From Candidatus Krumholzibacteriia bacterium (GTDB lineage: Bacteria; Krumholzibacteriota; Krumholzibacteriia; LZORAL124-64-63): a DNA stretch of 45,034 bases. The stretch lies in the NCBI GenBank assembly GCA_024763215.1, contig JANTFX010000013.1:1-45034 (forward strand). Reading direction: 5' to 3'. Below, piece by piece: positions 1-45,034 of the stretch (position 1 is the first letter of the stretch; every line of letters begins with the position of its first letter). Made by a program: the position numbers and the translations under genes. The notes beneath the pieces were generated by a model that searched no databases, was not told the DNA's origin, and worked only from the letters and a program-made list of their open reading frames with translations.

Positions 1-399
1 GTGATCGGTAAAGGGGATGTCGTTGACCCCGAGCCGGATCACCGAGATACCCACGCCGGCGGACTCGCCGCCGAACAGGCTCCACTTTACGGGCTGGGTG
101 AAGGCGGCGAAATCACGGTTGATGAGGTCGCCGAACCTCTCGGCGTGCATGACCAGGATCTGGCGTTCCTGCAAATGGCTGAGCCCGGCGGGATTCCAGA
201 ACGTCGCCGAGGGGTCGTCGGCCACGGCGGTGAACGCGCCTCCCATGGCCAGCGCCCGCGCGCCCCCCCCATTCTCCATGAAGGAGCCCGCGTACTTGGT
301 GGCCGAGGCGCGCCCCGCGCCCAGCATCAGAACGAGCATCAGGGCCATGATCGAAACGAAGCGCAGGTCCGAAGACCGGCGCGGTTGCGTGTGCTGCAT
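1..399 (-). CDS. PorV/PorQ-type outer-membrane beta-barrel protein, N-terminal part (cut by window edge)
   Basis: An open frame of 133 codons runs from an ATG at 399 off the left edge, so only the N-terminus is visible. Residues 1-33 look like a signal peptide: basic start, hydrophobic stretch, then an A-S-A cleavage site. The mature start contains GGGARALAMGGAFTAVADDP followed by FWNPAGL. This signature is typical of the PorV/PorQ/UPF0164 family of outer-membrane barrel proteins, which in other bacteria assist type IX secretion or have no known role. A GTG five codons upstream (414) is an alternative start; the ATG has the A/G-rich stretch GAGCGAGAT before it. A sigma-70-like promoter lies just upstream. 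There is no sign that it is functionally tied to the flagellar genes. Family assignment is good; function is open. Confidence 0.8.
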   Translation of the reverse strand, partial: MQHTQPRRSSDLRFVSIMALMLVLMLGAGRASATKYAGSFMENGGGARALAMGGAFTAVADDPSATFWNPAGLSHLQERQILVMHAERFGDLINRDFAAFTQPVKWSLFGGESAGVGISVIRLGVNDIPFTDH

Positions 400-454
400 A
401 CCTATCTCGCTCACCAGGGGTTCAAACGTGGAGTGACGGCGACCTCTTGCTAGC

Positions 455-483
455 ATTATACGTGATTTCCCTTCCACTGAAAA
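455..483 (-). promoter_or_regulatory. Sigma-70-type promoter upstream of the PorV-like gene
   Basis: Reading the minus strand, TTTTCA (478-483) is followed after 17 bases by a perfect TATAAT (455-460). Predicted start of transcription is near 448, about 50 bases before the ATG at 399. The -35 matches four of six consensus bases. Confidence 0.55.
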
Positions 484-507
484 GTGCCAGAGCCTGGAAT
501 ATCCGCT

Positions 508-2031
508 TCACGAGATCCTGTAAAGCTTCAGTTTGCGGTAAAGGGTCCTTTCGCTGATCCCCAGCCTCTCGGCGGCCTGCCGCCGGTTGCCGCCGCACGC
601 GCGCAGGGCATTTTCGATGAGGGTTTTCTCGGCGGCCTGCAGGTCGCCCCCCTCGGCCACCGGCAGAGGGCTGAACCCATCCTGCTCGGAAAAGGTCTCG
701 ACCACACGGCCCCCGGGGGAGAATTGGCCGCCCTGGCCCTCGGGCCATGCAGGGCCTCCACCCAGCCCGCCGCGCAACAGCAGGTCCTTGATCTCGCGCA
801 CCTCCTGGCGCAGTTCCAGCAGGGCCGTCGCCAGCACGCCCTGGTCAAGGTCCTGGGCCCGAACCGGTCCCATGGGCACGGGGAGGTAGGTCGGGCCGCC
901 GGCCGGACGGACCCCGGGCTGGATGTCCCGGGGCAGGTCCGAGCTGTCGATCAGGCCGTTCTGCTTGAGGACGACGGCGGAACTGACCACGTTCTTGAGC
1001 TCGCGCACGTTGCCGGGCCAGCTGTGCTCGAGCAGCAGGCGCTCCGCGTCCCTCGTGAAACCGCGCACATGCAACCGATGCCTCTGATTCTCCTGCTGGA
1101 GGAAAGCCTCGGCCAGGACCATGATGTCCTCCCGGCGCTCCCGCAAGGGCGGGGCCTCGATCACCACCACCCGCAACCGGTAGTACAGATCCTGCCGGAA
1201 CCGGCCCGAGGCCACCGCCGAGGCCAAATCCTGGTGGGTCGCCGCCACCAGCCTGATATCACTGCGCATGGTCGTGCGGCCGCCCACGGGCGTGAACTCG
1301 CCCGTTTCCAGCGCGCGCAGGAAGCGCGTCTGCATCTCCAGGGGCATCTCCGCCACCTCATCGAGGAAGAGGGTCCCCTTGTCGGCCCGCTTGAAGACAC
1401 CGGGGTGGTCCTTGACCGCCCCGGTGAAGGCGCCGCGCACATGGCCGAAGAGTTCGCTCTCGAGCACCCCCTGGGACATGGCACCGCAGTTCAAGCCCAC
1501 GAAAGGCCCGTCCTTCCGGGCGGAATTGCGATGGATCGCCCGGGCGACCATCTCCTTGCCCGTGCCGCTTTCCCCCTGGATCAGCACGTTGACATCCAGG
1601 GGCGCGCTGTGGGCGATCATGGCCAGCATCTCGTTGATGGCCCGGCTGCGCCCGATGATCCCGCTGTTCTGGCGTACCGACCGCAGGTGCAGGGCCCGGA
1701 TCACCGACTGGGCGATCTCCTGTTCGGCGGCGCCGGCCGGCAGGATGTTCAGGATCCCGTCGGCGATGTCCAGCCCCAGGGCCTGGGGTTCGATATCCCC
1801 GACCAGGACCAGGTCGGCGTCCGTGTGCAGGGAAAGGAATTTCTTGATGACATGACGGAAGCGGGGGTAATCCCGGGTGTCGAACAGGAAAACGGCCGTG
1901 TTGCCCAGACTGATCCGAGCCAGGGCTTCCGACGGGGAATCGAACAGGTAAAGCTCGCTTTCGGGCAATTCCCAGTTGGCGGCGGCGGCAAAGAGTTTTT
2001 GCCGACGGCTGAGTAAGACCACGGAATTCAC
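508..2031 (-). CDS. Sigma-54-dependent transcriptional activator with degenerate receiver domain
   Basis: This 507-residue NtrC-family activator has an N-terminal receiver-like domain (about 1-115), an AAA+ domain (about 125-350) and a C-terminal Fis-type helix-turn-helix (about 470-505). The AAA+ part is intact: Walker A GESGTGKE near 153-160, the sigma-54-contacting GAFTGA loop at 200-205, Walker B GTLFLDE near 219-225 and an arginine-rich LRERRED segment. The receiver-like part lacks the acidic pair at the end of strand 1 (it reads VVLLSRRQ), although an FDTRD stretch near 50-54 falls about where the phosphoacceptor should be. It may therefore act without phosphorylation, as FleQ/FlrA-type flagellar master regulators do. 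I chose GTG at 2031 because GGGGAGG lies 6 bases upstream; a TTG at 2055 is in frame but lacks such a site. It could be the flagellar master regulator, but the sequence does not prove that. Confidence 0.88.
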   Translation of the reverse strand: MNSVVLLSRRQKLFAAAANWELPESELYLFDSPSEALARISLGNTAVFLFDTRDYPRFRHVIKKFLSLHTDADLVLVGDIEPQALGLDIADGILNILPAGAAEQEIAQSVIRALHLRSVRQNSGIIGRSRAINEMLAMIAHSAPLDVNVLIQGESGTGKEMVARAIHRNSARKDGPFVGLNCGAMSQGVLESELFGHVRGAFTGAVKDHPGVFKRADKGTLFLDEVAEMPLEMQTRFLRALETGEFTPVGGRTTMRSDIRLVAATHQDLASAVASGRFRQDLYYRLRVVVIEAPPLRERREDIMVLAEAFLQQENQRHRLHVRGFTRDAERLLLEHSWPGNVRELKNVVSSAVVLKQNGLIDSSDLPRDIQPGVRPAGGPTYLPVPMGPVRAQDLDQGVLATALLELRQEVREIKDLLLRGGLGGGPAWPEGQGGQFSPGGRVVETFSEQDGFSPLPVAEGGDLQAAEKTLIENALRACGGNRRQAAERLGISERTLYRKLKLYRIS

Positions 2032-2037
2032 TGGGAT

Positions 2038-2044
2038 CCTCCCC
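2038..2044 (-). promoter_or_regulatory. Ribosome binding site that decides the GTG start at 2031
   Basis: GGGGAGG on the minus strand sits 6 bases before GTG (2031-2029). This favours GTG over the upstream in-frame TTG at 2055. Confidence 0.7.
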
Positions 2045-2104
2045 TGGGGTGCCAATTCCGATACATGCCATTTTGGCAGGATAGCGCCCCGTGGGATTTT
2101 TGCC

Positions 2105-2139
2105 AGAAAAACCTGCAGGTCACAAGGACCTGCAGGTTT
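2105..2139 (-). terminator. Rho-independent terminator after the HDOD gene
   Basis: AAACCTGCAGGT (2109-2120) and ACCTGCAGGTTT (2128-2139) form a perfect 12-bp stem with a 7-base loop. On the minus strand the stem ends in TTT and continues TT, giving a short U-run. It lies 25 bases after the stop of the HDOD gene. Each arm also contains the 8-base palindrome CCTGCAGG. Confidence 0.75.
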
Positions 2140-2163
2140 GGGAGCAGACTGGTGAAGCCGGCT

Positions 2164-3072
2164 TCAGTCGAGGTCCAGGAATGCCGAGGCCCGGGCGATA
2201 TGCTCGCGCATGACAGGGAGGCTTTCCTCGACCTGGGCCACCGTCAGGCCCGCGGCGTCGTGCAGACCCGTGGCATCGCAGAGTTCGGGGTCGAAGCCCA
2301 GGTCGGATCGGCAGGGCTCGATGCTGTTGGCCAGATAATCAGCCAGCGCCACCAGGGCCACCGCCCGGTCATCCCCCCGGTCCGCCCGCACGTCATGCGG
2401 GGGGTTGTGGTGCTCGGCGCAGGAGCGCGTCAGGACCTCGGGGAAGCGCCAGGACCTGCCGAAGGCAGCGCCCAGGGTGCCGTGGTCGAACCCGAACTCC
2501 TCGGTTTCCATGTCGGACAGGGAGCGAGCGCACTCTGTCCGCGCGGCGATGAGCTGGGAATACCTTGTGGGCGCATGGATTTCCAGCACGAACTTTCCCA
2601 TGTCATGCAGTAGGCCCGAGGTGAACAGCTCCTCGGGATCGGGATACCCCGCCAGCCTGCCCAGGTACTTGCTGACCGCGGCCGTGATGACCGAATGCCG
2701 CCACAACTCCCGGTAGTCGAGCCCACCGCCTACCTCCGCCACAGCGGACATGACGCTGGTGGCCACCGACACGCATATGGCCACCTGCCGGACGGTACGG
2801 TAACCCAGCACGGTCACGCACCGATTGATGTCGGTGATGTCACCCCGGCTCGAGTAGTAGGGGGAGTTCGCCAGTCGCAGGATCCTGGCCATCAGGGGAG
2901 CGTCCAGACGGATCACCTCGCCCAGGTCGGAAGGGCCGCTGTCTGGATCGTCCAGAACCTTGAGGATTTCCATCAGGGTCTCGGGAATCGACGGTAGCTC
3001 GTCCACCTCCAGGAGCAGCTTCTCGATCCTGGCCTGGACTTCTTCGGGGGCATGCAACGTGGTCGTGGTCAT
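2164..3072 (-). CDS. HDOD domain signalling protein (first of a tandem pair)
   Basis: This 302-residue soluble protein has a single HDOD domain over about residues 15-220, a degenerate relative of HD phosphohydrolases. Visible signatures are LPSIPETLMEILKVLDDPDS near the start, ILRLANSPYYSS, and LLHDMGK, which keeps the HD pair. HDOD proteins act in signalling, motility and cell-cycle control in several bacteria; their biochemical activity is mostly undefined. The ATG at 3072 is preceded by GGGAG at 8 bases. A longer in-frame extension would overlap the preceding gene and has no such site. It follows the other HDOD gene by 13 bases, so the two are surely co-transcribed, and a terminator follows. 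A link to flagellar function or turning behaviour is inferred from position only. Confidence 0.85.
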   Translation of the reverse strand: MTTTTLHAPEEVQARIEKLLLEVDELPSIPETLMEILKVLDDPDSGPSDLGEVIRLDAPLMARILRLANSPYYSSRGDITDINRCVTVLGYRTVRQVAICVSVATSVMSAVAEVGGGLDYRELWRHSVITAAVSKYLGRLAGYPDPEELFTSGLLHDMGKFVLEIHAPTRYSQLIAARTECARSLSDMETEEFGFDHGTLGAAFGRSWRFPEVLTRSCAEHHNPPHDVRADRGDDRAVALVALADYLANSIEPCRSDLGFDPELCDATGLHDAAGLTVAQVEESLPVMREHIARASAFLDLD

Positions 3073-3085
3073 TGATTGTTCTCCC

Positions 3086-3988
3086 TCAAACAAAAATTTC
3101 CATTTCGGTTTCCAGCGTGTTGCGCAGTGTTTCGGCGATCTCGGCAAATTCCTCGGTAGACAGGCCGAGGATCCTGTTGGCCGGACATCCGACCAGGTCG
3201 AGCTCCGCATCATCCACGAAGCCGATCCCCATCTTGTGGCACAGGCGGTTGCCCAGATCCAGCAGGACCAGGAGCATGGCGTCCTGGTTGATGGCCCCGG
3301 GATCGTGGTGCAGCAGGATGACCTCCTCCAGCAACGGGGTCAACTTCCACTTCTGGATCAACAGCGCCCCCACATGCGCGTGGTGGAAGCCCAGGATCTC
3401 CTGTTCGGTGACGTGGAAGGACCGGTTCTGGTTGTAAACGATCTGGACGATCTCATCGAACTCCCGCGGGGCCTTCTGGTTCAGGACCAGCTTGCCGATG
3501 TCGTGCAACAGCCCCGCCAGAAAGGCCTCCTCGGTCAGGTCGGGCGCGTACCTCGTAGCCAGGAGCCTGCAGGCGAACCCGGAGCCGATGGAGTGTTCCC
3601 ACAACAGGCGTTCCTTCAGACCGGTCCGGGAGGAATGGGTGTTGTAGAGGTTCCTGGCCGCGCTTGTCACCACCAGGCTGCGGATCGAGTTGAACCCCAG
3701 CATCACGATGGCCTCGGTGAGGGTCTTGATCTTGCGGCTGCAGGAATACATGGCGCTGTTGGCGATCTTGAGGATGCGGGCGGTCATGGCCTGGTCGTCG
3801 GCGATGACCTGCTGCAGTTTCTGGGCGGAGGTATCGGGATCCGAGGAGAGTTCCAGCACCTTGGCCGCGACCTGGGGCATGGCCGGCAGGTCCCGGGTGG
3901 TCATAATGATTTTCCGTAATTTATCTGCCACCTGAGCCGGTTCCCGGGGGTCGGCCGCAACCGGCGATGTTTCCACTACGGTGGTCAT
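3086..3988 (-). CDS. HDOD domain signalling protein (second of a tandem pair)
   Basis: A 300-residue protein with an HDOD domain over about residues 30-235: LPAMPQVAAKVLELSSDPDT, ILKIANSAMYSCSR, IVMLGFNSIRSLVV and LLHDIGKLVL, followed by HHDPGA. There is no signal peptide or membrane segment, so it should be cytoplasmic. It is a paralogue of the gene 13 bases downstream; the pair looks like an old duplication because the sequences have diverged widely. ATG at 3988 has GGGAG five bases upstream. It follows the unknown gene at 4050-4478 by about 60 bases, with no terminator visible, so it may be the distal part of the fliA transcript. Confidence 0.85.
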   Translation of the reverse strand: MTTVVETSPVAADPREPAQVADKLRKIIMTTRDLPAMPQVAAKVLELSSDPDTSAQKLQQVIADDQAMTARILKIANSAMYSCSRKIKTLTEAIVMLGFNSIRSLVVTSAARNLYNTHSSRTGLKERLLWEHSIGSGFACRLLATRYAPDLTEEAFLAGLLHDIGKLVLNQKAPREFDEIVQIVYNQNRSFHVTEQEILGFHHAHVGALLIQKWKLTPLLEEVILLHHDPGAINQDAMLLVLLDLGNRLCHKMGIGFVDDAELDLVGCPANRILGLSTEEFAEIAETLRNTLETEMEIFV

Positions 3989-4049
3989 GAATGCTCCCGC
4001 AAAATTCCCGGTATCCGCCCAGTTTGTCCCGAAAGGAACGTGCCCTGGC

Positions 4050-4478
4050 CTAGCCGATGCCCTTCTTGAACACGTATTCGACAGCAGGGGGCGTGGGCTT
4101 TAGTGGGGATTCGGCGGTCGTGTTCTGTTCCCTGCGCAGAGCCTCCTTCAGCGTTTCCAGCTGGGAGGTGGTCCGCCGCAGGCGAGCGAGCAACAACTGG
4201 TCGGAATCAGGCCCACCGGTGCCGGTCCTGGCCACCGCGGGCGCAGCGGGCCGCAAACGGTCGGCGGCAGGGGAATAGGTATCGTGTTGACCGGAAACCA
4301 TTTGTCCAGATGGTTTGGCCCCGCCCTTGCGGCGCCCGGACCAGCGTCCCCGCAGATAGGAGATCAGGGAAACCACCAGCAGGGTCAGCCCGGCGGCCAC
4401 AGCGCCGGCCGCCCCCAGGAAAACCGGGCCCTGGCCCGCGATCAGATCGACCCCCTGTTTGATGATTTCCGTATCCAT
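4050..4478 (-). CDS. Small single-pass membrane protein of unknown function in the flagellar operon
   Basis: I do not recognise this 142-residue protein. Residues about 18-42 form one hydrophobic segment (GAAGAVAAGLTLLVVSLISY), followed directly by the basic stretch RGRWSGRRKGG, so the rest should be cytoplasmic. A proline/alanine-rich linker leads to a short predicted helix (about 93-118, LLARLRRTTSQLETLKEALR). ATG at 4478 is preceded by AGGAGATAGGGC, and the gene begins 11 bases after the stop of the preceding small gene, so the two are translated from one message. Position after fliA suggests a flagellar or motility accessory role, but nothing in the sequence defines it. Confidence 0.7.
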   Translation of the reverse strand: MDTEIIKQGVDLIAGQGPVFLGAAGAVAAGLTLLVVSLISYLRGRWSGRRKGGAKPSGQMVSGQHDTYSPAADRLRPAAPAVARTGTGGPDSDQLLLARLRRTTSQLETLKEALRREQNTTAESPLKPTPPAVEYVFKKGIG

Positions 4479-4489
4479 GCCCTATCTCC

Positions 4490-4810
4490 TCAGGCCAGCA
4501 GATCGATGGTCACACCCAATTCTTCATCCTGATCCTCGGTACGGGAGGCTTCATCCGCCCCGGCGTTATCCTCTGACCGCTGCCCGGCGCGGCGTCGAGC
4601 CAGACGCCTCCTCTTGCGGCGGTCCTTTTCCTTCCGGCTGTCGGGATCAATCTGTTCCTTGCTGGACTTTTCGGTCTTGTTGACCCTCTCCAGCTTGAAT
4701 TCATCGTGCTTTTCCTGCTGTTCGCTGAAAGGGGTCACCTGCTGGTTCTGGGACTGCCCCTTGGCCTGGGTCTTGGCCACCCTGCCCAGCTGGGACAAGG
4801 TCGTGGGCAT
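4490..4810 (-). CDS. Small highly charged protein of unknown function, downstream of fliA
   Basis: A 106-residue hydrophilic protein, rich in Lys, Arg, Glu and Gln with a strongly basic centre (RKEKDRRKRRRLARRRAG) and an acidic tail that ends in hydrophobic LGVTIDLLA. No membrane segment or known domain is visible. Small charged proteins with a short hydrophobic C-terminal motif occur in flagellar operons of several phyla without assigned function; this comparison is from memory and not tested. I prefer ATG at 4810, with CGGAG five bases upstream. ATG at 4831 (7 residues longer) has AAAGGGGG seven bases upstream and is also possible. The gene starts about 44 bases after fliA. Confidence 0.6.
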   Translation of the reverse strand: MPTTLSQLGRVAKTQAKGQSQNQQVTPFSEQQEKHDEFKLERVNKTEKSSKEQIDPDSRKEKDRRKRRRLARRRAGQRSEDNAGADEASRTEDQDEELGVTIDLLA

Positions 4811-4854
4811 GGAAACTCCGTCGCCGGCCATATCCTGGCCCCCTTTGCGGCCCG

Positions 4855-5820
4855 CTAGGTGGGCCAGACTCCCCCATGCCCGCCCAGCCAGGCCAGGTAC
4901 CCGCAGAGCTGGCACAGACTCATGGCGGCCATGATGTTCACCGGGTCAAGGTGTCCGGTGGTCTTTTGCACCAACCCCGCCACCTTTTCCTTTTCCGCGT
5001 GCGCCGGCCTGGACTGGATCTGGCGCGTGAGTTGGCCGATGGAAGATTTTCCCTCGTGCCGGTCGATCTTGCCCTTGAGCCGCAGGATGGCCTTGGTGTG
5101 GATCTGGCAGACGCGGCTTTCGGTCACATCCAGGATCTCCCCGATTTCCTTGAGGGTCAATTCCTCGTAGTAATAGAGCACCAGCACGAGCTGCTCCTTC
5201 TCGGGCAGCTCGGCAAGGCGCTGGCTGATCAGCCCCTTCATCTCGTTGCGGGCGATTTCCTGCTCGATGTTCTCGCTGGCCGGGTCGGCCAGGAAGTCCA
5301 CCAGGGAGGTGGAATTGTCACCGTCGGACCCGCCGGTTTCCGCATCCAGGGACATGATGGTCGCCACCGACACCTCACCCATCAGCCCATCGAGTTCCGC
5401 CAGGTCGATATCGAGTTCCCGGGCGATCTCCACGTCCGTGGCGGGCCGGCCGAGCTTCATCTCCAGGGAGCTGTAGGCTTCCTCGAGCTGCTTCGCCTTG
5501 CGACGCAACGAGCGGGGAAACCAGTCCTGGCTGCGCAGTTCATCCAGGATCGAGCCCCGGATGCGGGGGATGGCGTAGGTCTCGAATTTTATCATCCGCT
5601 GATGGTCGAAGTTGTCGATGGCCTGGATCAGCCCGAGCAGCCCCGCGGAAACCAGATCGTTGAAATCGACGTAATGCGGCAGGCCGATGGCCATACGGCC
5701 GGCCACGTATTTGACGATCCGGGCATAAATATCCACCAGCTGGCAGCGGGCTTCCTGGCAATCGGGCCCCTGCATGCGCTTCCAGACGTCCAGGTGGGCA
5801 ATTTGAGGGGTATCGGTCAT
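4855..5820 (-). CDS. fliA: RNA polymerase sigma factor FliA (sigma-28) with C-terminal extension
   Basis: Sigma-28 directs RNA polymerase to late flagellar promoters. Region 2 is clear at about 28-110 (DFNDLVSAGLLGLIQAIDNF, then IPRIRGSILDELR), region 3 at about 111-150 (LGRPATDVEIARELDI), and region 4 at about 200-252 (LPEKEQLVLVLYYYEELTLK, EIGEILDVTESRVCQIH). Typical FliA proteins end near residue 235-260. This one runs to 321, adding about 67 residues that include a C-Q-L-C pair near 303-306 and a hydrophobic Gly-rich end. The extension is in frame and ends at a TAG at 4857-4855. A sigma-54 promoter lies upstream, so FliA is made under control of the sigma-54 activators. Its promoters (flagellins, flgM) and its likely anti-sigma factor FlgM are in this window. 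Confidence 0.93.
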   Translation of the reverse strand: MTDTPQIAHLDVWKRMQGPDCQEARCQLVDIYARIVKYVAGRMAIGLPHYVDFNDLVSAGLLGLIQAIDNFDHQRMIKFETYAIPRIRGSILDELRSQDWFPRSLRRKAKQLEEAYSSLEMKLGRPATDVEIARELDIDLAELDGLMGEVSVATIMSLDAETGGSDGDNSTSLVDFLADPASENIEQEIARNEMKGLISQRLAELPEKEQLVLVLYYYEELTLKEIGEILDVTESRVCQIHTKAILRLKGKIDRHEGKSSIGQLTRQIQSRPAHAEKEKVAGLVQKTTGHLDPVNIMAAMSLCQLCGYLAWLGGHGGVWPT

Positions 5821-5859
5821 GTTTCAACCTTTCTGGTGCTGTAACCCATCCGGGCATTT

Positions 5860-5875
5860 TGCACGTTCCGTGCCA
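5860..5875 (-). promoter_or_regulatory. Sigma-54 promoter of fliA
   Basis: The minus strand reads TGGCACGGAACGTGCA: -24 GG and -12 GC have the exact spacing and only one base of the TTGC element differs (GTGC). Predicted start is near 5849, about 29 bases before the fliA ATG. Confidence 0.7.
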
Positions 5876-5901
5876 GGGCCATCCAGCCCGGCCACGATTC
5901 C

Positions 5902-6147
5902 CTAAGGGAGATCACCCTGAGCCCTGGAGGCGGCCCCGACCTTGTCCTCGCGCGGTTTCTGTTCGCTGCCGGCCAACCTCATGGCCAGGACCATGGCCGC
6001 GCCGATGAAGAACACGCCCAGATAGGCCAGGAACACCTTCTTGACCGCGACCACGAAGGCCCAGCCCTGCCAGATTCCGGTGCAAAGAGTCAGGAACGCC
6101 CCGGCCAGGGCCAGGGTCTGAATGATCCGCTGCACGCCTCTAACCAT
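5902..6147 (-). CDS. Small membrane protein with two hydrophobic segments, at the usual flhG position
   Basis: An 81-residue protein with hydrophobic segments at about residues 10-30 (LALAGAFLTLCTGIWQGW) and 35-58 (KKVFLAYLGVFFIGAAMVLAM), and a short charged tail (AGSEQKPREDKVG). No family recognised. The ATG at 6147 overlaps the end of the flhF-like gene by 8 bases, implying coupled translation. An in-frame ATG at 6168 would add 7 residues, and a GTG at 6135 with AGAGGC before it is also possible, so the start is uncertain. In many bacteria the gene after flhF encodes the MinD-like ATPase FlhG/YlxH/FleN; here this membrane protein takes that place and is not related to it. Confidence 0.6.
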   Translation of the reverse strand: MVRGVQRIIQTLALAGAFLTLCTGIWQGWAFVVAVKKVFLAYLGVFFIGAAMVLAMRLAGSEQKPREDKVGAASRAQGDLP

Positions 6148-7306
6148 CCCTTCCCGGCATAATGTCATTGAGAACCGCGTCGATCATTTCCGGGGAGCCA
6201 TCGGTAAGGACCGCCCCCAGCAGGGCGTCCCCATGGGCGATTTCCACCTCGGTCCGGTTGTCCGTCCTGTAGGCGGCCAGGGAAACCGGCAGGGGCATTT
6301 TTTCCAGGATATCCAGCAACTTGCCCGTGCGTTTGAAGCGTGCCGGACGGCTGACCGCCAGCCAGTCGCAATTCCAGTGCCGCCCCTGCGTGGTCAGTTC
6401 ATTTCCGTCGGCCAGGTCGTAATCCAGGGGAACGACGAGGTGCCGGTGGAAACCGGCGTTGCCGGCCAGCCAGTCGTGAACCACCGGGGATTCGGACATG
6501 ACCGGCGCATCCAGGTCGGGCATCTCCAGGAGCACCGCGTCATACTGGTCGAAGTGCTCCCGGCAGCGCTGGAGCTGGTCCGGGTTCCTGATGATGGCTG
6601 CGTCGTAACCGTATCGGGCAGCCTCCACCTGAAGCCGCTTGATGGTGCCTTCGTGTTCCGGGAGCATGATCAGCAGGAGGGTCTTTCGCCCCATTTCCTG
6701 AAAACGCGCACAGGTGCTCAGCACGAGTTCCAGGCGCTGGGGGCGCGCATAGCCCAGAAAGGCATGGCAACCGAAAAAGCCGTCCCAGCCACAATCGGCG
6801 GCCGGAATCTGGCGTGCCAGCCATTGGCGGGCCCGGGGTCCGTCCTGGAATTCCTGTCCGGATTCAGCGGCATAGCGCTGGGCCAGGCGGGCGATGGTCC
6901 CCCCGCTGGTGCCGGCAGCCGCCAGCGCTCCGCCCAGACCCGACTCCAGGTCGGAAACGGCCGGCTTCCGGCTCTCCTGCAGGTCCCTGGAAATCTCGGC
7001 CATGAGGCCGTCGATGCGGTCCAGCTCAGCCGATATGGCTTGCTGCAGGGCGGGTTCGCCCATTGCCGAGATCTTCTTTTCCGCCGCCCCCCTGCTGTCC
7101 CTGGCCGGTGTGCGGGCTGCCGGTGGCAGGCCGGGTTTTGCCGCCTCCGCCTTGCCCAGGGTGACCTCCACCATCTTTTCCTGACCCAGACCGTTGGCCG
7201 ACCGCATGGTCACGGTGCGGGTGCCGAGGATCGCCGCGTCCTCCCCGTACATCAGGCGCACCTTGCGGTAGGCTTCCTTGAGGTTGGGCCCGGTGACGAT
7301 TTCCAC
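6140..7306 (-). CDS. flhF: FlhF-like protein with GTPase motifs lost (pseudo-GTPase)
   Basis: FlhF is an SRP-family GTPase that sets flagellar position and number. This 388-residue homologue keeps the FlhF B-domain start (MEIVTGPNLKEAYRKV, then GEDAAILGTRTV), a linker, and an N-type helical domain. In the G domain the P-loop region (about 174-190) reads WDGFFGCHAFLGYARP with no GxxGxGKT. The G3 position (about 259-264) reads LLEMPDL in place of DTAGR, and the G4 position (about 316-322) reads WLAVSRP in place of TKLD. The surrounding fold pattern is retained (MGRKTLLLIM, YDAAIIRNPDQL), and the frame is open with no stop, so this is a maintained protein and not a decayed gene. I chose GTG at 7306 because it aligns with the normal FlhF N-terminus and follows the flhA stop by 7 bases. 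An ATG at 7348 would add 14 residues inside flhA. It can hardly bind GTP in the usual way. Confidence 0.82.
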   Translation of the reverse strand: MEIVTGPNLKEAYRKVRLMYGEDAAILGTRTVTMRSANGLGQEKMVEVTLGKAEAAKPGLPPAARTPARDSRGAAEKKISAMGEPALQQAISAELDRIDGLMAEISRDLQESRKPAVSDLESGLGGALAAAGTSGGTIARLAQRYAAESGQEFQDGPRARQWLARQIPAADCGWDGFFGCHAFLGYARPQRLELVLSTCARFQEMGRKTLLLIMLPEHEGTIKRLQVEAARYGYDAAIIRNPDQLQRCREHFDQYDAVLLEMPDLDAPVMSESPVVHDWLAGNAGFHRHLVVPLDYDLADGNELTTQGRHWNCDWLAVSRPARFKRTGKLLDILEKMPLPVSLAAYRTDNRTEVEIAHGDALLGAVLTDGSPEMIDAVLNDIMPGRDG

Positions 7307-7313
7307 ACCGGCA

Positions 7314-9431
7314 TCAGCTCGAGGCTGAGAATTCCATCGGCTTTGCATGGGTCACTACCGTTCCTGTTGATTGCACCTTGGCCACCGAGGACACTTCGGT
7401 GTACCCGAGGACGGCCAGGTTGGGGTAAGTCGGCTCCACGAGCCGCTTGACGAAAAGTCTGATGGGGGTGGGCACCAGGAGCACCGGGGGCTTCCCCGCC
7501 GCATAGGCGGCGCGCAGGACGTTCTCCATCTGCCCCAGGAAGTCCCGGGTGAAACCCGGGTCGAGGGCCACGCCCTGGGCCTGCTCGCTTTGCTGGGCCG
7601 CCTGGATCAGCACCTGTTCGGTTCCCGGGTGCAGGGACACCACGTTCAGGCTCCCGTCCGGTTCGCAGTACAGGGCGGTGATGGAGCGGGCCAGAGCTTC
7701 GCGCACCTTGCCGGTCAAAAAATCGGTCCCCAGGCCGGTGCCGCTGTAGTTGGCCAGGGTCTCCAGGATGGTCACGATATCCCGCACGGGGATCCGCTCG
7801 TGCAACAGGGCCTTCAGGACGTTGTGCAGCGTGTTGACGGGCACCTTGTCCGGAACCAGGTCCTCGATCAGGGCCGGGGCGAACTCCCGCACGGACTCGC
7901 ACATGTCCTTGATGTCCTGCCGGCTGAGAAGCTCGTCGGCGTGGCTGCGGATGATCTCCGACAGGTGCGTGGCCAGAACGGCGGCGGGCTCGACCACGGT
8001 GTAGCCTTCCCGCTCCGCCTCGGGTTTCTGGTCGGGATGGATCCAGACCGCGGGCAGGTTGAAGGCGGGCTCGGTGGTCTGCTCCCCCTCCAGGGGTCCG
8101 GCGTCCTGGCGGGTGCTCATGGCCAGCAGCTTATCCGGGAACAGGACCGCCCGGCCGATCTCCACCCCCTTGAGCTTGATGAGGTAATCCTGGGCGCCGA
8201 GCTGCAGGTTGTCCCGCACCCTTATGGGATGGACGAAGATCCCCAGCTCGTTGCCAACCTGGCGTCGGATGTTCCCCACCCTGTGCAGCAGGTCTCCGCC
8301 CCGCCCCTCGTCAACCAGGGGGATCAAACCGTAACCGATCTCGAGCTCCAGCTTGTCCAGGACGAAGAGTTCCTCCCCCCGGATGCCGTCCGGCTCGGTC
8401 TGGGCCTCAGCCTTGGCCTGCTCGGCTTCCTCTGCGGCGGCCTGTTGCTTGTCGTCGTAATTCCTCACGCGCCTGCTCATGGCCCTGCCCACGATCGCCG
8501 TGGTGATGGAGAAGAAAATGAACGGCCCCGTGGGCAGACCCGGGATCAGGCCCAGCACCATGATGGCGCCCGAGGCCAGGTACAGCGCCTTGGGCTGGCG
8601 GAAGATCTGCAGGGTCACCGTCTGGCCCAGGTTCAGGGAACCGCTCGTTCTGGTCACAACCAGGCCTGCGGCGGTGGAGATCAACAGGGCGGGGATCTGG
8701 CTGACCAGGCCGTCGCCGACGGTCAGCACCGTGAACTTGCGCAGGGCCTCGGGGGCGGACATGCCCATCTGGAGCATCCCGATGATGAAGCCGCCGGCGA
8801 TGTTGACGACGGTGATCATGATGCCGGCGATGGCGTCGCCCTTGACGAACTTGCTGGCACCGTCCATGGCCCCGAAGAACTCGGCCTCGCTGGCGATCTC
8901 CTCACGGCGACGCCGGGCCTCGGCCTCGTCGATCAGGCCCGTGTTGAGGTCCGCGTCGATGGCCATCTGCTTGCCGGGCATGGCGTCCAGGGTGAAGCGG
9001 GCCGCCACCTCGGCGATGCGGCCGCTGCCCTTGGTGATGACCATGAAGTTGATGATCACCAGGATCGTGAAGACGATCACGCCGATGACGTAGTTCCCCC
9101 CCACCACGAAGTCGCCGAAACTCTTGATGACCTGCCCCGCCATGCCCCGGCTGAGGATCAGCCGGGTGGAGGCCACGTTCAGCGACAGCCTCATCAACGT
9201 CATGATCAGCAGCAGCGAGGGGAAGCTGTTGAATTGCAGGGGCTCCTTCAGGTACAGGGCCACCAGCAGCACCGTGACCGAGAAGGCGATGCTGAAGGTG
9301 AGCATCAGATCCATGAGCATGGGAGGAACCGGAACCACCATCAGACCCAGGACCATCATGACGGCCACGGCGCTCAGGACGTTGCTGTTGGCCAGGATCA
9401 GGTCGCGGTTGATGACGTTTTTCTGCTCCAC
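7314..9431 (-). CDS. flhA: Flagellar export gate protein FlhA
   Basis: FlhA (705 residues, normal length) forms the nonameric ring of the flagellar type III export apparatus and couples export to proton flow. The N-terminal half has about eight membrane segments, starting at residue 17. The conserved cytoplasmic loop is present (AEFFGAMDGASKFVKGDAIA near 205-225), as is LMRLSLNVASTRLIL. The C-terminal half is the cytoplasmic FlhA-C domain that docks chaperone-substrate complexes. The start is GTG at 9431, with GGAG 8 bases upstream and 20 bases after the flhB stop. It belongs to the fliP-fliQ-fliR-flhB-flhA run. Confidence 0.96.
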   Translation of the reverse strand: MEQKNVINRDLILANSNVLSAVAVMMVLGLMVVPVPPMLMDLMLTFSIAFSVTVLLVALYLKEPLQFNSFPSLLLIMTLMRLSLNVASTRLILSRGMAGQVIKSFGDFVVGGNYVIGVIVFTILVIINFMVITKGSGRIAEVAARFTLDAMPGKQMAIDADLNTGLIDEAEARRRREEIASEAEFFGAMDGASKFVKGDAIAGIMITVVNIAGGFIIGMLQMGMSAPEALRKFTVLTVGDGLVSQIPALLISTAAGLVVTRTSGSLNLGQTVTLQIFRQPKALYLASGAIMVLGLIPGLPTGPFIFFSITTAIVGRAMSRRVRNYDDKQQAAAEEAEQAKAEAQTEPDGIRGEELFVLDKLELEIGYGLIPLVDEGRGGDLLHRVGNIRRQVGNELGIFVHPIRVRDNLQLGAQDYLIKLKGVEIGRAVLFPDKLLAMSTRQDAGPLEGEQTTEPAFNLPAVWIHPDQKPEAEREGYTVVEPAAVLATHLSEIIRSHADELLSRQDIKDMCESVREFAPALIEDLVPDKVPVNTLHNVLKALLHERIPVRDIVTILETLANYSGTGLGTDFLTGKVREALARSITALYCEPDGSLNVVSLHPGTEQVLIQAAQQSEQAQGVALDPGFTRDFLGQMENVLRAAYAAGKPPVLLVPTPIRLFVKRLVEPTYPNLAVLGYTEVSSVAKVQSTGTVVTHAKPMEFSASS

Positions 9432-9451
9432 GCCTTACACTCCAGTCAGGT

Positions 9452-10513
9452 TCATGCTCTCTTGAGGCGGTACACGTAGGCCAGCACTTCGGCCACGGCC
9501 TGGAACAGGCTGTCCGGGACCGACTGGCCCACCTCGACCTGCCTGTACAGGGACCGCGCCAGAGGTTTGTTCTCCATGATGGGAACCCGCGATTTCCGTG
9601 CGATCTCCTTGATCTTGGCGGCGAGGGAATCGGCCCCCTTGGCCACGACCACCGGCGCCGGATCACCCGGGTTGTACTTCAGCGCCACGGCGAAGTGGGT
9701 CGGGTTGGTGACGACCACATCGGCGGTCGGCACATCGGCCAGCATCCGCTTGCGCGCCATCTCGAACTGCATGCTCTTGATCCTGGCCCTGATCTGGGGA
9801 TCGCCCTCGATGTCCTTGTGTTCCTGCTTGACCTCCTGCTTGGACATCTTGAGGTTCTCTTCGTACTGCCGCTTCTGCCATACCCAGTCGATCAGGCCCA
9901 GCAAGGCCGCGAACGCCAGCAGCCGGAACATGAGCTTGATGAAGGCCCCCTTGCCCAGGGCCACGACTGCCGGCAGGGGCAACAGGCCGGACGACATCAG
10001 GGAACCGACCAGGCCGTGGATGGTCCAATAGGCGAGCAGCCCGATGATGCTGATCTTGAGGACGTTCTTGGCCAGCTCGAAGTACACGGTCTTCTTGAAG
10101 AACTTCTTCATCCCCTCGATGGGATTGAGGGTACTTGCCGAGAACTTCATGGATTCGCCGCTGGCGTGGAAGCCCACCTGCATGACGTTGGCGCCGACGG
10201 CGGCCAGGATCACGGCCAGCAGAAGGGGCGCCAGGGCACTGGCCATGACCTCCATGTTGCCGGCCATCAGCACGCGCAGGTTGTAGGCGTTGCCGGGGGC
10301 CAGCACGGGGGCCTGCGAGAAGAGGTAGATTGCGTTGCGCCCCAGGACCCGCACGAAATGGCCGCTGCTGCCCACGAGCACGGTCATGCCCGTGATCAGC
10401 AGCAACGCCCCGGTGACCTCCTGGCTGCGGGCGACCTGCCCCTTGTCCCTCGCCTCTTGCCGCCGTTTACCTGTTGCTTGTTCTGTCCTCTCGCCACTTT
10501 CCCCGTCAGCCAT
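9452..10513 (-). CDS. flhB: Flagellar export gate protein FlhB (substrate specificity switch)
   Basis: 353 residues with four membrane segments in the first 210 residues and the cytoplasmic autocleavage domain after them. The cleavage site NPTH is present (DVVVTNPTHFAVALKYNPGD near 265-285). FlhB switches export from rod/hook to filament substrates together with FliK, which is also encoded here. ATG at 10513 is preceded by AAGGAGGTGAATC, the strongest ribosome site in this operon. It starts 84 bases after the fliR stop; I see no promoter or terminator in that gap. Confidence 0.96.
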   Translation of the reverse strand: MADGESGERTEQATGKRRQEARDKGQVARSQEVTGALLLITGMTVLVGSSGHFVRVLGRNAIYLFSQAPVLAPGNAYNLRVLMAGNMEVMASALAPLLLAVILAAVGANVMQVGFHASGESMKFSASTLNPIEGMKKFFKKTVYFELAKNVLKISIIGLLAYWTIHGLVGSLMSSGLLPLPAVVALGKGAFIKLMFRLLAFAALLGLIDWVWQKRQYEENLKMSKQEVKQEHKDIEGDPQIRARIKSMQFEMARKRMLADVPTADVVVTNPTHFAVALKYNPGDPAPVVVAKGADSLAAKIKEIARKSRVPIMENKPLARSLYRQVEVGQSVPDSLFQAVAEVLAYVYRLKRA

Positions 10514-10597
10514 GATTCACCTCCTTCGGGTTGATTCCGTCGCCTTCGGCAACGCGGCCGCCCGGCTGCGAATCAGCCCCGGGTGGCAGAATTCCAA

Positions 10598-11380
10598 TCA
10601 GCTGAGCGCCAGCAGTACCTCGCCCAGCTTGTCCCCCATCCCCGCCATCATGCCCAGGACGATCCCCCGGAAATAGACCAGCGAGGCCCCGAATACCATC
10701 AAACCCACCGCGATCTTGATGGGAAACCCCACCGCAAGGATGTTCAGCTGGGGCACGGTCTTGACGATCACGCCCATGGCGCTGCTGACCATCAGCAGGA
10801 TCAGGACCACCGGGGCGGCGATCTGCAGGCCGAGGGTGAATACCCGGCCGAATTCGGTTGCCAGGAACCACGCCCCGGCCGGCGCGTCCAGCCCCGCGAA
10901 GGGCGGGATCACCAGGCAGGACTGGAACATGGCCCGTATCAGGATCAGGTGGGCTCCCGAAACGAAAAAGATCAGCACCGCCAGCAGGTGGTAGATGCGG
11001 CTGAGCACGGAGACCTGGGAGTTGGTCATGGGGTCGAAGGCGTTGACGATGGAAAAACCGATCTGCATCCCGACGATGGAACCGGCCATCTTCACCGTGG
11101 CGAACACGAGGTTCACGGTGAAGCCCAGCATCGCCCCGATCACCAACGACCTGAGGATCTCCGCCACCAGCACCGGCCAGGTCCAGGCCACGTCCACGGG
11201 CCCGATCCTCGCAGCCACCCCCGGTGCCAGGGCCAGGCCCATGCTCACCGCCAGACCCACGCGCCACAGGGGCGGCACCGACTGCATGTCGAGCAGGGGC
11301 AGCGTCGCGGTCAGGACCAGGAAGCGGATGATCAGGGCCACGGCAAGGGCCAGCAGACCGGGGTCCAGATGGAAACTCAC
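10598..11380 (-). CDS. fliR: Flagellar export gate protein FliR
   Basis: 260-residue protein with six or so membrane segments, typical length and ending for FliR. The family signature is seen in MAGSIVGMQIGFSIVNAFDP followed by NSQVSVLSRIYHLLAVLIFF. FliR joins FliP and FliQ in the export gate core at the centre of the basal body. The start is GTG at 11380, with GAGG five bases upstream and 7 bases after the fliQ stop. Confidence 0.95.
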   Translation of the reverse strand: MSFHLDPGLLALAVALIIRFLVLTATLPLLDMQSVPPLWRVGLAVSMGLALAPGVAARIGPVDVAWTWPVLVAEILRSLVIGAMLGFTVNLVFATVKMAGSIVGMQIGFSIVNAFDPMTNSQVSVLSRIYHLLAVLIFFVSGAHLILIRAMFQSCLVIPPFAGLDAPAGAWFLATEFGRVFTLGLQIAAPVVLILLMVSSAMGVIVKTVPQLNILAVGFPIKIAVGLMVFGASLVYFRGIVLGMMAGMGDKLGEVLLALS

Positions 11381-11387
11381 CGCCGCC

Positions 11388-11651
11388 TCACATGTTCGCG
11401 ATCCGCGCGAACATGGCGGATGCGAACCCGGTCAGCTGGCTTATGGTCCAGGGCAACGTGATGATCAGCACGACGAATACGGTCAGGATCTTGGGCACGA
11501 AGGTCATGGTCATCTCGTTGATCTGGGTGGCCGCCTGGAAGATGCTGATGACCAGCCCGACCAGCATGCCGGCCAGGAGCATGGGGCCGGCCACGAAAAT
11601 GACGGTCCGCATGGCATACTGCGCGATTTCGATGACCGCTTCGGTAGTCAT
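11388..11651 (-). CDS. fliQ: Flagellar export gate protein FliQ
   Basis: 87 residues, two membrane helices (about 16-40 and 53-75) with the conserved VGLVISIFQAATQINEMTMT segment and FVPKI after it. FliQ packs around FliP in the export gate. It starts 16 bases after the fliP stop; an AGGA lies about 11 bases before the ATG, so initiation may be partly coupled. Confidence 0.95.
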   Translation of the reverse strand: MTTEAVIEIAQYAMRTVIFVAGPMLLAGMLVGLVISIFQAATQINEMTMTFVPKILTVFVVLIITLPWTISQLTGFASAMFARIANM

Positions 11652-11667
11652 GAACTTATGCTTCCTC

Positions 11668-12489
11668 TCAGTGGAAGGCCTCGACCAGCGACTTGACGAT
11701 CAGGAACCACCCGTCGACAAGGACGAACAGGAGGATCTTGAACGGAAGGCTGATCAGGACCGGCGGCAGCATCATCATGCCCATGGACATCAGGACCGAG
11801 GCCACCACCATGTCGATGATCAAGAACGGGATGAACAGCACGAAACCCATCTGGAAGGCCGTCTTCAACTCGCCGATGATGAAACTCGGCACGACCACCA
11901 GCATGGGCAGCTCCTGGGGCGTATCGGGGGTTTCGACCCCGGTCAGATCGAGGAACAACTGGATGTCCTTCTCCCTGATCTGGGCCAGCATGAATTCCTT
12001 CAGGGGCACCGAACCGCGCTGGAAGGCCTCCTGCTGGTTGATGTCGCCGCTGAGGAATGGCTGGACCGCATCCTGGTTGATGCGGTTGAAGGTGGGCGAC
12101 ATCACCACCACCGTCAGGAACAGGGCCAGCCCGATGACGATCTGGTTGCCGGGGGCCGAATTGGTCCCGATGGCCTGGCGCAGGAAACCCAGCACGATGA
12201 CGATGCGCGTGAAGCTGGTCAGCAGGATCAGGAAGGCCGGGGCCAGGGACAGCACCGTCATCATCAGGACGATCTTCAGGGCCGAGTCCATGCCCTTGGG
12301 CCCGGTGATCCCGTCGATGCTGACGGTCAAGGGACCTGCCCCGGTTACGGCGGCGGCCCCAGGATCCTGGGCCCTGGCCACAGACGGCAGAGCCAGGCAC
12401 GACGCCACGACGAACGCCGCCAGCAACAGGAACGGCCAGCGGCCCGGCAAGGTCCGGCGATAGGGGGCGGAATACCTGAAGACGCTCAT
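11668..12489 (-). CDS. fliP: Flagellar export gate protein FliP
   Basis: 273 residues with an N-terminal signal sequence (hydrophobic stretch about 18-38 ending SVARAQD) and three or four further membrane helices. Family motifs: LSLAPAFLILLTSFTRIVIV, LGFLRQAIGTNSAPGNQI and the C-terminal MGMMMLPPVLISLPFKILLF. I chose ATG at 12489 because the sigma-54 promoter predicts a transcript start near 12528. The ATG at 12522 would then have only a 5-base leader, and the longer frame start lies upstream of the transcript start. The ribosome site before 12489 is weak (GAAG). Confidence 0.93.
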   Translation of the reverse strand: MSVFRYSAPYRRTLPGRWPFLLLAAFVVASCLALPSVARAQDPGAAAVTGAGPLTVSIDGITGPKGMDSALKIVLMMTVLSLAPAFLILLTSFTRIVIVLGFLRQAIGTNSAPGNQIVIGLALFLTVVVMSPTFNRINQDAVQPFLSGDINQQEAFQRGSVPLKEFMLAQIREKDIQLFLDLTGVETPDTPQELPMLVVVPSFIIGELKTAFQMGFVLFIPFLIIDMVVASVLMSMGMMMLPPVLISLPFKILLFVLVDGWFLIVKSLVEAFH

Positions 12490-12539
12490 GTGACAACTTC
12501 TGGGCTGAGGATCAGTGGTCATGCTCACACGCCACACGG

Positions 12540-12554
12540 GCAATGAGCGTGCCA
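12540..12554 (-). promoter_or_regulatory. Sigma-54 promoter of fliP and the export-gate operon
   Basis: The minus strand reads TGGCACGCTCATTGC, a full match to TGGCAC-N5-TTGC. It lies in the 226-base gap between fliO and fliP. Predicted start is near 12528, leaving a leader of about 38 bases. Confidence 0.78.
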
Positions 12555-12715
12555 CCGGGCCGGGCCGCGGGTCGTTTCACCGGCGCTTTAACATATTGCT
12601 ATCAAAAGTGGTTACGAGGATGGTTGGTCAGGCGGGAGATGACAGCGGCTACGGCTGTGGCGGGGAATCTGGCAGGTGCATGGGAAACGTCCACCCCGCC
12701 CGCGGACGGCAGGGA

Positions 12716-13057
12716 TCAGGAAACCGGGGCCATTCCCTGGCCCGCGTCGGTGGCGGCAGCCTCGCGCAGGGCCGCCTGATACTGGGCCAGCGGTTGCTGT
12801 TCCAGTTCCACCAGGCCGCCCTCATGGCGATAGATGTAGTGCACGGTATCGAGCAGCTTGAGGACCTGGATCTCCCGCTTCGGCCCCAGCGGCCAGACCG
12901 CGAGCAGGGCCGCGTTGCCCCGGGTGCGGTTGCGGTTGAATTTCCCCAGCAGCTTCAGACTGAGCATCAGCAGTCCGAAAACGACCAGGAGCCCGCCGAT
13001 GGTCTGCCACCACGATGATCCCATACCGCCTGATTGCTGCAGGGCCAGGAACACCAT
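12716..13057 (-). CDS. fliO: Flagellar biosynthesis protein FliO
   Basis: 113 residues: a short periplasmic N-terminus, one membrane helix (about 17-38, IGGLLVVFGLLMLSLKLLG) and a basic cytoplasmic tail with the REIQVLKLLDTVHY pattern seen in FliO. FliO helps assemble the FliP ring. Its ATG overlaps the fliN stop (TGATG), so it is translationally coupled to fliN. Between its stop and fliP are 226 bases holding the fliP sigma-54 promoter. Confidence 0.85.
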   Translation of the reverse strand: MVFLALQQSGGMGSSWWQTIGGLLVVFGLLMLSLKLLGKFNRNRTRGNAALLAVWPLGPKREIQVLKLLDTVHYIYRHEGGLVELEQQPLAQYQAALREAAATDAGQGMAPVS

Positions 13058-13440
13058 CAGAGCACCCGCTTCAGCCTTTCTACCCGGTTGAGCAGCTTGA
13101 GGATGCGCACGGCGAAATGGTCGTCCACGACGACGACCTCACCCGTGGCGAACAAGGCCCCGTTGACCATGATATCCACCGGTTCGCTGGTCTGGCGCGC
13201 CAGCTCGATGACCGATCCCGGCGCCAGATTCAGGACCTCCCGGAACTTCAGCCGTGTGCGGCCGAGTTCCACCGAGACCTTGAGGTTCACGTCCAGCAAC
13301 AGATCCAGGTTGCCCACGTCCTTGACCTCATCCCCCAGATCGCCTATCAGGGAACGGGACTCTTCATCCAGGACACCGGTGGCACCCGGAGCCTCACCCA
13401 CACCTGCTCCCTGGTCCATGACCCCAGTTTCGTTACTCAT
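13057..13440 (-). CDS. fliN: Flagellar motor switch protein FliN
   Basis: 127 residues with the C-terminal SpoA domain (about 42-125): LDLLLDVNLKVSVELGRTRL, LNLAPGSVIELAR, EPVDIMVNGALFATGEVVVV. FliN forms the lower C-ring and helps dock export substrates. The AAGGAG ribosome site of fliN overlaps the last codons of fliM (Lys-Glu-stop), and the gap is only 4 bases. Confidence 0.95.
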   Translation of the reverse strand: MSNETGVMDQGAGVGEAPGATGVLDEESRSLIGDLGDEVKDVGNLDLLLDVNLKVSVELGRTRLKFREVLNLAPGSVIELARQTSEPVDIMVNGALFATGEVVVVDDHFAVRILKLLNRVERLKRVL

Positions 13441-13444
13441 GTCA

Positions 13445-14464
13445 TCACTCCTTGTTCAATTTTCCGACCAGTTTCACGGCCCGGTTCTGGCCCAGACGCC
13501 CGGCCTCCCCCAGCCAGGAATCCTCGCCCTCGATCTTGACCTTCAAGGGAGCGTCCACCCCCTGGGGAAGGTGGATGATGTCACCTTCCTTGAGTTTCAT
13601 GATCTGGTCGAGGTTGCTTTCCAGCTCACCCAGTTCGACCAGGAGTTCGCTGCCGGTGCTGCGGACCATTTCCAGGATGTGCTTGCGATCCTGACGCAAT
13701 TCCTCCGGGGTTCTCAGATCCAGGGTTTCCTCGGGATCGAAGATGTCCTTGACCGGTGCGAAGGCGGACAAGGGGAAGGCCAGTTCCACGGGCGACTCCA
13801 CGGCGTTCATCTGGACCTTGAACTTCAGGAGGATGAGGTTCTCACCGTCGGCCAGGCCCCCCAGGTAGTTGGGGTTGTTCTCAAGGCTCACGAAGGCCGG
13901 CTGCAACTCCACCATCTTGTTCGCGGCCTTGGCCAGGATATCGGTGAACCGGTTCACGAGTTCCGCGTTGATCCCCCGCTCGATCTCCGTGAATTCCCGC
14001 ACCGTATCCTCGGGGTTGGGGACGCCGCCCATGAGCTTCTTCATGACGATGAAGCACAGACCCAGGTCCAGGTGCACCAGGCAATGGCCCTTCAGGGGCG
14101 CCAGGGTGACCAGGGCCAGGCAGGTAGGCTGGTCCATCTGGGCGATGTAATCCCCGTAGACCATCTGGCTGATGCCCTTGAACTCGACCTGGATGGACAT
14201 GCGCAGCAGACTGGTGAAGTTGATGGTGCCCACCTTGGCGAATCCCTCGCCGATGGCGCGCAGGTTCTGTTCGAAGGCCCGGGAGATGCTGTGGGGCCGG
14301 TTGAAGTCGTAGGGGCTGGGCCCGGCCAGGTGGTCTTCGGCGTCGGAGTCGGCGTTCAGCACCTCATCGAGGTCGGCTCCCAGGGGAGCCTCGTCGCCAA
14401 GCAGCTCCTCGGCCGCTCCGATGGCGGCTTCCAGGTCCAGGCTGTCGTTGTCCGAGTTGCTCAT
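13445..14464 (-). CDS. fliM: Flagellar motor switch protein FliM
   Basis: 339 residues with the usual three parts: an acidic N-terminal segment (the CheY-binding region; a conventional EIDALL-type motif is not obvious, with LDEVLNAD near 32-39 the nearest), the CheC-like middle domain (about 50-245, with GGVPNPEDTVREFTEIERGI) and a C-terminal SpoA domain (about 255-335, with IMKLKEGDIIHLPQ). FliM binds phosphorylated CheY and sets rotation direction. ATG at 14464 is preceded by GAGGAG. Part of the motA-motB-fliL-fliM-fliN-fliO run. Confidence 0.95.
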   Translation of the reverse strand: MSNSDNDSLDLEAAIGAAEELLGDEAPLGADLDEVLNADSDAEDHLAGPSPYDFNRPHSISRAFEQNLRAIGEGFAKVGTINFTSLLRMSIQVEFKGISQMVYGDYIAQMDQPTCLALVTLAPLKGHCLVHLDLGLCFIVMKKLMGGVPNPEDTVREFTEIERGINAELVNRFTDILAKAANKMVELQPAFVSLENNPNYLGGLADGENLILLKFKVQMNAVESPVELAFPLSAFAPVKDIFDPEETLDLRTPEELRQDRKHILEMVRSTGSELLVELGELESNLDQIMKLKEGDIIHLPQGVDAPLKVKIEGEDSWLGEAGRLGQNRAVKLVGKLNKE

Positions 14465-14507
14465 GTGCTCCTCGTTGACTTCGGTTCGGGCGCGGTCGGT
14501 TCCGGGG

Positions 14508-15032
14508 CTACTGGATGACCAGGTCCGAGAAGTAGATGTTCATCAGGGCGCCGTCGGGGAACGAGGAGTCGATCTTGCGGAATATCTCATCCCGCAAGCC
14601 CTTGCGCCCTTCCGGTGAGTTGAGTTCCTCGGCCGTCTTGCCGGACAGGGTCATGATGACCGCATCGCGCAGCTGGGGAATGCGTGCGGTCGCCAGGTCG
14701 GCCGTGACCTGGTCCTTGACCTCCAGATCCACCGTTATCCTCAGGTAGCGTGGCCGGCTGGGGCTGGACTGGAGGGTGACGATGATCTCGTTCAGGCCCA
14801 CCAGGACGCCCATCGAGGGCATCTCCTCGGCCGCGTCGGCAACCGGCTCTTCGGTGGTGGTGGCTGCGGCGCCTGCGCCCAGTTTGGGCACGATCACGAA
14901 CTGGGTCAGGCCGAACGCAAGGATCACCTGAACCAGGACGATGATCCCCAGGAGGATCGCCTTGTTTTCGAACAGCCCGCCCTTGGCCTTGGCCGCGCTT
15001 TCCTCGGGAACTTCGTCTTTTTTGTCCGCCAT
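14508..15032 (-). CDS. fliL: Flagellar basal-body protein FliL
   Basis: 174 residues: charged cytoplasmic N-terminus, one membrane helix (about 25-45, AILLGIIVLVQVILAFGLTQ) and a periplasmic stomatin-like domain ending in FPDGALMNIYFSDLVIQ, the classic FliL ending. FliL rings surround stators and increase torque. ATG at 15032 has AAGGAG six bases upstream. It lies directly after motB, which fits its stator role. Confidence 0.94.
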   Translation of the reverse strand: MADKKDEVPEESAAKAKGGLFENKAILLGIIVLVQVILAFGLTQFVIVPKLGAGAAATTTEEPVADAAEEMPSMGVLVGLNEIIVTLQSSPSRPRYLRITVDLEVKDQVTADLATARIPQLRDAVIMTLSGKTAEELNSPEGRKGLRDEIFRKIDSSFPDGALMNIYFSDLVIQ

Positions 15033-15047
15033 GTTCGGCTCCTTGTC

Positions 15048-15911
15048 CTACTTGCCGTTCAAGGGCAGGATGCCCGTTCCGCCGCGAAAGAGTTCACTGG
15101 TAACCGGGTCGATAATTGGCCGCTCCGGTTTGTTTTCTGCCTGCTCATCCCTGGCCGCGGTCCCCGTGGCCTTCCCCTCCGCCAGGGGCAGCTGCTTCTG
15201 CCGGTCGAGTTTCTTGCGGTCCAATTTGAGGAAAACCTCCACGCGGCGGTTCTTTGCGCGCCCTGCGGCTGTGTCGTTGCCTGCCAGGGGCCTGAATTCC
15301 CCGTAACCGGTCGCGGACAGGTTCTCCGGGGGCACCCCCAGGCTTTGAAAGTATCGTGCCACGGCCACGGCTCTGGCCGCCGAAAGTTCCCAGTTGCTGG
15401 GGAATTGCGATGATCTGATGGGGACGTTGTCGGTATGGCCCTGGACCGCAACCTCGAAGGGAAACTTGTTGAACATCCCGGCCATCTGGGCCAGCAGATC
15501 CCGCGGCGGGGCCTTCAAGCGGGCGCTGCCCGAATCGAACATGAAGGGCGCCTGGATCCGGAACAGCACGCCGTCGTTCTTGACCTCGACGGCAACTTCA
15601 TCCTGCAGCCCGTCCTCCAGGATCTTCTTCTCCACGTTTCGGACCTCGTAGAGGAGATCCGCGTCCTTGCTCTGGAAGTAGCTCTGGGGTACCAGGGGAG
15701 TATCGAAAACGATGACGGACTCGGGACTCGACATCACGCCGAAGGCGCTACGCAGCGAGCTGGCGGCCTGGTGGAACTTGGATTCCTGCATGGAGGAAAA
15801 CGAGACGATGAGGACGAAGAAGGTCAGCAGGAGGCTCATCATGTCCCCGTAGGTCATGACCCATTCATCCAGCCCCTGCTTGATGATGATGTTTTTGGCT
15901 TTCTTGGCCAT
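15048..15911 (-). CDS. motB: Flagellar motor stator protein MotB
   Basis: 287 residues. The single membrane helix carries the proton-binding aspartate (WVMTYGDMMSLLLTFFVLIV, Asp23), and the C-terminal OmpA-like peptidoglycan-binding domain (about 120-230) shows QGHTDNVPI, NWELSAARA and NRRVEVFL. MotB anchors the stator to the cell wall. The tail after the OmpA domain is about 55 residues and charged. It follows motA by 53 bases. The retained Asp with no sodium-specific features I can see suggests a proton motor, but ion choice cannot be read with certainty. Confidence 0.95.
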   Translation of the reverse strand: MAKKAKNIIIKQGLDEWVMTYGDMMSLLLTFFVLIVSFSSMQESKFHQAASSLRSAFGVMSSPESVIVFDTPLVPQSYFQSKDADLLYEVRNVEKKILEDGLQDEVAVEVKNDGVLFRIQAPFMFDSGSARLKAPPRDLLAQMAGMFNKFPFEVAVQGHTDNVPIRSSQFPSNWELSAARAVAVARYFQSLGVPPENLSATGYGEFRPLAGNDTAAGRAKNRRVEVFLKLDRKKLDRQKQLPLAEGKATGTAARDEQAENKPERPIIDPVTSELFRGGTGILPLNGK

Positions 15912-15964
15912 GATCCACCAGTTCCGATCCCGGCTAGAATATTTTCGTCACGGCCGGCGGCCGA

Positions 15965-16747
15965 TCAGGCGGCCTTTTCCTTGGCCTCTTCCATCTTCTG
16001 GCGTACGGCCGGCGGCAGGAAGGATTTCAGCTTTTCCTCCACGATGCGGGGGGAATCACCGCTCTGGATGGCCATGATGCCCTCGATGACCATCTCCTTG
16101 ATCATCATCTCTTCCTTGGAGCGGGTTTCCAGCTTCCCGGACAGGGGCAGGAAAATGACGTTGGCCATCACCGCCCCGTAGAAGGTCGTGATAAGGGCGG
16201 TCGCCATGCCGGCGCCGATCTGGGAAGGGTCCGACAGGTTGGACAACATGTTCACCAGGCCGATCAGGGTTCCGATCATGCCGAAGGCCGGGGCGAAGGT
16301 GCCTCCAGTGGACAGAACCTTGGCCCCGTTGGCGTGCCGGTTTTCGAGCTGCTCCACGTCCGTTTCCAGGATCTTTTCCAGCAACTGGGGGTCCGTTCCG
16401 TCCACGGCAAGGCGCAACCCCTTGCGCAGGAACGGGTCGGTCTCGTTCTCCGAATCCTCCTCCAGGGCCAGCATGCCCTCGCGGCGGGCCCTCTCGGCGT
16501 ATTTGACCATCTTCTCGATGACCTCGCCCGGCTCCTCCAGGGCGAACAGGAAGGTTTTCTTGAAGAAGCCGGCGATGCCGAGGATGGTCTGCAACGGGAA
16601 ACTGATCAGCAGGGCCCCGATGGTGCCACCGACCACCACCGCCAACGAAGGCATATCGATGAACCCGCTCAGGCTGCCGCCCAGCAGAATGGACCACACG
16701 GTCAATCCGAAGGCGATCGCCAGCCCGGCAATGGTTGCAATATCCAC
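15965..16747 (-). CDS. motA: Flagellar motor stator protein MotA
   Basis: 260 residues with four membrane helices (about 5-25, 32-52, 150-172, 182-202). The proline motif region reads STGGTFAPAFGMIGTLIGLV and the large cytoplasmic loop carries the charged residues that contact FliG. It ends KKSFLP-like (EEKLKSFLPPAVRQ). MotA and MotB form the ion-driven stator. Start is GTG at 16747, with GGGGAG upstream. It follows flbD by 47 bases. Confidence 0.95.
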   Translation of the reverse strand: MDIATIAGLAIAFGLTVWSILLGGSLSGFIDMPSLAVVVGGTIGALLISFPLQTILGIAGFFKKTFLFALEEPGEVIEKMVKYAERARREGMLALEEDSENETDPFLRKGLRLAVDGTDPQLLEKILETDVEQLENRHANGAKVLSTGGTFAPAFGMIGTLIGLVNMLSNLSDPSQIGAGMATALITTFYGAVMANVIFLPLSGKLETRSKEEMMIKEMVIEGIMAIQSGDSPRIVEEKLKSFLPPAVRQKMEEAKEKAA

Positions 16748-16794
16748 CCTGGGTCTCCCCTGTTTAACGGCGCCCTGTCATGCCTGGCCCCACC

Positions 16795-17019
16795 TCAGCC
16801 CTCGAAGACGGAACCGCTGCCGCCGACGGGCACGGGGTAGGACCTCGTTTTCCCGCGGTACTCCAGCGTCCTCTGCACGACCGTATCGAGATCTTCGAGA
16901 ACCATGATCTTGCGGCCGGTCGTCAGGCTGATGAGCGTGTCGGGTGTGCTCTCGATGAATTCGATGAGATCGGCGTTCACCACCAACTCGCTACCGTTAA
17001 GTTTCGTTACTTTGACCAT
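16795..17019 (-). CDS. flbD: FlbD family flagellar protein (SwrD-like)
   Basis: 74 residues, the usual size for this family: MVKVTKLNGSELVVNADLIE at the start, then FIESTPDTLISLTTGRKIMV and a Pro/Gly tail. In Bacillus the homologue SwrD raises stator-dependent torque; it lies between hook and stator genes in many phyla, as here. ATG at 17019 has AAGGAG nine bases upstream; an in-frame TTG at 17040 is less likely. A strong hairpin terminator sits between flgE and this gene. Confidence 0.92.
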   Translation of the reverse strand: MVKVTKLNGSELVVNADLIEFIESTPDTLISLTTGRKIMVLEDLDTVVQRTLEYRGKTRSYPVPVGGSGSVFEG

Positions 17020-17050
17020 GAACTTTAGCTCCTTGTGCAAAAGCCCTCGG

Positions 17051-17085
17051 AAAACGGCCCGCCGCGATCACCCGGGCGGGCCGTT
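17051..17085 (-). terminator. Terminator/attenuator between flgE and flbD
   Basis: AACGGCCCGCC (17053-17063) and GGCGGGCCGTT (17075-17085) form an 11-bp stem with an 11-base loop. On the minus strand it is followed by a short T-run (the GTTTTCC stretch). It could reduce transcription from the abundant hook gene into the stator and switch genes, since no separate promoter is evident for flbD. Confidence 0.65.
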
Positions 17086-17114
17086 CCTGTCACCGCTGCC
17101 GCTTATTCGGCATC

Positions 17115-19160
17115 CTACCGGATCAGGTTGACCAGTTCCTGCATCACCTGGTCGGCGGTCGTGATCACCCGGCTGTTGGCCTGGAACGCACGCTGGGCCA
17201 CGACCAGGTTGGTGAATTCCTTGGCCAGGTCCACGTTGCTCGTCTCCAGGGCCCCCGGCACCAGGGTCGTGCTGTTGCCCACGCCCGCGAAGGTCTCCTG
17301 GGCCTGGCCGGAATTCCCGCTCAGGGTGTAGGTGTTGTTGGACGACCGCACCAGCCCGGCGGGGTTGTTGAACTGGGCCACCCCGATCTGGGCGATGGTC
17401 TGCATGGTGTCGTTGGAGAAGATGCCGGTGATGATCCCCGACTGGTCGATGTTGAAATCCACCAGGCTGCCGGTGCCGTACCCGTCGGCGATGGACTGCA
17501 GGTTGCCGGTGCCTTCGAACTGGGTCAGACCTGTCAGCTTTCCGATCTCGCCGTAATCGATGTGCAGGATGACGTTGGACGCACCGTCGCTCGTCCCCGG
17601 CTGGGGCTGGAAGGAAAGGGCCCCGCTGTCGTCGTCGTAGGTGAAGTTGCTGACGCTGCCGTTGTCCGCGAAGCGGATCCTGCCTGAACCGCCGTTCAGG
17701 ATGGTCTCGTTGCCCTCCATGTTGGCGTCCCAGATCCACTCGTTTTCGCCTGCGATCTTCTCGAAGTTGAAGTTCACCGTGTGTTCCCCGCCCAGGCTGT
17801 CGTACACCACGGTGGACATGGCGAAGGTCTTCTTGTCCTCGGCCTGCTGGGTCTCGTTGAAGGTGAACGCGCTTTCGAGCACGGAATTGAGACGGCCCTC
17901 CTCGGTGATCGAAATATCCGCGATGGTCGCCGAGGTCCCCACCTCGCCGCGCACCACCAGCTGCCCCTCGGGGCTCACCTCGACGGGGTTGGAATTGATG
18001 TTCAGGGCGTACTGCAGCTCCACCCCCAGATCCCCCAGGGTGGTGGTCCCGTCCACCTGGAAATCCGCGTTCTCAACGGGCTCGCCACCCACCGAGCCGC
18101 CCAGGGTGAGCAGGGCCGGAGGGCTGCTCAGGTCGATGTCCAGGGCCTTGCCGTTGGCGTCGTACATCTTGGACAGCAGGTCGTCCTCGGTTGCGTAGGC
18201 GCGCAGTTCGCTGGACAGGGCGGTGTCGCCGCTTGCGAGGGAGCTGCTGAACGAGAAATTGTTGTTGAACTGGGTCTTGGCCGTCGCCGTCAGGCTCAGG
18301 CCTTCGACCGTGGATCCGGTGTTGTTGGCCGCTTCCACCGCGCCCGTGGTCGGGTCGAGGGTGAAGGTGATGTTCTGCCCGGCGTCCGTCATAGCGGTGT
18401 TCAGCCAGTCGACCAGGTCCTGGAAGGTGGAACCCTCGGCCACGGTGAAGGTCGCATCGGTCATCTTCACCCCGCCGATCCGCCCGTTGATGTGGATCTC
18501 ATCACCCGCGTTCAGGTCCAGGGAGCCGTCGCTTTCCCCGCTCATGTCCACCAGGAAATCGTTTCCGGTTGCGGCGGCCAGGAAGCTCGGGCTTTCCATG
18601 ACGGTGCCCTTGGCGTCGCTGGCCGAGTCGAGATTGCCCATCAGCTGGACGGTGCTCGACGGCTGCGCGGGCACCACCAGGGTCGGATCGATGACGATAT
18701 CCGACAGCGGACCCGTCGTGATGTTGCCCTCGTTATCCGCCATGCGCCCCTGCACCTTCAGACCCGTCGAGGGGTTCACCAGGCGGTGCTCGCTGTCCAG
18801 CCCGAAGACCCCGGCCCGGGAGAAGGACCGGGATTGCCCATCGCTGAGGATGAAGAAACCAGCACCCTGGATGGCCAGATCCGTATTCTTGCCCGTGGTC
18901 TCGAAGTTGCCCTGGATGAAGTTGCTGTCGATGGACGCCACCTGGGTTCCCAACCCGACCTGCTGCGGGTTGGTTCCGCCCAGCCCACCGGCCACGGGCC
19001 TGCTCGCGGTCTTCAGGGTCTGAGTCAACATTTCGTTGAAGGTCACCCGGCCGGACTTGAAACCGACGGTGTTGCTGTTGGCGATGTTGTTGCCGATGAC
19101 ATCCAGCTTGGTCAGGTTGGCCGACAGGCCGGAGACGCCGGAATACAGGGACTTGAACAT
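17115..19160 (-). CDS. flgE: Flagellar hook protein FlgE
   Basis: 681 residues, longer than enterobacterial FlgE (about 400), as is common when the hook has extra surface domains. The N-terminus MFKSLYSGVSGLSANLTKLD with GNNIANSNTVGFKSGRV is the rod/hook family signature. The C-terminus ETSNVDLAKEFTNLVVAQRA with FQANSRVITTADQVMQEL is the D0 helix. The middle (about 150-450) contains the variable domains. I chose ATG at 19160, with GGAGG six bases upstream, over the longer frame beginning at 19262 inside flgD. Follows flgD by 37 bases and is trailed by a terminator. Confidence 0.95.
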   Translation of the reverse strand: MFKSLYSGVSGLSANLTKLDVIGNNIANSNTVGFKSGRVTFNEMLTQTLKTASRPVAGGLGGTNPQQVGLGTQVASIDSNFIQGNFETTGKNTDLAIQGAGFFILSDGQSRSFSRAGVFGLDSEHRLVNPSTGLKVQGRMADNEGNITTGPLSDIVIDPTLVVPAQPSSTVQLMGNLDSASDAKGTVMESPSFLAAATGNDFLVDMSGESDGSLDLNAGDEIHINGRIGGVKMTDATFTVAEGSTFQDLVDWLNTAMTDAGQNITFTLDPTTGAVEAANNTGSTVEGLSLTATAKTQFNNNFSFSSSLASGDTALSSELRAYATEDDLLSKMYDANGKALDIDLSSPPALLTLGGSVGGEPVENADFQVDGTTTLGDLGVELQYALNINSNPVEVSPEGQLVVRGEVGTSATIADISITEEGRLNSVLESAFTFNETQQAEDKKTFAMSTVVYDSLGGEHTVNFNFEKIAGENEWIWDANMEGNETILNGGSGRIRFADNGSVSNFTYDDDSGALSFQPQPGTSDGASNVILHIDYGEIGKLTGLTQFEGTGNLQSIADGYGTGSLVDFNIDQSGIITGIFSNDTMQTIAQIGVAQFNNPAGLVRSSNNTYTLSGNSGQAQETFAGVGNSTTLVPGALETSNVDLAKEFTNLVVAQRAFQANSRVITTADQVMQELVNLIR

Positions 19161-19197
19161 GGAATCCTCCCGGGTTACGCCACCAAGGGCGGTTGGG

Positions 19198-19848
19198 TCA
19201 ACTGATCTGGTAGATGTCCGAGACGTAGTAATCCTGGCCATCGACCGTGACCACGCCCGCATTGTTTTCGTACCGCAAACTTTCCACGGCTCCGGTCATC
19301 AGGGTCGTGAAACCCACCGGCGCCCCATCTTCCTCTATGCTCACATCCAGGGTGTAGCGCCCTTCCGGGGCGGCATCCCCGTTTTCCAGCTTGCCGTCCC
19401 AGGAGATGTCGGACAGCCCGGCTGCCACTTGCGTGGTGTAGGTGGCCACCACGGTCCCGGTCTCGTCCTTGACCTCGACCGTGGCCGTGCCGGGACCGTC
19501 GCTGGCCACCATGCTCTGCGAGACCCCGTCCGCATCGACCCAGGCCGCATCCCCGGCCACGGTCACATCCTTGCCTACCAGCGACAGCATGGCGGTGTTG
19601 TTGATGGACTGGCCGACCAGGATGTTGTCGTCGAGCTTGGAGTTCATGGCATCCATGTCGTCCAGCATCGAGAACTGGGTCAGCTGCCCGGTGAATTCGG
19701 CGTTGTCCATGGGGCTCATGGGATCCTGGTTCTGGATCTGGGCCACGAGCAGGGTCATGAAGTCGATATCCGAAATTTCGGAATAATCCCTTTCCGGTTG
19801 CCCGATCACGGGTCCGGTGGCGTTGTTGACTCCGGTTACCGGCATCAC
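19198..19848 (-). CDS. flgD: Flagellar hook-capping protein FlgD
   Basis: 216 residues. The N-terminal signature DFMTLLVAQIQNQDPMSPMD and FTGQLTQFSMLDDMDAMN is diagnostic. The C-terminal half has the FlgD Ig-like/tudor pair. FlgD caps the growing hook and is needed for FlgE polymerisation. Its ATG overlaps the fliK stop (TGATG), and flgE follows. Confidence 0.95.
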   Translation of the reverse strand: MMPVTGVNNATGPVIGQPERDYSEISDIDFMTLLVAQIQNQDPMSPMDNAEFTGQLTQFSMLDDMDAMNSKLDDNILVGQSINNTAMLSLVGKDVTVAGDAAWVDADGVSQSMVASDGPGTATVEVKDETGTVVATYTTQVAAGLSDISWDGKLENGDAAPEGRYTLDVSIEEDGAPVGFTTLMTGAVESLRYENNAGVVTVDGQDYYVSDIYQIS

Positions 19849-21662
19849 GCGTCCTCCTTCCGGGTTCGGAACCAGGGGTTGGCGCGGGGTCTCTTCCCGC
19901 CCCGCTCCCCTTGCTTGTCCCTACCGCCCTGGTCCTGATTCCTGCCGCCGCGTCCGTCCTGGCGTGCCTGCTCCCGGGGCTGTTCCCGGCGCTCCTGCTG
20001 CTGCCCGTCGGCCTTGAGGACGGGTTGTTCCCGCACTTCCACATGAACTTCGATGTGATGGAAATTGCCCGCCTTGGCCTTGATGCCGGCGGTCAGATCC
20101 TGGAGGCTGCCCTTGAGGGCATCGGCCGCCTGGGGGCTGTCCGCCACCATGTGCACATCCAGGGTGTGCCCCCGCCCCACGAGGGCCACCTCGACCTTGC
20201 CGAGGGCTTCGGGGTGCAGCTGGATCTTCACGTGGGATTCCCCGGCCCGCGGCTCGAGATTGGCCACCACCTGCCTGAACACCTGGCCATGGGGACGCGT
20301 TGCCCCTGCGGACTCGTGATTCTTGAGGGCCACTTCCACCTTGCCCCCATGTGCCGGGGCGATGTGCCGGGGATGCGCCGGGGCCTGTACTTGGGCCACG
20401 GTGGCCGTGTGGTGGGATTGCCTCCCAGATGGGGTGGTTTCCGACGGAGCCTTTCCGGCACCGGATACGTGGTCTGTGCCCTCGGCGGCCTTGCGGGCGC
20501 CGTCCTCGGGCTGGACAAGGGCATCGGCCCTTTCCGGCATGACCTCCGCGCCGGTCGCGAGGGGTTTATCCGGAGCCCCGGCCGGCGGCATCCCGGCTTC
20601 AGCCTCGGCCGAAGCGGGCTGCTCTTTCCCCGCTCCCGTCTCCAGAGGAGGTTGGGACTCGAAGGCGGCCGAACTCGAGGGTCGGGAGCCGGTGGAAGGT
20701 TTGGTGTAGGCGCCCTTTCCCTGCTCTGTTTCCCCCATGGCCCTCAGCAGGCGCCTGGCCTCAAGATCCAGCACCTCGGTCACGGTCAGGGGTTTGGCCG
20801 TGGCTTCCGGGGTCATGGTGGCGGCCAGCGACTTTTCAGTTTTGCCGGCCCCAGCAGGATCAGACGGCACTTCGATCTGAACCTCGGGCGTTGCCGTCTG
20901 GAGGGGGGAAGGTTCAGGAGCCAGGGGCGGTCGACCCGTTCCCCCTGCCTGCTGACCTGTCTGATCCTCGGCAACAGGAGCAGCCTCCTGCAGGACAGGT
21001 GGCAAACCGGCCACGCTGCCGACAACCACCGGGCCAGCGGGCGCCGGTTCAGGGATTTCTACCGGTGCCTTCCCTGTGGCATGAGCCGGAAGCTGATCCC
21101 CCACCTGGGTGGTCCCCTGGGCCCCGGCGGCCTTGGCCTTGTTCGCGCCCATGGTCTGGTCGGCAGCAGCGGGAATCGGCAGACCTTCGGCGACGATGAC
21201 CCCGTTGGGTGACGCCGGTTTCCCGGCAGTCCCGGACACGGTTTGATCAGGGTCGGCCGGGGCTCGGCCTCCGGCCTCCGGACCAACCGTCCCTGCGGGT
21301 GCGGTGTTCTGGCCCAGAAGCTGGGGGGCAAGAACCAGGGCGGCAGCCGAAGGGGCCTGCATGGCCGCCGCATGCGGACCCGTGCCGGGGGAAGCCGGCT
21401 TCGTGTCCGTTCCGCCTTCCACCGTGGCGACCACGAGATCGCAATCCGCCGGCAGAACCTGCACGGGCAGTTGCCCGGCCTGATCAGCCGCGGGCGCCGG
21501 TTCCTCGGCTCCTGCGGCCACCATCGGCTTCAGGCTCTTGACATTAGCCATGAGGATTCCGGAAAATGTCAGGCCTCCTTCGGGGGCATCCTTGGCGGCG
21601 GATGGCTTCATCCCCTTGGGGAGGGCTTGCGCGGTGGCCGGCAGGGGGAAACCCGGTTCCAT
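19845..21662 (-). CDS. fliK: Flagellar hook-length control protein FliK
   Basis: 605 residues. Most of the length (about 50-420) is low-complexity Ala/Pro/Gly/Glu sequence, as expected for the molecular ruler part. The C-terminal Flg_hook domain (about 440-545) is recognisable by VKIQLHPEALGKVEVALVGR and MVADSPQAADALKGSLQDL. After it comes a tail of about 50 residues rich in Gln, Arg and Gly, unusually basic for FliK. FliK measures hook length and triggers the FlhB switch. Its ATG overlaps the stop of the motE-like gene (TGATG), with GGAGG six bases upstream. Confidence 0.9.
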   Translation of the reverse strand: MEPGFPLPATAQALPKGMKPSAAKDAPEGGLTFSGILMANVKSLKPMVAAGAEEPAPAADQAGQLPVQVLPADCDLVVATVEGGTDTKPASPGTGPHAAAMQAPSAAALVLAPQLLGQNTAPAGTVGPEAGGRAPADPDQTVSGTAGKPASPNGVIVAEGLPIPAAADQTMGANKAKAAGAQGTTQVGDQLPAHATGKAPVEIPEPAPAGPVVVGSVAGLPPVLQEAAPVAEDQTGQQAGGTGRPPLAPEPSPLQTATPEVQIEVPSDPAGAGKTEKSLAATMTPEATAKPLTVTEVLDLEARRLLRAMGETEQGKGAYTKPSTGSRPSSSAAFESQPPLETGAGKEQPASAEAEAGMPPAGAPDKPLATGAEVMPERADALVQPEDGARKAAEGTDHVSGAGKAPSETTPSGRQSHHTATVAQVQAPAHPRHIAPAHGGKVEVALKNHESAGATRPHGQVFRQVVANLEPRAGESHVKIQLHPEALGKVEVALVGRGHTLDVHMVADSPQAADALKGSLQDLTAGIKAKAGNFHHIEVHVEVREQPVLKADGQQQERREQPREQARQDGRGGRNQDQGGRDKQGERGGKRPRANPWFRTRKEDA

Positions 21663-22186
21663 CAGGCGCCTCCCTTGATGCTCATCCGCGTACTCAGCTG
21701 GGCGGCCAGGGCCGGATCCATCCTGGCCAGGATCTTGGCTGCCTGCCGCCCCTTCATCCGCTCCATGATCTCCAGGATGATGTCCGGGTCCAGGCTCCCG
21801 AGGATGGGCGCGGCCTGGTCCGGTTTCATCGCTTCATACATCTTGGCCAGCTTGGAGGCGGATTCATCCTTGCCGGCGACGAAGGCTTTCTGGGTGCTTT
21901 CGAGCTTGGCGATGGTGTCCAGCAATTTCTGCCGGGCCTGCTCCAGGACCTGTTCCTGAACGGCGATGCGCGCCTGGCGTTCCTGCAGCCCTTCCTTCTG
22001 GGCCTGGATCCGGTCGCGCTCCACTTCCATGTCGTGGAAAACTCGTTCGGCGGCGGCGTAGTCATCGGGAGCCAGCTCCGGCTTGGCCGCACCCGTGGCG
22101 GTTTTCTGGAACTGGGTGCTCAAGGCGATGACGCCCCCGAAGATGAGGATGAAGGTCAGGACCGAGATGATGATGACGCTCTTCAT
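21662..22186 (-). CDS. MotE/FlbB-type flagellar protein with MgtE N-domain-like C-terminus
   Basis: 174 residues: one N-terminal hydrophobic helix (about 2-24), a long coiled coil (about 45-110) and a C-terminal domain resembling the N-domain of MgtE (MYEAMKPDQAAPILGSLDPD, IILEIMERMKGRQAAKIL). Proteins of this shape lie between fliJ and fliK in many phyla and are annotated MotE or FlbB; in spirochetes FlbB forms a collar part that recruits stators. The hydrophobic helix is a signal anchor, so most of the protein should be periplasmic. ATG at 22186 has AGGAG before it. First gene after a sigma-54 promoter, hence head of the hook/stator/switch block. Confidence 0.85.
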   Translation of the reverse strand: MKSVIIISVLTFILIFGGVIALSTQFQKTATGAAKPELAPDDYAAAERVFHDMEVERDRIQAQKEGLQERQARIAVQEQVLEQARQKLLDTIAKLESTQKAFVAGKDESASKLAKMYEAMKPDQAAPILGSLDPDIILEIMERMKGRQAAKILARMDPALAAQLSTRMSIKGGA

Positions 22187-22196
22187 TTTTTTCTCC

Positions 22197-22223
22197 TAAA
22201 GTCCCCGCGCTGACCGCCGATAA
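22197..22223 (+). promoter_or_regulatory. Sigma-28 promoter pointing antisense into fliJ/fliI
   Basis: The plus strand reads TAAAGTCC (22197-22204), an 11-base spacer, then a perfect GCCGATAA (22216-22223). This matches 14 of 16 bases of the sigma-28 consensus with correct spacing. Predicted start is near 22230, transcribing right, against fliJ, fliI and fliH. No convincing plus-strand gene follows. It faces the sigma-54 promoter at 22246-22260. Confidence 0.6.
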
Positions 22224-22245
22224 CGATGCTGGCTCTGCAGGTCTG

Positions 22246-22260
22246 GCAACCGGGGTGCCA
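22246..22260 (-). promoter_or_regulatory. Sigma-54 promoter of the motE-like/fliK/hook block
   Basis: The minus strand reads TGGCACCCCGGTTGC, a full match to TGGCAC-N5-TTGC. Predicted start near 22234, 48 bases before the ATG at 22186. It sits in the 167-base gap between fliJ and the motE-like gene. Confidence 0.78.
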
Positions 22261-22353
22261 TTCCGCCCCGGCCCGCGCGCGGTGTGGAAGCGCCTTGTAA
22301 TTCATTGCCACGTCACTTCTTCAGGTCCGGGAGAACCGGTCCCCCGGGTGGGT

Positions 22354-22833
22354 TCAGCCACCGGAGAGGGCAAGTTGTTCCCCACGCGCGGCAATTTCTG
22401 ACCGGCGTGCCCGTTCCGCCCTGATCTGGCCGATCTCATCCAGTTCCTTGCGGGCGGCGACCTCCTGCTCCCGCACCCATTCCCCCCGCCGCTTGCTTTC
22501 GAGCTGCTTGAGGACCTCCAGGTCGCGCCAGGCCTCGTTCAACCGGGCCTGGGCCTTGGCCAGCTCGAGGCGGGCCTGAGCCAAACGAGCCTGCAGCCTT
22601 TCGCGTTCATGACCGAGGTACTCCAGCCAGGCCGCCTTGGCGGCCATGTCCCGTATCCTCAGATCCTGACCACCGGTTCGGTCGAGGTGCCGCTGGATTT
22701 CCCCCTCCAGTTCCCGCAACCGGGCCTGGGCCGCGGCCACGGTCTGCTGGGCCAGCGCCACCTCCCGGCCTTCCTGGTCCACGATCCGCTGCCTGTATTT
22801 CAGGACGCTCGCCAGCCGGAAGGAGAAACCCAC
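22354..22833 (-). CDS. fliJ: Flagellar export chaperone/stalk protein FliJ
   Basis: 159 residues, almost wholly alpha-helical coiled coil (about 5-150), rich in Arg, Glu, Ala and Gln, with the usual FliJ start (FSFRLASVLKYRQRIVDQEG). FliJ is the central stalk that links the FliI ATPase ring to FlhA. Start is GTG at 22833, directly after the fliI stop (TAG GTG), with GGAGG eight bases upstream. Last gene of its block; a 167-base regulatory gap follows. Confidence 0.88.
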   Translation of the reverse strand: MGFSFRLASVLKYRQRIVDQEGREVALAQQTVAAAQARLRELEGEIQRHLDRTGGQDLRIRDMAAKAAWLEYLGHERERLQARLAQARLELAKAQARLNEAWRDLEVLKQLESKRRGEWVREQEVAARKELDEIGQIRAERARRSEIAARGEQLALSGG

Positions 22834-24150
22834 CTAGACCACCTCCGTCAGGGTTCGCAGCCCGGCCATGGTGTCGGCCAGGGTGCTGTTCTCGTCGATG
22901 CCCTGGACCAGGAATTCCCGCACCGCCTCGGCCTTCTCCAGGGCTGCGTCCAGGATCCTGTCACTGCCGGGGACATACGCCCCGATGTTGACCAGGTCGC
23001 GGTTGTCCTCCAGGGCCTTCATCCAGCGCAGCAACCTGGCCCCCGCCTCGAGGTCTTCCTTCTCCACGATGTCGTTCCGCAGACGGCTGACGCTGCCGAG
23101 CACGTCGATGGCCGGATAATGATGCTGTCTGGCCAGATCCCTGCTGAGCATGACGTGGCCATCGAGGATGGAACGCATGGCGTCCCCGATGGGGTCGTGT
23201 ATGTCGTCCCCCTCGATCAGCACCGTGAAAAACGCGGTCATGGAATTGACATCGGACCAGCCCGCCCGCTCGCACAACCGCGGCAAAGCGGCGAAGACCG
23301 ACGGGGGATAGCCCTTGGTGGTCGGTGGCTCGCCGGCGGCCAGGCCGATCTCCCTCAGGGCCATGGCATAGCGGGTCGCGGAATCCATCAGGAACAGGAC
23401 CTGGTGGTCATCCTCCCGGAAATGTTCCGCGATGGTCATGGCGGTCTCGGCGCCCTTGGCGCGCATGACCGCACTCTCGTCACTGGTCACGACCACCACC
23501 ACGCTTCTGGCCAGACCGTCGGGGCCGAGGTCCCGCTCGATGAACTCCTTCACCTCGCGGCCGCGCTCCCCGATCAGGGCCAGGACATTGATATCGACGG
23601 TGGCCTGCCGCGCGAGCATGCCCATCAGCACCGATTTGCCGACCCCGCTGCCTGCGAAAATCCCCATGCGCTGTCCGCGCGCCGTGGTGATCATGCTGTC
23701 CAGGGACCGGATTCCGGTGGCCATGATTTCCTGGGACCGGCGGCGCGACATGGCGCCGGGAGCATGGCCGCCGAGGATCGCCCGGGGCAAATCCCCCAGC
23801 GGCGGCCCCCCGTCCAGCGGCCGGCCCAGCCCATCGATCACACGCCCCAGCAACCCGGTCCCCACCGGCACGGTGAGGTTGTCCGCTACCAGGGTGACCG
23901 GTTGCCCGGGTGCGACACCGGCCCCGTCCCGCAACGGCATCAGCAGCAGACGGTCTTCCCTGAAGCCCACCACTTCGCACACCACCGGCGCCCTGCTGCG
24001 GCCCCGGTCGATGCGGCACAGGGCCCCCACAGGACCGCTCATCCCCCGGACCTCGATGACCATGCCCACCAGGTCGGCCACGCGGCCCATGGGGCGGACC
24101 GGGTCGCTGCTGCCGACTCGATCCTGGAGTTCAGCCCAGATCTGGTGCAT
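22834..24150 (-). CDS. fliI: Flagellum-specific ATPase FliI
   Basis: 438 residues, normal length. Walker A reads FAGSGVGKSVLM, Walker B reads QVLFLMDSATRYAMALREIG, and the segment GEPPTTKGYPPSVFAALPRL is characteristic of type III export ATPases. FliI forms the hexameric ATPase that energises substrate unloading. I chose ATG at 24150 (GGAGGAGG three bases upstream, MHQIWAELQDRVG) over the longer frame that begins inside fliH. It overlaps fliH by 20 bases. Confidence 0.95.
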   Translation of the reverse strand: MHQIWAELQDRVGSSDPVRPMGRVADLVGMVIEVRGMSGPVGALCRIDRGRSRAPVVCEVVGFREDRLLLMPLRDGAGVAPGQPVTLVADNLTVPVGTGLLGRVIDGLGRPLDGGPPLGDLPRAILGGHAPGAMSRRRSQEIMATGIRSLDSMITTARGQRMGIFAGSGVGKSVLMGMLARQATVDINVLALIGERGREVKEFIERDLGPDGLARSVVVVVTSDESAVMRAKGAETAMTIAEHFREDDHQVLFLMDSATRYAMALREIGLAAGEPPTTKGYPPSVFAALPRLCERAGWSDVNSMTAFFTVLIEGDDIHDPIGDAMRSILDGHVMLSRDLARQHHYPAIDVLGSVSRLRNDIVEKEDLEAGARLLRWMKALEDNRDLVNIGAYVPGSDRILDAALEKAEAVREFLVQGIDENSTLADTMAGLRTLTEVV

Positions 24151-24958
24151 GGGCCTCCTCCGCCGGTTCATCGGCATCCTCGGCCACCGGCCCAGCCAGG
24201 GACTCGAGGTTCGCCTCGGTGCCGGGCACCGGGCCGGGGTCCCGGCCCGCAAGGGTGCCCACCTGCTCCTGAACCATCTGGGCCAGGGCCTCTAGCTGCC
24301 CCTCCAGTGTGGCATCCCACTCCCGCCCGCCGGAGCCGACGGCGCAGCCACCCTTGCTGATCCTGCGGTCGGAGACCACGGTCTCGATGCGCAGGGCCTT
24401 GAGCAGATCCGGGTTGTCCTCGAGCCAGGCCGCATCCTCGGGGTTGACCGCGATTTCAAGTGGATGGCCCGCCGGGACCTTGTACAGGGTGGTTTCCAGG
24501 CAACGGACCAAAACTTCCCGGTCCAGTTCGATCTTCGCCCGCAGGATCCTCTCGGCCAGCTGCACCGCAAGCCCGATGCATGATTTGGCCATCTCCTGCA
24601 ACTCGCCGTTGACCGCGGCGCTGAAGGCATCGGCCCAGGCCTGAAAGGCCCGCCGGGATTCCTGGAGATCGGCCGCGAAAGCCTCCTCCTGCTCCCTGGC
24701 CCTTGCCTCGTATTTCTCCGCCACGTCGATTTCCACCAGTTCGAACAGGGTGGCCCGTTCCTCCTGGGTCAGATGGGCCAGCAGGGCGGCGTTGCTTGCA
24801 AAGCCGGCTTCTCGGCGGAAACGCACGGCGCTGGGGGTGGGCTGGCCTTCAGCCCGGGCGCCGGCCCCTTCACCGGCGAAGGCCGCGGCGGCTTCCTGGG
24901 CGCCGTTGACCACCTTTGACTGTCCGGGATCAAAGGGCTCAGGAGACCATTTCTGCAT
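24131..24958 (-). CDS. fliH: Flagellar export ATPase regulator FliH
   Basis: 275 residues. The middle is helical and charged (about 60-150) and the C-terminal half carries the FliH/YscL/V-ATPase E-subunit-like domain: LAVQLAERILRAKIELDREV, LYKVPAGHPLEIAVNPEDAA, VSDRRISKGGCAVGS. FliH holds FliI at the export gate. The C-terminus has an acidic tail (AEDADEPAEEAHAP) beyond the usual end. It overlaps fliG by 20 bases and fliI by 20 bases. Confidence 0.9.
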   Translation of the reverse strand: MQKWSPEPFDPGQSKVVNGAQEAAAAFAGEGAGARAEGQPTPSAVRFRREAGFASNAALLAHLTQEERATLFELVEIDVAEKYEARAREQEEAFAADLQESRRAFQAWADAFSAAVNGELQEMAKSCIGLAVQLAERILRAKIELDREVLVRCLETTLYKVPAGHPLEIAVNPEDAAWLEDNPDLLKALRIETVVSDRRISKGGCAVGSGGREWDATLEGQLEALAQMVQEQVGTLAGRDPGPVPGTEANLESLAGPVAEDADEPAEEAHAPDLG

Positions 24959-25940
24959 CCTTGCCGCCCTTTCCGAGAGTGATGGTTCCGGCTTCCTCCA
25001 GGCTCCTGATCACTTCCACGATCCGCTGCTGGGCCTCTTCCACCTCGGACAACCGCACCGGCCCCATGTACTCCATGTCCTCGGCGATACCCTCGGCGGC
25101 CCGCTTGGACATGTTCGAGAAGATCCGCTGCCGGATCTCGTCGGTCGCCCCCTTGAGGGCCATGGTCAGTTCCTTGCCGTCGATCTCCTTGAGGATCTCC
25201 TGGATGCTGGCGTCGCTGAGGGTCACGATATCCTCGAAGATGAACATGAGGTTGTTGACCTGGTTGGCCACCTCGTCGTCGATTTCCCGCATCTCGTCCA
25301 GGATCTCCTGCCACACCTCGCGCTCGATCTCGTTGAGGACCTCGGCCACCTGCTTCTTGCCCCCGTACTTGGTTTCACGCGCCCGGATCTCACCCTGGAG
25401 CTGCCCGGCCAGGACCTTTTCCACCGCCTCGAGTATCTCCGGGTTGGGGGCTTCCAGAACGGCCATGCGATGGGCGACCTCCCCTTGCAACTCGGCCGGC
25501 AACAAAGCCAGGATGGGGCCGCTGCTGCGCGGGTCCATGTGCGCCAGGACCACGGCGATGGTCTGGGGATGCTCGTTCTTCAGGTAGTTGGCGATGGTCA
25601 GGGAGTCGACGTTCTTCAGGTGCTCGAAGCTCTTGATCTCGCTGTAGCTGGTCACGCGGCTGAGCATGGACGACGCGGCGTGGGTGCCGAAACCGGATTC
25701 GAGGATCTGCTTGGCCGTTTCTTCCCCGCCGAAGGCGATCCCGCTGATGCGGCTGCTGATGTTGATGAAATCCCCCAGGACCGCCTTCTTCTCCTTGAAG
25801 GTGACATGCCCTATGCCGGCGATCTCGTGAGTGATGTCCTCCACCATGTTCTGGGGCAACTTCGCCATGACCTTGCCCGCAACGTCCGGGCCAAGGGCCA
25901 TGATGAAAACCGCCGCCTTGCGCACCGATTCATCGTTCAC
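24939..25940 (-). CDS. fliG: Flagellar motor switch protein FliG
   Basis: 333 residues in the three-domain layout. The EHPQ motif of the middle domain is present (LKNEHPQTIAVVLAHMDPRS near 124-143). The C-terminal torque helix carries the charged residues that contact MotA (LKGATDEIRQRIFSNMSKRA). FliG couples stators to the rotor. Start is GTG at 25940, with GGGAG seven bases upstream and only one base after the fliF stop. Confidence 0.96.
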   Translation of the reverse strand: MNDESVRKAAVFIMALGPDVAGKVMAKLPQNMVEDITHEIAGIGHVTFKEKKAVLGDFINISSRISGIAFGGEETAKQILESGFGTHAASSMLSRVTSYSEIKSFEHLKNVDSLTIANYLKNEHPQTIAVVLAHMDPRSSGPILALLPAELQGEVAHRMAVLEAPNPEILEAVEKVLAGQLQGEIRARETKYGGKKQVAEVLNEIEREVWQEILDEMREIDDEVANQVNNLMFIFEDIVTLSDASIQEILKEIDGKELTMALKGATDEIRQRIFSNMSKRAAEGIAEDMEYMGPVRLSEVEEAQQRIVEVIRSLEEAGTITLGKGGKDAEMVS

Positions 25941-25941
25941 T

Positions 25942-27486
25942 TCATTCTCCCGCCGCTTGCTGTGACATTTCGCCCAGGTCGATGCCGTGGATCCAGGACT
26001 GGATGACCTCGGCCACCCGCTCGGGGTTTTCCGCGGCGAAATCCTGGATGTCCGAGATGACCTGGTCGTTCATCTCGGGGATGCCGTCGAAGTGCTGGGG
26101 ATCGGCACGGCCGCCGCCGGCTGTGCCGCGCGTCCGGCCGGCACCGGCACCGGCCACCGCGCCGGACCCGGCCGCCAGCAGGGCCGTCAGGTTCTTGCGC
26201 AGGACCAGGGCCATGACCAGCATCATGATGACCAGAACGACCTTGCCGCCGTACTGCGTCACCAGCCCGATCAGATCGGGCGAAACCGCCCCGCCACCGG
26301 CAAAAGGCTCGGCCGGAGACTGGAAGCGCATGTTGACCACTTCGACCTGGTCACCGCGGGTGGCGTTCAGGCCCACCGCCCGCTCGACCACCTTTTTGAG
26401 CTGACCCAGTTCGTCGTCGCTCAGGGGCGTGTAGACAGGCTCCCCGCCGTCGGCGCCCGGTTCGTAATGCCCGTCCACGAACACCGCCACCGAGAGATTC
26501 TCGATCCCGCCCGTCTGGGAAACGACATGCTCCAGGGTCTTGTTGATCTCGTAGTTGGTCGTGCTGTTTTCGCTCGTCTCGCCGGTCGACGGGACGCTGC
26601 TCTCCTCCCGCACCTCGCTGCGCACGACGGTGGCGGCCGGGTCGTAGATCTCGCGCTGGCGATCGATCTTCTCGAAATTCAGGGTCGCATCGACCTTCAC
26701 GATGGATTTGCCCGGACCCAGGACCTTGTCCAGCATGCTGGAAGCCTTCTCGGCCAGGTGGTCCTCCACTTCCTTGCGCAGGGCGAGCTGCGTCTCGCTG
26801 CGGCCGATCTCGTCGTCGCGAACCGCGTCGGACAGCACCTTCCCGGCCTGGTCCAGAACCGTGACGTTCGCGGGTTCCAGGTTCTCCACGGCACCGGCCA
26901 CCAGGTTCTGGATTCCGGTGATCTGTTGCCCGTCCAGCCCGCGTCCCCGGCCCAGCTGCAGCACGACGCTGGCGGTCGGCTCGGCGGCCATCTTCTTGAA
27001 GATCGAAGGTTTGGGCATCACCAGGTGGACACGCGCTGACTGGATTCCTTGCAGTGACTCAACGGTTTTGGTCAGTTCGCCCTCCAGGGCCCGCTTGAAA
27101 TTCACGTTCTGCAGGAACTCGGTCAGGCCGTACTGGTTGCCGTCGAAGATCTCGAAGCCCACGGTTCCGGAGGACGGCACCCCCTTGGCGGCCAGGTCCA
27201 GCCGCATCTTGTCCTTCATGCTGCTGGGAACCAGGATGGTGGTCCCGCCGTTCTTCAGCTTGGTGGGCACGTCCTGCTTGGCCAGTTCCTGCAAGGCCAT
27301 CGAAGCGTCCTCGGGCGTCAGATTCGTGAACAGAACGGCCATTTCATCCTTCTGGAGCCAGAACGAGAAGACCACGACGCAGATGATCGAGGCGGTGCTC
27401 ACGGCGCCCAGGATGACCTTCTGGTTGAAGGAAAGGCCCTTGAAGCGCGCGCCCAGGCTGTCCATGGTCTGCTTGAATCCGTTCAC
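25942..27486 (-). CDS. fliF: Flagellar MS-ring protein FliF
   Basis: 514 residues. Two membrane helices bracket the periplasmic ring-building domains: about 23-45 (KVILGAVSTASIICVVVFSF) and about 415-435 (VVLVIMMLVMALVLRKNL). The YscJ/FliF domain shows ELTKTVESLQGIQSARVHLV and PTASVVLQL. The C-terminal tail that binds FliG is present (ENPERVAEVIQSWIHG). Start is GTG at 27486, with GAGG seven bases before it. Head of fliF-G-H-I-J, 41 bases after fliE. Confidence 0.96.
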   Translation of the reverse strand: MNGFKQTMDSLGARFKGLSFNQKVILGAVSTASIICVVVFSFWLQKDEMAVLFTNLTPEDASMALQELAKQDVPTKLKNGGTTILVPSSMKDKMRLDLAAKGVPSSGTVGFEIFDGNQYGLTEFLQNVNFKRALEGELTKTVESLQGIQSARVHLVMPKPSIFKKMAAEPTASVVLQLGRGRGLDGQQITGIQNLVAGAVENLEPANVTVLDQAGKVLSDAVRDDEIGRSETQLALRKEVEDHLAEKASSMLDKVLGPGKSIVKVDATLNFEKIDRQREIYDPAATVVRSEVREESSVPSTGETSENSTTNYEINKTLEHVVSQTGGIENLSVAVFVDGHYEPGADGGEPVYTPLSDDELGQLKKVVERAVGLNATRGDQVEVVNMRFQSPAEPFAGGGAVSPDLIGLVTQYGGKVVLVIMMLVMALVLRKNLTALLAAGSGAVAGAGAGRTRGTAGGGRADPQHFDGIPEMNDQVISDIQDFAAENPERVAEVIQSWIHGIDLGEMSQQAAGE

Positions 27487-27527
27487 GTTCTACCTCGGTG
27501 ATCTGGGTGGTTCCGTTTTCCCTGCCG

Positions 27528-27827
27528 TCAAACCTGCATCCGCATGACTTCCTGGTACGATTCCAGGAGCTTGTTCCTGGTTTCCAGTAGCAACTCGAAA
27601 GCCAACTGGGATTCCCTGGCCGCGATCATCACGTCGTGGACCTCGGTTGGCCCGCCGGCGACCATGTCCTCGACCATCGTGTCCCGCCTGGTCTGCAGGG
27701 AATCCACCTCGTCGATGGCCTGTTGCAGTTTCTGGGCGAAGCCGGGTTTGACCTGTTCCTGCCGGCCGAGGCCGTACACGGCCTTGGGGTCGAGGGAACC
27801 CAGTGATTTCAAGCTGCCGATCGTCAT
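27528..27827 (-). CDS. fliE: Flagellar hook-basal body adaptor FliE
   Basis: 99 residues. The helical C-terminus reads ESQLAFELLLETRNKLLESY then QEVMRMQV, the standard FliE end. FliE joins the MS ring to the proximal rod and opens the export gate. ATG at 27827 is preceded by CAGGAG. Lies between flgC and fliF, the most common arrangement. Confidence 0.94.
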   Translation of the reverse strand: MTIGSLKSLGSLDPKAVYGLGRQEQVKPGFAQKLQQAIDEVDSLQTRRDTMVEDMVAGGPTEVHDVMIAARESQLAFELLLETRNKLLESYQEVMRMQV

Positions 27828-27862
27828 GCTTCCACTCCTGCCGACTGTTTGCCCACGGACCG

Positions 27863-28366
27863 TCAGATCTTCAGGGCGTCATTGAACATATCCTTGGCCG
27901 CCTGCACCGCGCTGACATTGGCCTCGTAGGCGCGGCTCGCCGTGATCATGTCCACCATCTCGGTGATCGGGTTGACGTTGGGCATCAGGACATACCCGTC
28001 GGCGTCCGCGTCGGGATGGCCCGGGTCGTAGACGACCCTGAATTCCGAGGAATCGGGCGCGACTTCGGTGGTGCTGTCGACACCTCCGGGTGCGGCGGCC
28101 TCGGTGAAACTCGGGGGCACCATGTGCCCCGGCTGCGTCCGGACCATGAAATCCGCCGGGTTGCGCCCCATGGACGCCATGTGCTGCCGGATCTTGTCCC
28201 CGAGCACCTGCTTGAAGATGGCGCGCTGGCGCCGGTACGGCGTGCCGTCGGCGGTGCGGGTGGTCTCCGCGTTGGCCAGATTCCGGGCCACCACGTCCAT
28301 CTTGGTGCGCTGCCCGCGCAGCCCGGAGGCGCTGATCTTGATGGCCGAAAACATTCCGCTGCTCAT
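27863..28366 (-). CDS. flgC: Proximal rod protein FlgC
   Basis: 167 residues. N-terminal rod signature SASGLRGQRTKMDVVARNLA then NAETTRTADGTPYRRQ; C-terminal NPITEMVDMITASRAYEANV. Somewhat longer than FlgC of enterics (about 134), due to the insert near 75-115. ATG at 28366 has GGAG upstream. Follows flgB by 20 bases. Confidence 0.94.
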   Translation of the reverse strand: MSSGMFSAIKISASGLRGQRTKMDVVARNLANAETTRTADGTPYRRQRAIFKQVLGDKIRQHMASMGRNPADFMVRTQPGHMVPPSFTEAAAPGGVDSTTEVAPDSSEFRVVYDPGHPDADADGYVLMPNVNPITEMVDMITASRAYEANVSAVQAAKDMFNDALKI

Positions 28367-28386
28367 ATGCCTGCTCCTTCAAACAC

Positions 28387-28797
28387 CTAGATGGTCCTGC
28401 CCTTGATGGCGCTGCTGAGCATGTTGTAGCGCATGCTCAGCAGCCGGGTCGCCATGCGGTAACTGAGATCGGTGGTCGCCAGCGTGGTCATCTGGTCGTC
28501 GATGTCCACGTTGTTGACCCCGTTGTCGAAGCCGGTTTCGGTCTCCACGACCTTTTCCTGCACATCCATGGGATCCTTGGCCCCGATGGGGATATGCCCC
28601 GGCTGGGTCACCTCGCCGGGGATGGACATCCTGTTGCGGTCCAGCAGCTCCTCGAACTCCACCTTCTCGGCGCGGTAGCCGGGGGTCTGCACGTTGGCGA
28701 TGTTGCGGGCGGTCACCTGGTGCCGCCGCGCGTACACGTCCACGGCCTTCTTGAGGGCCGACAGGTGGGTCTGGTCGAACAGTCCGGTCTTGATCAT
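28387..28797 (-). CDS. flgB: Proximal rod protein FlgB
   Basis: 136 residues. N-terminus includes LKKAVDVYARRHQVTARNIA and NVQTPGYRAEKVEFEELL; the C-terminus ends DLSYRMATRLLSMRYNMLSS. FlgB is the first rod subunit. It begins 4 bases after the response regulator gene, so rod genes and their regulator share one message. Confidence 0.94.
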   Translation of the reverse strand: MIKTGLFDQTHLSALKKAVDVYARRHQVTARNIANVQTPGYRAEKVEFEELLDRNRMSIPGEVTQPGHIPIGAKDPMDVQEKVVETETGFDNGVNNVDIDDQMTTLATTDLSYRMATRLLSMRYNMLSSAIKGRTI

Positions 28798-28801
28798 GGC
28801 T

Positions 28802-30172
28802 TTATCCCGGGATCTCCATACCCATGTCGGTATAGAGATTCAGCTTGTTGCGCAGCGTGCGGACGCTGATGCCCAGCTCGTGGGCGGCCTGGGTCCGGTT
28901 GCCGCGGGTCAGTTCCAGCTTGCGCAGGATGAGTTCACGTTCCATGTCCTTGAGGGTCATGTCCGGGTTGATGGCCGCCGGTCCGTCGGTCGCGTCCATC
29001 TCGTCGGCCAGACCCAGCGCCTTCTCGTCCAGCACGTCGCCACCGGCGAGGATCACCGCGCGTTCGATGACGTTCTGGAGCTGGCGCACGTTGCCCGGCC
29101 AGTCCATGGCCAGCATGACCTTCATGGCCTGCTCGGTGATCTCCATGACCGGCTTCCCGTTCTCGGCGCAGAACACCTGGCAGAAATGGTTGGCCAGCAG
29201 GGGGATGTCGTCCTTGCGGCGCCGCAGCGGCACGATGTGCATGGGTATGACGTTGAGCCTGAAGTAGAGGTCTTCCCGGAAGTGCCGGGCCTTGATCTCC
29301 TCCTTGAGGTTCCGGTTGGTGGTCGCGATGATGCGCACGTCGGCCGAGGTGGCCTCCTTCGAGCCCAGCTTCATGAACTCCCGTTCCTGGAGCACGCGCA
29401 GCAGCTTGGCCTGCATGGCGTAGGGCATCTCGCTGATCTCGTCCAGCAGCAGGGTGCCGCCGTCGGCCAGTTCGAACTTCCCCTTGCGCGCCTGCACGGC
29501 ACCAGTGAAGGCGCCGCGTTCGTGGCCGAACAGCTCGGACTCCAGCAGGGTCTCCGGAATGGCGGCGCAATTGAGCCGGATGAACGGGCCGTCCTTTCGC
29601 GGCCCGGACATGTGGATCGCCCTGGCGACGACCTCCTTGCCGGTGCCGCTTTCCCCCTGCAGCAGGACCGTGCCCCGGGAGGTTGCGATCATGGCGATCT
29701 TCTCCCGCAGCAGGGTGATTTCCCGGTTGTTGCCGAGCAGACCGTGATGGTCGTTCCGCACCGCGACGTTGCGCCGCAGGGTCTGGTTCTCGCTGCGCAG
29801 GCGCATGAAGGCCTGGGCCTGGTCGATGGCGTGGTTCAGCTGGTCCAGGCCGAAGGGCTTGGTCAGGTAGTCGAAGGCGCCCAGCCGGGTGGCGTGGACG
29901 GCCTGCTCGATGGTCCCGAAGGCCGTCATCATGATGACCAGGGGCTTGGCGCCGTGGCTGGACATGATCCGTTCCAGCAGACCCATGCCCCCCATGCCAG
30001 GCATCTGGATATCGCTGAGCACGAAATCGAAGGTGCCCTGCCGCATCAGATCCCAGGCCTCTTCCCCGCTACCTGCGGTCTTGACCCGGAATTTGCCCGC
30101 CAGGGAAGCCTCCAGGAAGTCACGCATGGTCCCCTCGTCGTCGGCTATCAGGATGCTACGCTTATGCTCCAT
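28802..30172 (-). CDS. Sigma-54-dependent response regulator (FlgR/FlrC/FlbD-type) upstream of flgB
   Basis: 456 residues: receiver domain (1-120; acidic pair D11-D12, phosphoacceptor Asp54 in VLSDIQMPG, Lys105), AAA+ domain (about 145-385; Walker A GESGTGKE, GAFTGA at 220-225, Walker B GTLLLDE) and a Fis-type helix-turn-helix at the end (NRTQAAHELGISVRTLRNKL). All catalytic motifs are intact. It should activate sigma-54 promoters when phosphorylated by the kinase encoded just upstream, whose gene overlaps it by 11 bases. Obvious targets are the sigma-54 promoters in this window. It resembles the flagellar FlgR and FlrC regulators; which orthologue it is cannot be decided here. Confidence 0.92.
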   Translation of the reverse strand: MEHKRSILIADDEGTMRDFLEASLAGKFRVKTAGSGEEAWDLMRQGTFDFVLSDIQMPGMGGMGLLERIMSSHGAKPLVIMMTAFGTIEQAVHATRLGAFDYLTKPFGLDQLNHAIDQAQAFMRLRSENQTLRRNVAVRNDHHGLLGNNREITLLREKIAMIATSRGTVLLQGESGTGKEVVARAIHMSGPRKDGPFIRLNCAAIPETLLESELFGHERGAFTGAVQARKGKFELADGGTLLLDEISEMPYAMQAKLLRVLQEREFMKLGSKEATSADVRIIATTNRNLKEEIKARHFREDLYFRLNVIPMHIVPLRRRKDDIPLLANHFCQVFCAENGKPVMEITEQAMKVMLAMDWPGNVRQLQNVIERAVILAGGDVLDEKALGLADEMDATDGPAAINPDMTLKDMERELILRKLELTRGNRTQAAHELGISVRTLRNKLNLYTDMGMEIPG

Positions 30173-30932
30173 CTCCGGCCTTTCCTGCCAGGACGGCTGA
30201 CCTCGCAGCCACCGCCACCTCCATGGTCACCTTGGTACCCAGACCGTGGTCGCTCGACAGCGACCAGTCCAGGCCGTGCATATCCAGAATCGTCTCCACC
30301 CGTGACAACCCGATGCCCAGATGGCCGGGCTTGCCCGTGACGAACGGGTCCCGCACCTGGCCGCCCAGGTGCAGGGGGATGCCGCCGGCATCGTCGCTGA
30401 CCGTCAGGGTAATGCGGCCTGATTCGCTCCTGCCGCTGCTCACCACGACCCGGACCTCGCCCGCGTGGCCGTCTCCACCCTCGGCTGCGTTGTCCAGGAT
30501 ATCCTTCAGGACCTGGATCAGATCGGCGGCCGGAAGCATCAGGCGCCCCGGCAGTTCCGCTTCCCCGTGGACCCGGAGGTTGTTATGCCGCCGGCACGCC
30601 TGATCGAGGCAGAACGCCAGCACCTGGTCGGCATCCTGTTCGGCATGTTCCAGGGGCGCGGGCGCGGTCATCCCGTCCACCGAGGCGAACAGACTTTCCA
30701 TCTTCTCGACTTCCCTGATGATCTTCTGCGCCCAGCTGGCATGCATGCCGGCATCCTGACCCAGCTGGGCGATGAGGCTGGCATAACCCTTGATTCCGCA
30801 CAGGGCGTTGCTCGTCTTGTGGAGGTACCCCCGCAGCAGCCGCTGCTGGGGTTTGGCAGCGGCCGAATCCCACCGCACGCCTTGGTGCCGCGGTTCGCAG
30901 GGGCTGACGGTCGGTTCCAGAAGACCTTGCAT
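30162..30932 (-). CDS. Soluble sensor histidine kinase paired with the flgB-adjacent response regulator
   Basis: 256 residues, no membrane segment and no recognisable sensor domain. A short dimerisation helix carries His38 (LHKTSNALCGIKGYASLIAQ). The ATPase domain (about 95-245) is intact: N-box DILDNAAEGG (Asn148), G1 DDAGGIP, G2 GHLGIGLSRVE. The residue after the histidine is Lys, where most kinases have Glu or Asp, and the usual Asn two residues later is Ser. ATG at 30932 overlaps the flgN stop (TGATG) with GAGGGA upstream; a longer frame starting inside flgN is not needed. Short soluble kinases of this kind (FlgS in Campylobacter, for comparison) sense the state of the export apparatus. 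Here that is inferred from position. Confidence 0.82.
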   Translation of the reverse strand: MQGLLEPTVSPCEPRHQGVRWDSAAAKPQQRLLRGYLHKTSNALCGIKGYASLIAQLGQDAGMHASWAQKIIREVEKMESLFASVDGMTAPAPLEHAEQDADQVLAFCLDQACRRHNNLRVHGEAELPGRLMLPAADLIQVLKDILDNAAEGGDGHAGEVRVVVSSGRSESGRITLTVSDDAGGIPLHLGGQVRDPFVTGKPGHLGIGLSRVETILDMHGLDWSLSSDHGLGTKVTMEVAVAARSAVLAGKAGDGA

Positions 30933-31327
30933 CAAAATTCCCTCGCCTGTTGCAGGAGGATCAGATCGTTCTTTTCCTCGGTGGCCAGGATCTCCTCGAT
31001 GATCCTGGCCACTGTGCGCAAGGCCGCGTTGAGGCGCGCCCGGGCGCTGACCGACCAGGTCCCGCGGCCAGCTTCCCAGGCCTCCTTCTCGCGCCCGTGG
31101 GACGCTTCCAGGCGGCTGACCGTATCCAGGCAACTTTTCTTGGTTTCCAGCAAACTGCGGATTTCCTGCAGCGAGGCGCCCCTGCTCAGGGCCTCCCCCT
31201 GCCGCAGGGAAAGTTCGAGAACCTGGCCGTAGATCCGCTTCTCGTCCTCGTACAGCCCCAACAGGCGTCCCAGGACATCGGCTTCGACGGCGCGTCCGTC
31301 AGGGTTTGTAGAAACGGCTGGTGCCAT
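30932..31327 (-). CDS. flgN: FlgN-type export chaperone
   Basis: 131 residues, predicted all-helical: VLGRLLGLYEDEKRIYGQVL, ELSLRQGEALSRGASLQEIR, SLLETKKSCLDTVSRLEASH, and a final helix to RTVARIIEEILATEEKNDLI. Length, helix pattern and the closing ATEEKN-like segment fit FlgN, the chaperone for hook-filament junction proteins FlgK and FlgL, which are not in this window. ATG at 31327 overlaps the preceding gene by 29 bases; GGGAAGG lies upstream. FlgN sequences are weakly conserved, so the call rests on pattern and context. Confidence 0.68.
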   Translation of the reverse strand: MAPAVSTNPDGRAVEADVLGRLLGLYEDEKRIYGQVLELSLRQGEALSRGASLQEIRSLLETKKSCLDTVSRLEASHGREKEAWEAGRGTWSVSARARLNAALRTVARIIEEILATEEKNDLILLQQAREF

Positions 31328-32417
31328 ACGGCTCGCCTTCCCTTCTGATGCGTTCCAGTTCCGCAGCCGTCTTGGCCATGGCGCAGGCCTGGTCGTGCCA
31401 CGAGGTCGCGATCTTGGCGTCGCACACGGCGCTGTAGCCGGTTTCGGCCGCCAGGAAATCGCCCGCACCCAGGTCCATGCCGGCCAGCTGGTAGCTCGCC
31501 CAGAGTTTCAGATCCTCGAGGGGGGACTCGGCCAGGGCGCTGTACAGACGGCGCGCCTGGTCCGCCAGGCCAAGGCGGAAAGAGGTGTCGGCAAGGGCCG
31601 TGATCACCCAGCCGCGTTGGGCCTCGGTCAGGCCCAGGCTCAACCCGCCGTTGCGGACCAGCCGCCCCAGCTGGAGATACAGGGCCTGGGGCCTGTCCAG
31701 CCGCTCAAGGGCGCGGGCGGCCCAGTAACGGACCGGCGGCGTCGGTTGCCGGGTATCGATCCGCAGGGAATCCACCAGCGTGGCCAGCTGGGCCTTGTTG
31801 GCCTCGACCAGGCACCAGCGCAGGGCGAGGACGATTTCCGTTTCCGGAGCCTGATCCAACCCGGCGCCCGCCAGGCGGACGACTTCCCCGGCCATGCGCA
31901 GGGAATCGCCCGCGGCGATGGCCGCGGCCATGGACTCCAGCCTGATCTCGGAGTTGAAATCCCCGCCCGAATCCTTGGCCGCCGCGGCGTCGAACCACAC
32001 CAGGGAGGAATCGAATTCGGTCAGGTTCACGTAGTTGCGGGCATTGGCGAGGGCCACCAGGGGGGACAGATCATCCGCCTGTGCGGGGTCGCTGAACTGG
32101 GTTTCTAGCACGGCCAAGGCCTTGGCGATGGTCAGATGCCGGTAGGCGGTGGTGTCGACCAGGGCCACCTCATCCCGGCCGAAGGGGAAGAGCTTGAAAT
32201 TCTCGGCCACGGACTTTTCCCGCCGCAGGGAAACTTCCTGTTCCAGGGAATGCAGCCACTGCAGGTACCCGGCCAGTCCGGTTTCGTCAAGGGGCGCCAT
32301 GGCTTGTGAGGAAGGTGCCGGGGCGGACGGAGCCTGCGCGCAAGCCACGGCCGCCAAGGCCAGCATCAGCCCCGCCATCAAACCTGAAAATTTCCACCGC
32401 ATATCCCACATGGTCAT
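31299..32417 (-). CDS. Exported repeat-containing protein of unknown function heading the flgN-kinase-flgB operon
   Basis: 372 residues. The N-terminus has a hydrophobic segment (about 10-25, FSGLMAGLMLALAAVACAQA). It could be cut by signal peptidase I after A-C-A, or be a lipobox (AAVAC, Cys26-27 region). The mature protein is Ala/Leu-rich and helical with pairs resembling tetratricopeptide or Sel1-like repeats (RYWAARALERLDRPQALYLQ, LADQARRLYSALAESPLEDL). No enzyme motif is visible. ATG at 32417 has AGGA five bases upstream. It is the first gene after a sigma-54 promoter and overlaps flgN by 29 bases, so it is a fixed part of the flagellar regulon. It may be a periplasmic assembly or motor accessory protein; this is inference. 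Confidence 0.72.
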   Translation of the reverse strand: MTMWDMRWKFSGLMAGLMLALAAVACAQAPSAPAPSSQAMAPLDETGLAGYLQWLHSLEQEVSLRREKSVAENFKLFPFGRDEVALVDTTAYRHLTIAKALAVLETQFSDPAQADDLSPLVALANARNYVNLTEFDSSLVWFDAAAAKDSGGDFNSEIRLESMAAAIAAGDSLRMAGEVVRLAGAGLDQAPETEIVLALRWCLVEANKAQLATLVDSLRIDTRQPTPPVRYWAARALERLDRPQALYLQLGRLVRNGGLSLGLTEAQRGWVITALADTSFRLGLADQARRLYSALAESPLEDLKLWASYQLAGMDLGAGDFLAAETGYSAVCDAKIATSWHDQACAMAKTAAELERIRREGEPYGTSRFYKP

Positions 32418-32460
32418 TTTTTCCTATGGCTGGCAGTTCTCTCCCATCGGTGCCGGCACC

Positions 32461-32475
32461 GCAAAGCCCATGCCG
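32461..32475 (-). promoter_or_regulatory. Sigma-54 promoter of the orf372-flgN-kinase-regulator-flgBC block
   Basis: The minus strand reads CGGCATGGGCTTTGC: -24 GGCAT and -12 TTGC have exact spacing and only the first T of the consensus is replaced. Predicted start near 32449, about 32 bases before the ATG at 32417. Confidence 0.68.
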
Positions 32476-32632
32476 GACCCGGGCATCTGAGAGGATCCTT
32501 TCACCGTGCGGGGTAGGGAACCGGGACCGCCGGCCCATGAGTCCGATAAACGATATGATGGCAATAGCTTGCAGAGGCTTTCCGCCATCAGGGGAAGGTT
32601 GAGAGGCGGGCGTCAAAGCCCAGGGGATCCCC

Positions 32633-32662
32633 AAAAAAATCCGGGCCCCCCTGGACCCGGAT
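32633..32662 (-). terminator. Rho-independent terminator after the second response regulator
   Basis: ATCCGGG (32639-32645) pairs with CCCGGAT (32656-32662) around a 10-base loop, and on the minus strand the stem is followed by seven Ts (32633-32639). It ends the kinase/regulator transcript. Confidence 0.8.
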
Positions 32663-32744
32663 CAGGCACTGACAAAATAATTGGCAAGCGGTGGCCAGCA
32701 CCGGACGGGCGGGCCGAACCTAAACAGGGGTCCGGAACCGCGGT

Positions 32745-34196
32745 TCAGTTCTCGGCCACATCGGATTTCAGGGCGCCTTCGTCCGCCTCGGCGGCCTCGT
32801 ACTGGCGCAATTTTTCCCGCAGGGTCTGGCGGCTGATCCCCAGGATACGGGCGGCCTTGGACTTGTTGTTTTCGGTCATCTCCAGGGTGTACAGGATGTG
32901 CAGACGCTCCACCTCGGCCAGAGGGACCATGCCCGTGGCCCGGCCCAGCGCCTGCTGGCGAGAACTCGTCCGGGGATTGCGGCCGTCCAGGACATGGGCC
33001 GGGAAGTGCTCCGCCTCCAGTTGGCGGGGTTCCTCCAGGATCATGATGCGCTTGAGCAGGTTCTTCAGCTCGCGCACGTTGCCGGGCCAGGGGTACTTCT
33101 GCAGCGACTCCAGGAGGGTCTTGTCCACCGGGGCGCATTCGAGCCCCAGTTGCTGGTTGAATTCACGCAGGAAGGAATTGATGAGCACTTCCAGATCCTG
33201 AGGGCGCTCACGCAGGGGTGGCACGTGGATTTCCAGAACCTGCAGGCGGTAGTAGAGGTCGTTGCGGAAGGTGCCGGCCTCGATGGCCTCGGCCAGCCGC
33301 TGGTTGGTGGCGGCCACGATCCGGGCCTTGACCTCCAGGTCATCCTTGCCCCCCACGCGGCGGAAGCGACGGTTCTCCAGGACCCGCAGCAGGCGGCTCT
33401 GCAGCAGGATGCCCATCTCCCCGATTTCATCCAGGAAGATGGTGCCCTGGCCCGCCAGTTCGAACAACCCTTCCTTGCGGGACTTGGCGTCGGTGAAGGC
33501 GCCTTTCTCATGGCCGAGCAGCTCGCTTTCCAGCAGGGTTTCGGGCACCGCCGCGCAGTTGATCTCCATGAAACGATCCTGGCTGCCGGAACTGACCTCG
33601 TGGATGGCCCGGGCGATGATTTCCTTGCCCGACCCCGACTCCCCCTGGATGAGGATGGAGGTGTCGTTACCGCTACGGCTGTTGCCGATCTTTTCCATCA
33701 TTTCAGCCACGCGGGCCAGCCCCGGGCAGGACTTGATCATGCGCATGTACCGGCCATCCATGTCCGGCGTCCCGGCCCGCGGTGCAGGATGCGGTGCAAC
33801 TTCCTGGCCGGCCCGGTCCTGCACCAGGGCCGTGGTGGCGCGCAAGGCCGCCCTGACCTGCTTCTTGATGGTCCCCAGCTTGAAGGGCTTGGGGATGAAG
33901 TCATAGGCCCCGCTGCGCATGGCGCTGACGGCGGTGTCCACGTCGCCGTACGCGGTCATCATGATCACCGGCACCTGGCTGCCCTGGTTGCGCAGGGCCT
34001 GCAGGATATCCAGCCCGGAAATCCCGGGCAATTTCAGGTCGGAAATCACCAGGGAAAAATCCTGCCCATGGCAAAGAGCCAGGGCTTCTTCGCCGTTCTC
34101 GGCGCACGCGACTTCGTAGCCGGCGGCCGCCAGGGACTCGCGCAGGGAATCGCGGATGGTGGATTCATCGTCGACGACAAGGATCTTCGGTTTCAT
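32745..34196 (-). CDS. Sigma-54-dependent response regulator with GAFTDA loop (FleR/FlrC-like)
   Basis: 483 residues: receiver domain (1-120; D9-D10, Asp53 in VISDLKLPG, Lys103), AAA+ domain (about 150-400; Walker A GESGSGKE, Walker B GTIFLDE) and a Fis helix-turn-helix (NKSKAARILGISRQTLREKL near 445-465). The loop that touches sigma-54 reads GAFTDA (232-237) in place of GAFTGA; this variant occurs in other NtrC-family proteins. The gene overlaps the kinase upstream by 4 bases (ATGA), so the pair is translated together. It likely turns on sigma-54 flagellar promoters; whether it or the regulator next to flgB serves each promoter is not readable here. Confidence 0.92.
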   Translation of the reverse strand: MKPKILVVDDESTIRDSLRESLAAAGYEVACAENGEEALALCHGQDFSLVISDLKLPGISGLDILQALRNQGSQVPVIMMTAYGDVDTAVSAMRSGAYDFIPKPFKLGTIKKQVRAALRATTALVQDRAGQEVAPHPAPRAGTPDMDGRYMRMIKSCPGLARVAEMMEKIGNSRSGNDTSILIQGESGSGKEIIARAIHEVSSGSQDRFMEINCAAVPETLLESELLGHEKGAFTDAKSRKEGLFELAGQGTIFLDEIGEMGILLQSRLLRVLENRRFRRVGGKDDLEVKARIVAATNQRLAEAIEAGTFRNDLYYRLQVLEIHVPPLRERPQDLEVLINSFLREFNQQLGLECAPVDKTLLESLQKYPWPGNVRELKNLLKRIMILEEPRQLEAEHFPAHVLDGRNPRTSSRQQALGRATGMVPLAEVERLHILYTLEMTENNKSKAARILGISRQTLREKLRQYEAAEADEGALKSDVAEN

Positions 34197-36478
34197 TCGG
34201 CTACCTCCATGCGGCCCAGGCCCCGGCCGTCCGCCGCGGCATGCGGCAGGACCACCCGGAACACCGTCGTGTCCTGGGACCGCACTGCTGTGATGTCACC
34301 ACCGTGGGCGGTGATGATCTTATGGCAAAGCGAGAGCCCCAGCCCGGTGCCGGAACTCTTGGTGGTGAAAAACGGTCTGAAAATCCGGTCCTGCGCCCCC
34401 GGGGCGAAGCCCGGCCCGTCATCCCGCACGTTCAGGATGACCCCAGGCGCCAGGAAACGCCCTGTCCCTTCCCGTGACGGCAGCTCCACCGCGTCGGACA
34501 CGGCGATCTCCAGACGGACCTTGCCGCCCTCGGCGCAGGCGTCGATGCCGTTCAGCAGCAGGTTCAGCAGGACCTGCTTGATCTGGGCTGCATCCAGCTC
34601 GCAGGACCATCCCCGACGCGCGGCGTCCCCCCGCAAGGGCGCGCTGTCCAGGGTCAGTTCCACGGCCTTGGCCTCGGCGCGGCTACGGCACAGTTCCAGG
34701 GTGTCGCCCGCAAGTTCCCGGATATCGGCCGCGGCGAGCTGGGGGTGGTAAGGCCGCGTGAAATCGAGCATGCGGTCGATGGTGGAATTGATCCGTTCCA
34801 CCTCCCGCGTGATGACCTCGATGTAACGGATGCGCTCATCGCCGTGATTCAGCTGGTCGGCCAGCAATTCGGCCTGGGCGCTCAGCCCCATCAGGGGGTT
34901 GCGGATCTCGTGGGCCAGGGTGGCGGACATCTCCACCAGCCCCTGCAGCTGGTCCACGCGCCTGCGTTCCTGCTCCAGCTGCCTGCGCTCCCGCTGGTCC
35001 TCGGCGACCACCACCAGCCAGGTCTGGTTCCGGGCTTGGCCCTGCATGAGGGAGGACTGGATGGCCACGGGGACGACCTCCCCCCCCGCGCTGGTGATCT
35101 CGCCTTCGCCCCGGAACACGCCGTCGGCTTCCTGGCGGAGAAACGGCATGAGCAGCCCCCGCTGGCCTGCGACCTTCAGGCGGCACTCGGTGATCAACTC
35201 GGGGAAATCCGCCCCCGGCCCCACGGCCTCGGACAGCCGCCCCCGGCCGATGCGGTACAGGAAGGCGCTGGGATCCCCGGCCGGCCCGGCCGACCCGGTG
35301 AGCATCTCCTGGCCCGCCTGGTTGCAGTACACAGTGGCGCCGGCCTCGTCGAAAACCCAGATGCCGCTGCTGACGGTCTCCAGGACCCGGGCGTTGAACA
35401 GCCCGATGTCGCGGATCCGGTCCAGCATCTGGGCTCCGGCCACCTCCTCGGCCATGACCACCTGCACCGCCTGCAGAAAAGGCATGAACCGTTGCCGCGT
35501 CAGTTCCGCCCCCTCGGCGGCCGCGAACAGCAGCAACAGGTAGCCCAGGCGCATCCCCTGGTGGTCCAGCGGCAGGGCGATGATCCGGCTGCCGCCGTCA
35601 AGCCCGGTCCCGGCCGCGGGCAGGCCCGGGCCGCCGAAAACCTCCTGGTCGGCGAGGGCCGCCCCCACCTTGTCCCGCACCCCGTCCTGCAGCTTCAGCA
35701 GGACGCGCGCCCAGGAACCGTCCTCCCACCCCCAGGTGTGGCGGGCCTGGTACTCGCCCCCCACCGCCGACTTCAGCACGAGGGTCGCCCCGGCGGCGTT
35801 GAGGAATTCACCCAGCTCGCCGAGGATCCTGCCGAGCACCTCGTCCCAGTTGCGCGCCTGGCTCAGCTCCCGCCCGAAGCGGTACAGAAGGGAGAGCTCT
35901 TCCATGTCATGGGTCAGGCGGCGGTTCACCTCCTCGAGGGTCTCCTGGGCGTGGAGCAGATCCCCCGCGTTGCGCTCGTAGGCCGCACCCAACGAATCCT
36001 TCATCCTCCGCAACAAGGCCTGGGTCTGGGCATTGTCCTGGATGATGAGGCGGCTCTGCCGGCGCATGGCCAGCTTCTTTTCCGCGCGGATCAGGAGGTT
36101 GAGCCAGTCGCTCCGGTTCAGGGGCAATTCCAGGGCGTCGAAAAGGCCGCGGCGGAACAAGCGGACCATGAGGGAGGAATCAAGCCCCCCGTGCAGTAGC
36201 ACGCTCAGGTGGGGCGTGCCTTCCCCGGCCAACCGAGCCAGCCAGCTTTCCAGCCGATCGGCGCCATCGGGCCCGGCGAAGGCATCCTGATGCAGGACGA
36301 GGATCCTGGCCGTTTCCCGGTCCTGTTCCTCCAGCAACCACTGCAGGGCGTCTTCCGGATTCGAAAAGCCATAACACCCGAGAGGGTCAAGAAGGTCGGC
36401 ATCGGCCCAGGCTGCGGGGCCGATCAATACGGCCTCGCGGGGGCAAGGGTCGGGAATCTGGTAAAGATCCGCTTTCAT
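34193..36478 (-). CDS. Multidomain sensor histidine kinase (FleS/FlrB-like)
   Basis: 761 residues, no membrane segment. Order: a receiver-like N-terminal domain without clear phosphoacceptor (about 15-130), a coiled coil (about 140-200), a GAF-like domain (about 195-345, with LSLLYRFGRELSQARNWDEV), a PAS domain (about 360-495, with VLETVSSGIWVFDEAGATVY), HisKA (about 505-580, His523 in LAHEIRNPLMGL) and HATPase (about 620-745; N-box LLNLLLNGIDACAEGG, G1 DDGPGFAPG, FFTTKSSGTGLGL). All kinase motifs are intact. Cytoplasmic sensing is implied. It heads a two-gene operon with the sigma-54 regulator and is preceded by a sigma-70-type promoter, which fits an early regulator. Confidence 0.9.
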   Translation of the reverse strand: MKADLYQIPDPCPREAVLIGPAAWADADLLDPLGCYGFSNPEDALQWLLEEQDRETARILVLHQDAFAGPDGADRLESWLARLAGEGTPHLSVLLHGGLDSSLMVRLFRRGLFDALELPLNRSDWLNLLIRAEKKLAMRRQSRLIIQDNAQTQALLRRMKDSLGAAYERNAGDLLHAQETLEEVNRRLTHDMEELSLLYRFGRELSQARNWDEVLGRILGELGEFLNAAGATLVLKSAVGGEYQARHTWGWEDGSWARVLLKLQDGVRDKVGAALADQEVFGGPGLPAAGTGLDGGSRIIALPLDHQGMRLGYLLLLFAAAEGAELTRQRFMPFLQAVQVVMAEEVAGAQMLDRIRDIGLFNARVLETVSSGIWVFDEAGATVYCNQAGQEMLTGSAGPAGDPSAFLYRIGRGRLSEAVGPGADFPELITECRLKVAGQRGLLMPFLRQEADGVFRGEGEITSAGGEVVPVAIQSSLMQGQARNQTWLVVVAEDQRERRQLEQERRRVDQLQGLVEMSATLAHEIRNPLMGLSAQAELLADQLNHGDERIRYIEVITREVERINSTIDRMLDFTRPYHPQLAAADIRELAGDTLELCRSRAEAKAVELTLDSAPLRGDAARRGWSCELDAAQIKQVLLNLLLNGIDACAEGGKVRLEIAVSDAVELPSREGTGRFLAPGVILNVRDDGPGFAPGAQDRIFRPFFTTKSSGTGLGLSLCHKIITAHGGDITAVRSQDTTVFRVVLPHAAADGRGLGRMEVAE

Positions 36479-36522
36479 CGCTGATTCCCAGGAATGGGTT
36501 CAAAGCAAATAGATCAGATGCA

Positions 36523-36551
36523 ACTGTAAAGTTATTTACCATGCGTATCAA
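36523..36551 (-). promoter_or_regulatory. Sigma-70-type promoter of the kinase/regulator operon
   Basis: On the minus strand TTGATA (36546-36551) is followed after 17 bases by TACAGT (36523-36528), in a locally A+T-rich stretch. Predicted start near 36516, about 38 bases before the ATG at 36478. Confidence 0.5.
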
Positions 36552-36570
36552 TAAAAAAAGCCGCTGGGGC

Positions 36571-36602
36571 AAAAGAAAACGGGCCGGTCAAAAGACCGGC
36601 CC
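36571..36602 (-). terminator. Rho-independent terminator after flgM
   Basis: GGGCCGGTC (36581-36589) and GACCGGCCC (36594-36602) form a perfect 9-bp stem with an AAAA loop in the plus reading. On the minus strand it is followed by GTTTTCTTTTG. It separates flgM from the kinase operon promoter. Confidence 0.82.
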
Positions 36603-36640
36603 GCACAATTCCACCCCGCTCGGAGGTGAAAACGGAAACC

Positions 36641-37018
36641 TCAAGGAGTCAGCTTGTCCAGGGCCGCAAGCACCCCCGACAGTTTTCCGGCCACTTCCTC
36701 GCGCACGGCGGGAGACTGATAGAACCCCTGGTCAAGGCGCTTGCGGGCCTGATCCACCTTCTGTTGGCGCACGTCCGGAAGGGCCTCGAGGGCCGCCCGG
36801 CCCGTATCGACCGCCTGCCGTAGATCCACCAGTTGCCTGCCCGCCTGGGAAATCACGGCCTGATCACGCGTAGGAGCCGCCTTGCCGCCATCGGATGGGG
36901 CCCCTGCGGGAGCCGTATCGCCGCCGAGGTGCTGGTTATCGGTCTGCTGCGTGTTGCGGAAGCCCTTGAGGGCCCCCTGCCGCGTCAGATTGGGTCCCTG
37001 AATCCTGTCCATCGCCAT
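36641..37018 (-). CDS. flgM: Anti-sigma-28 factor FlgM
   Basis: 125 residues. The C-terminal half fits FlgM: DQAVISQAGRQLVDLRQAVD, then LPDVRQQKVDQARKRLDQGF and YQSPAVREEVAGKL, which matches the family rule of sigma-binding helices after a disordered N-terminus. FlgM holds FliA inactive until it is exported through the finished hook. ATG at 37018 has AGGA about seven bases upstream; ATG at 37012 is possible. It has its own sigma-28 promoter (in the end of the gene upstream) and a terminator, so it forms a feedback loop with FliA. Confidence 0.9.
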   Translation of the reverse strand: MAMDRIQGPNLTRQGALKGFRNTQQTDNQHLGGDTAPAGAPSDGGKAAPTRDQAVISQAGRQLVDLRQAVDTGRAALEALPDVRQQKVDQARKRLDQGFYQSPAVREEVAGKLSGVLAALDKLTP

Positions 37019-37118
37019 GTGTCATCCTACCTTCGGTGTCAGCTGAAGATACATAGGCCATGATCGGCCATGCCGAGCACGAGCAAGTGAGGTGCCAATC
37101 CTGCACGGAACCCCCATG

Positions 37119-38156
37119 TTATCCTCTCTCGGCATATTCGTTATCGGCAGCTTCGCCCGAAACTTGAGTGCCAAGCGCGGTCAAAACCGGTTCTCCTGGG
37201 AAAATAACCAACCCCTTGCGGAGGAGCAACCTCGCCCGATCCACCCGCCCGACCCCGAAATTGGCCCGGACGGCCTCGACCCAGCAGTCGGGAACATCGG
37301 GCCGGTCCGACAGGGCCCGTTCGCAGTGACCGAGGGCCGATTGGGGATCATCCCGCCAGACCAAGCGGGCAAGCATCAATCTGGTCCGGAATAGCTCGGA
37401 GTGGCCGGGGGCAACCTCCAGAGCCCGCTGGCAGACCCGGCCTGCGAATTCCCGCCGGCCCTCCCCGGCCAGATGCCCCGCGAATTCGGTCAGCAAAACC
37501 GGATCGTGAGGGTGATCCTTGACCTCCCTGCGCAGCAATTCCCCGTTGCGGCGCAACCGCCGCAGGTACCCCCCGGAACCCTCCAGATGCCCGTAATGGT
37601 GGATCGCCGCATCGGGATATTCCCTTGTTAACCCGTAAGTTTTGGGATTTTTCTCAAGTGTTTCATGAATGCGCCCGGTGTAGCGCAGGCCCCGATCTCC
37701 GGGCAGGATCCTGATCTGCTGGCGCGGGATGTAGCCAGGAGCCCCCTGGGCCCAGACCATGTCCTCGGCAACCACCGGCACGAAACCCAGGTGACCGGTG
37801 CAGAAGGTGTAGTTGCGCTGCTGGAGGATCCCCAGACAAGGCTGAGCCTCCTGCAACCAGGCCCTCAACCGCATCTGGTGGTCCGGGGCGATGGACTCGT
37901 CACAATCGAGGACCAGGATCCAGCGGCCACGGCACCGGGCCAGGGATTCATTGCGGGCGGCGCTGAAATCCTGCCGCCACCGGCTGGAAATCACCCGGGC
38001 GCCGGCGGCTTCAGCAACCCGGGCGGATTCATCCCGGGAACCTGTGTCCACCACAACTGCTTCGTCGTAGAGCTGCCGGTGGTTGCGCAGCAAAGGGCCC
38101 AGCAGGGCCGCCTGGTCGCGGACGATCACCGCGAGGCTCAACAGGGTTTGCGGCAT
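37119..38156 (-). CDS. Family 2 glycosyltransferase with C-terminal TPR-like repeats
   Basis: 345 residues. The N-terminal GT-A domain (about 5-220) shows LSLAVIVRDQ, the nucleotide-binding VVVDTGSRDES (Asp37), and the metal-binding LDCDES (Asp84, Asp86). The C-terminus (about 225-335) is helical and TPR-like (CQRALEVAPGHSELFRTRLM, SALGHCERALSDRPDVPDCW). This two-part shape is common in glycosyltransferases that modify proteins or build surface glycans. Between flgM and three flagellin genes, it may glycosylate flagellin. Flagellins here have many Ser/Thr in the middle region, but no direct evidence exists in the sequence. ATG at 38156 has GGGG upstream. Confidence 0.82.
   Translation of the reverse strand: MPQTLLSLAVIVRDQAALLGPLLRNHRQLYDEAVVVDTGSRDESARVAEAAGARVISSRWRQDFSAARNESLARCRGRWILVLDCDESIAPDHQMRLRAWLQEAQPCLGILQQRNYTFCTGHLGFVPVVAEDMVWAQGAPGYIPRQQIRILPGDRGLRYTGRIHETLEKNPKTYGLTREYPDAAIHHYGHLEGSGGYLRRLRRNGELLRREVKDHPHDPVLLTEFAGHLAGEGRREFAGRVCQRALEVAPGHSELFRTRLMLARLVWRDDPQSALGHCERALSDRPDVPDCWVEAVRANFGVGRVDRARLLLRKGLVIFPGEPVLTALGTQVSGEAADNEYAERG
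37141..37167 (-). promoter_or_regulatory. Sigma-28 promoter of flgM, inside the 3' end of the glycosyltransferase gene
   Basis: The minus strand reads TCAAGTTT (37160-37167), an 11-base spacer, then a perfect GCCGATAA (37141-37148): 15 of 16 consensus bases. Predicted start near 37134, about 115 bases before the flgM ATG. Confidence 0.75.
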
Positions 38157-38215
38157 GGTTCATCCCCACTTGCAAGGAAAAGCGCCTGGCCGGCGCGAGG
38201 TTTCTGCCTCGTCCA

Positions 38216-38231
38216 TGCCAGGCCCATGCCA
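38216..38231 (-). promoter_or_regulatory. Possible sigma-54 promoter of the glycosyltransferase
   Basis: The minus strand reads TGGCATGGGCCTGGCA, with -24 GG and -12 GC at exact spacing and one mismatch in TTGC. The site lies in a short tandem repeat of the CCTGGCATGG type, which weakens the case. Predicted start near 38205, 49 bases before the ATG. Confidence 0.35.
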
Positions 38232-38258
38232 GGCTTCCGGTCCAAAATTACCGGGCCT

Positions 38259-39260
38259 CTAGACTGAATCGAATCCCCACACCCCCACCTTGATGACCCC
38301 GGGTTGCACCTGGCCATCCGCATCGACCCCGCCCAGCCAGAAACGGGCATCCTCCAGCGCGCCCTGCGGTAAGGGCGCCTCGTGGCCCGTCAGGGCACAC
38401 AGCACCTCATGATCCAGCACGCACCACAGCCCCGCAGGCCGGATCTCCCACCCCGCGCCGTGGTTGACGAGCATCTCGGCCAGGGCCTCCTCGCCCGCGG
38501 GAACCAGGACACGGGAGGCCAGTTTCATGTCCCGGGCGTGCAACAACAGGGGCAGGACGCAGTCGGCGGGACCATCCCATTCCACCACATAGCCGGGAAA
38601 ATCCGCCCCCTTGCCGCAGAATACCGCACCCAGGCCGCCTCCCTCGCGGGAACCGGTCTGCTGCCAGACCAATCCCCTGGTGCCGGGCATGGCGTACAGG
38701 ATGGCGAAGTCCCCTGGTTCACGCAGGGTACGGCAGGGATGCAGGCCATAGAGCCTGGCCACCTCGTCCACGTCCCCGGCCGTCAGGGGCCGGGCCGCCC
38801 CCGGAGGGAACTCGGAGGGGTCCACCGTCACGGGTTCCAGGTCCAGATGCAGTTCCCAACCGGCAGGAACGAAACCGCGCCCGGCATAAATTTCCGGTTG
38901 GTCCGTCCAGAGAACCGCAAGGGGCACGCCCTGGCTCCGGAGCTGCTCCAGCATGGCTTCTTGCAGTTTGCGGCTTATCCCCTGTCCGCGAAAATCCTTC
39001 CGCGTGACCACGCTGCCGATCCCGGCCACATCGATGTTGCCATAATTCGTTGTCAATGGTCGTGTTAACGAGGCGATGCCGCCGGCAAGCAGGCCGTCGT
39101 CGCTACGTGCGATCAGCATATTCTCCCGATTCTCATCGTGCAAAATGAGAGGAAAGTCATCCCAGGCGTGGGTTTTTGCACGATGTGGCCTGATCTCTGC
39201 ATCAACGAGGACCAGGAACTCGGCATATTCTGCTGAAGTGGGCTTGTCAATGCGCATCAT
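38259..39260 (-). CDS. GNAT-family N-acetyltransferase
   Basis: 333 residues. The acetyl-CoA-binding motif A is seen near residues 83-100 (SVVTRKDFRGQGISRKLQEA), with the R/Q-x-x-G-x-G/A pattern and LLAGGIASLTRPL before it. A second, weaker acyltransferase-like half follows (about 155-320), a layout as in Eis/YitI-type proteins. The long frame that continues upstream is antisense to the flagellin gene and is not part of it. The start is ATG at 39260 or the adjacent ATG at 39257 (GGAAG upstream). Substrate unknown; a role in making an acetylated sugar for flagellin is possible. It is read divergently from the flagellins. Confidence 0.8.
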   Translation of the reverse strand: MMRIDKPTSAEYAEFLVLVDAEIRPHRAKTHAWDDFPLILHDENRENMLIARSDDGLLAGGIASLTRPLTTNYGNIDVAGIGSVVTRKDFRGQGISRKLQEAMLEQLRSQGVPLAVLWTDQPEIYAGRGFVPAGWELHLDLEPVTVDPSEFPPGAARPLTAGDVDEVARLYGLHPCRTLREPGDFAILYAMPGTRGLVWQQTGSREGGGLGAVFCGKGADFPGYVVEWDGPADCVLPLLLHARDMKLASRVLVPAGEEALAEMLVNHGAGWEIRPAGLWCVLDHEVLCALTGHEAPLPQGALEDARFWLGGVDADGQVQPGVIKVGVWGFDSV

Positions 39261-39317
39261 TGGACTTCCGACCGGGCTTTCTGCACGGGAACCGACGGAA
39301 GGTAGCCTACCGGCGAG

Positions 39318-39381
39318 CCGGTTTCCGGGCAAGCTGCAATTGATGATTCGGACCGAGCGATCCGGCCGGTAAGGAAACCGG
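39318..39381. repeat. Inverted repeat upstream of flagellin 1
   Basis: CCGGTTTCC (39318-39326) and GGAAACCGG (39373-39381) are a perfect 9-base inverted repeat 46 bases apart. It lies in the divergent region between the acetyltransferase and flagellin 1 and could be a regulator site. A GCCGGTAA resembling a sigma-28 -10 lies between the arms (39365-39372), but no -35 accompanies it. Confidence 0.4.
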
Positions 39382-39413
39382 ACACGGGCGCCGCAATCAG
39401 GGAGGGCTAGACC

Positions 39414-40259
39414 ATGGGTCTGCGCGTCAACACCAACGTGGCATCTTTGAATGCCCAACGACATTTGTATGACACGACCACCAAATTCCAGAAATCGATG
39501 GAGCGGCTCAGCTCCGGTATGCGCATCAACCGCGCCGGCGACGACGCCGCGGGTCTGGCCATCAGCGAAGGACTGAAATCGGATATCCGCGCCCTCCAGC
39601 AGGCCAGCCGCAACGCCGCCGACGGCATCTCCCTGGTGCAGACGGCCGAGGGTTCCCTCGACGAGGTCAACAACATCTTGCTGCGTCTGCGGGAACTGGC
39701 CGAGCAGGCCGCCACCGAAACCCTCGGCGAGGACGAACGCGGCTACCTGCAGAACGAATTCGATGAGCAGCTCAGCGAAATCGACCGCATCGCCTCCACC
39801 GCGGAGTTCAACGGGTTGAAGCTGCTGGACGGCAGCGTCACATCCTTGAACGTCCAGGTGGGCATCGGCACCGACGTGAACACCAGCGCGGTGAGCATCG
39901 ACCTGAGCCAGCCCATGAGCACTTCGGACCTGGGTCTGACCTCCGGCACCATCCGCATCGACGGCACCAACGGGGCCAACGCCCTGACCGCCATCGCGGC
40001 CATCACCGCCGCCACCGGCTCGGTGAGCTCGGTGCGGGCCGGCTTCGGCGCAGCCCAGAACCGTTTCGAGACCTCCATCCGCAACATCAACATGACCGCG
40101 GAGAACCTTTCGGCAGCCAACAGCCGGATCCGCGACGTGGACGTGGCGCTGGAGACCTCCAACATGACCAGCCTGCAGATCCTGCAGCAGGCCGGCGTCT
40201 CCATCCTGTCCCAGGCCAACACCACCTCCCAGCTGGCGTTGAACCTGCTGCAGCGGTAA
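39414..40259 (+). CDS. fliC: Flagellin 1 (divergent copy)
   Basis: 281 residues. The conserved N-terminal D0/D1 (MGLRVNTNVASLNAQRHLYD, LSSGMRINRAGDDAAGLAIS) and C-terminal D1/D0 (NRFETSIRNINMTAENLSAA, LQILQQAGVSILSQAN, ending NLLQR) are complete. The variable middle is short, so this is a minimal flagellin. It differs clearly from the other two copies in the middle and at the end. AGGGAGGG precedes the ATG at 39414. I find no good sigma-28 promoter in the 153-base upstream gap, unlike the other two flagellins. Export with FliS as chaperone is likely. Confidence 0.95.
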   Translation: MGLRVNTNVASLNAQRHLYDTTTKFQKSMERLSSGMRINRAGDDAAGLAISEGLKSDIRALQQASRNAADGISLVQTAEGSLDEVNNILLRLRELAEQAATETLGEDERGYLQNEFDEQLSEIDRIASTAEFNGLKLLDGSVTSLNVQVGIGTDVNTSAVSIDLSQPMSTSDLGLTSGTIRIDGTNGANALTAIAAITAATGSVSSVRAGFGAAQNRFETSIRNINMTAENLSAANSRIRDVDVALETSNMTSLQILQQAGVSILSQANTTSQLALNLLQR

Positions 40260-40267
40260 GAGGCGTC

Positions 40268-40334
40268 CAGGGGACGGATCCCCTGACTGAATCATCGACA
40301 GCCAAGGGCCGGAGACCCCCGTGGTTTCCGGCCC
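40268..40334 (+). terminator. Two hairpins after flagellin 1, possible terminator
   Basis: CAGGGGA/TCCCCTG (40268-40274 and 40279-40285) with a 4-base loop, then an 11-bp stem GGGCCGGAGAC (40306-40316) with GTTTCCGGCCC (40324-40334), one G-T pair included. No U-run follows directly, so this may stabilise the mRNA end as much as stop transcription. Confidence 0.5.
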
Positions 40335-40369
40335 GCCCGGCTTCCTCCTGTTTCCCCCCTATTTTTTTC

Positions 40370-40396
40370 TAAAGGTTTTCCCAGCGGGCCCGATCA
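40370..40396 (+). promoter_or_regulatory. Sigma-28 promoter of flagellin 2
   Basis: TAAAGGTT (40370-40377), an 11-base spacer, then CCCGATCA (40389-40396). Correct spacing and 13 of 16 consensus bases. Predicted start near 40403, about 111 bases before the ATG, leaving a long leader. Confidence 0.68.
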
Positions 40397-40513
40397 AGGG
40401 TTCGTGCCGCGCAGATGGCTCGGGGAAGGGAATCCCTGGCAGGGCCCTGCCGCACAGAAAAACAGGTCCTTCCCCGGACCGCACAACCCTCAGCGTTTTC
40501 AAGGAGGAAAACC

Positions 40514-41341
40514 ATGGGCATCCGGATCAACACGAACATCAGTTCCATCACCACCCAGCGCCACCTGCTGAACTCCACCAACATGTTCGCCAAGAGCATG
40601 GAGAAGCTCAGCTCAGGTCTGCGCATCAACCGCGCCGGCGACGACGCCGCCGGTCTGGCCATCAGCGAGGGCTTGAAGTCCGACCTGCGCGCCCTGGACC
40701 AGGCGAGCCGCAACGCCGCCGACGGCATCTCCCTGGTGCAGACCGGCGAGGGCAGCCTGGACGAGGTCTCCAACATCCTGCTGAGGATGAAGGAGCTGTC
40801 CGAGCAGTCCCTCAACGGCACCCTGAGCAACACCGAGCGGACCTACCTGAACGCGGAGTTCACCAACCTCAAGAGCGAGATCAACCGCATCAGCGACTCC
40901 ACCGAGTTCAACGGCGTCAAGCTGCTGGACGGCAGTGAAACCAGCCCGGTCAAGATCCAGGTCGGCATCGGGACGGCGACGGCCGATTCGGTGAGCATCG
41001 ACCTGAGCGACGATCTCGATGCCGCCGGCATCGGCATCTCGGGGTCCATCGACACCTCGGCCAACGCGACGACGGCCATGGGGCAGATCGATGACGCCAT
41101 CGCGGCGGTCACCAGCGCCCGCTCAACCTTCGGCGCCATCCAGAACCGGCTGGAGAGTTCCATCCGGAACATCGCCCTCCAGTCGGAGAACCTGGCGGCC
41201 GCCAACAGCCGGATCCGGGACGTCGACGTGGCCAAGGAAACTTCCACGTTGACCAGCTACCAGATCCTGCAGCAGGCCGGCGTTTCCATGTTGTCCCAGG
41301 CCAAGCAGGCCCAGGGGCTGGCACTGGCCTTGTTCCAGTAG
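40514..41341 (+). CDS. fliC: Flagellin 2
   Basis: 275 residues, a short flagellin with complete D0/D1 ends (MGIRINTNISSITTQRHLLN; C-terminus SYQILQQAGVSMLSQAKQAQ, GLALALFQ). I count about 22 substitutions and no gaps against flagellin 3, so the two are recent duplicates. The start is ATG at 40514 with AAGGAGG seven bases upstream; the frame is open further left but has no support. Its own sigma-28 promoter and a strong terminator make it a separate transcription unit. Confidence 0.96.
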   Translation: MGIRINTNISSITTQRHLLNSTNMFAKSMEKLSSGLRINRAGDDAAGLAISEGLKSDLRALDQASRNAADGISLVQTGEGSLDEVSNILLRMKELSEQSLNGTLSNTERTYLNAEFTNLKSEINRISDSTEFNGVKLLDGSETSPVKIQVGIGTATADSVSIDLSDDLDAAGIGISGSIDTSANATTAMGQIDDAIAAVTSARSTFGAIQNRLESSIRNIALQSENLAAANSRIRDVDVAKETSTLTSYQILQQAGVSMLSQAKQAQGLALALFQ

Positions 41342-41356
41342 CTCGTTCCAGGAGAG

Positions 41357-41393
41357 GAAGGGCGGAGGTTTTGACCTCCGCCCTTCTTTTTTT
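41357..41393 (+). terminator. Rho-independent terminator after flagellin 2
   Basis: A 13-bp stem (41357-41369 with 41374-41386, core GGGCGGAGGT/ACCTCCGCCC), TTTG loop, followed by seven Ts (41387-41393). The clearest terminator in the window. Confidence 0.92.
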
Positions 41394-41396
41394 ATC

Positions 41397-41423
41397 TAAA
41401 GTAATTTTTTCTTTTGCCGATAC
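41397..41423 (+). promoter_or_regulatory. Sigma-28 promoter of flagellin 3
   Basis: TAAAGTAA (41397-41404), an 11-base A+T-rich spacer, then GCCGATAC (41416-41423): 13 of 16 consensus bases with correct spacing. Predicted start near 41430, about 90 bases before the ATG. It begins 4 bases after the terminator of flagellin 2. Confidence 0.85.
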
Positions 41424-41519
41424 TTTTTGATGTATGAGGGATTCCCCCTCACCCCACCCGGCCAGGAAGGCGTTCATGAGGTGGGCCTCGAGAGTCCCTT
41501 CATTTCAAGGAGGAATGAA

Positions 41520-42347
41520 ATGGGCATCCGCATCAACACCAACGTCAGCTCCATCAACACCCAGCGCCACCTGCTGAACTCGACCACCATGTTCGCCAAG
41601 AGCATGGAGAAGCTCAGCTCCGGCCTGCGCATCAACCGCGCCGGGGACGACGCCGCCGGCCTGGCCATCAGCGAGGGCTTGAAGTCCGACCTGCGCGCCC
41701 TGGATCAGGCGAGCCGCAACGCCGGCGACGGCATCTCCCTGGTGCAGCTTGGCGAGGGCAGCCTGGACGAGGTCTCCAACATCCTGCTGCGGATGAAGGA
41801 ACTGGCCGAGCAGTCCCTCAACGGCACCCTGAGCAACACCGAACGCACCTACCTGAATTCCGAGTTCACCAACCTCAAGAGCGAGATCAACCGCATCAGC
41901 GACTCCACCGAGTTCAACGGGGTCAAGCTGCTGGACGGCAGTCAAACCACCGCGATCAAGATCCAGGTCGGCATCGGGACGGCCTCGGCCGATTCGGTGA
42001 GCATCGACTTGAGCGACGATCTGGATGCCGCCGGCATCGGCATCAGCGGATCCATCGACACGTCGTCCAACGCGACCACGGCCATGGGGCAGATCGATGA
42101 TGCCATCGCCACGGTGACCAGCAGCCGGTCCACCTTCGGCGCCATCCAGAACCGCCTGGAGAGCTCCATCCGCAACATCAATCTGCAGACGGAGAACCTG
42201 GCGGCCGCCAACAGCCGGATCCGGGACGTGGACGTGGCCAAGGAGACCTCGGCCCTGACCAGTTACCAGATCCTGCAACAGGCGGGGGTTTCCATGTTGT
42301 CCCAGGCCAACGCGGTCTCGGGACTGGCGCTGGCGCTGTTCCAGTAG
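41520..42347 (+). CDS. fliC: Flagellin 3
   Basis: 275 residues, near-twin of flagellin 2 (about 92 percent identical by my count); differences cluster at the last residues (SQANAVSGLALALFQ) and in the short variable region (DGSQTTAIKIQVGIG). D0/D1 ends complete. ATG at 41520 with AAGGAGG seven bases upstream, after a strong sigma-28 promoter. A G+C-rich hairpin separates it from flaG, which may share the transcript. Confidence 0.96.
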   Translation: MGIRINTNVSSINTQRHLLNSTTMFAKSMEKLSSGLRINRAGDDAAGLAISEGLKSDLRALDQASRNAGDGISLVQLGEGSLDEVSNILLRMKELAEQSLNGTLSNTERTYLNSEFTNLKSEINRISDSTEFNGVKLLDGSQTTAIKIQVGIGTASADSVSIDLSDDLDAAGIGISGSIDTSSNATTAMGQIDDAIATVTSSRSTFGAIQNRLESSIRNINLQTENLAAANSRIRDVDVAKETSALTSYQILQQAGVSMLSQANAVSGLALALFQ

Positions 42348-42354
42348 CCGGACC

Positions 42355-42381
42355 GGGCGGGGGCTCGATGGGCCCCCGCCC
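42355..42381 (+). terminator. G+C-rich hairpin between flagellin 3 and flaG
   Basis: GGGCGGGGGC (42355-42364) pairs with GCCCCCGCCC (42372-42381) around a 7-base loop. No U-run follows, so it probably stabilises the flagellin mRNA end or gives partial termination before flaG. Confidence 0.5.
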
Positions 42382-42399
42382 CCAACCGGAGGTGGCACC

Positions 42400-42753
42400 A
42401 TGGCAGCCATCAGCAACATCCACCCAACTGGCGGGGGCATCCCCCCCGTAACAAGGGCGGCGCCGGAACGAAAGGTCCCGGAAGTGGGACCACAGGCAGC
42501 CACCCACTCCGTGCGGGGAAACGGGGCATCCCCGGAATTCCACGAGCTCGCGGACCGGCTCGCCGGCAAGCTGGAACTCCTGGGCCAGGGCCACCGGGTC
42601 GCCGTTCGCTGGGATGAAGAACGGAGCGCACCCATCATCCAGGTGCTCAACAAGGAAGGGAAAGTCCTCAACCAGTTTCCGCCGGAGAAAATCCTAAACC
42701 TGCGCCGGGTCCTGGCCGAACTATCGGGCATGGTCATCAACCGGACGACCTGA
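42400..42753 (+). CDS. flaG: FlaG family flagellar protein
   Basis: 117 residues. The C-terminal FlaG domain is clear: VAVRWDEERSAPIIQVLNKE then GKVLNQFPPEKILNLRRVLA. FlaG affects filament length in several bacteria and its gene nearly always lies next to fliD, as here. ATG at 42400 has GGAGG seven bases upstream. Confidence 0.92.
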   Translation: MAAISNIHPTGGGIPPVTRAAPERKVPEVGPQAATHSVRGNGASPEFHELADRLAGKLELLGQGHRVAVRWDEERSAPIIQVLNKEGKVLNQFPPEKILNLRRVLAELSGMVINRTT

Positions 42754-42803
42754 AGGAGCGCGGGGACGTCGAAGGATCGACACACCTGACCGCAGGAGCA
42801 AAT

Positions 42804-44132
42804 ATGAGCGCCATCACTTTCTCGGGTCTTGCCACGGGCATGGACACCGCGAGCATCGTTTCGCAGCTGGTGGAGATCAAGCGCCAGCCGATCTACCGCC
42901 TGCAGAACGACCAGCAGGATTACCAGAACCAGATCAGCGCCCTGGATACCCTGAAGACCAAGCTGCTGGCCCTGCAGACGGCCGCCCAGGACATCGATAC
43001 CGCCAACGAGTTCGCCTCCCTGACCGCCACCTCCAGCGAGAGCAGTATCCTGGGCGTGACCGCCGGCACGGAGGCTGCGGCCGGTTCCTACGACATCGTC
43101 GTCAATTCCCTGGCCACGGCCCAGAAGGACCAATCCCAGGGCTACGACAGCAAGGACGCCGGCGTGGGCGAAGGGACCATTTCCTTCACCGTCAACGGCG
43201 AGACCACCGACTTGACCCTCACCGGGTTCAACAGCCTCGAATCCCTCAAGAACTCCATCAACAACGATGTTCCGGGCGTCAATGCCTCCATCATCTACGA
43301 TGGTTCGGACACCGGTGGCTACCACCTGTTGTTGAGCAGCACCGAGGCCGGCAGCGCCGGGGCCTACACCGTGGACATGAGCGGCCTGTCCGGAGGCACC
43401 GCCCCGGTCATGACCAGCAAGCAGACCGCCACGGATGCTTCCCTCGAGATCGACGGCATCGCCGTGACCGCCACGAGCAACAACCCCACGGACGTCATCA
43501 GCGGCCTGACCCTGGACCTGAAGGACGCGGATCCCGGGACGACCGTCCACGTGGATGTCGAGATGGACACCACCGGCATCTCGGACAAGGTCGAGGCCAT
43601 GGTCAACGCCTACAACGACCTGTTCACCTACATCAACACCCAGTCCGCATCCGACGGCACCCTGCACGGCAACCCCACCTTGAGCTCGGTGGCCAGCCGG
43701 GTGGAGAACCTGTTCGTCAGCGGCCTGGACGGCGGCCTGGGCGACATCACGAACTTCTTCCAGGTGGGCATCACCAGGGGCAGCGACCGGCAGCTGGTCT
43801 TCAACTCCGATGATTTCGCCGACGCCCTCGACCAGGACTTCAGCGGTGTCCGGGATCTGTTCATCGAGCGGGACGGGAACCTGGGCAAGATGTATCTGCT
43901 GGATTCCTCCATCAATGACATGACCGACAGCTTGGACGGGATCTTCAAGATCGCCACCGATTCCCTGAACCGGAAGATCGACAACGCCGACGACACCATC
44001 GACCGCTACGAGCGCAGCGTGGATTCCTACCAGAAGACCCTGGAGGCGAAGTTCACCGCCATGGAATCCATGGTCGCCCAGCTCCAGGCCCAGGGTAATT
44101 ACCTGATGGGTCTTTCCACACCCGTTGCCTAG
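42804..44132 (+). CDS. fliD: Flagellar filament cap protein FliD
   Basis: 442 residues. N-terminus SAITFSGLATGMDTASIVSQ with LVEIKRQPIYRLQND is the FliD signature. The C-terminal coiled coil ends ERSVDSYQKTLEAKFTAMES and MVAQLQAQGNYL, also typical. FliD pentamers cap the filament tip. The middle (about 90-270) holds the two globular domains. ATG at 42804 has AGGAG eight bases upstream. Exported with the FliT-type chaperone encoded two genes later. Confidence 0.95.
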   Translation: MSAITFSGLATGMDTASIVSQLVEIKRQPIYRLQNDQQDYQNQISALDTLKTKLLALQTAAQDIDTANEFASLTATSSESSILGVTAGTEAAAGSYDIVVNSLATAQKDQSQGYDSKDAGVGEGTISFTVNGETTDLTLTGFNSLESLKNSINNDVPGVNASIIYDGSDTGGYHLLLSSTEAGSAGAYTVDMSGLSGGTAPVMTSKQTATDASLEIDGIAVTATSNNPTDVISGLTLDLKDADPGTTVHVDVEMDTTGISDKVEAMVNAYNDLFTYINTQSASDGTLHGNPTLSSVASRVENLFVSGLDGGLGDITNFFQVGITRGSDRQLVFNSDDFADALDQDFSGVRDLFIERDGNLGKMYLLDSSINDMTDSLDGIFKIATDSLNRKIDNADDTIDRYERSVDSYQKTLEAKFTAMESMVAQLQAQGNYLMGLSTPVA

Positions 44133-44146
44133 CCAGAAAGAGCGCC

Positions 44147-44665
44147 ATGTTGAATCCGCAAGGGTTGGAACAATACAAGCAAGACAACGTCTCCTCCATG
44201 CCCAGGGAGAAGCTGGTCGTCCTCCTGTACGAGAGGCTCATCTCGGACCTGCGGGACTCCCTTGCTGACATCGAGAAGAACGACCGCCTGGCCATGACCA
44301 GGAACATCAACCATGCGACCAGGATCATCAGCGAACTGCGCCTGGCCCTGGACCATGAAATCGGGGGAGAAATCGCCCGGAACCTGGATTCCCTGTACAG
44401 CTACGCGTTCTCCGAATGCCTGCAGCAGCTGGTGGACAGGAACCCCGCCCACGCCCGCAACGCCATCGAAGTCTTGAGCCCGCTGTTGGAAGCCTGGCGC
44501 CAGATTCCGGTGGGGACGGCCGACAGGGCGGCCCGGGATCTCGCCCGCGGCACGAATCCTGCTCCTGAAACCCAAAAGGAGACCGCCGCGCCCGCCCCTT
44601 CAAGGCCTCAGGCCACCGCACCGGAAACCACTCCCACGGTCGGGTCGCTGTCGGTATCGGCATGA
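44147..44665 (+). CDS. fliS: Flagellin chaperone FliS
   Basis: 172 residues. FliS domain over about 1-125: NPQGLEQYKQDNVSSMPREK, LVVLLYERLISDLRDSLADI, INHATRIISELRLALDHEIG. It binds the flagellin C-terminus to stop early polymerisation. A Pro/Ala/Thr-rich tail of about 45 residues (about 128-172) is an addition to the usual length of about 130. Starts 14 bases after fliD. Confidence 0.94.
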   Translation: MLNPQGLEQYKQDNVSSMPREKLVVLLYERLISDLRDSLADIEKNDRLAMTRNINHATRIISELRLALDHEIGGEIARNLDSLYSYAFSECLQQLVDRNPAHARNAIEVLSPLLEAWRQIPVGTADRAARDLARGTNPAPETQKETAAPAPSRPQATAPETTPTVGSLSVSA

Positions 44666-44666
44666 T

Positions 44667-45005
44667 ATGACTCTGTATGACGCCATTGCCGAGGTGCTGG
44701 ATCTGACCGGCGCCATCGAGGACGCCCTCGCCCACGACAACCACCTGGCGGCCCTGGAGATGATTCCGCAGCGCGGCCTGGCCATGGAACGGTTCCGCGA
44801 GGCCCACCGCAGCGCCGGCCCGGAAGAGCTCAGCGCCTGCTGTCGGCAGCTTGTGGAGCTGAAGCGCAGGGATGAAAAGCTGCAACGGGAAGCGGGTAGC
44901 CGGCTGCAGGAAACGGCCGAAATCCTGCACGGCCATGCGGCGTCCCGGGGCCACCGGCCCGAGAACCAGGCCTGCCTGAGCGGATGCCTGGACCGGCGGG
45001 CCTGA
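44667..45005 (+). CDS. fliT: FliT-like export chaperone
   Basis: 112 residues, helical: AIAEVLDLTGAIEDALAHDN, HLAALEMIPQRGLAMERFRE and a third helix LVELKRRDEKLQREAGSRLQ. Size, helix pattern and place after fliS fit FliT, the chaperone of FliD. Sequence conservation in this family is low, so context carries much of the call. It starts 1 base after the fliS stop. No terminator is visible in the last 29 bases. Confidence 0.65.
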   Translation: MTLYDAIAEVLDLTGAIEDALAHDNHLAALEMIPQRGLAMERFREAHRSAGPEELSACCRQLVELKRRDEKLQREAGSRLQETAEILHGHAASRGHRPENQACLSGCLDRRA

Positions 45006-45034
45006 AAAACCGCCCCCTCTTACAAAAAAGGCTC

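Follow-up and report, generated by a model that had tools for sequence, protein, structure and literature searches.

A probable FlhF-derived pseudo-GTPase lacking GTP-binding motifs in flagellated Krumholzibacteriota

The literature describes FlhF as a switch that depends on GTP and is always paired with FlhG; the two genes, flhF and flhG, are stated to occur together consistently (PMC12826062). In S. putrefaciens, the FliG-interaction domain (FID) of FlhF binds FliG on its own, and the NG domain binds HubP regardless of GTP or GDP (PMC11236974). V. alginolyticus FlhF works without GTP hydrolysis; flagellation fails or is impaired in mutants of motifs thought to be needed for GTP binding (PMC6092412). 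In P. aeruginosa, the contact between FlhF and FliG is favored by, and reported to need, GTP (PMC12713375). From these Vibrio and P. aeruginosa requirements, it follows that a nucleotide-free FlhF must have compensated. A second protein of interest, FlgV, is a flagellar protein with two transmembrane (TM) helices encoded next to flhG and fliA (PMC10802407). The literature searched contains no report of a motif-less FlhF maintained under selection without FlhG. Here, we analyze such a candidate, which we read, with a probability of roughly 0.7, as a constrained FlhF-derived pseudo-GTPase that tethers FliG and FliF without nucleotide and still works in flagellar assembly.

Gene neighborhood and descent from FlhF

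The window, which is the whole 45,034-nucleotide stretch of DNA analyzed, comes from Ca. Krumholzibacteriota, and a profile built from the homologue alignment matched relatives named Candidatus Krumholzibacteriota. The features that define the locus are:

7314..9431, minus strand: flhA (TIGR01398, E 1.5e-258)
6140..7348, minus strand: flhF-like gene, 402 aa, with FID/B, N and G domains and without GTP-binding motifs
7151..7306, minus strand: FID of the flhF-like protein, residues 15-66, strand-helix-strand-strand in the model
5902..6168, minus strand: small two-TM protein, 88 aa, at the usual flhG position
4855..5820, minus strand: fliA (sigma-28; TIGR02479, E 1.7e-78)
24942..25940, minus strand: fliG, the expected FID partner
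25945..27486, minus strand: fliF

The window also encodes fliI, flgE, motA, fliM, flhB and one flagellin, and its flagellar gene set looks complete. The order is flhA, flhF-like gene, small two-TM gene and fliA; the gene has the flagellar surroundings and adjacent flhA of a typical flhF, and flhG is missing from its place directly downstream. The first-pass annotation correctly located the gene between flhA and fliA but mentioned neither the 88-aa reading frame before fliA nor the absence of flhG. The flhF-like frame is open throughout on the minus strand. Its span, given at first as 6140-7306 (388 codons), needs revision: the start is probably ATG 7348 (402 codons) rather than GTG 7306 because in most homologues the corresponding position within the 3' end of flhA also carries a start codon. 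From ATG 7348, the 5' end overlaps the 3' end of flhA (stop at 7314), and this overlap could itself constrain the codons found at the start position in homologues.

Taken alone, the flhF-like protein matched no Pfam family, gave chance-level matches only in a phmmer search of the PDB and, as a single query, found no match in a search of genome contigs. It does match the NCBIfam equivalog TIGR03499 (FlhF) across the B and N region, which bears out the B-domain homology proposed earlier, though weakly (37.9 bits, E 2e-9, against a cut-off of 174 bits). All aligned homologues (35/35) match the same model, with a best E of 1.3e-26, and a homologue profile run against solved structures places FlhF 8r9r (4.7e-15) and then 2px0 (1.5e-12) as its top two matches. 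In the AlphaFold2 model (pLDDT 86), the protein adopts an SRP-type NG fold, and Foldseek returns FlhF 8r9r and 2px3 as the top two PDB matches. This predicted retention of the FlhF fold rules out an unrelated fold; a viral structure library gave nothing useful for the model. The N-terminal 55 residues are modeled as strand-helix-strand-strand, and the best PDB match of the FID profile is 9en1 (E 0.0012), a short FlhF chain that we take to be the FID structure of PMC11236974. Profiles and model together indicate that the gene descends from FlhF.

The window genome (93.6% complete) contains no detectable second FlhF. Contigs C58 and C37 carry its only strong SRP-GTPase matches, which are of Ffh and FtsY type.

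Graded loss of the GTP-binding motifs

Each of the four motif segments of the FlhF GTPase can be placed on the window protein by alignment, and each has been replaced:

6731..6754, minus strand: former P-loop, residues 199-206, GYARPQRL in place of GxxGxGKT
6641..6664, minus strand: former G2 (I-box), residues 229-236, LPEHEGTI, with DTxR gone
6509..6529, minus strand: former G3, residues 274-280, LEMPDLD in place of DTAGR
6329..6355, minus strand: former G4, residues 332-340, VSRPARFKR in place of TKxD

The P-loop, the DTxR of the I-box, the DTAGR of G3 and the TKxD of G4 are thus all missing, their places taken by GYARPQRL, PEHEG, EMPDL and SRPA, respectively. The strings FFGCHAFLGYARP, LLEMPDL and AVSRP quoted at first pass agree exactly with the minus-strand translation, and the description of an intact gene that has lost all its GTP-binding motifs stands. 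In the window model, a helix begins at R202, three positions before that of a lysine-bearing relative (L030), whose model has a normal loop at 171-175 and a helix from K176. Two more genomes of the window's genus (G002 and G003) also lack the P-loop, reading FDRHARQE and ADRSVRQD, and an assembly artefact is ruled out on this ground. We infer from these replacements that the window protein does not bind GTP.

A survey of 80 metagenome-assembled genomes, all Krumholzibacteriota, with families and genera given as codes (f and g), places this loss in a series. Motifs were aligned for about 50 homologues. None of the homologues read has the canonical, catalytic DTxR (I-box) or DTAGR (G3); a PxHxG segment takes the place of the former, and DTPC or DMPxL that of the latter. 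The Walker-A lysine is kept in families f3 and f7, in 2/4 rows of f4 and 2/3 rows of f5, and in four genera of the window's own family (g3, g4, g6 and g11). A 25-row clade of that family carries R (or T, Q, S) at the lysine position, with R in 20 of the 25 lysine-less rows. The P-loop pattern itself is lost in the window's genus (three genomes with the segment), in genus g7 (two) and in one g12 genome. A tree that leaves out the P-loop columns requires the lysine to have been lost four times: once at the base of the 25-row clade and three times within f4 and f5. The alignment thus points to a G2/G3 change common to all homologues read, and to a clade-wide loss of the lysine before the P-loop vanished. 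Alignment of relatives, proposed earlier as a check on whether the loss is fixed, finds it in the two other genomes of the window's genus as well (G002, G003), as the end of a graded series rather than as one step in this gene.

Two side observations concern the same alignment. The PxHxG(E/D) segment is conserved in the place of DTxR (L026-L049, L088-L105); its P, H and G are invariant in 16/16 lysine-bearing rows, and H and G are relaxed in rows without lysine. Two f2 homologues away from flhA (L086 and L087) were left out of the flagellar FlhF count; they encode an NG-like protein that has GxGKTT and whose neighbors include a glgC-like gene; this protein may be an FlhF leftover or an FlhF put to new use.

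The best-surviving alternative, itself unlikely, is that a rebuilt site lets the NG domain go on binding a nucleotide or some other anionic ligand. Basic residues persist near the old site (R202 and R205 in the window), the lysine is most often exchanged for R, and the new G2 segment has a conserved P216, often with H218 and G220 (388-aa numbering). Against such a site, the phosphate-loop glycines are gone in the window's genus, where the helix is predicted to start early, and G4, the motif that recognizes the base in SRP GTPases, has gone as well.

Missing FlhG and small membrane proteins

No FlhG is found among the ParA/CbiA matches of the window genome, which look like Soj, other ParA, Mrp and ferredoxin-MinD types, and no MinD-type gene adjoins any homologue. 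Across the 80 genomes, a B. subtilis YlxH query gave one strong match (137 bits, in G077) and otherwise matches of at most 52 bits, at the Mrp/ParA level. The G077 match (L113, contig C112) was rejected as an FlhG of the phylum: the contig looks foreign and the genome has 7% contamination. Apart from this match, no FlhG was found in the 80 genomes. L113 is a fusion of a J-domain with a MinD/FlhG-type part; its neighbors are a PEP-CTERM-like gene and a sigma-54 regulator. Separately, the window genome encodes a ParA-type ATPase (L083, contig C95) whose C-terminal end reads as a CBM48-like carbohydrate-binding region, and a near-identical start of L083 is found at the end of contig C14. A search for the HubP/FimV landmark with a single model, TIGR03505, found none (best 12.6 bits, E 0.32).

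The two-TM protein at the flhG position is conserved across flagellated families (L042-L061, L089-L105). It has a polar tail, is often shorter than 100 aa and follows a consensus of about GLWxDWxxxxTLKRxxxxYLGFFxLG. Pfam and NCBIfam searches gave nothing convincing for it, the matches to MPC and other Pfam families being at chance level. Like FlgV, the 88-aa protein has two TM helices and a polar tail and is encoded between flhF and fliA; flhG is absent beside it, unlike the FlgV setting, and the likeness is one of architecture and position. The two-TM protein is possibly a membrane partner of the flhF-like NG domain. Another small protein, with one TM segment, is encoded after fliA (window 4050-4478), with equivalents at L046, L048, L091, L093 and L094. 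In families f3 and f7, its C-terminus is helix-turn-helix-like (GxxExxIAxxLxL...LYMHVG), a part that is missing in the window version. It is a possible FlhF partner of FipA/DUF2802 type, an identity that Pfam did not confirm.

A phylum without FlhG, a HubP/FimV landmark that was not found and an uncharacterized small membrane protein adjoining the gene would also suit a second alternative, also unlikely and slightly behind the rebuilt site, in which the protein has a different flagellar job, such as an export or gene-regulation adaptor, apart from placement and number. However, the FID, whose known function is FliG binding, is among the better conserved segments of the homologue alignment, and FliG and FliF are encoded in the same window.

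Selection and the nucleotide-free tether

Constraint is unevenly distributed along the protein. In lysine-less rows, mean entropy is 1.98 bits in the P-loop columns, against 1.09 bits in lysine-bearing rows, and 1.68 bits in the I-box, against 1.39 bits; no other region rises, entropy in the FID, the N domain and the bulk of the G domain being equal or lower in lysine-less rows. Nei-Gojobori estimates of flhF dN/dS, with dS high in most pairs, come to 0.32 both for the window against G002 and for a lysine-bearing pair; K-to-R pairs give 0.10, 0.40 and 0.17. In every pair, flhF has about 1.8-2.5 times the dN/dS of fliA. The open frame and synteny are retained in nearly all genomes of the window's family. 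The dN/dS estimates indicate that the gene is under purifying selection, whether the lysine is present or not. Because the P-loop is variable, the rest conserved and dN/dS about 0.1-0.4, we read this as a loss of nucleotide constraint only, in a gene that is not decaying. The least probable alternative, in which the family has lost FlhF function and what is left of the gene is slowly wearing away behind an open frame, would account for the stepwise loss of motifs, for flhF evolving about twice as fast as its neighbor fliA and for members without the P-loop pattern in three genera, but it sits poorly with the retained frame and synteny, with low dN/dS whose ratio to fliA does not depend on the lysine, and with an FID, beta-1 and remaining G domain that stay conserved while the P-loop columns vary. 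A second FlhF, relaxed selection and an unrelated fold, any of which would have counted against the original proposal, were all looked for and none was encountered.

In the preferred reading, that of a tether, the FID would hold FliG and, through it, FliF, and the SRP-type NG domain would act as a module that stays docked permanently, perhaps to a membrane protein such as the adjacent two-TM protein. Flagellar timing or number would then be set without a GTP/FlhG cycle. Most economically, the FlhG-driven cycle and hydrolysis may have gone first in this lineage and binding afterwards, leaving the tether. It is somewhat better than an even chance that Krumholzibacteriota place their flagella by an FlhF descendant turned nucleotide-free structural tether, with number and site controlled without the FlhF-FlhG switch. 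The phylum lacks FlhG and the hydrolysis motifs; the Walker-A lysine went in one family, and the entire binding site in several genera, the window's among them. The first-pass annotation had offered either a scaffold or control by other means; FlhF fold, purifying selection and the lack of a second FlhF and of FlhG favor this pair of options, and the scaffold itself is put forward here as a proposal. A GTP-dependent switch seems to have become a switch-less scaffold. FlhF kept, FlhG absent and a GTP site lost stepwise under selection amount to a natural experiment on the purpose of the nucleotide: the phylum separates the tethering role of FlhF (FliG/FliF recruitment) from its switch role, and a graded series of proteins is available, from lysine-bearing to motif-less.

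Among described systems, FlhF itself (2px3, 8r9r, 9en1) is closest, with the same FID/B-N-G order, predicted NG fold, flhA/fliA vicinity and descent; the window protein differs in lacking the P-loop, I-box, G3 and G4 motifs and in falling below the TIGR03499 cut-off, and the window genome differs in lacking FlhG. The SRP GTPases Ffh and FtsY share the NG fold with the window protein but have an M or A domain where it has the FID, and the window genome has its own, separate Ffh- and FtsY-type genes (PF00448 at E about 1e-74). Laboratory FlhF GTPase-motif mutants of V. alginolyticus and V. cholerae have lost GTPase motif residues, as has the window protein; however, the binding-defective mutants impair flagella (PMC6092412), whereas the loss in the window is natural, fixed and apparently under selection.
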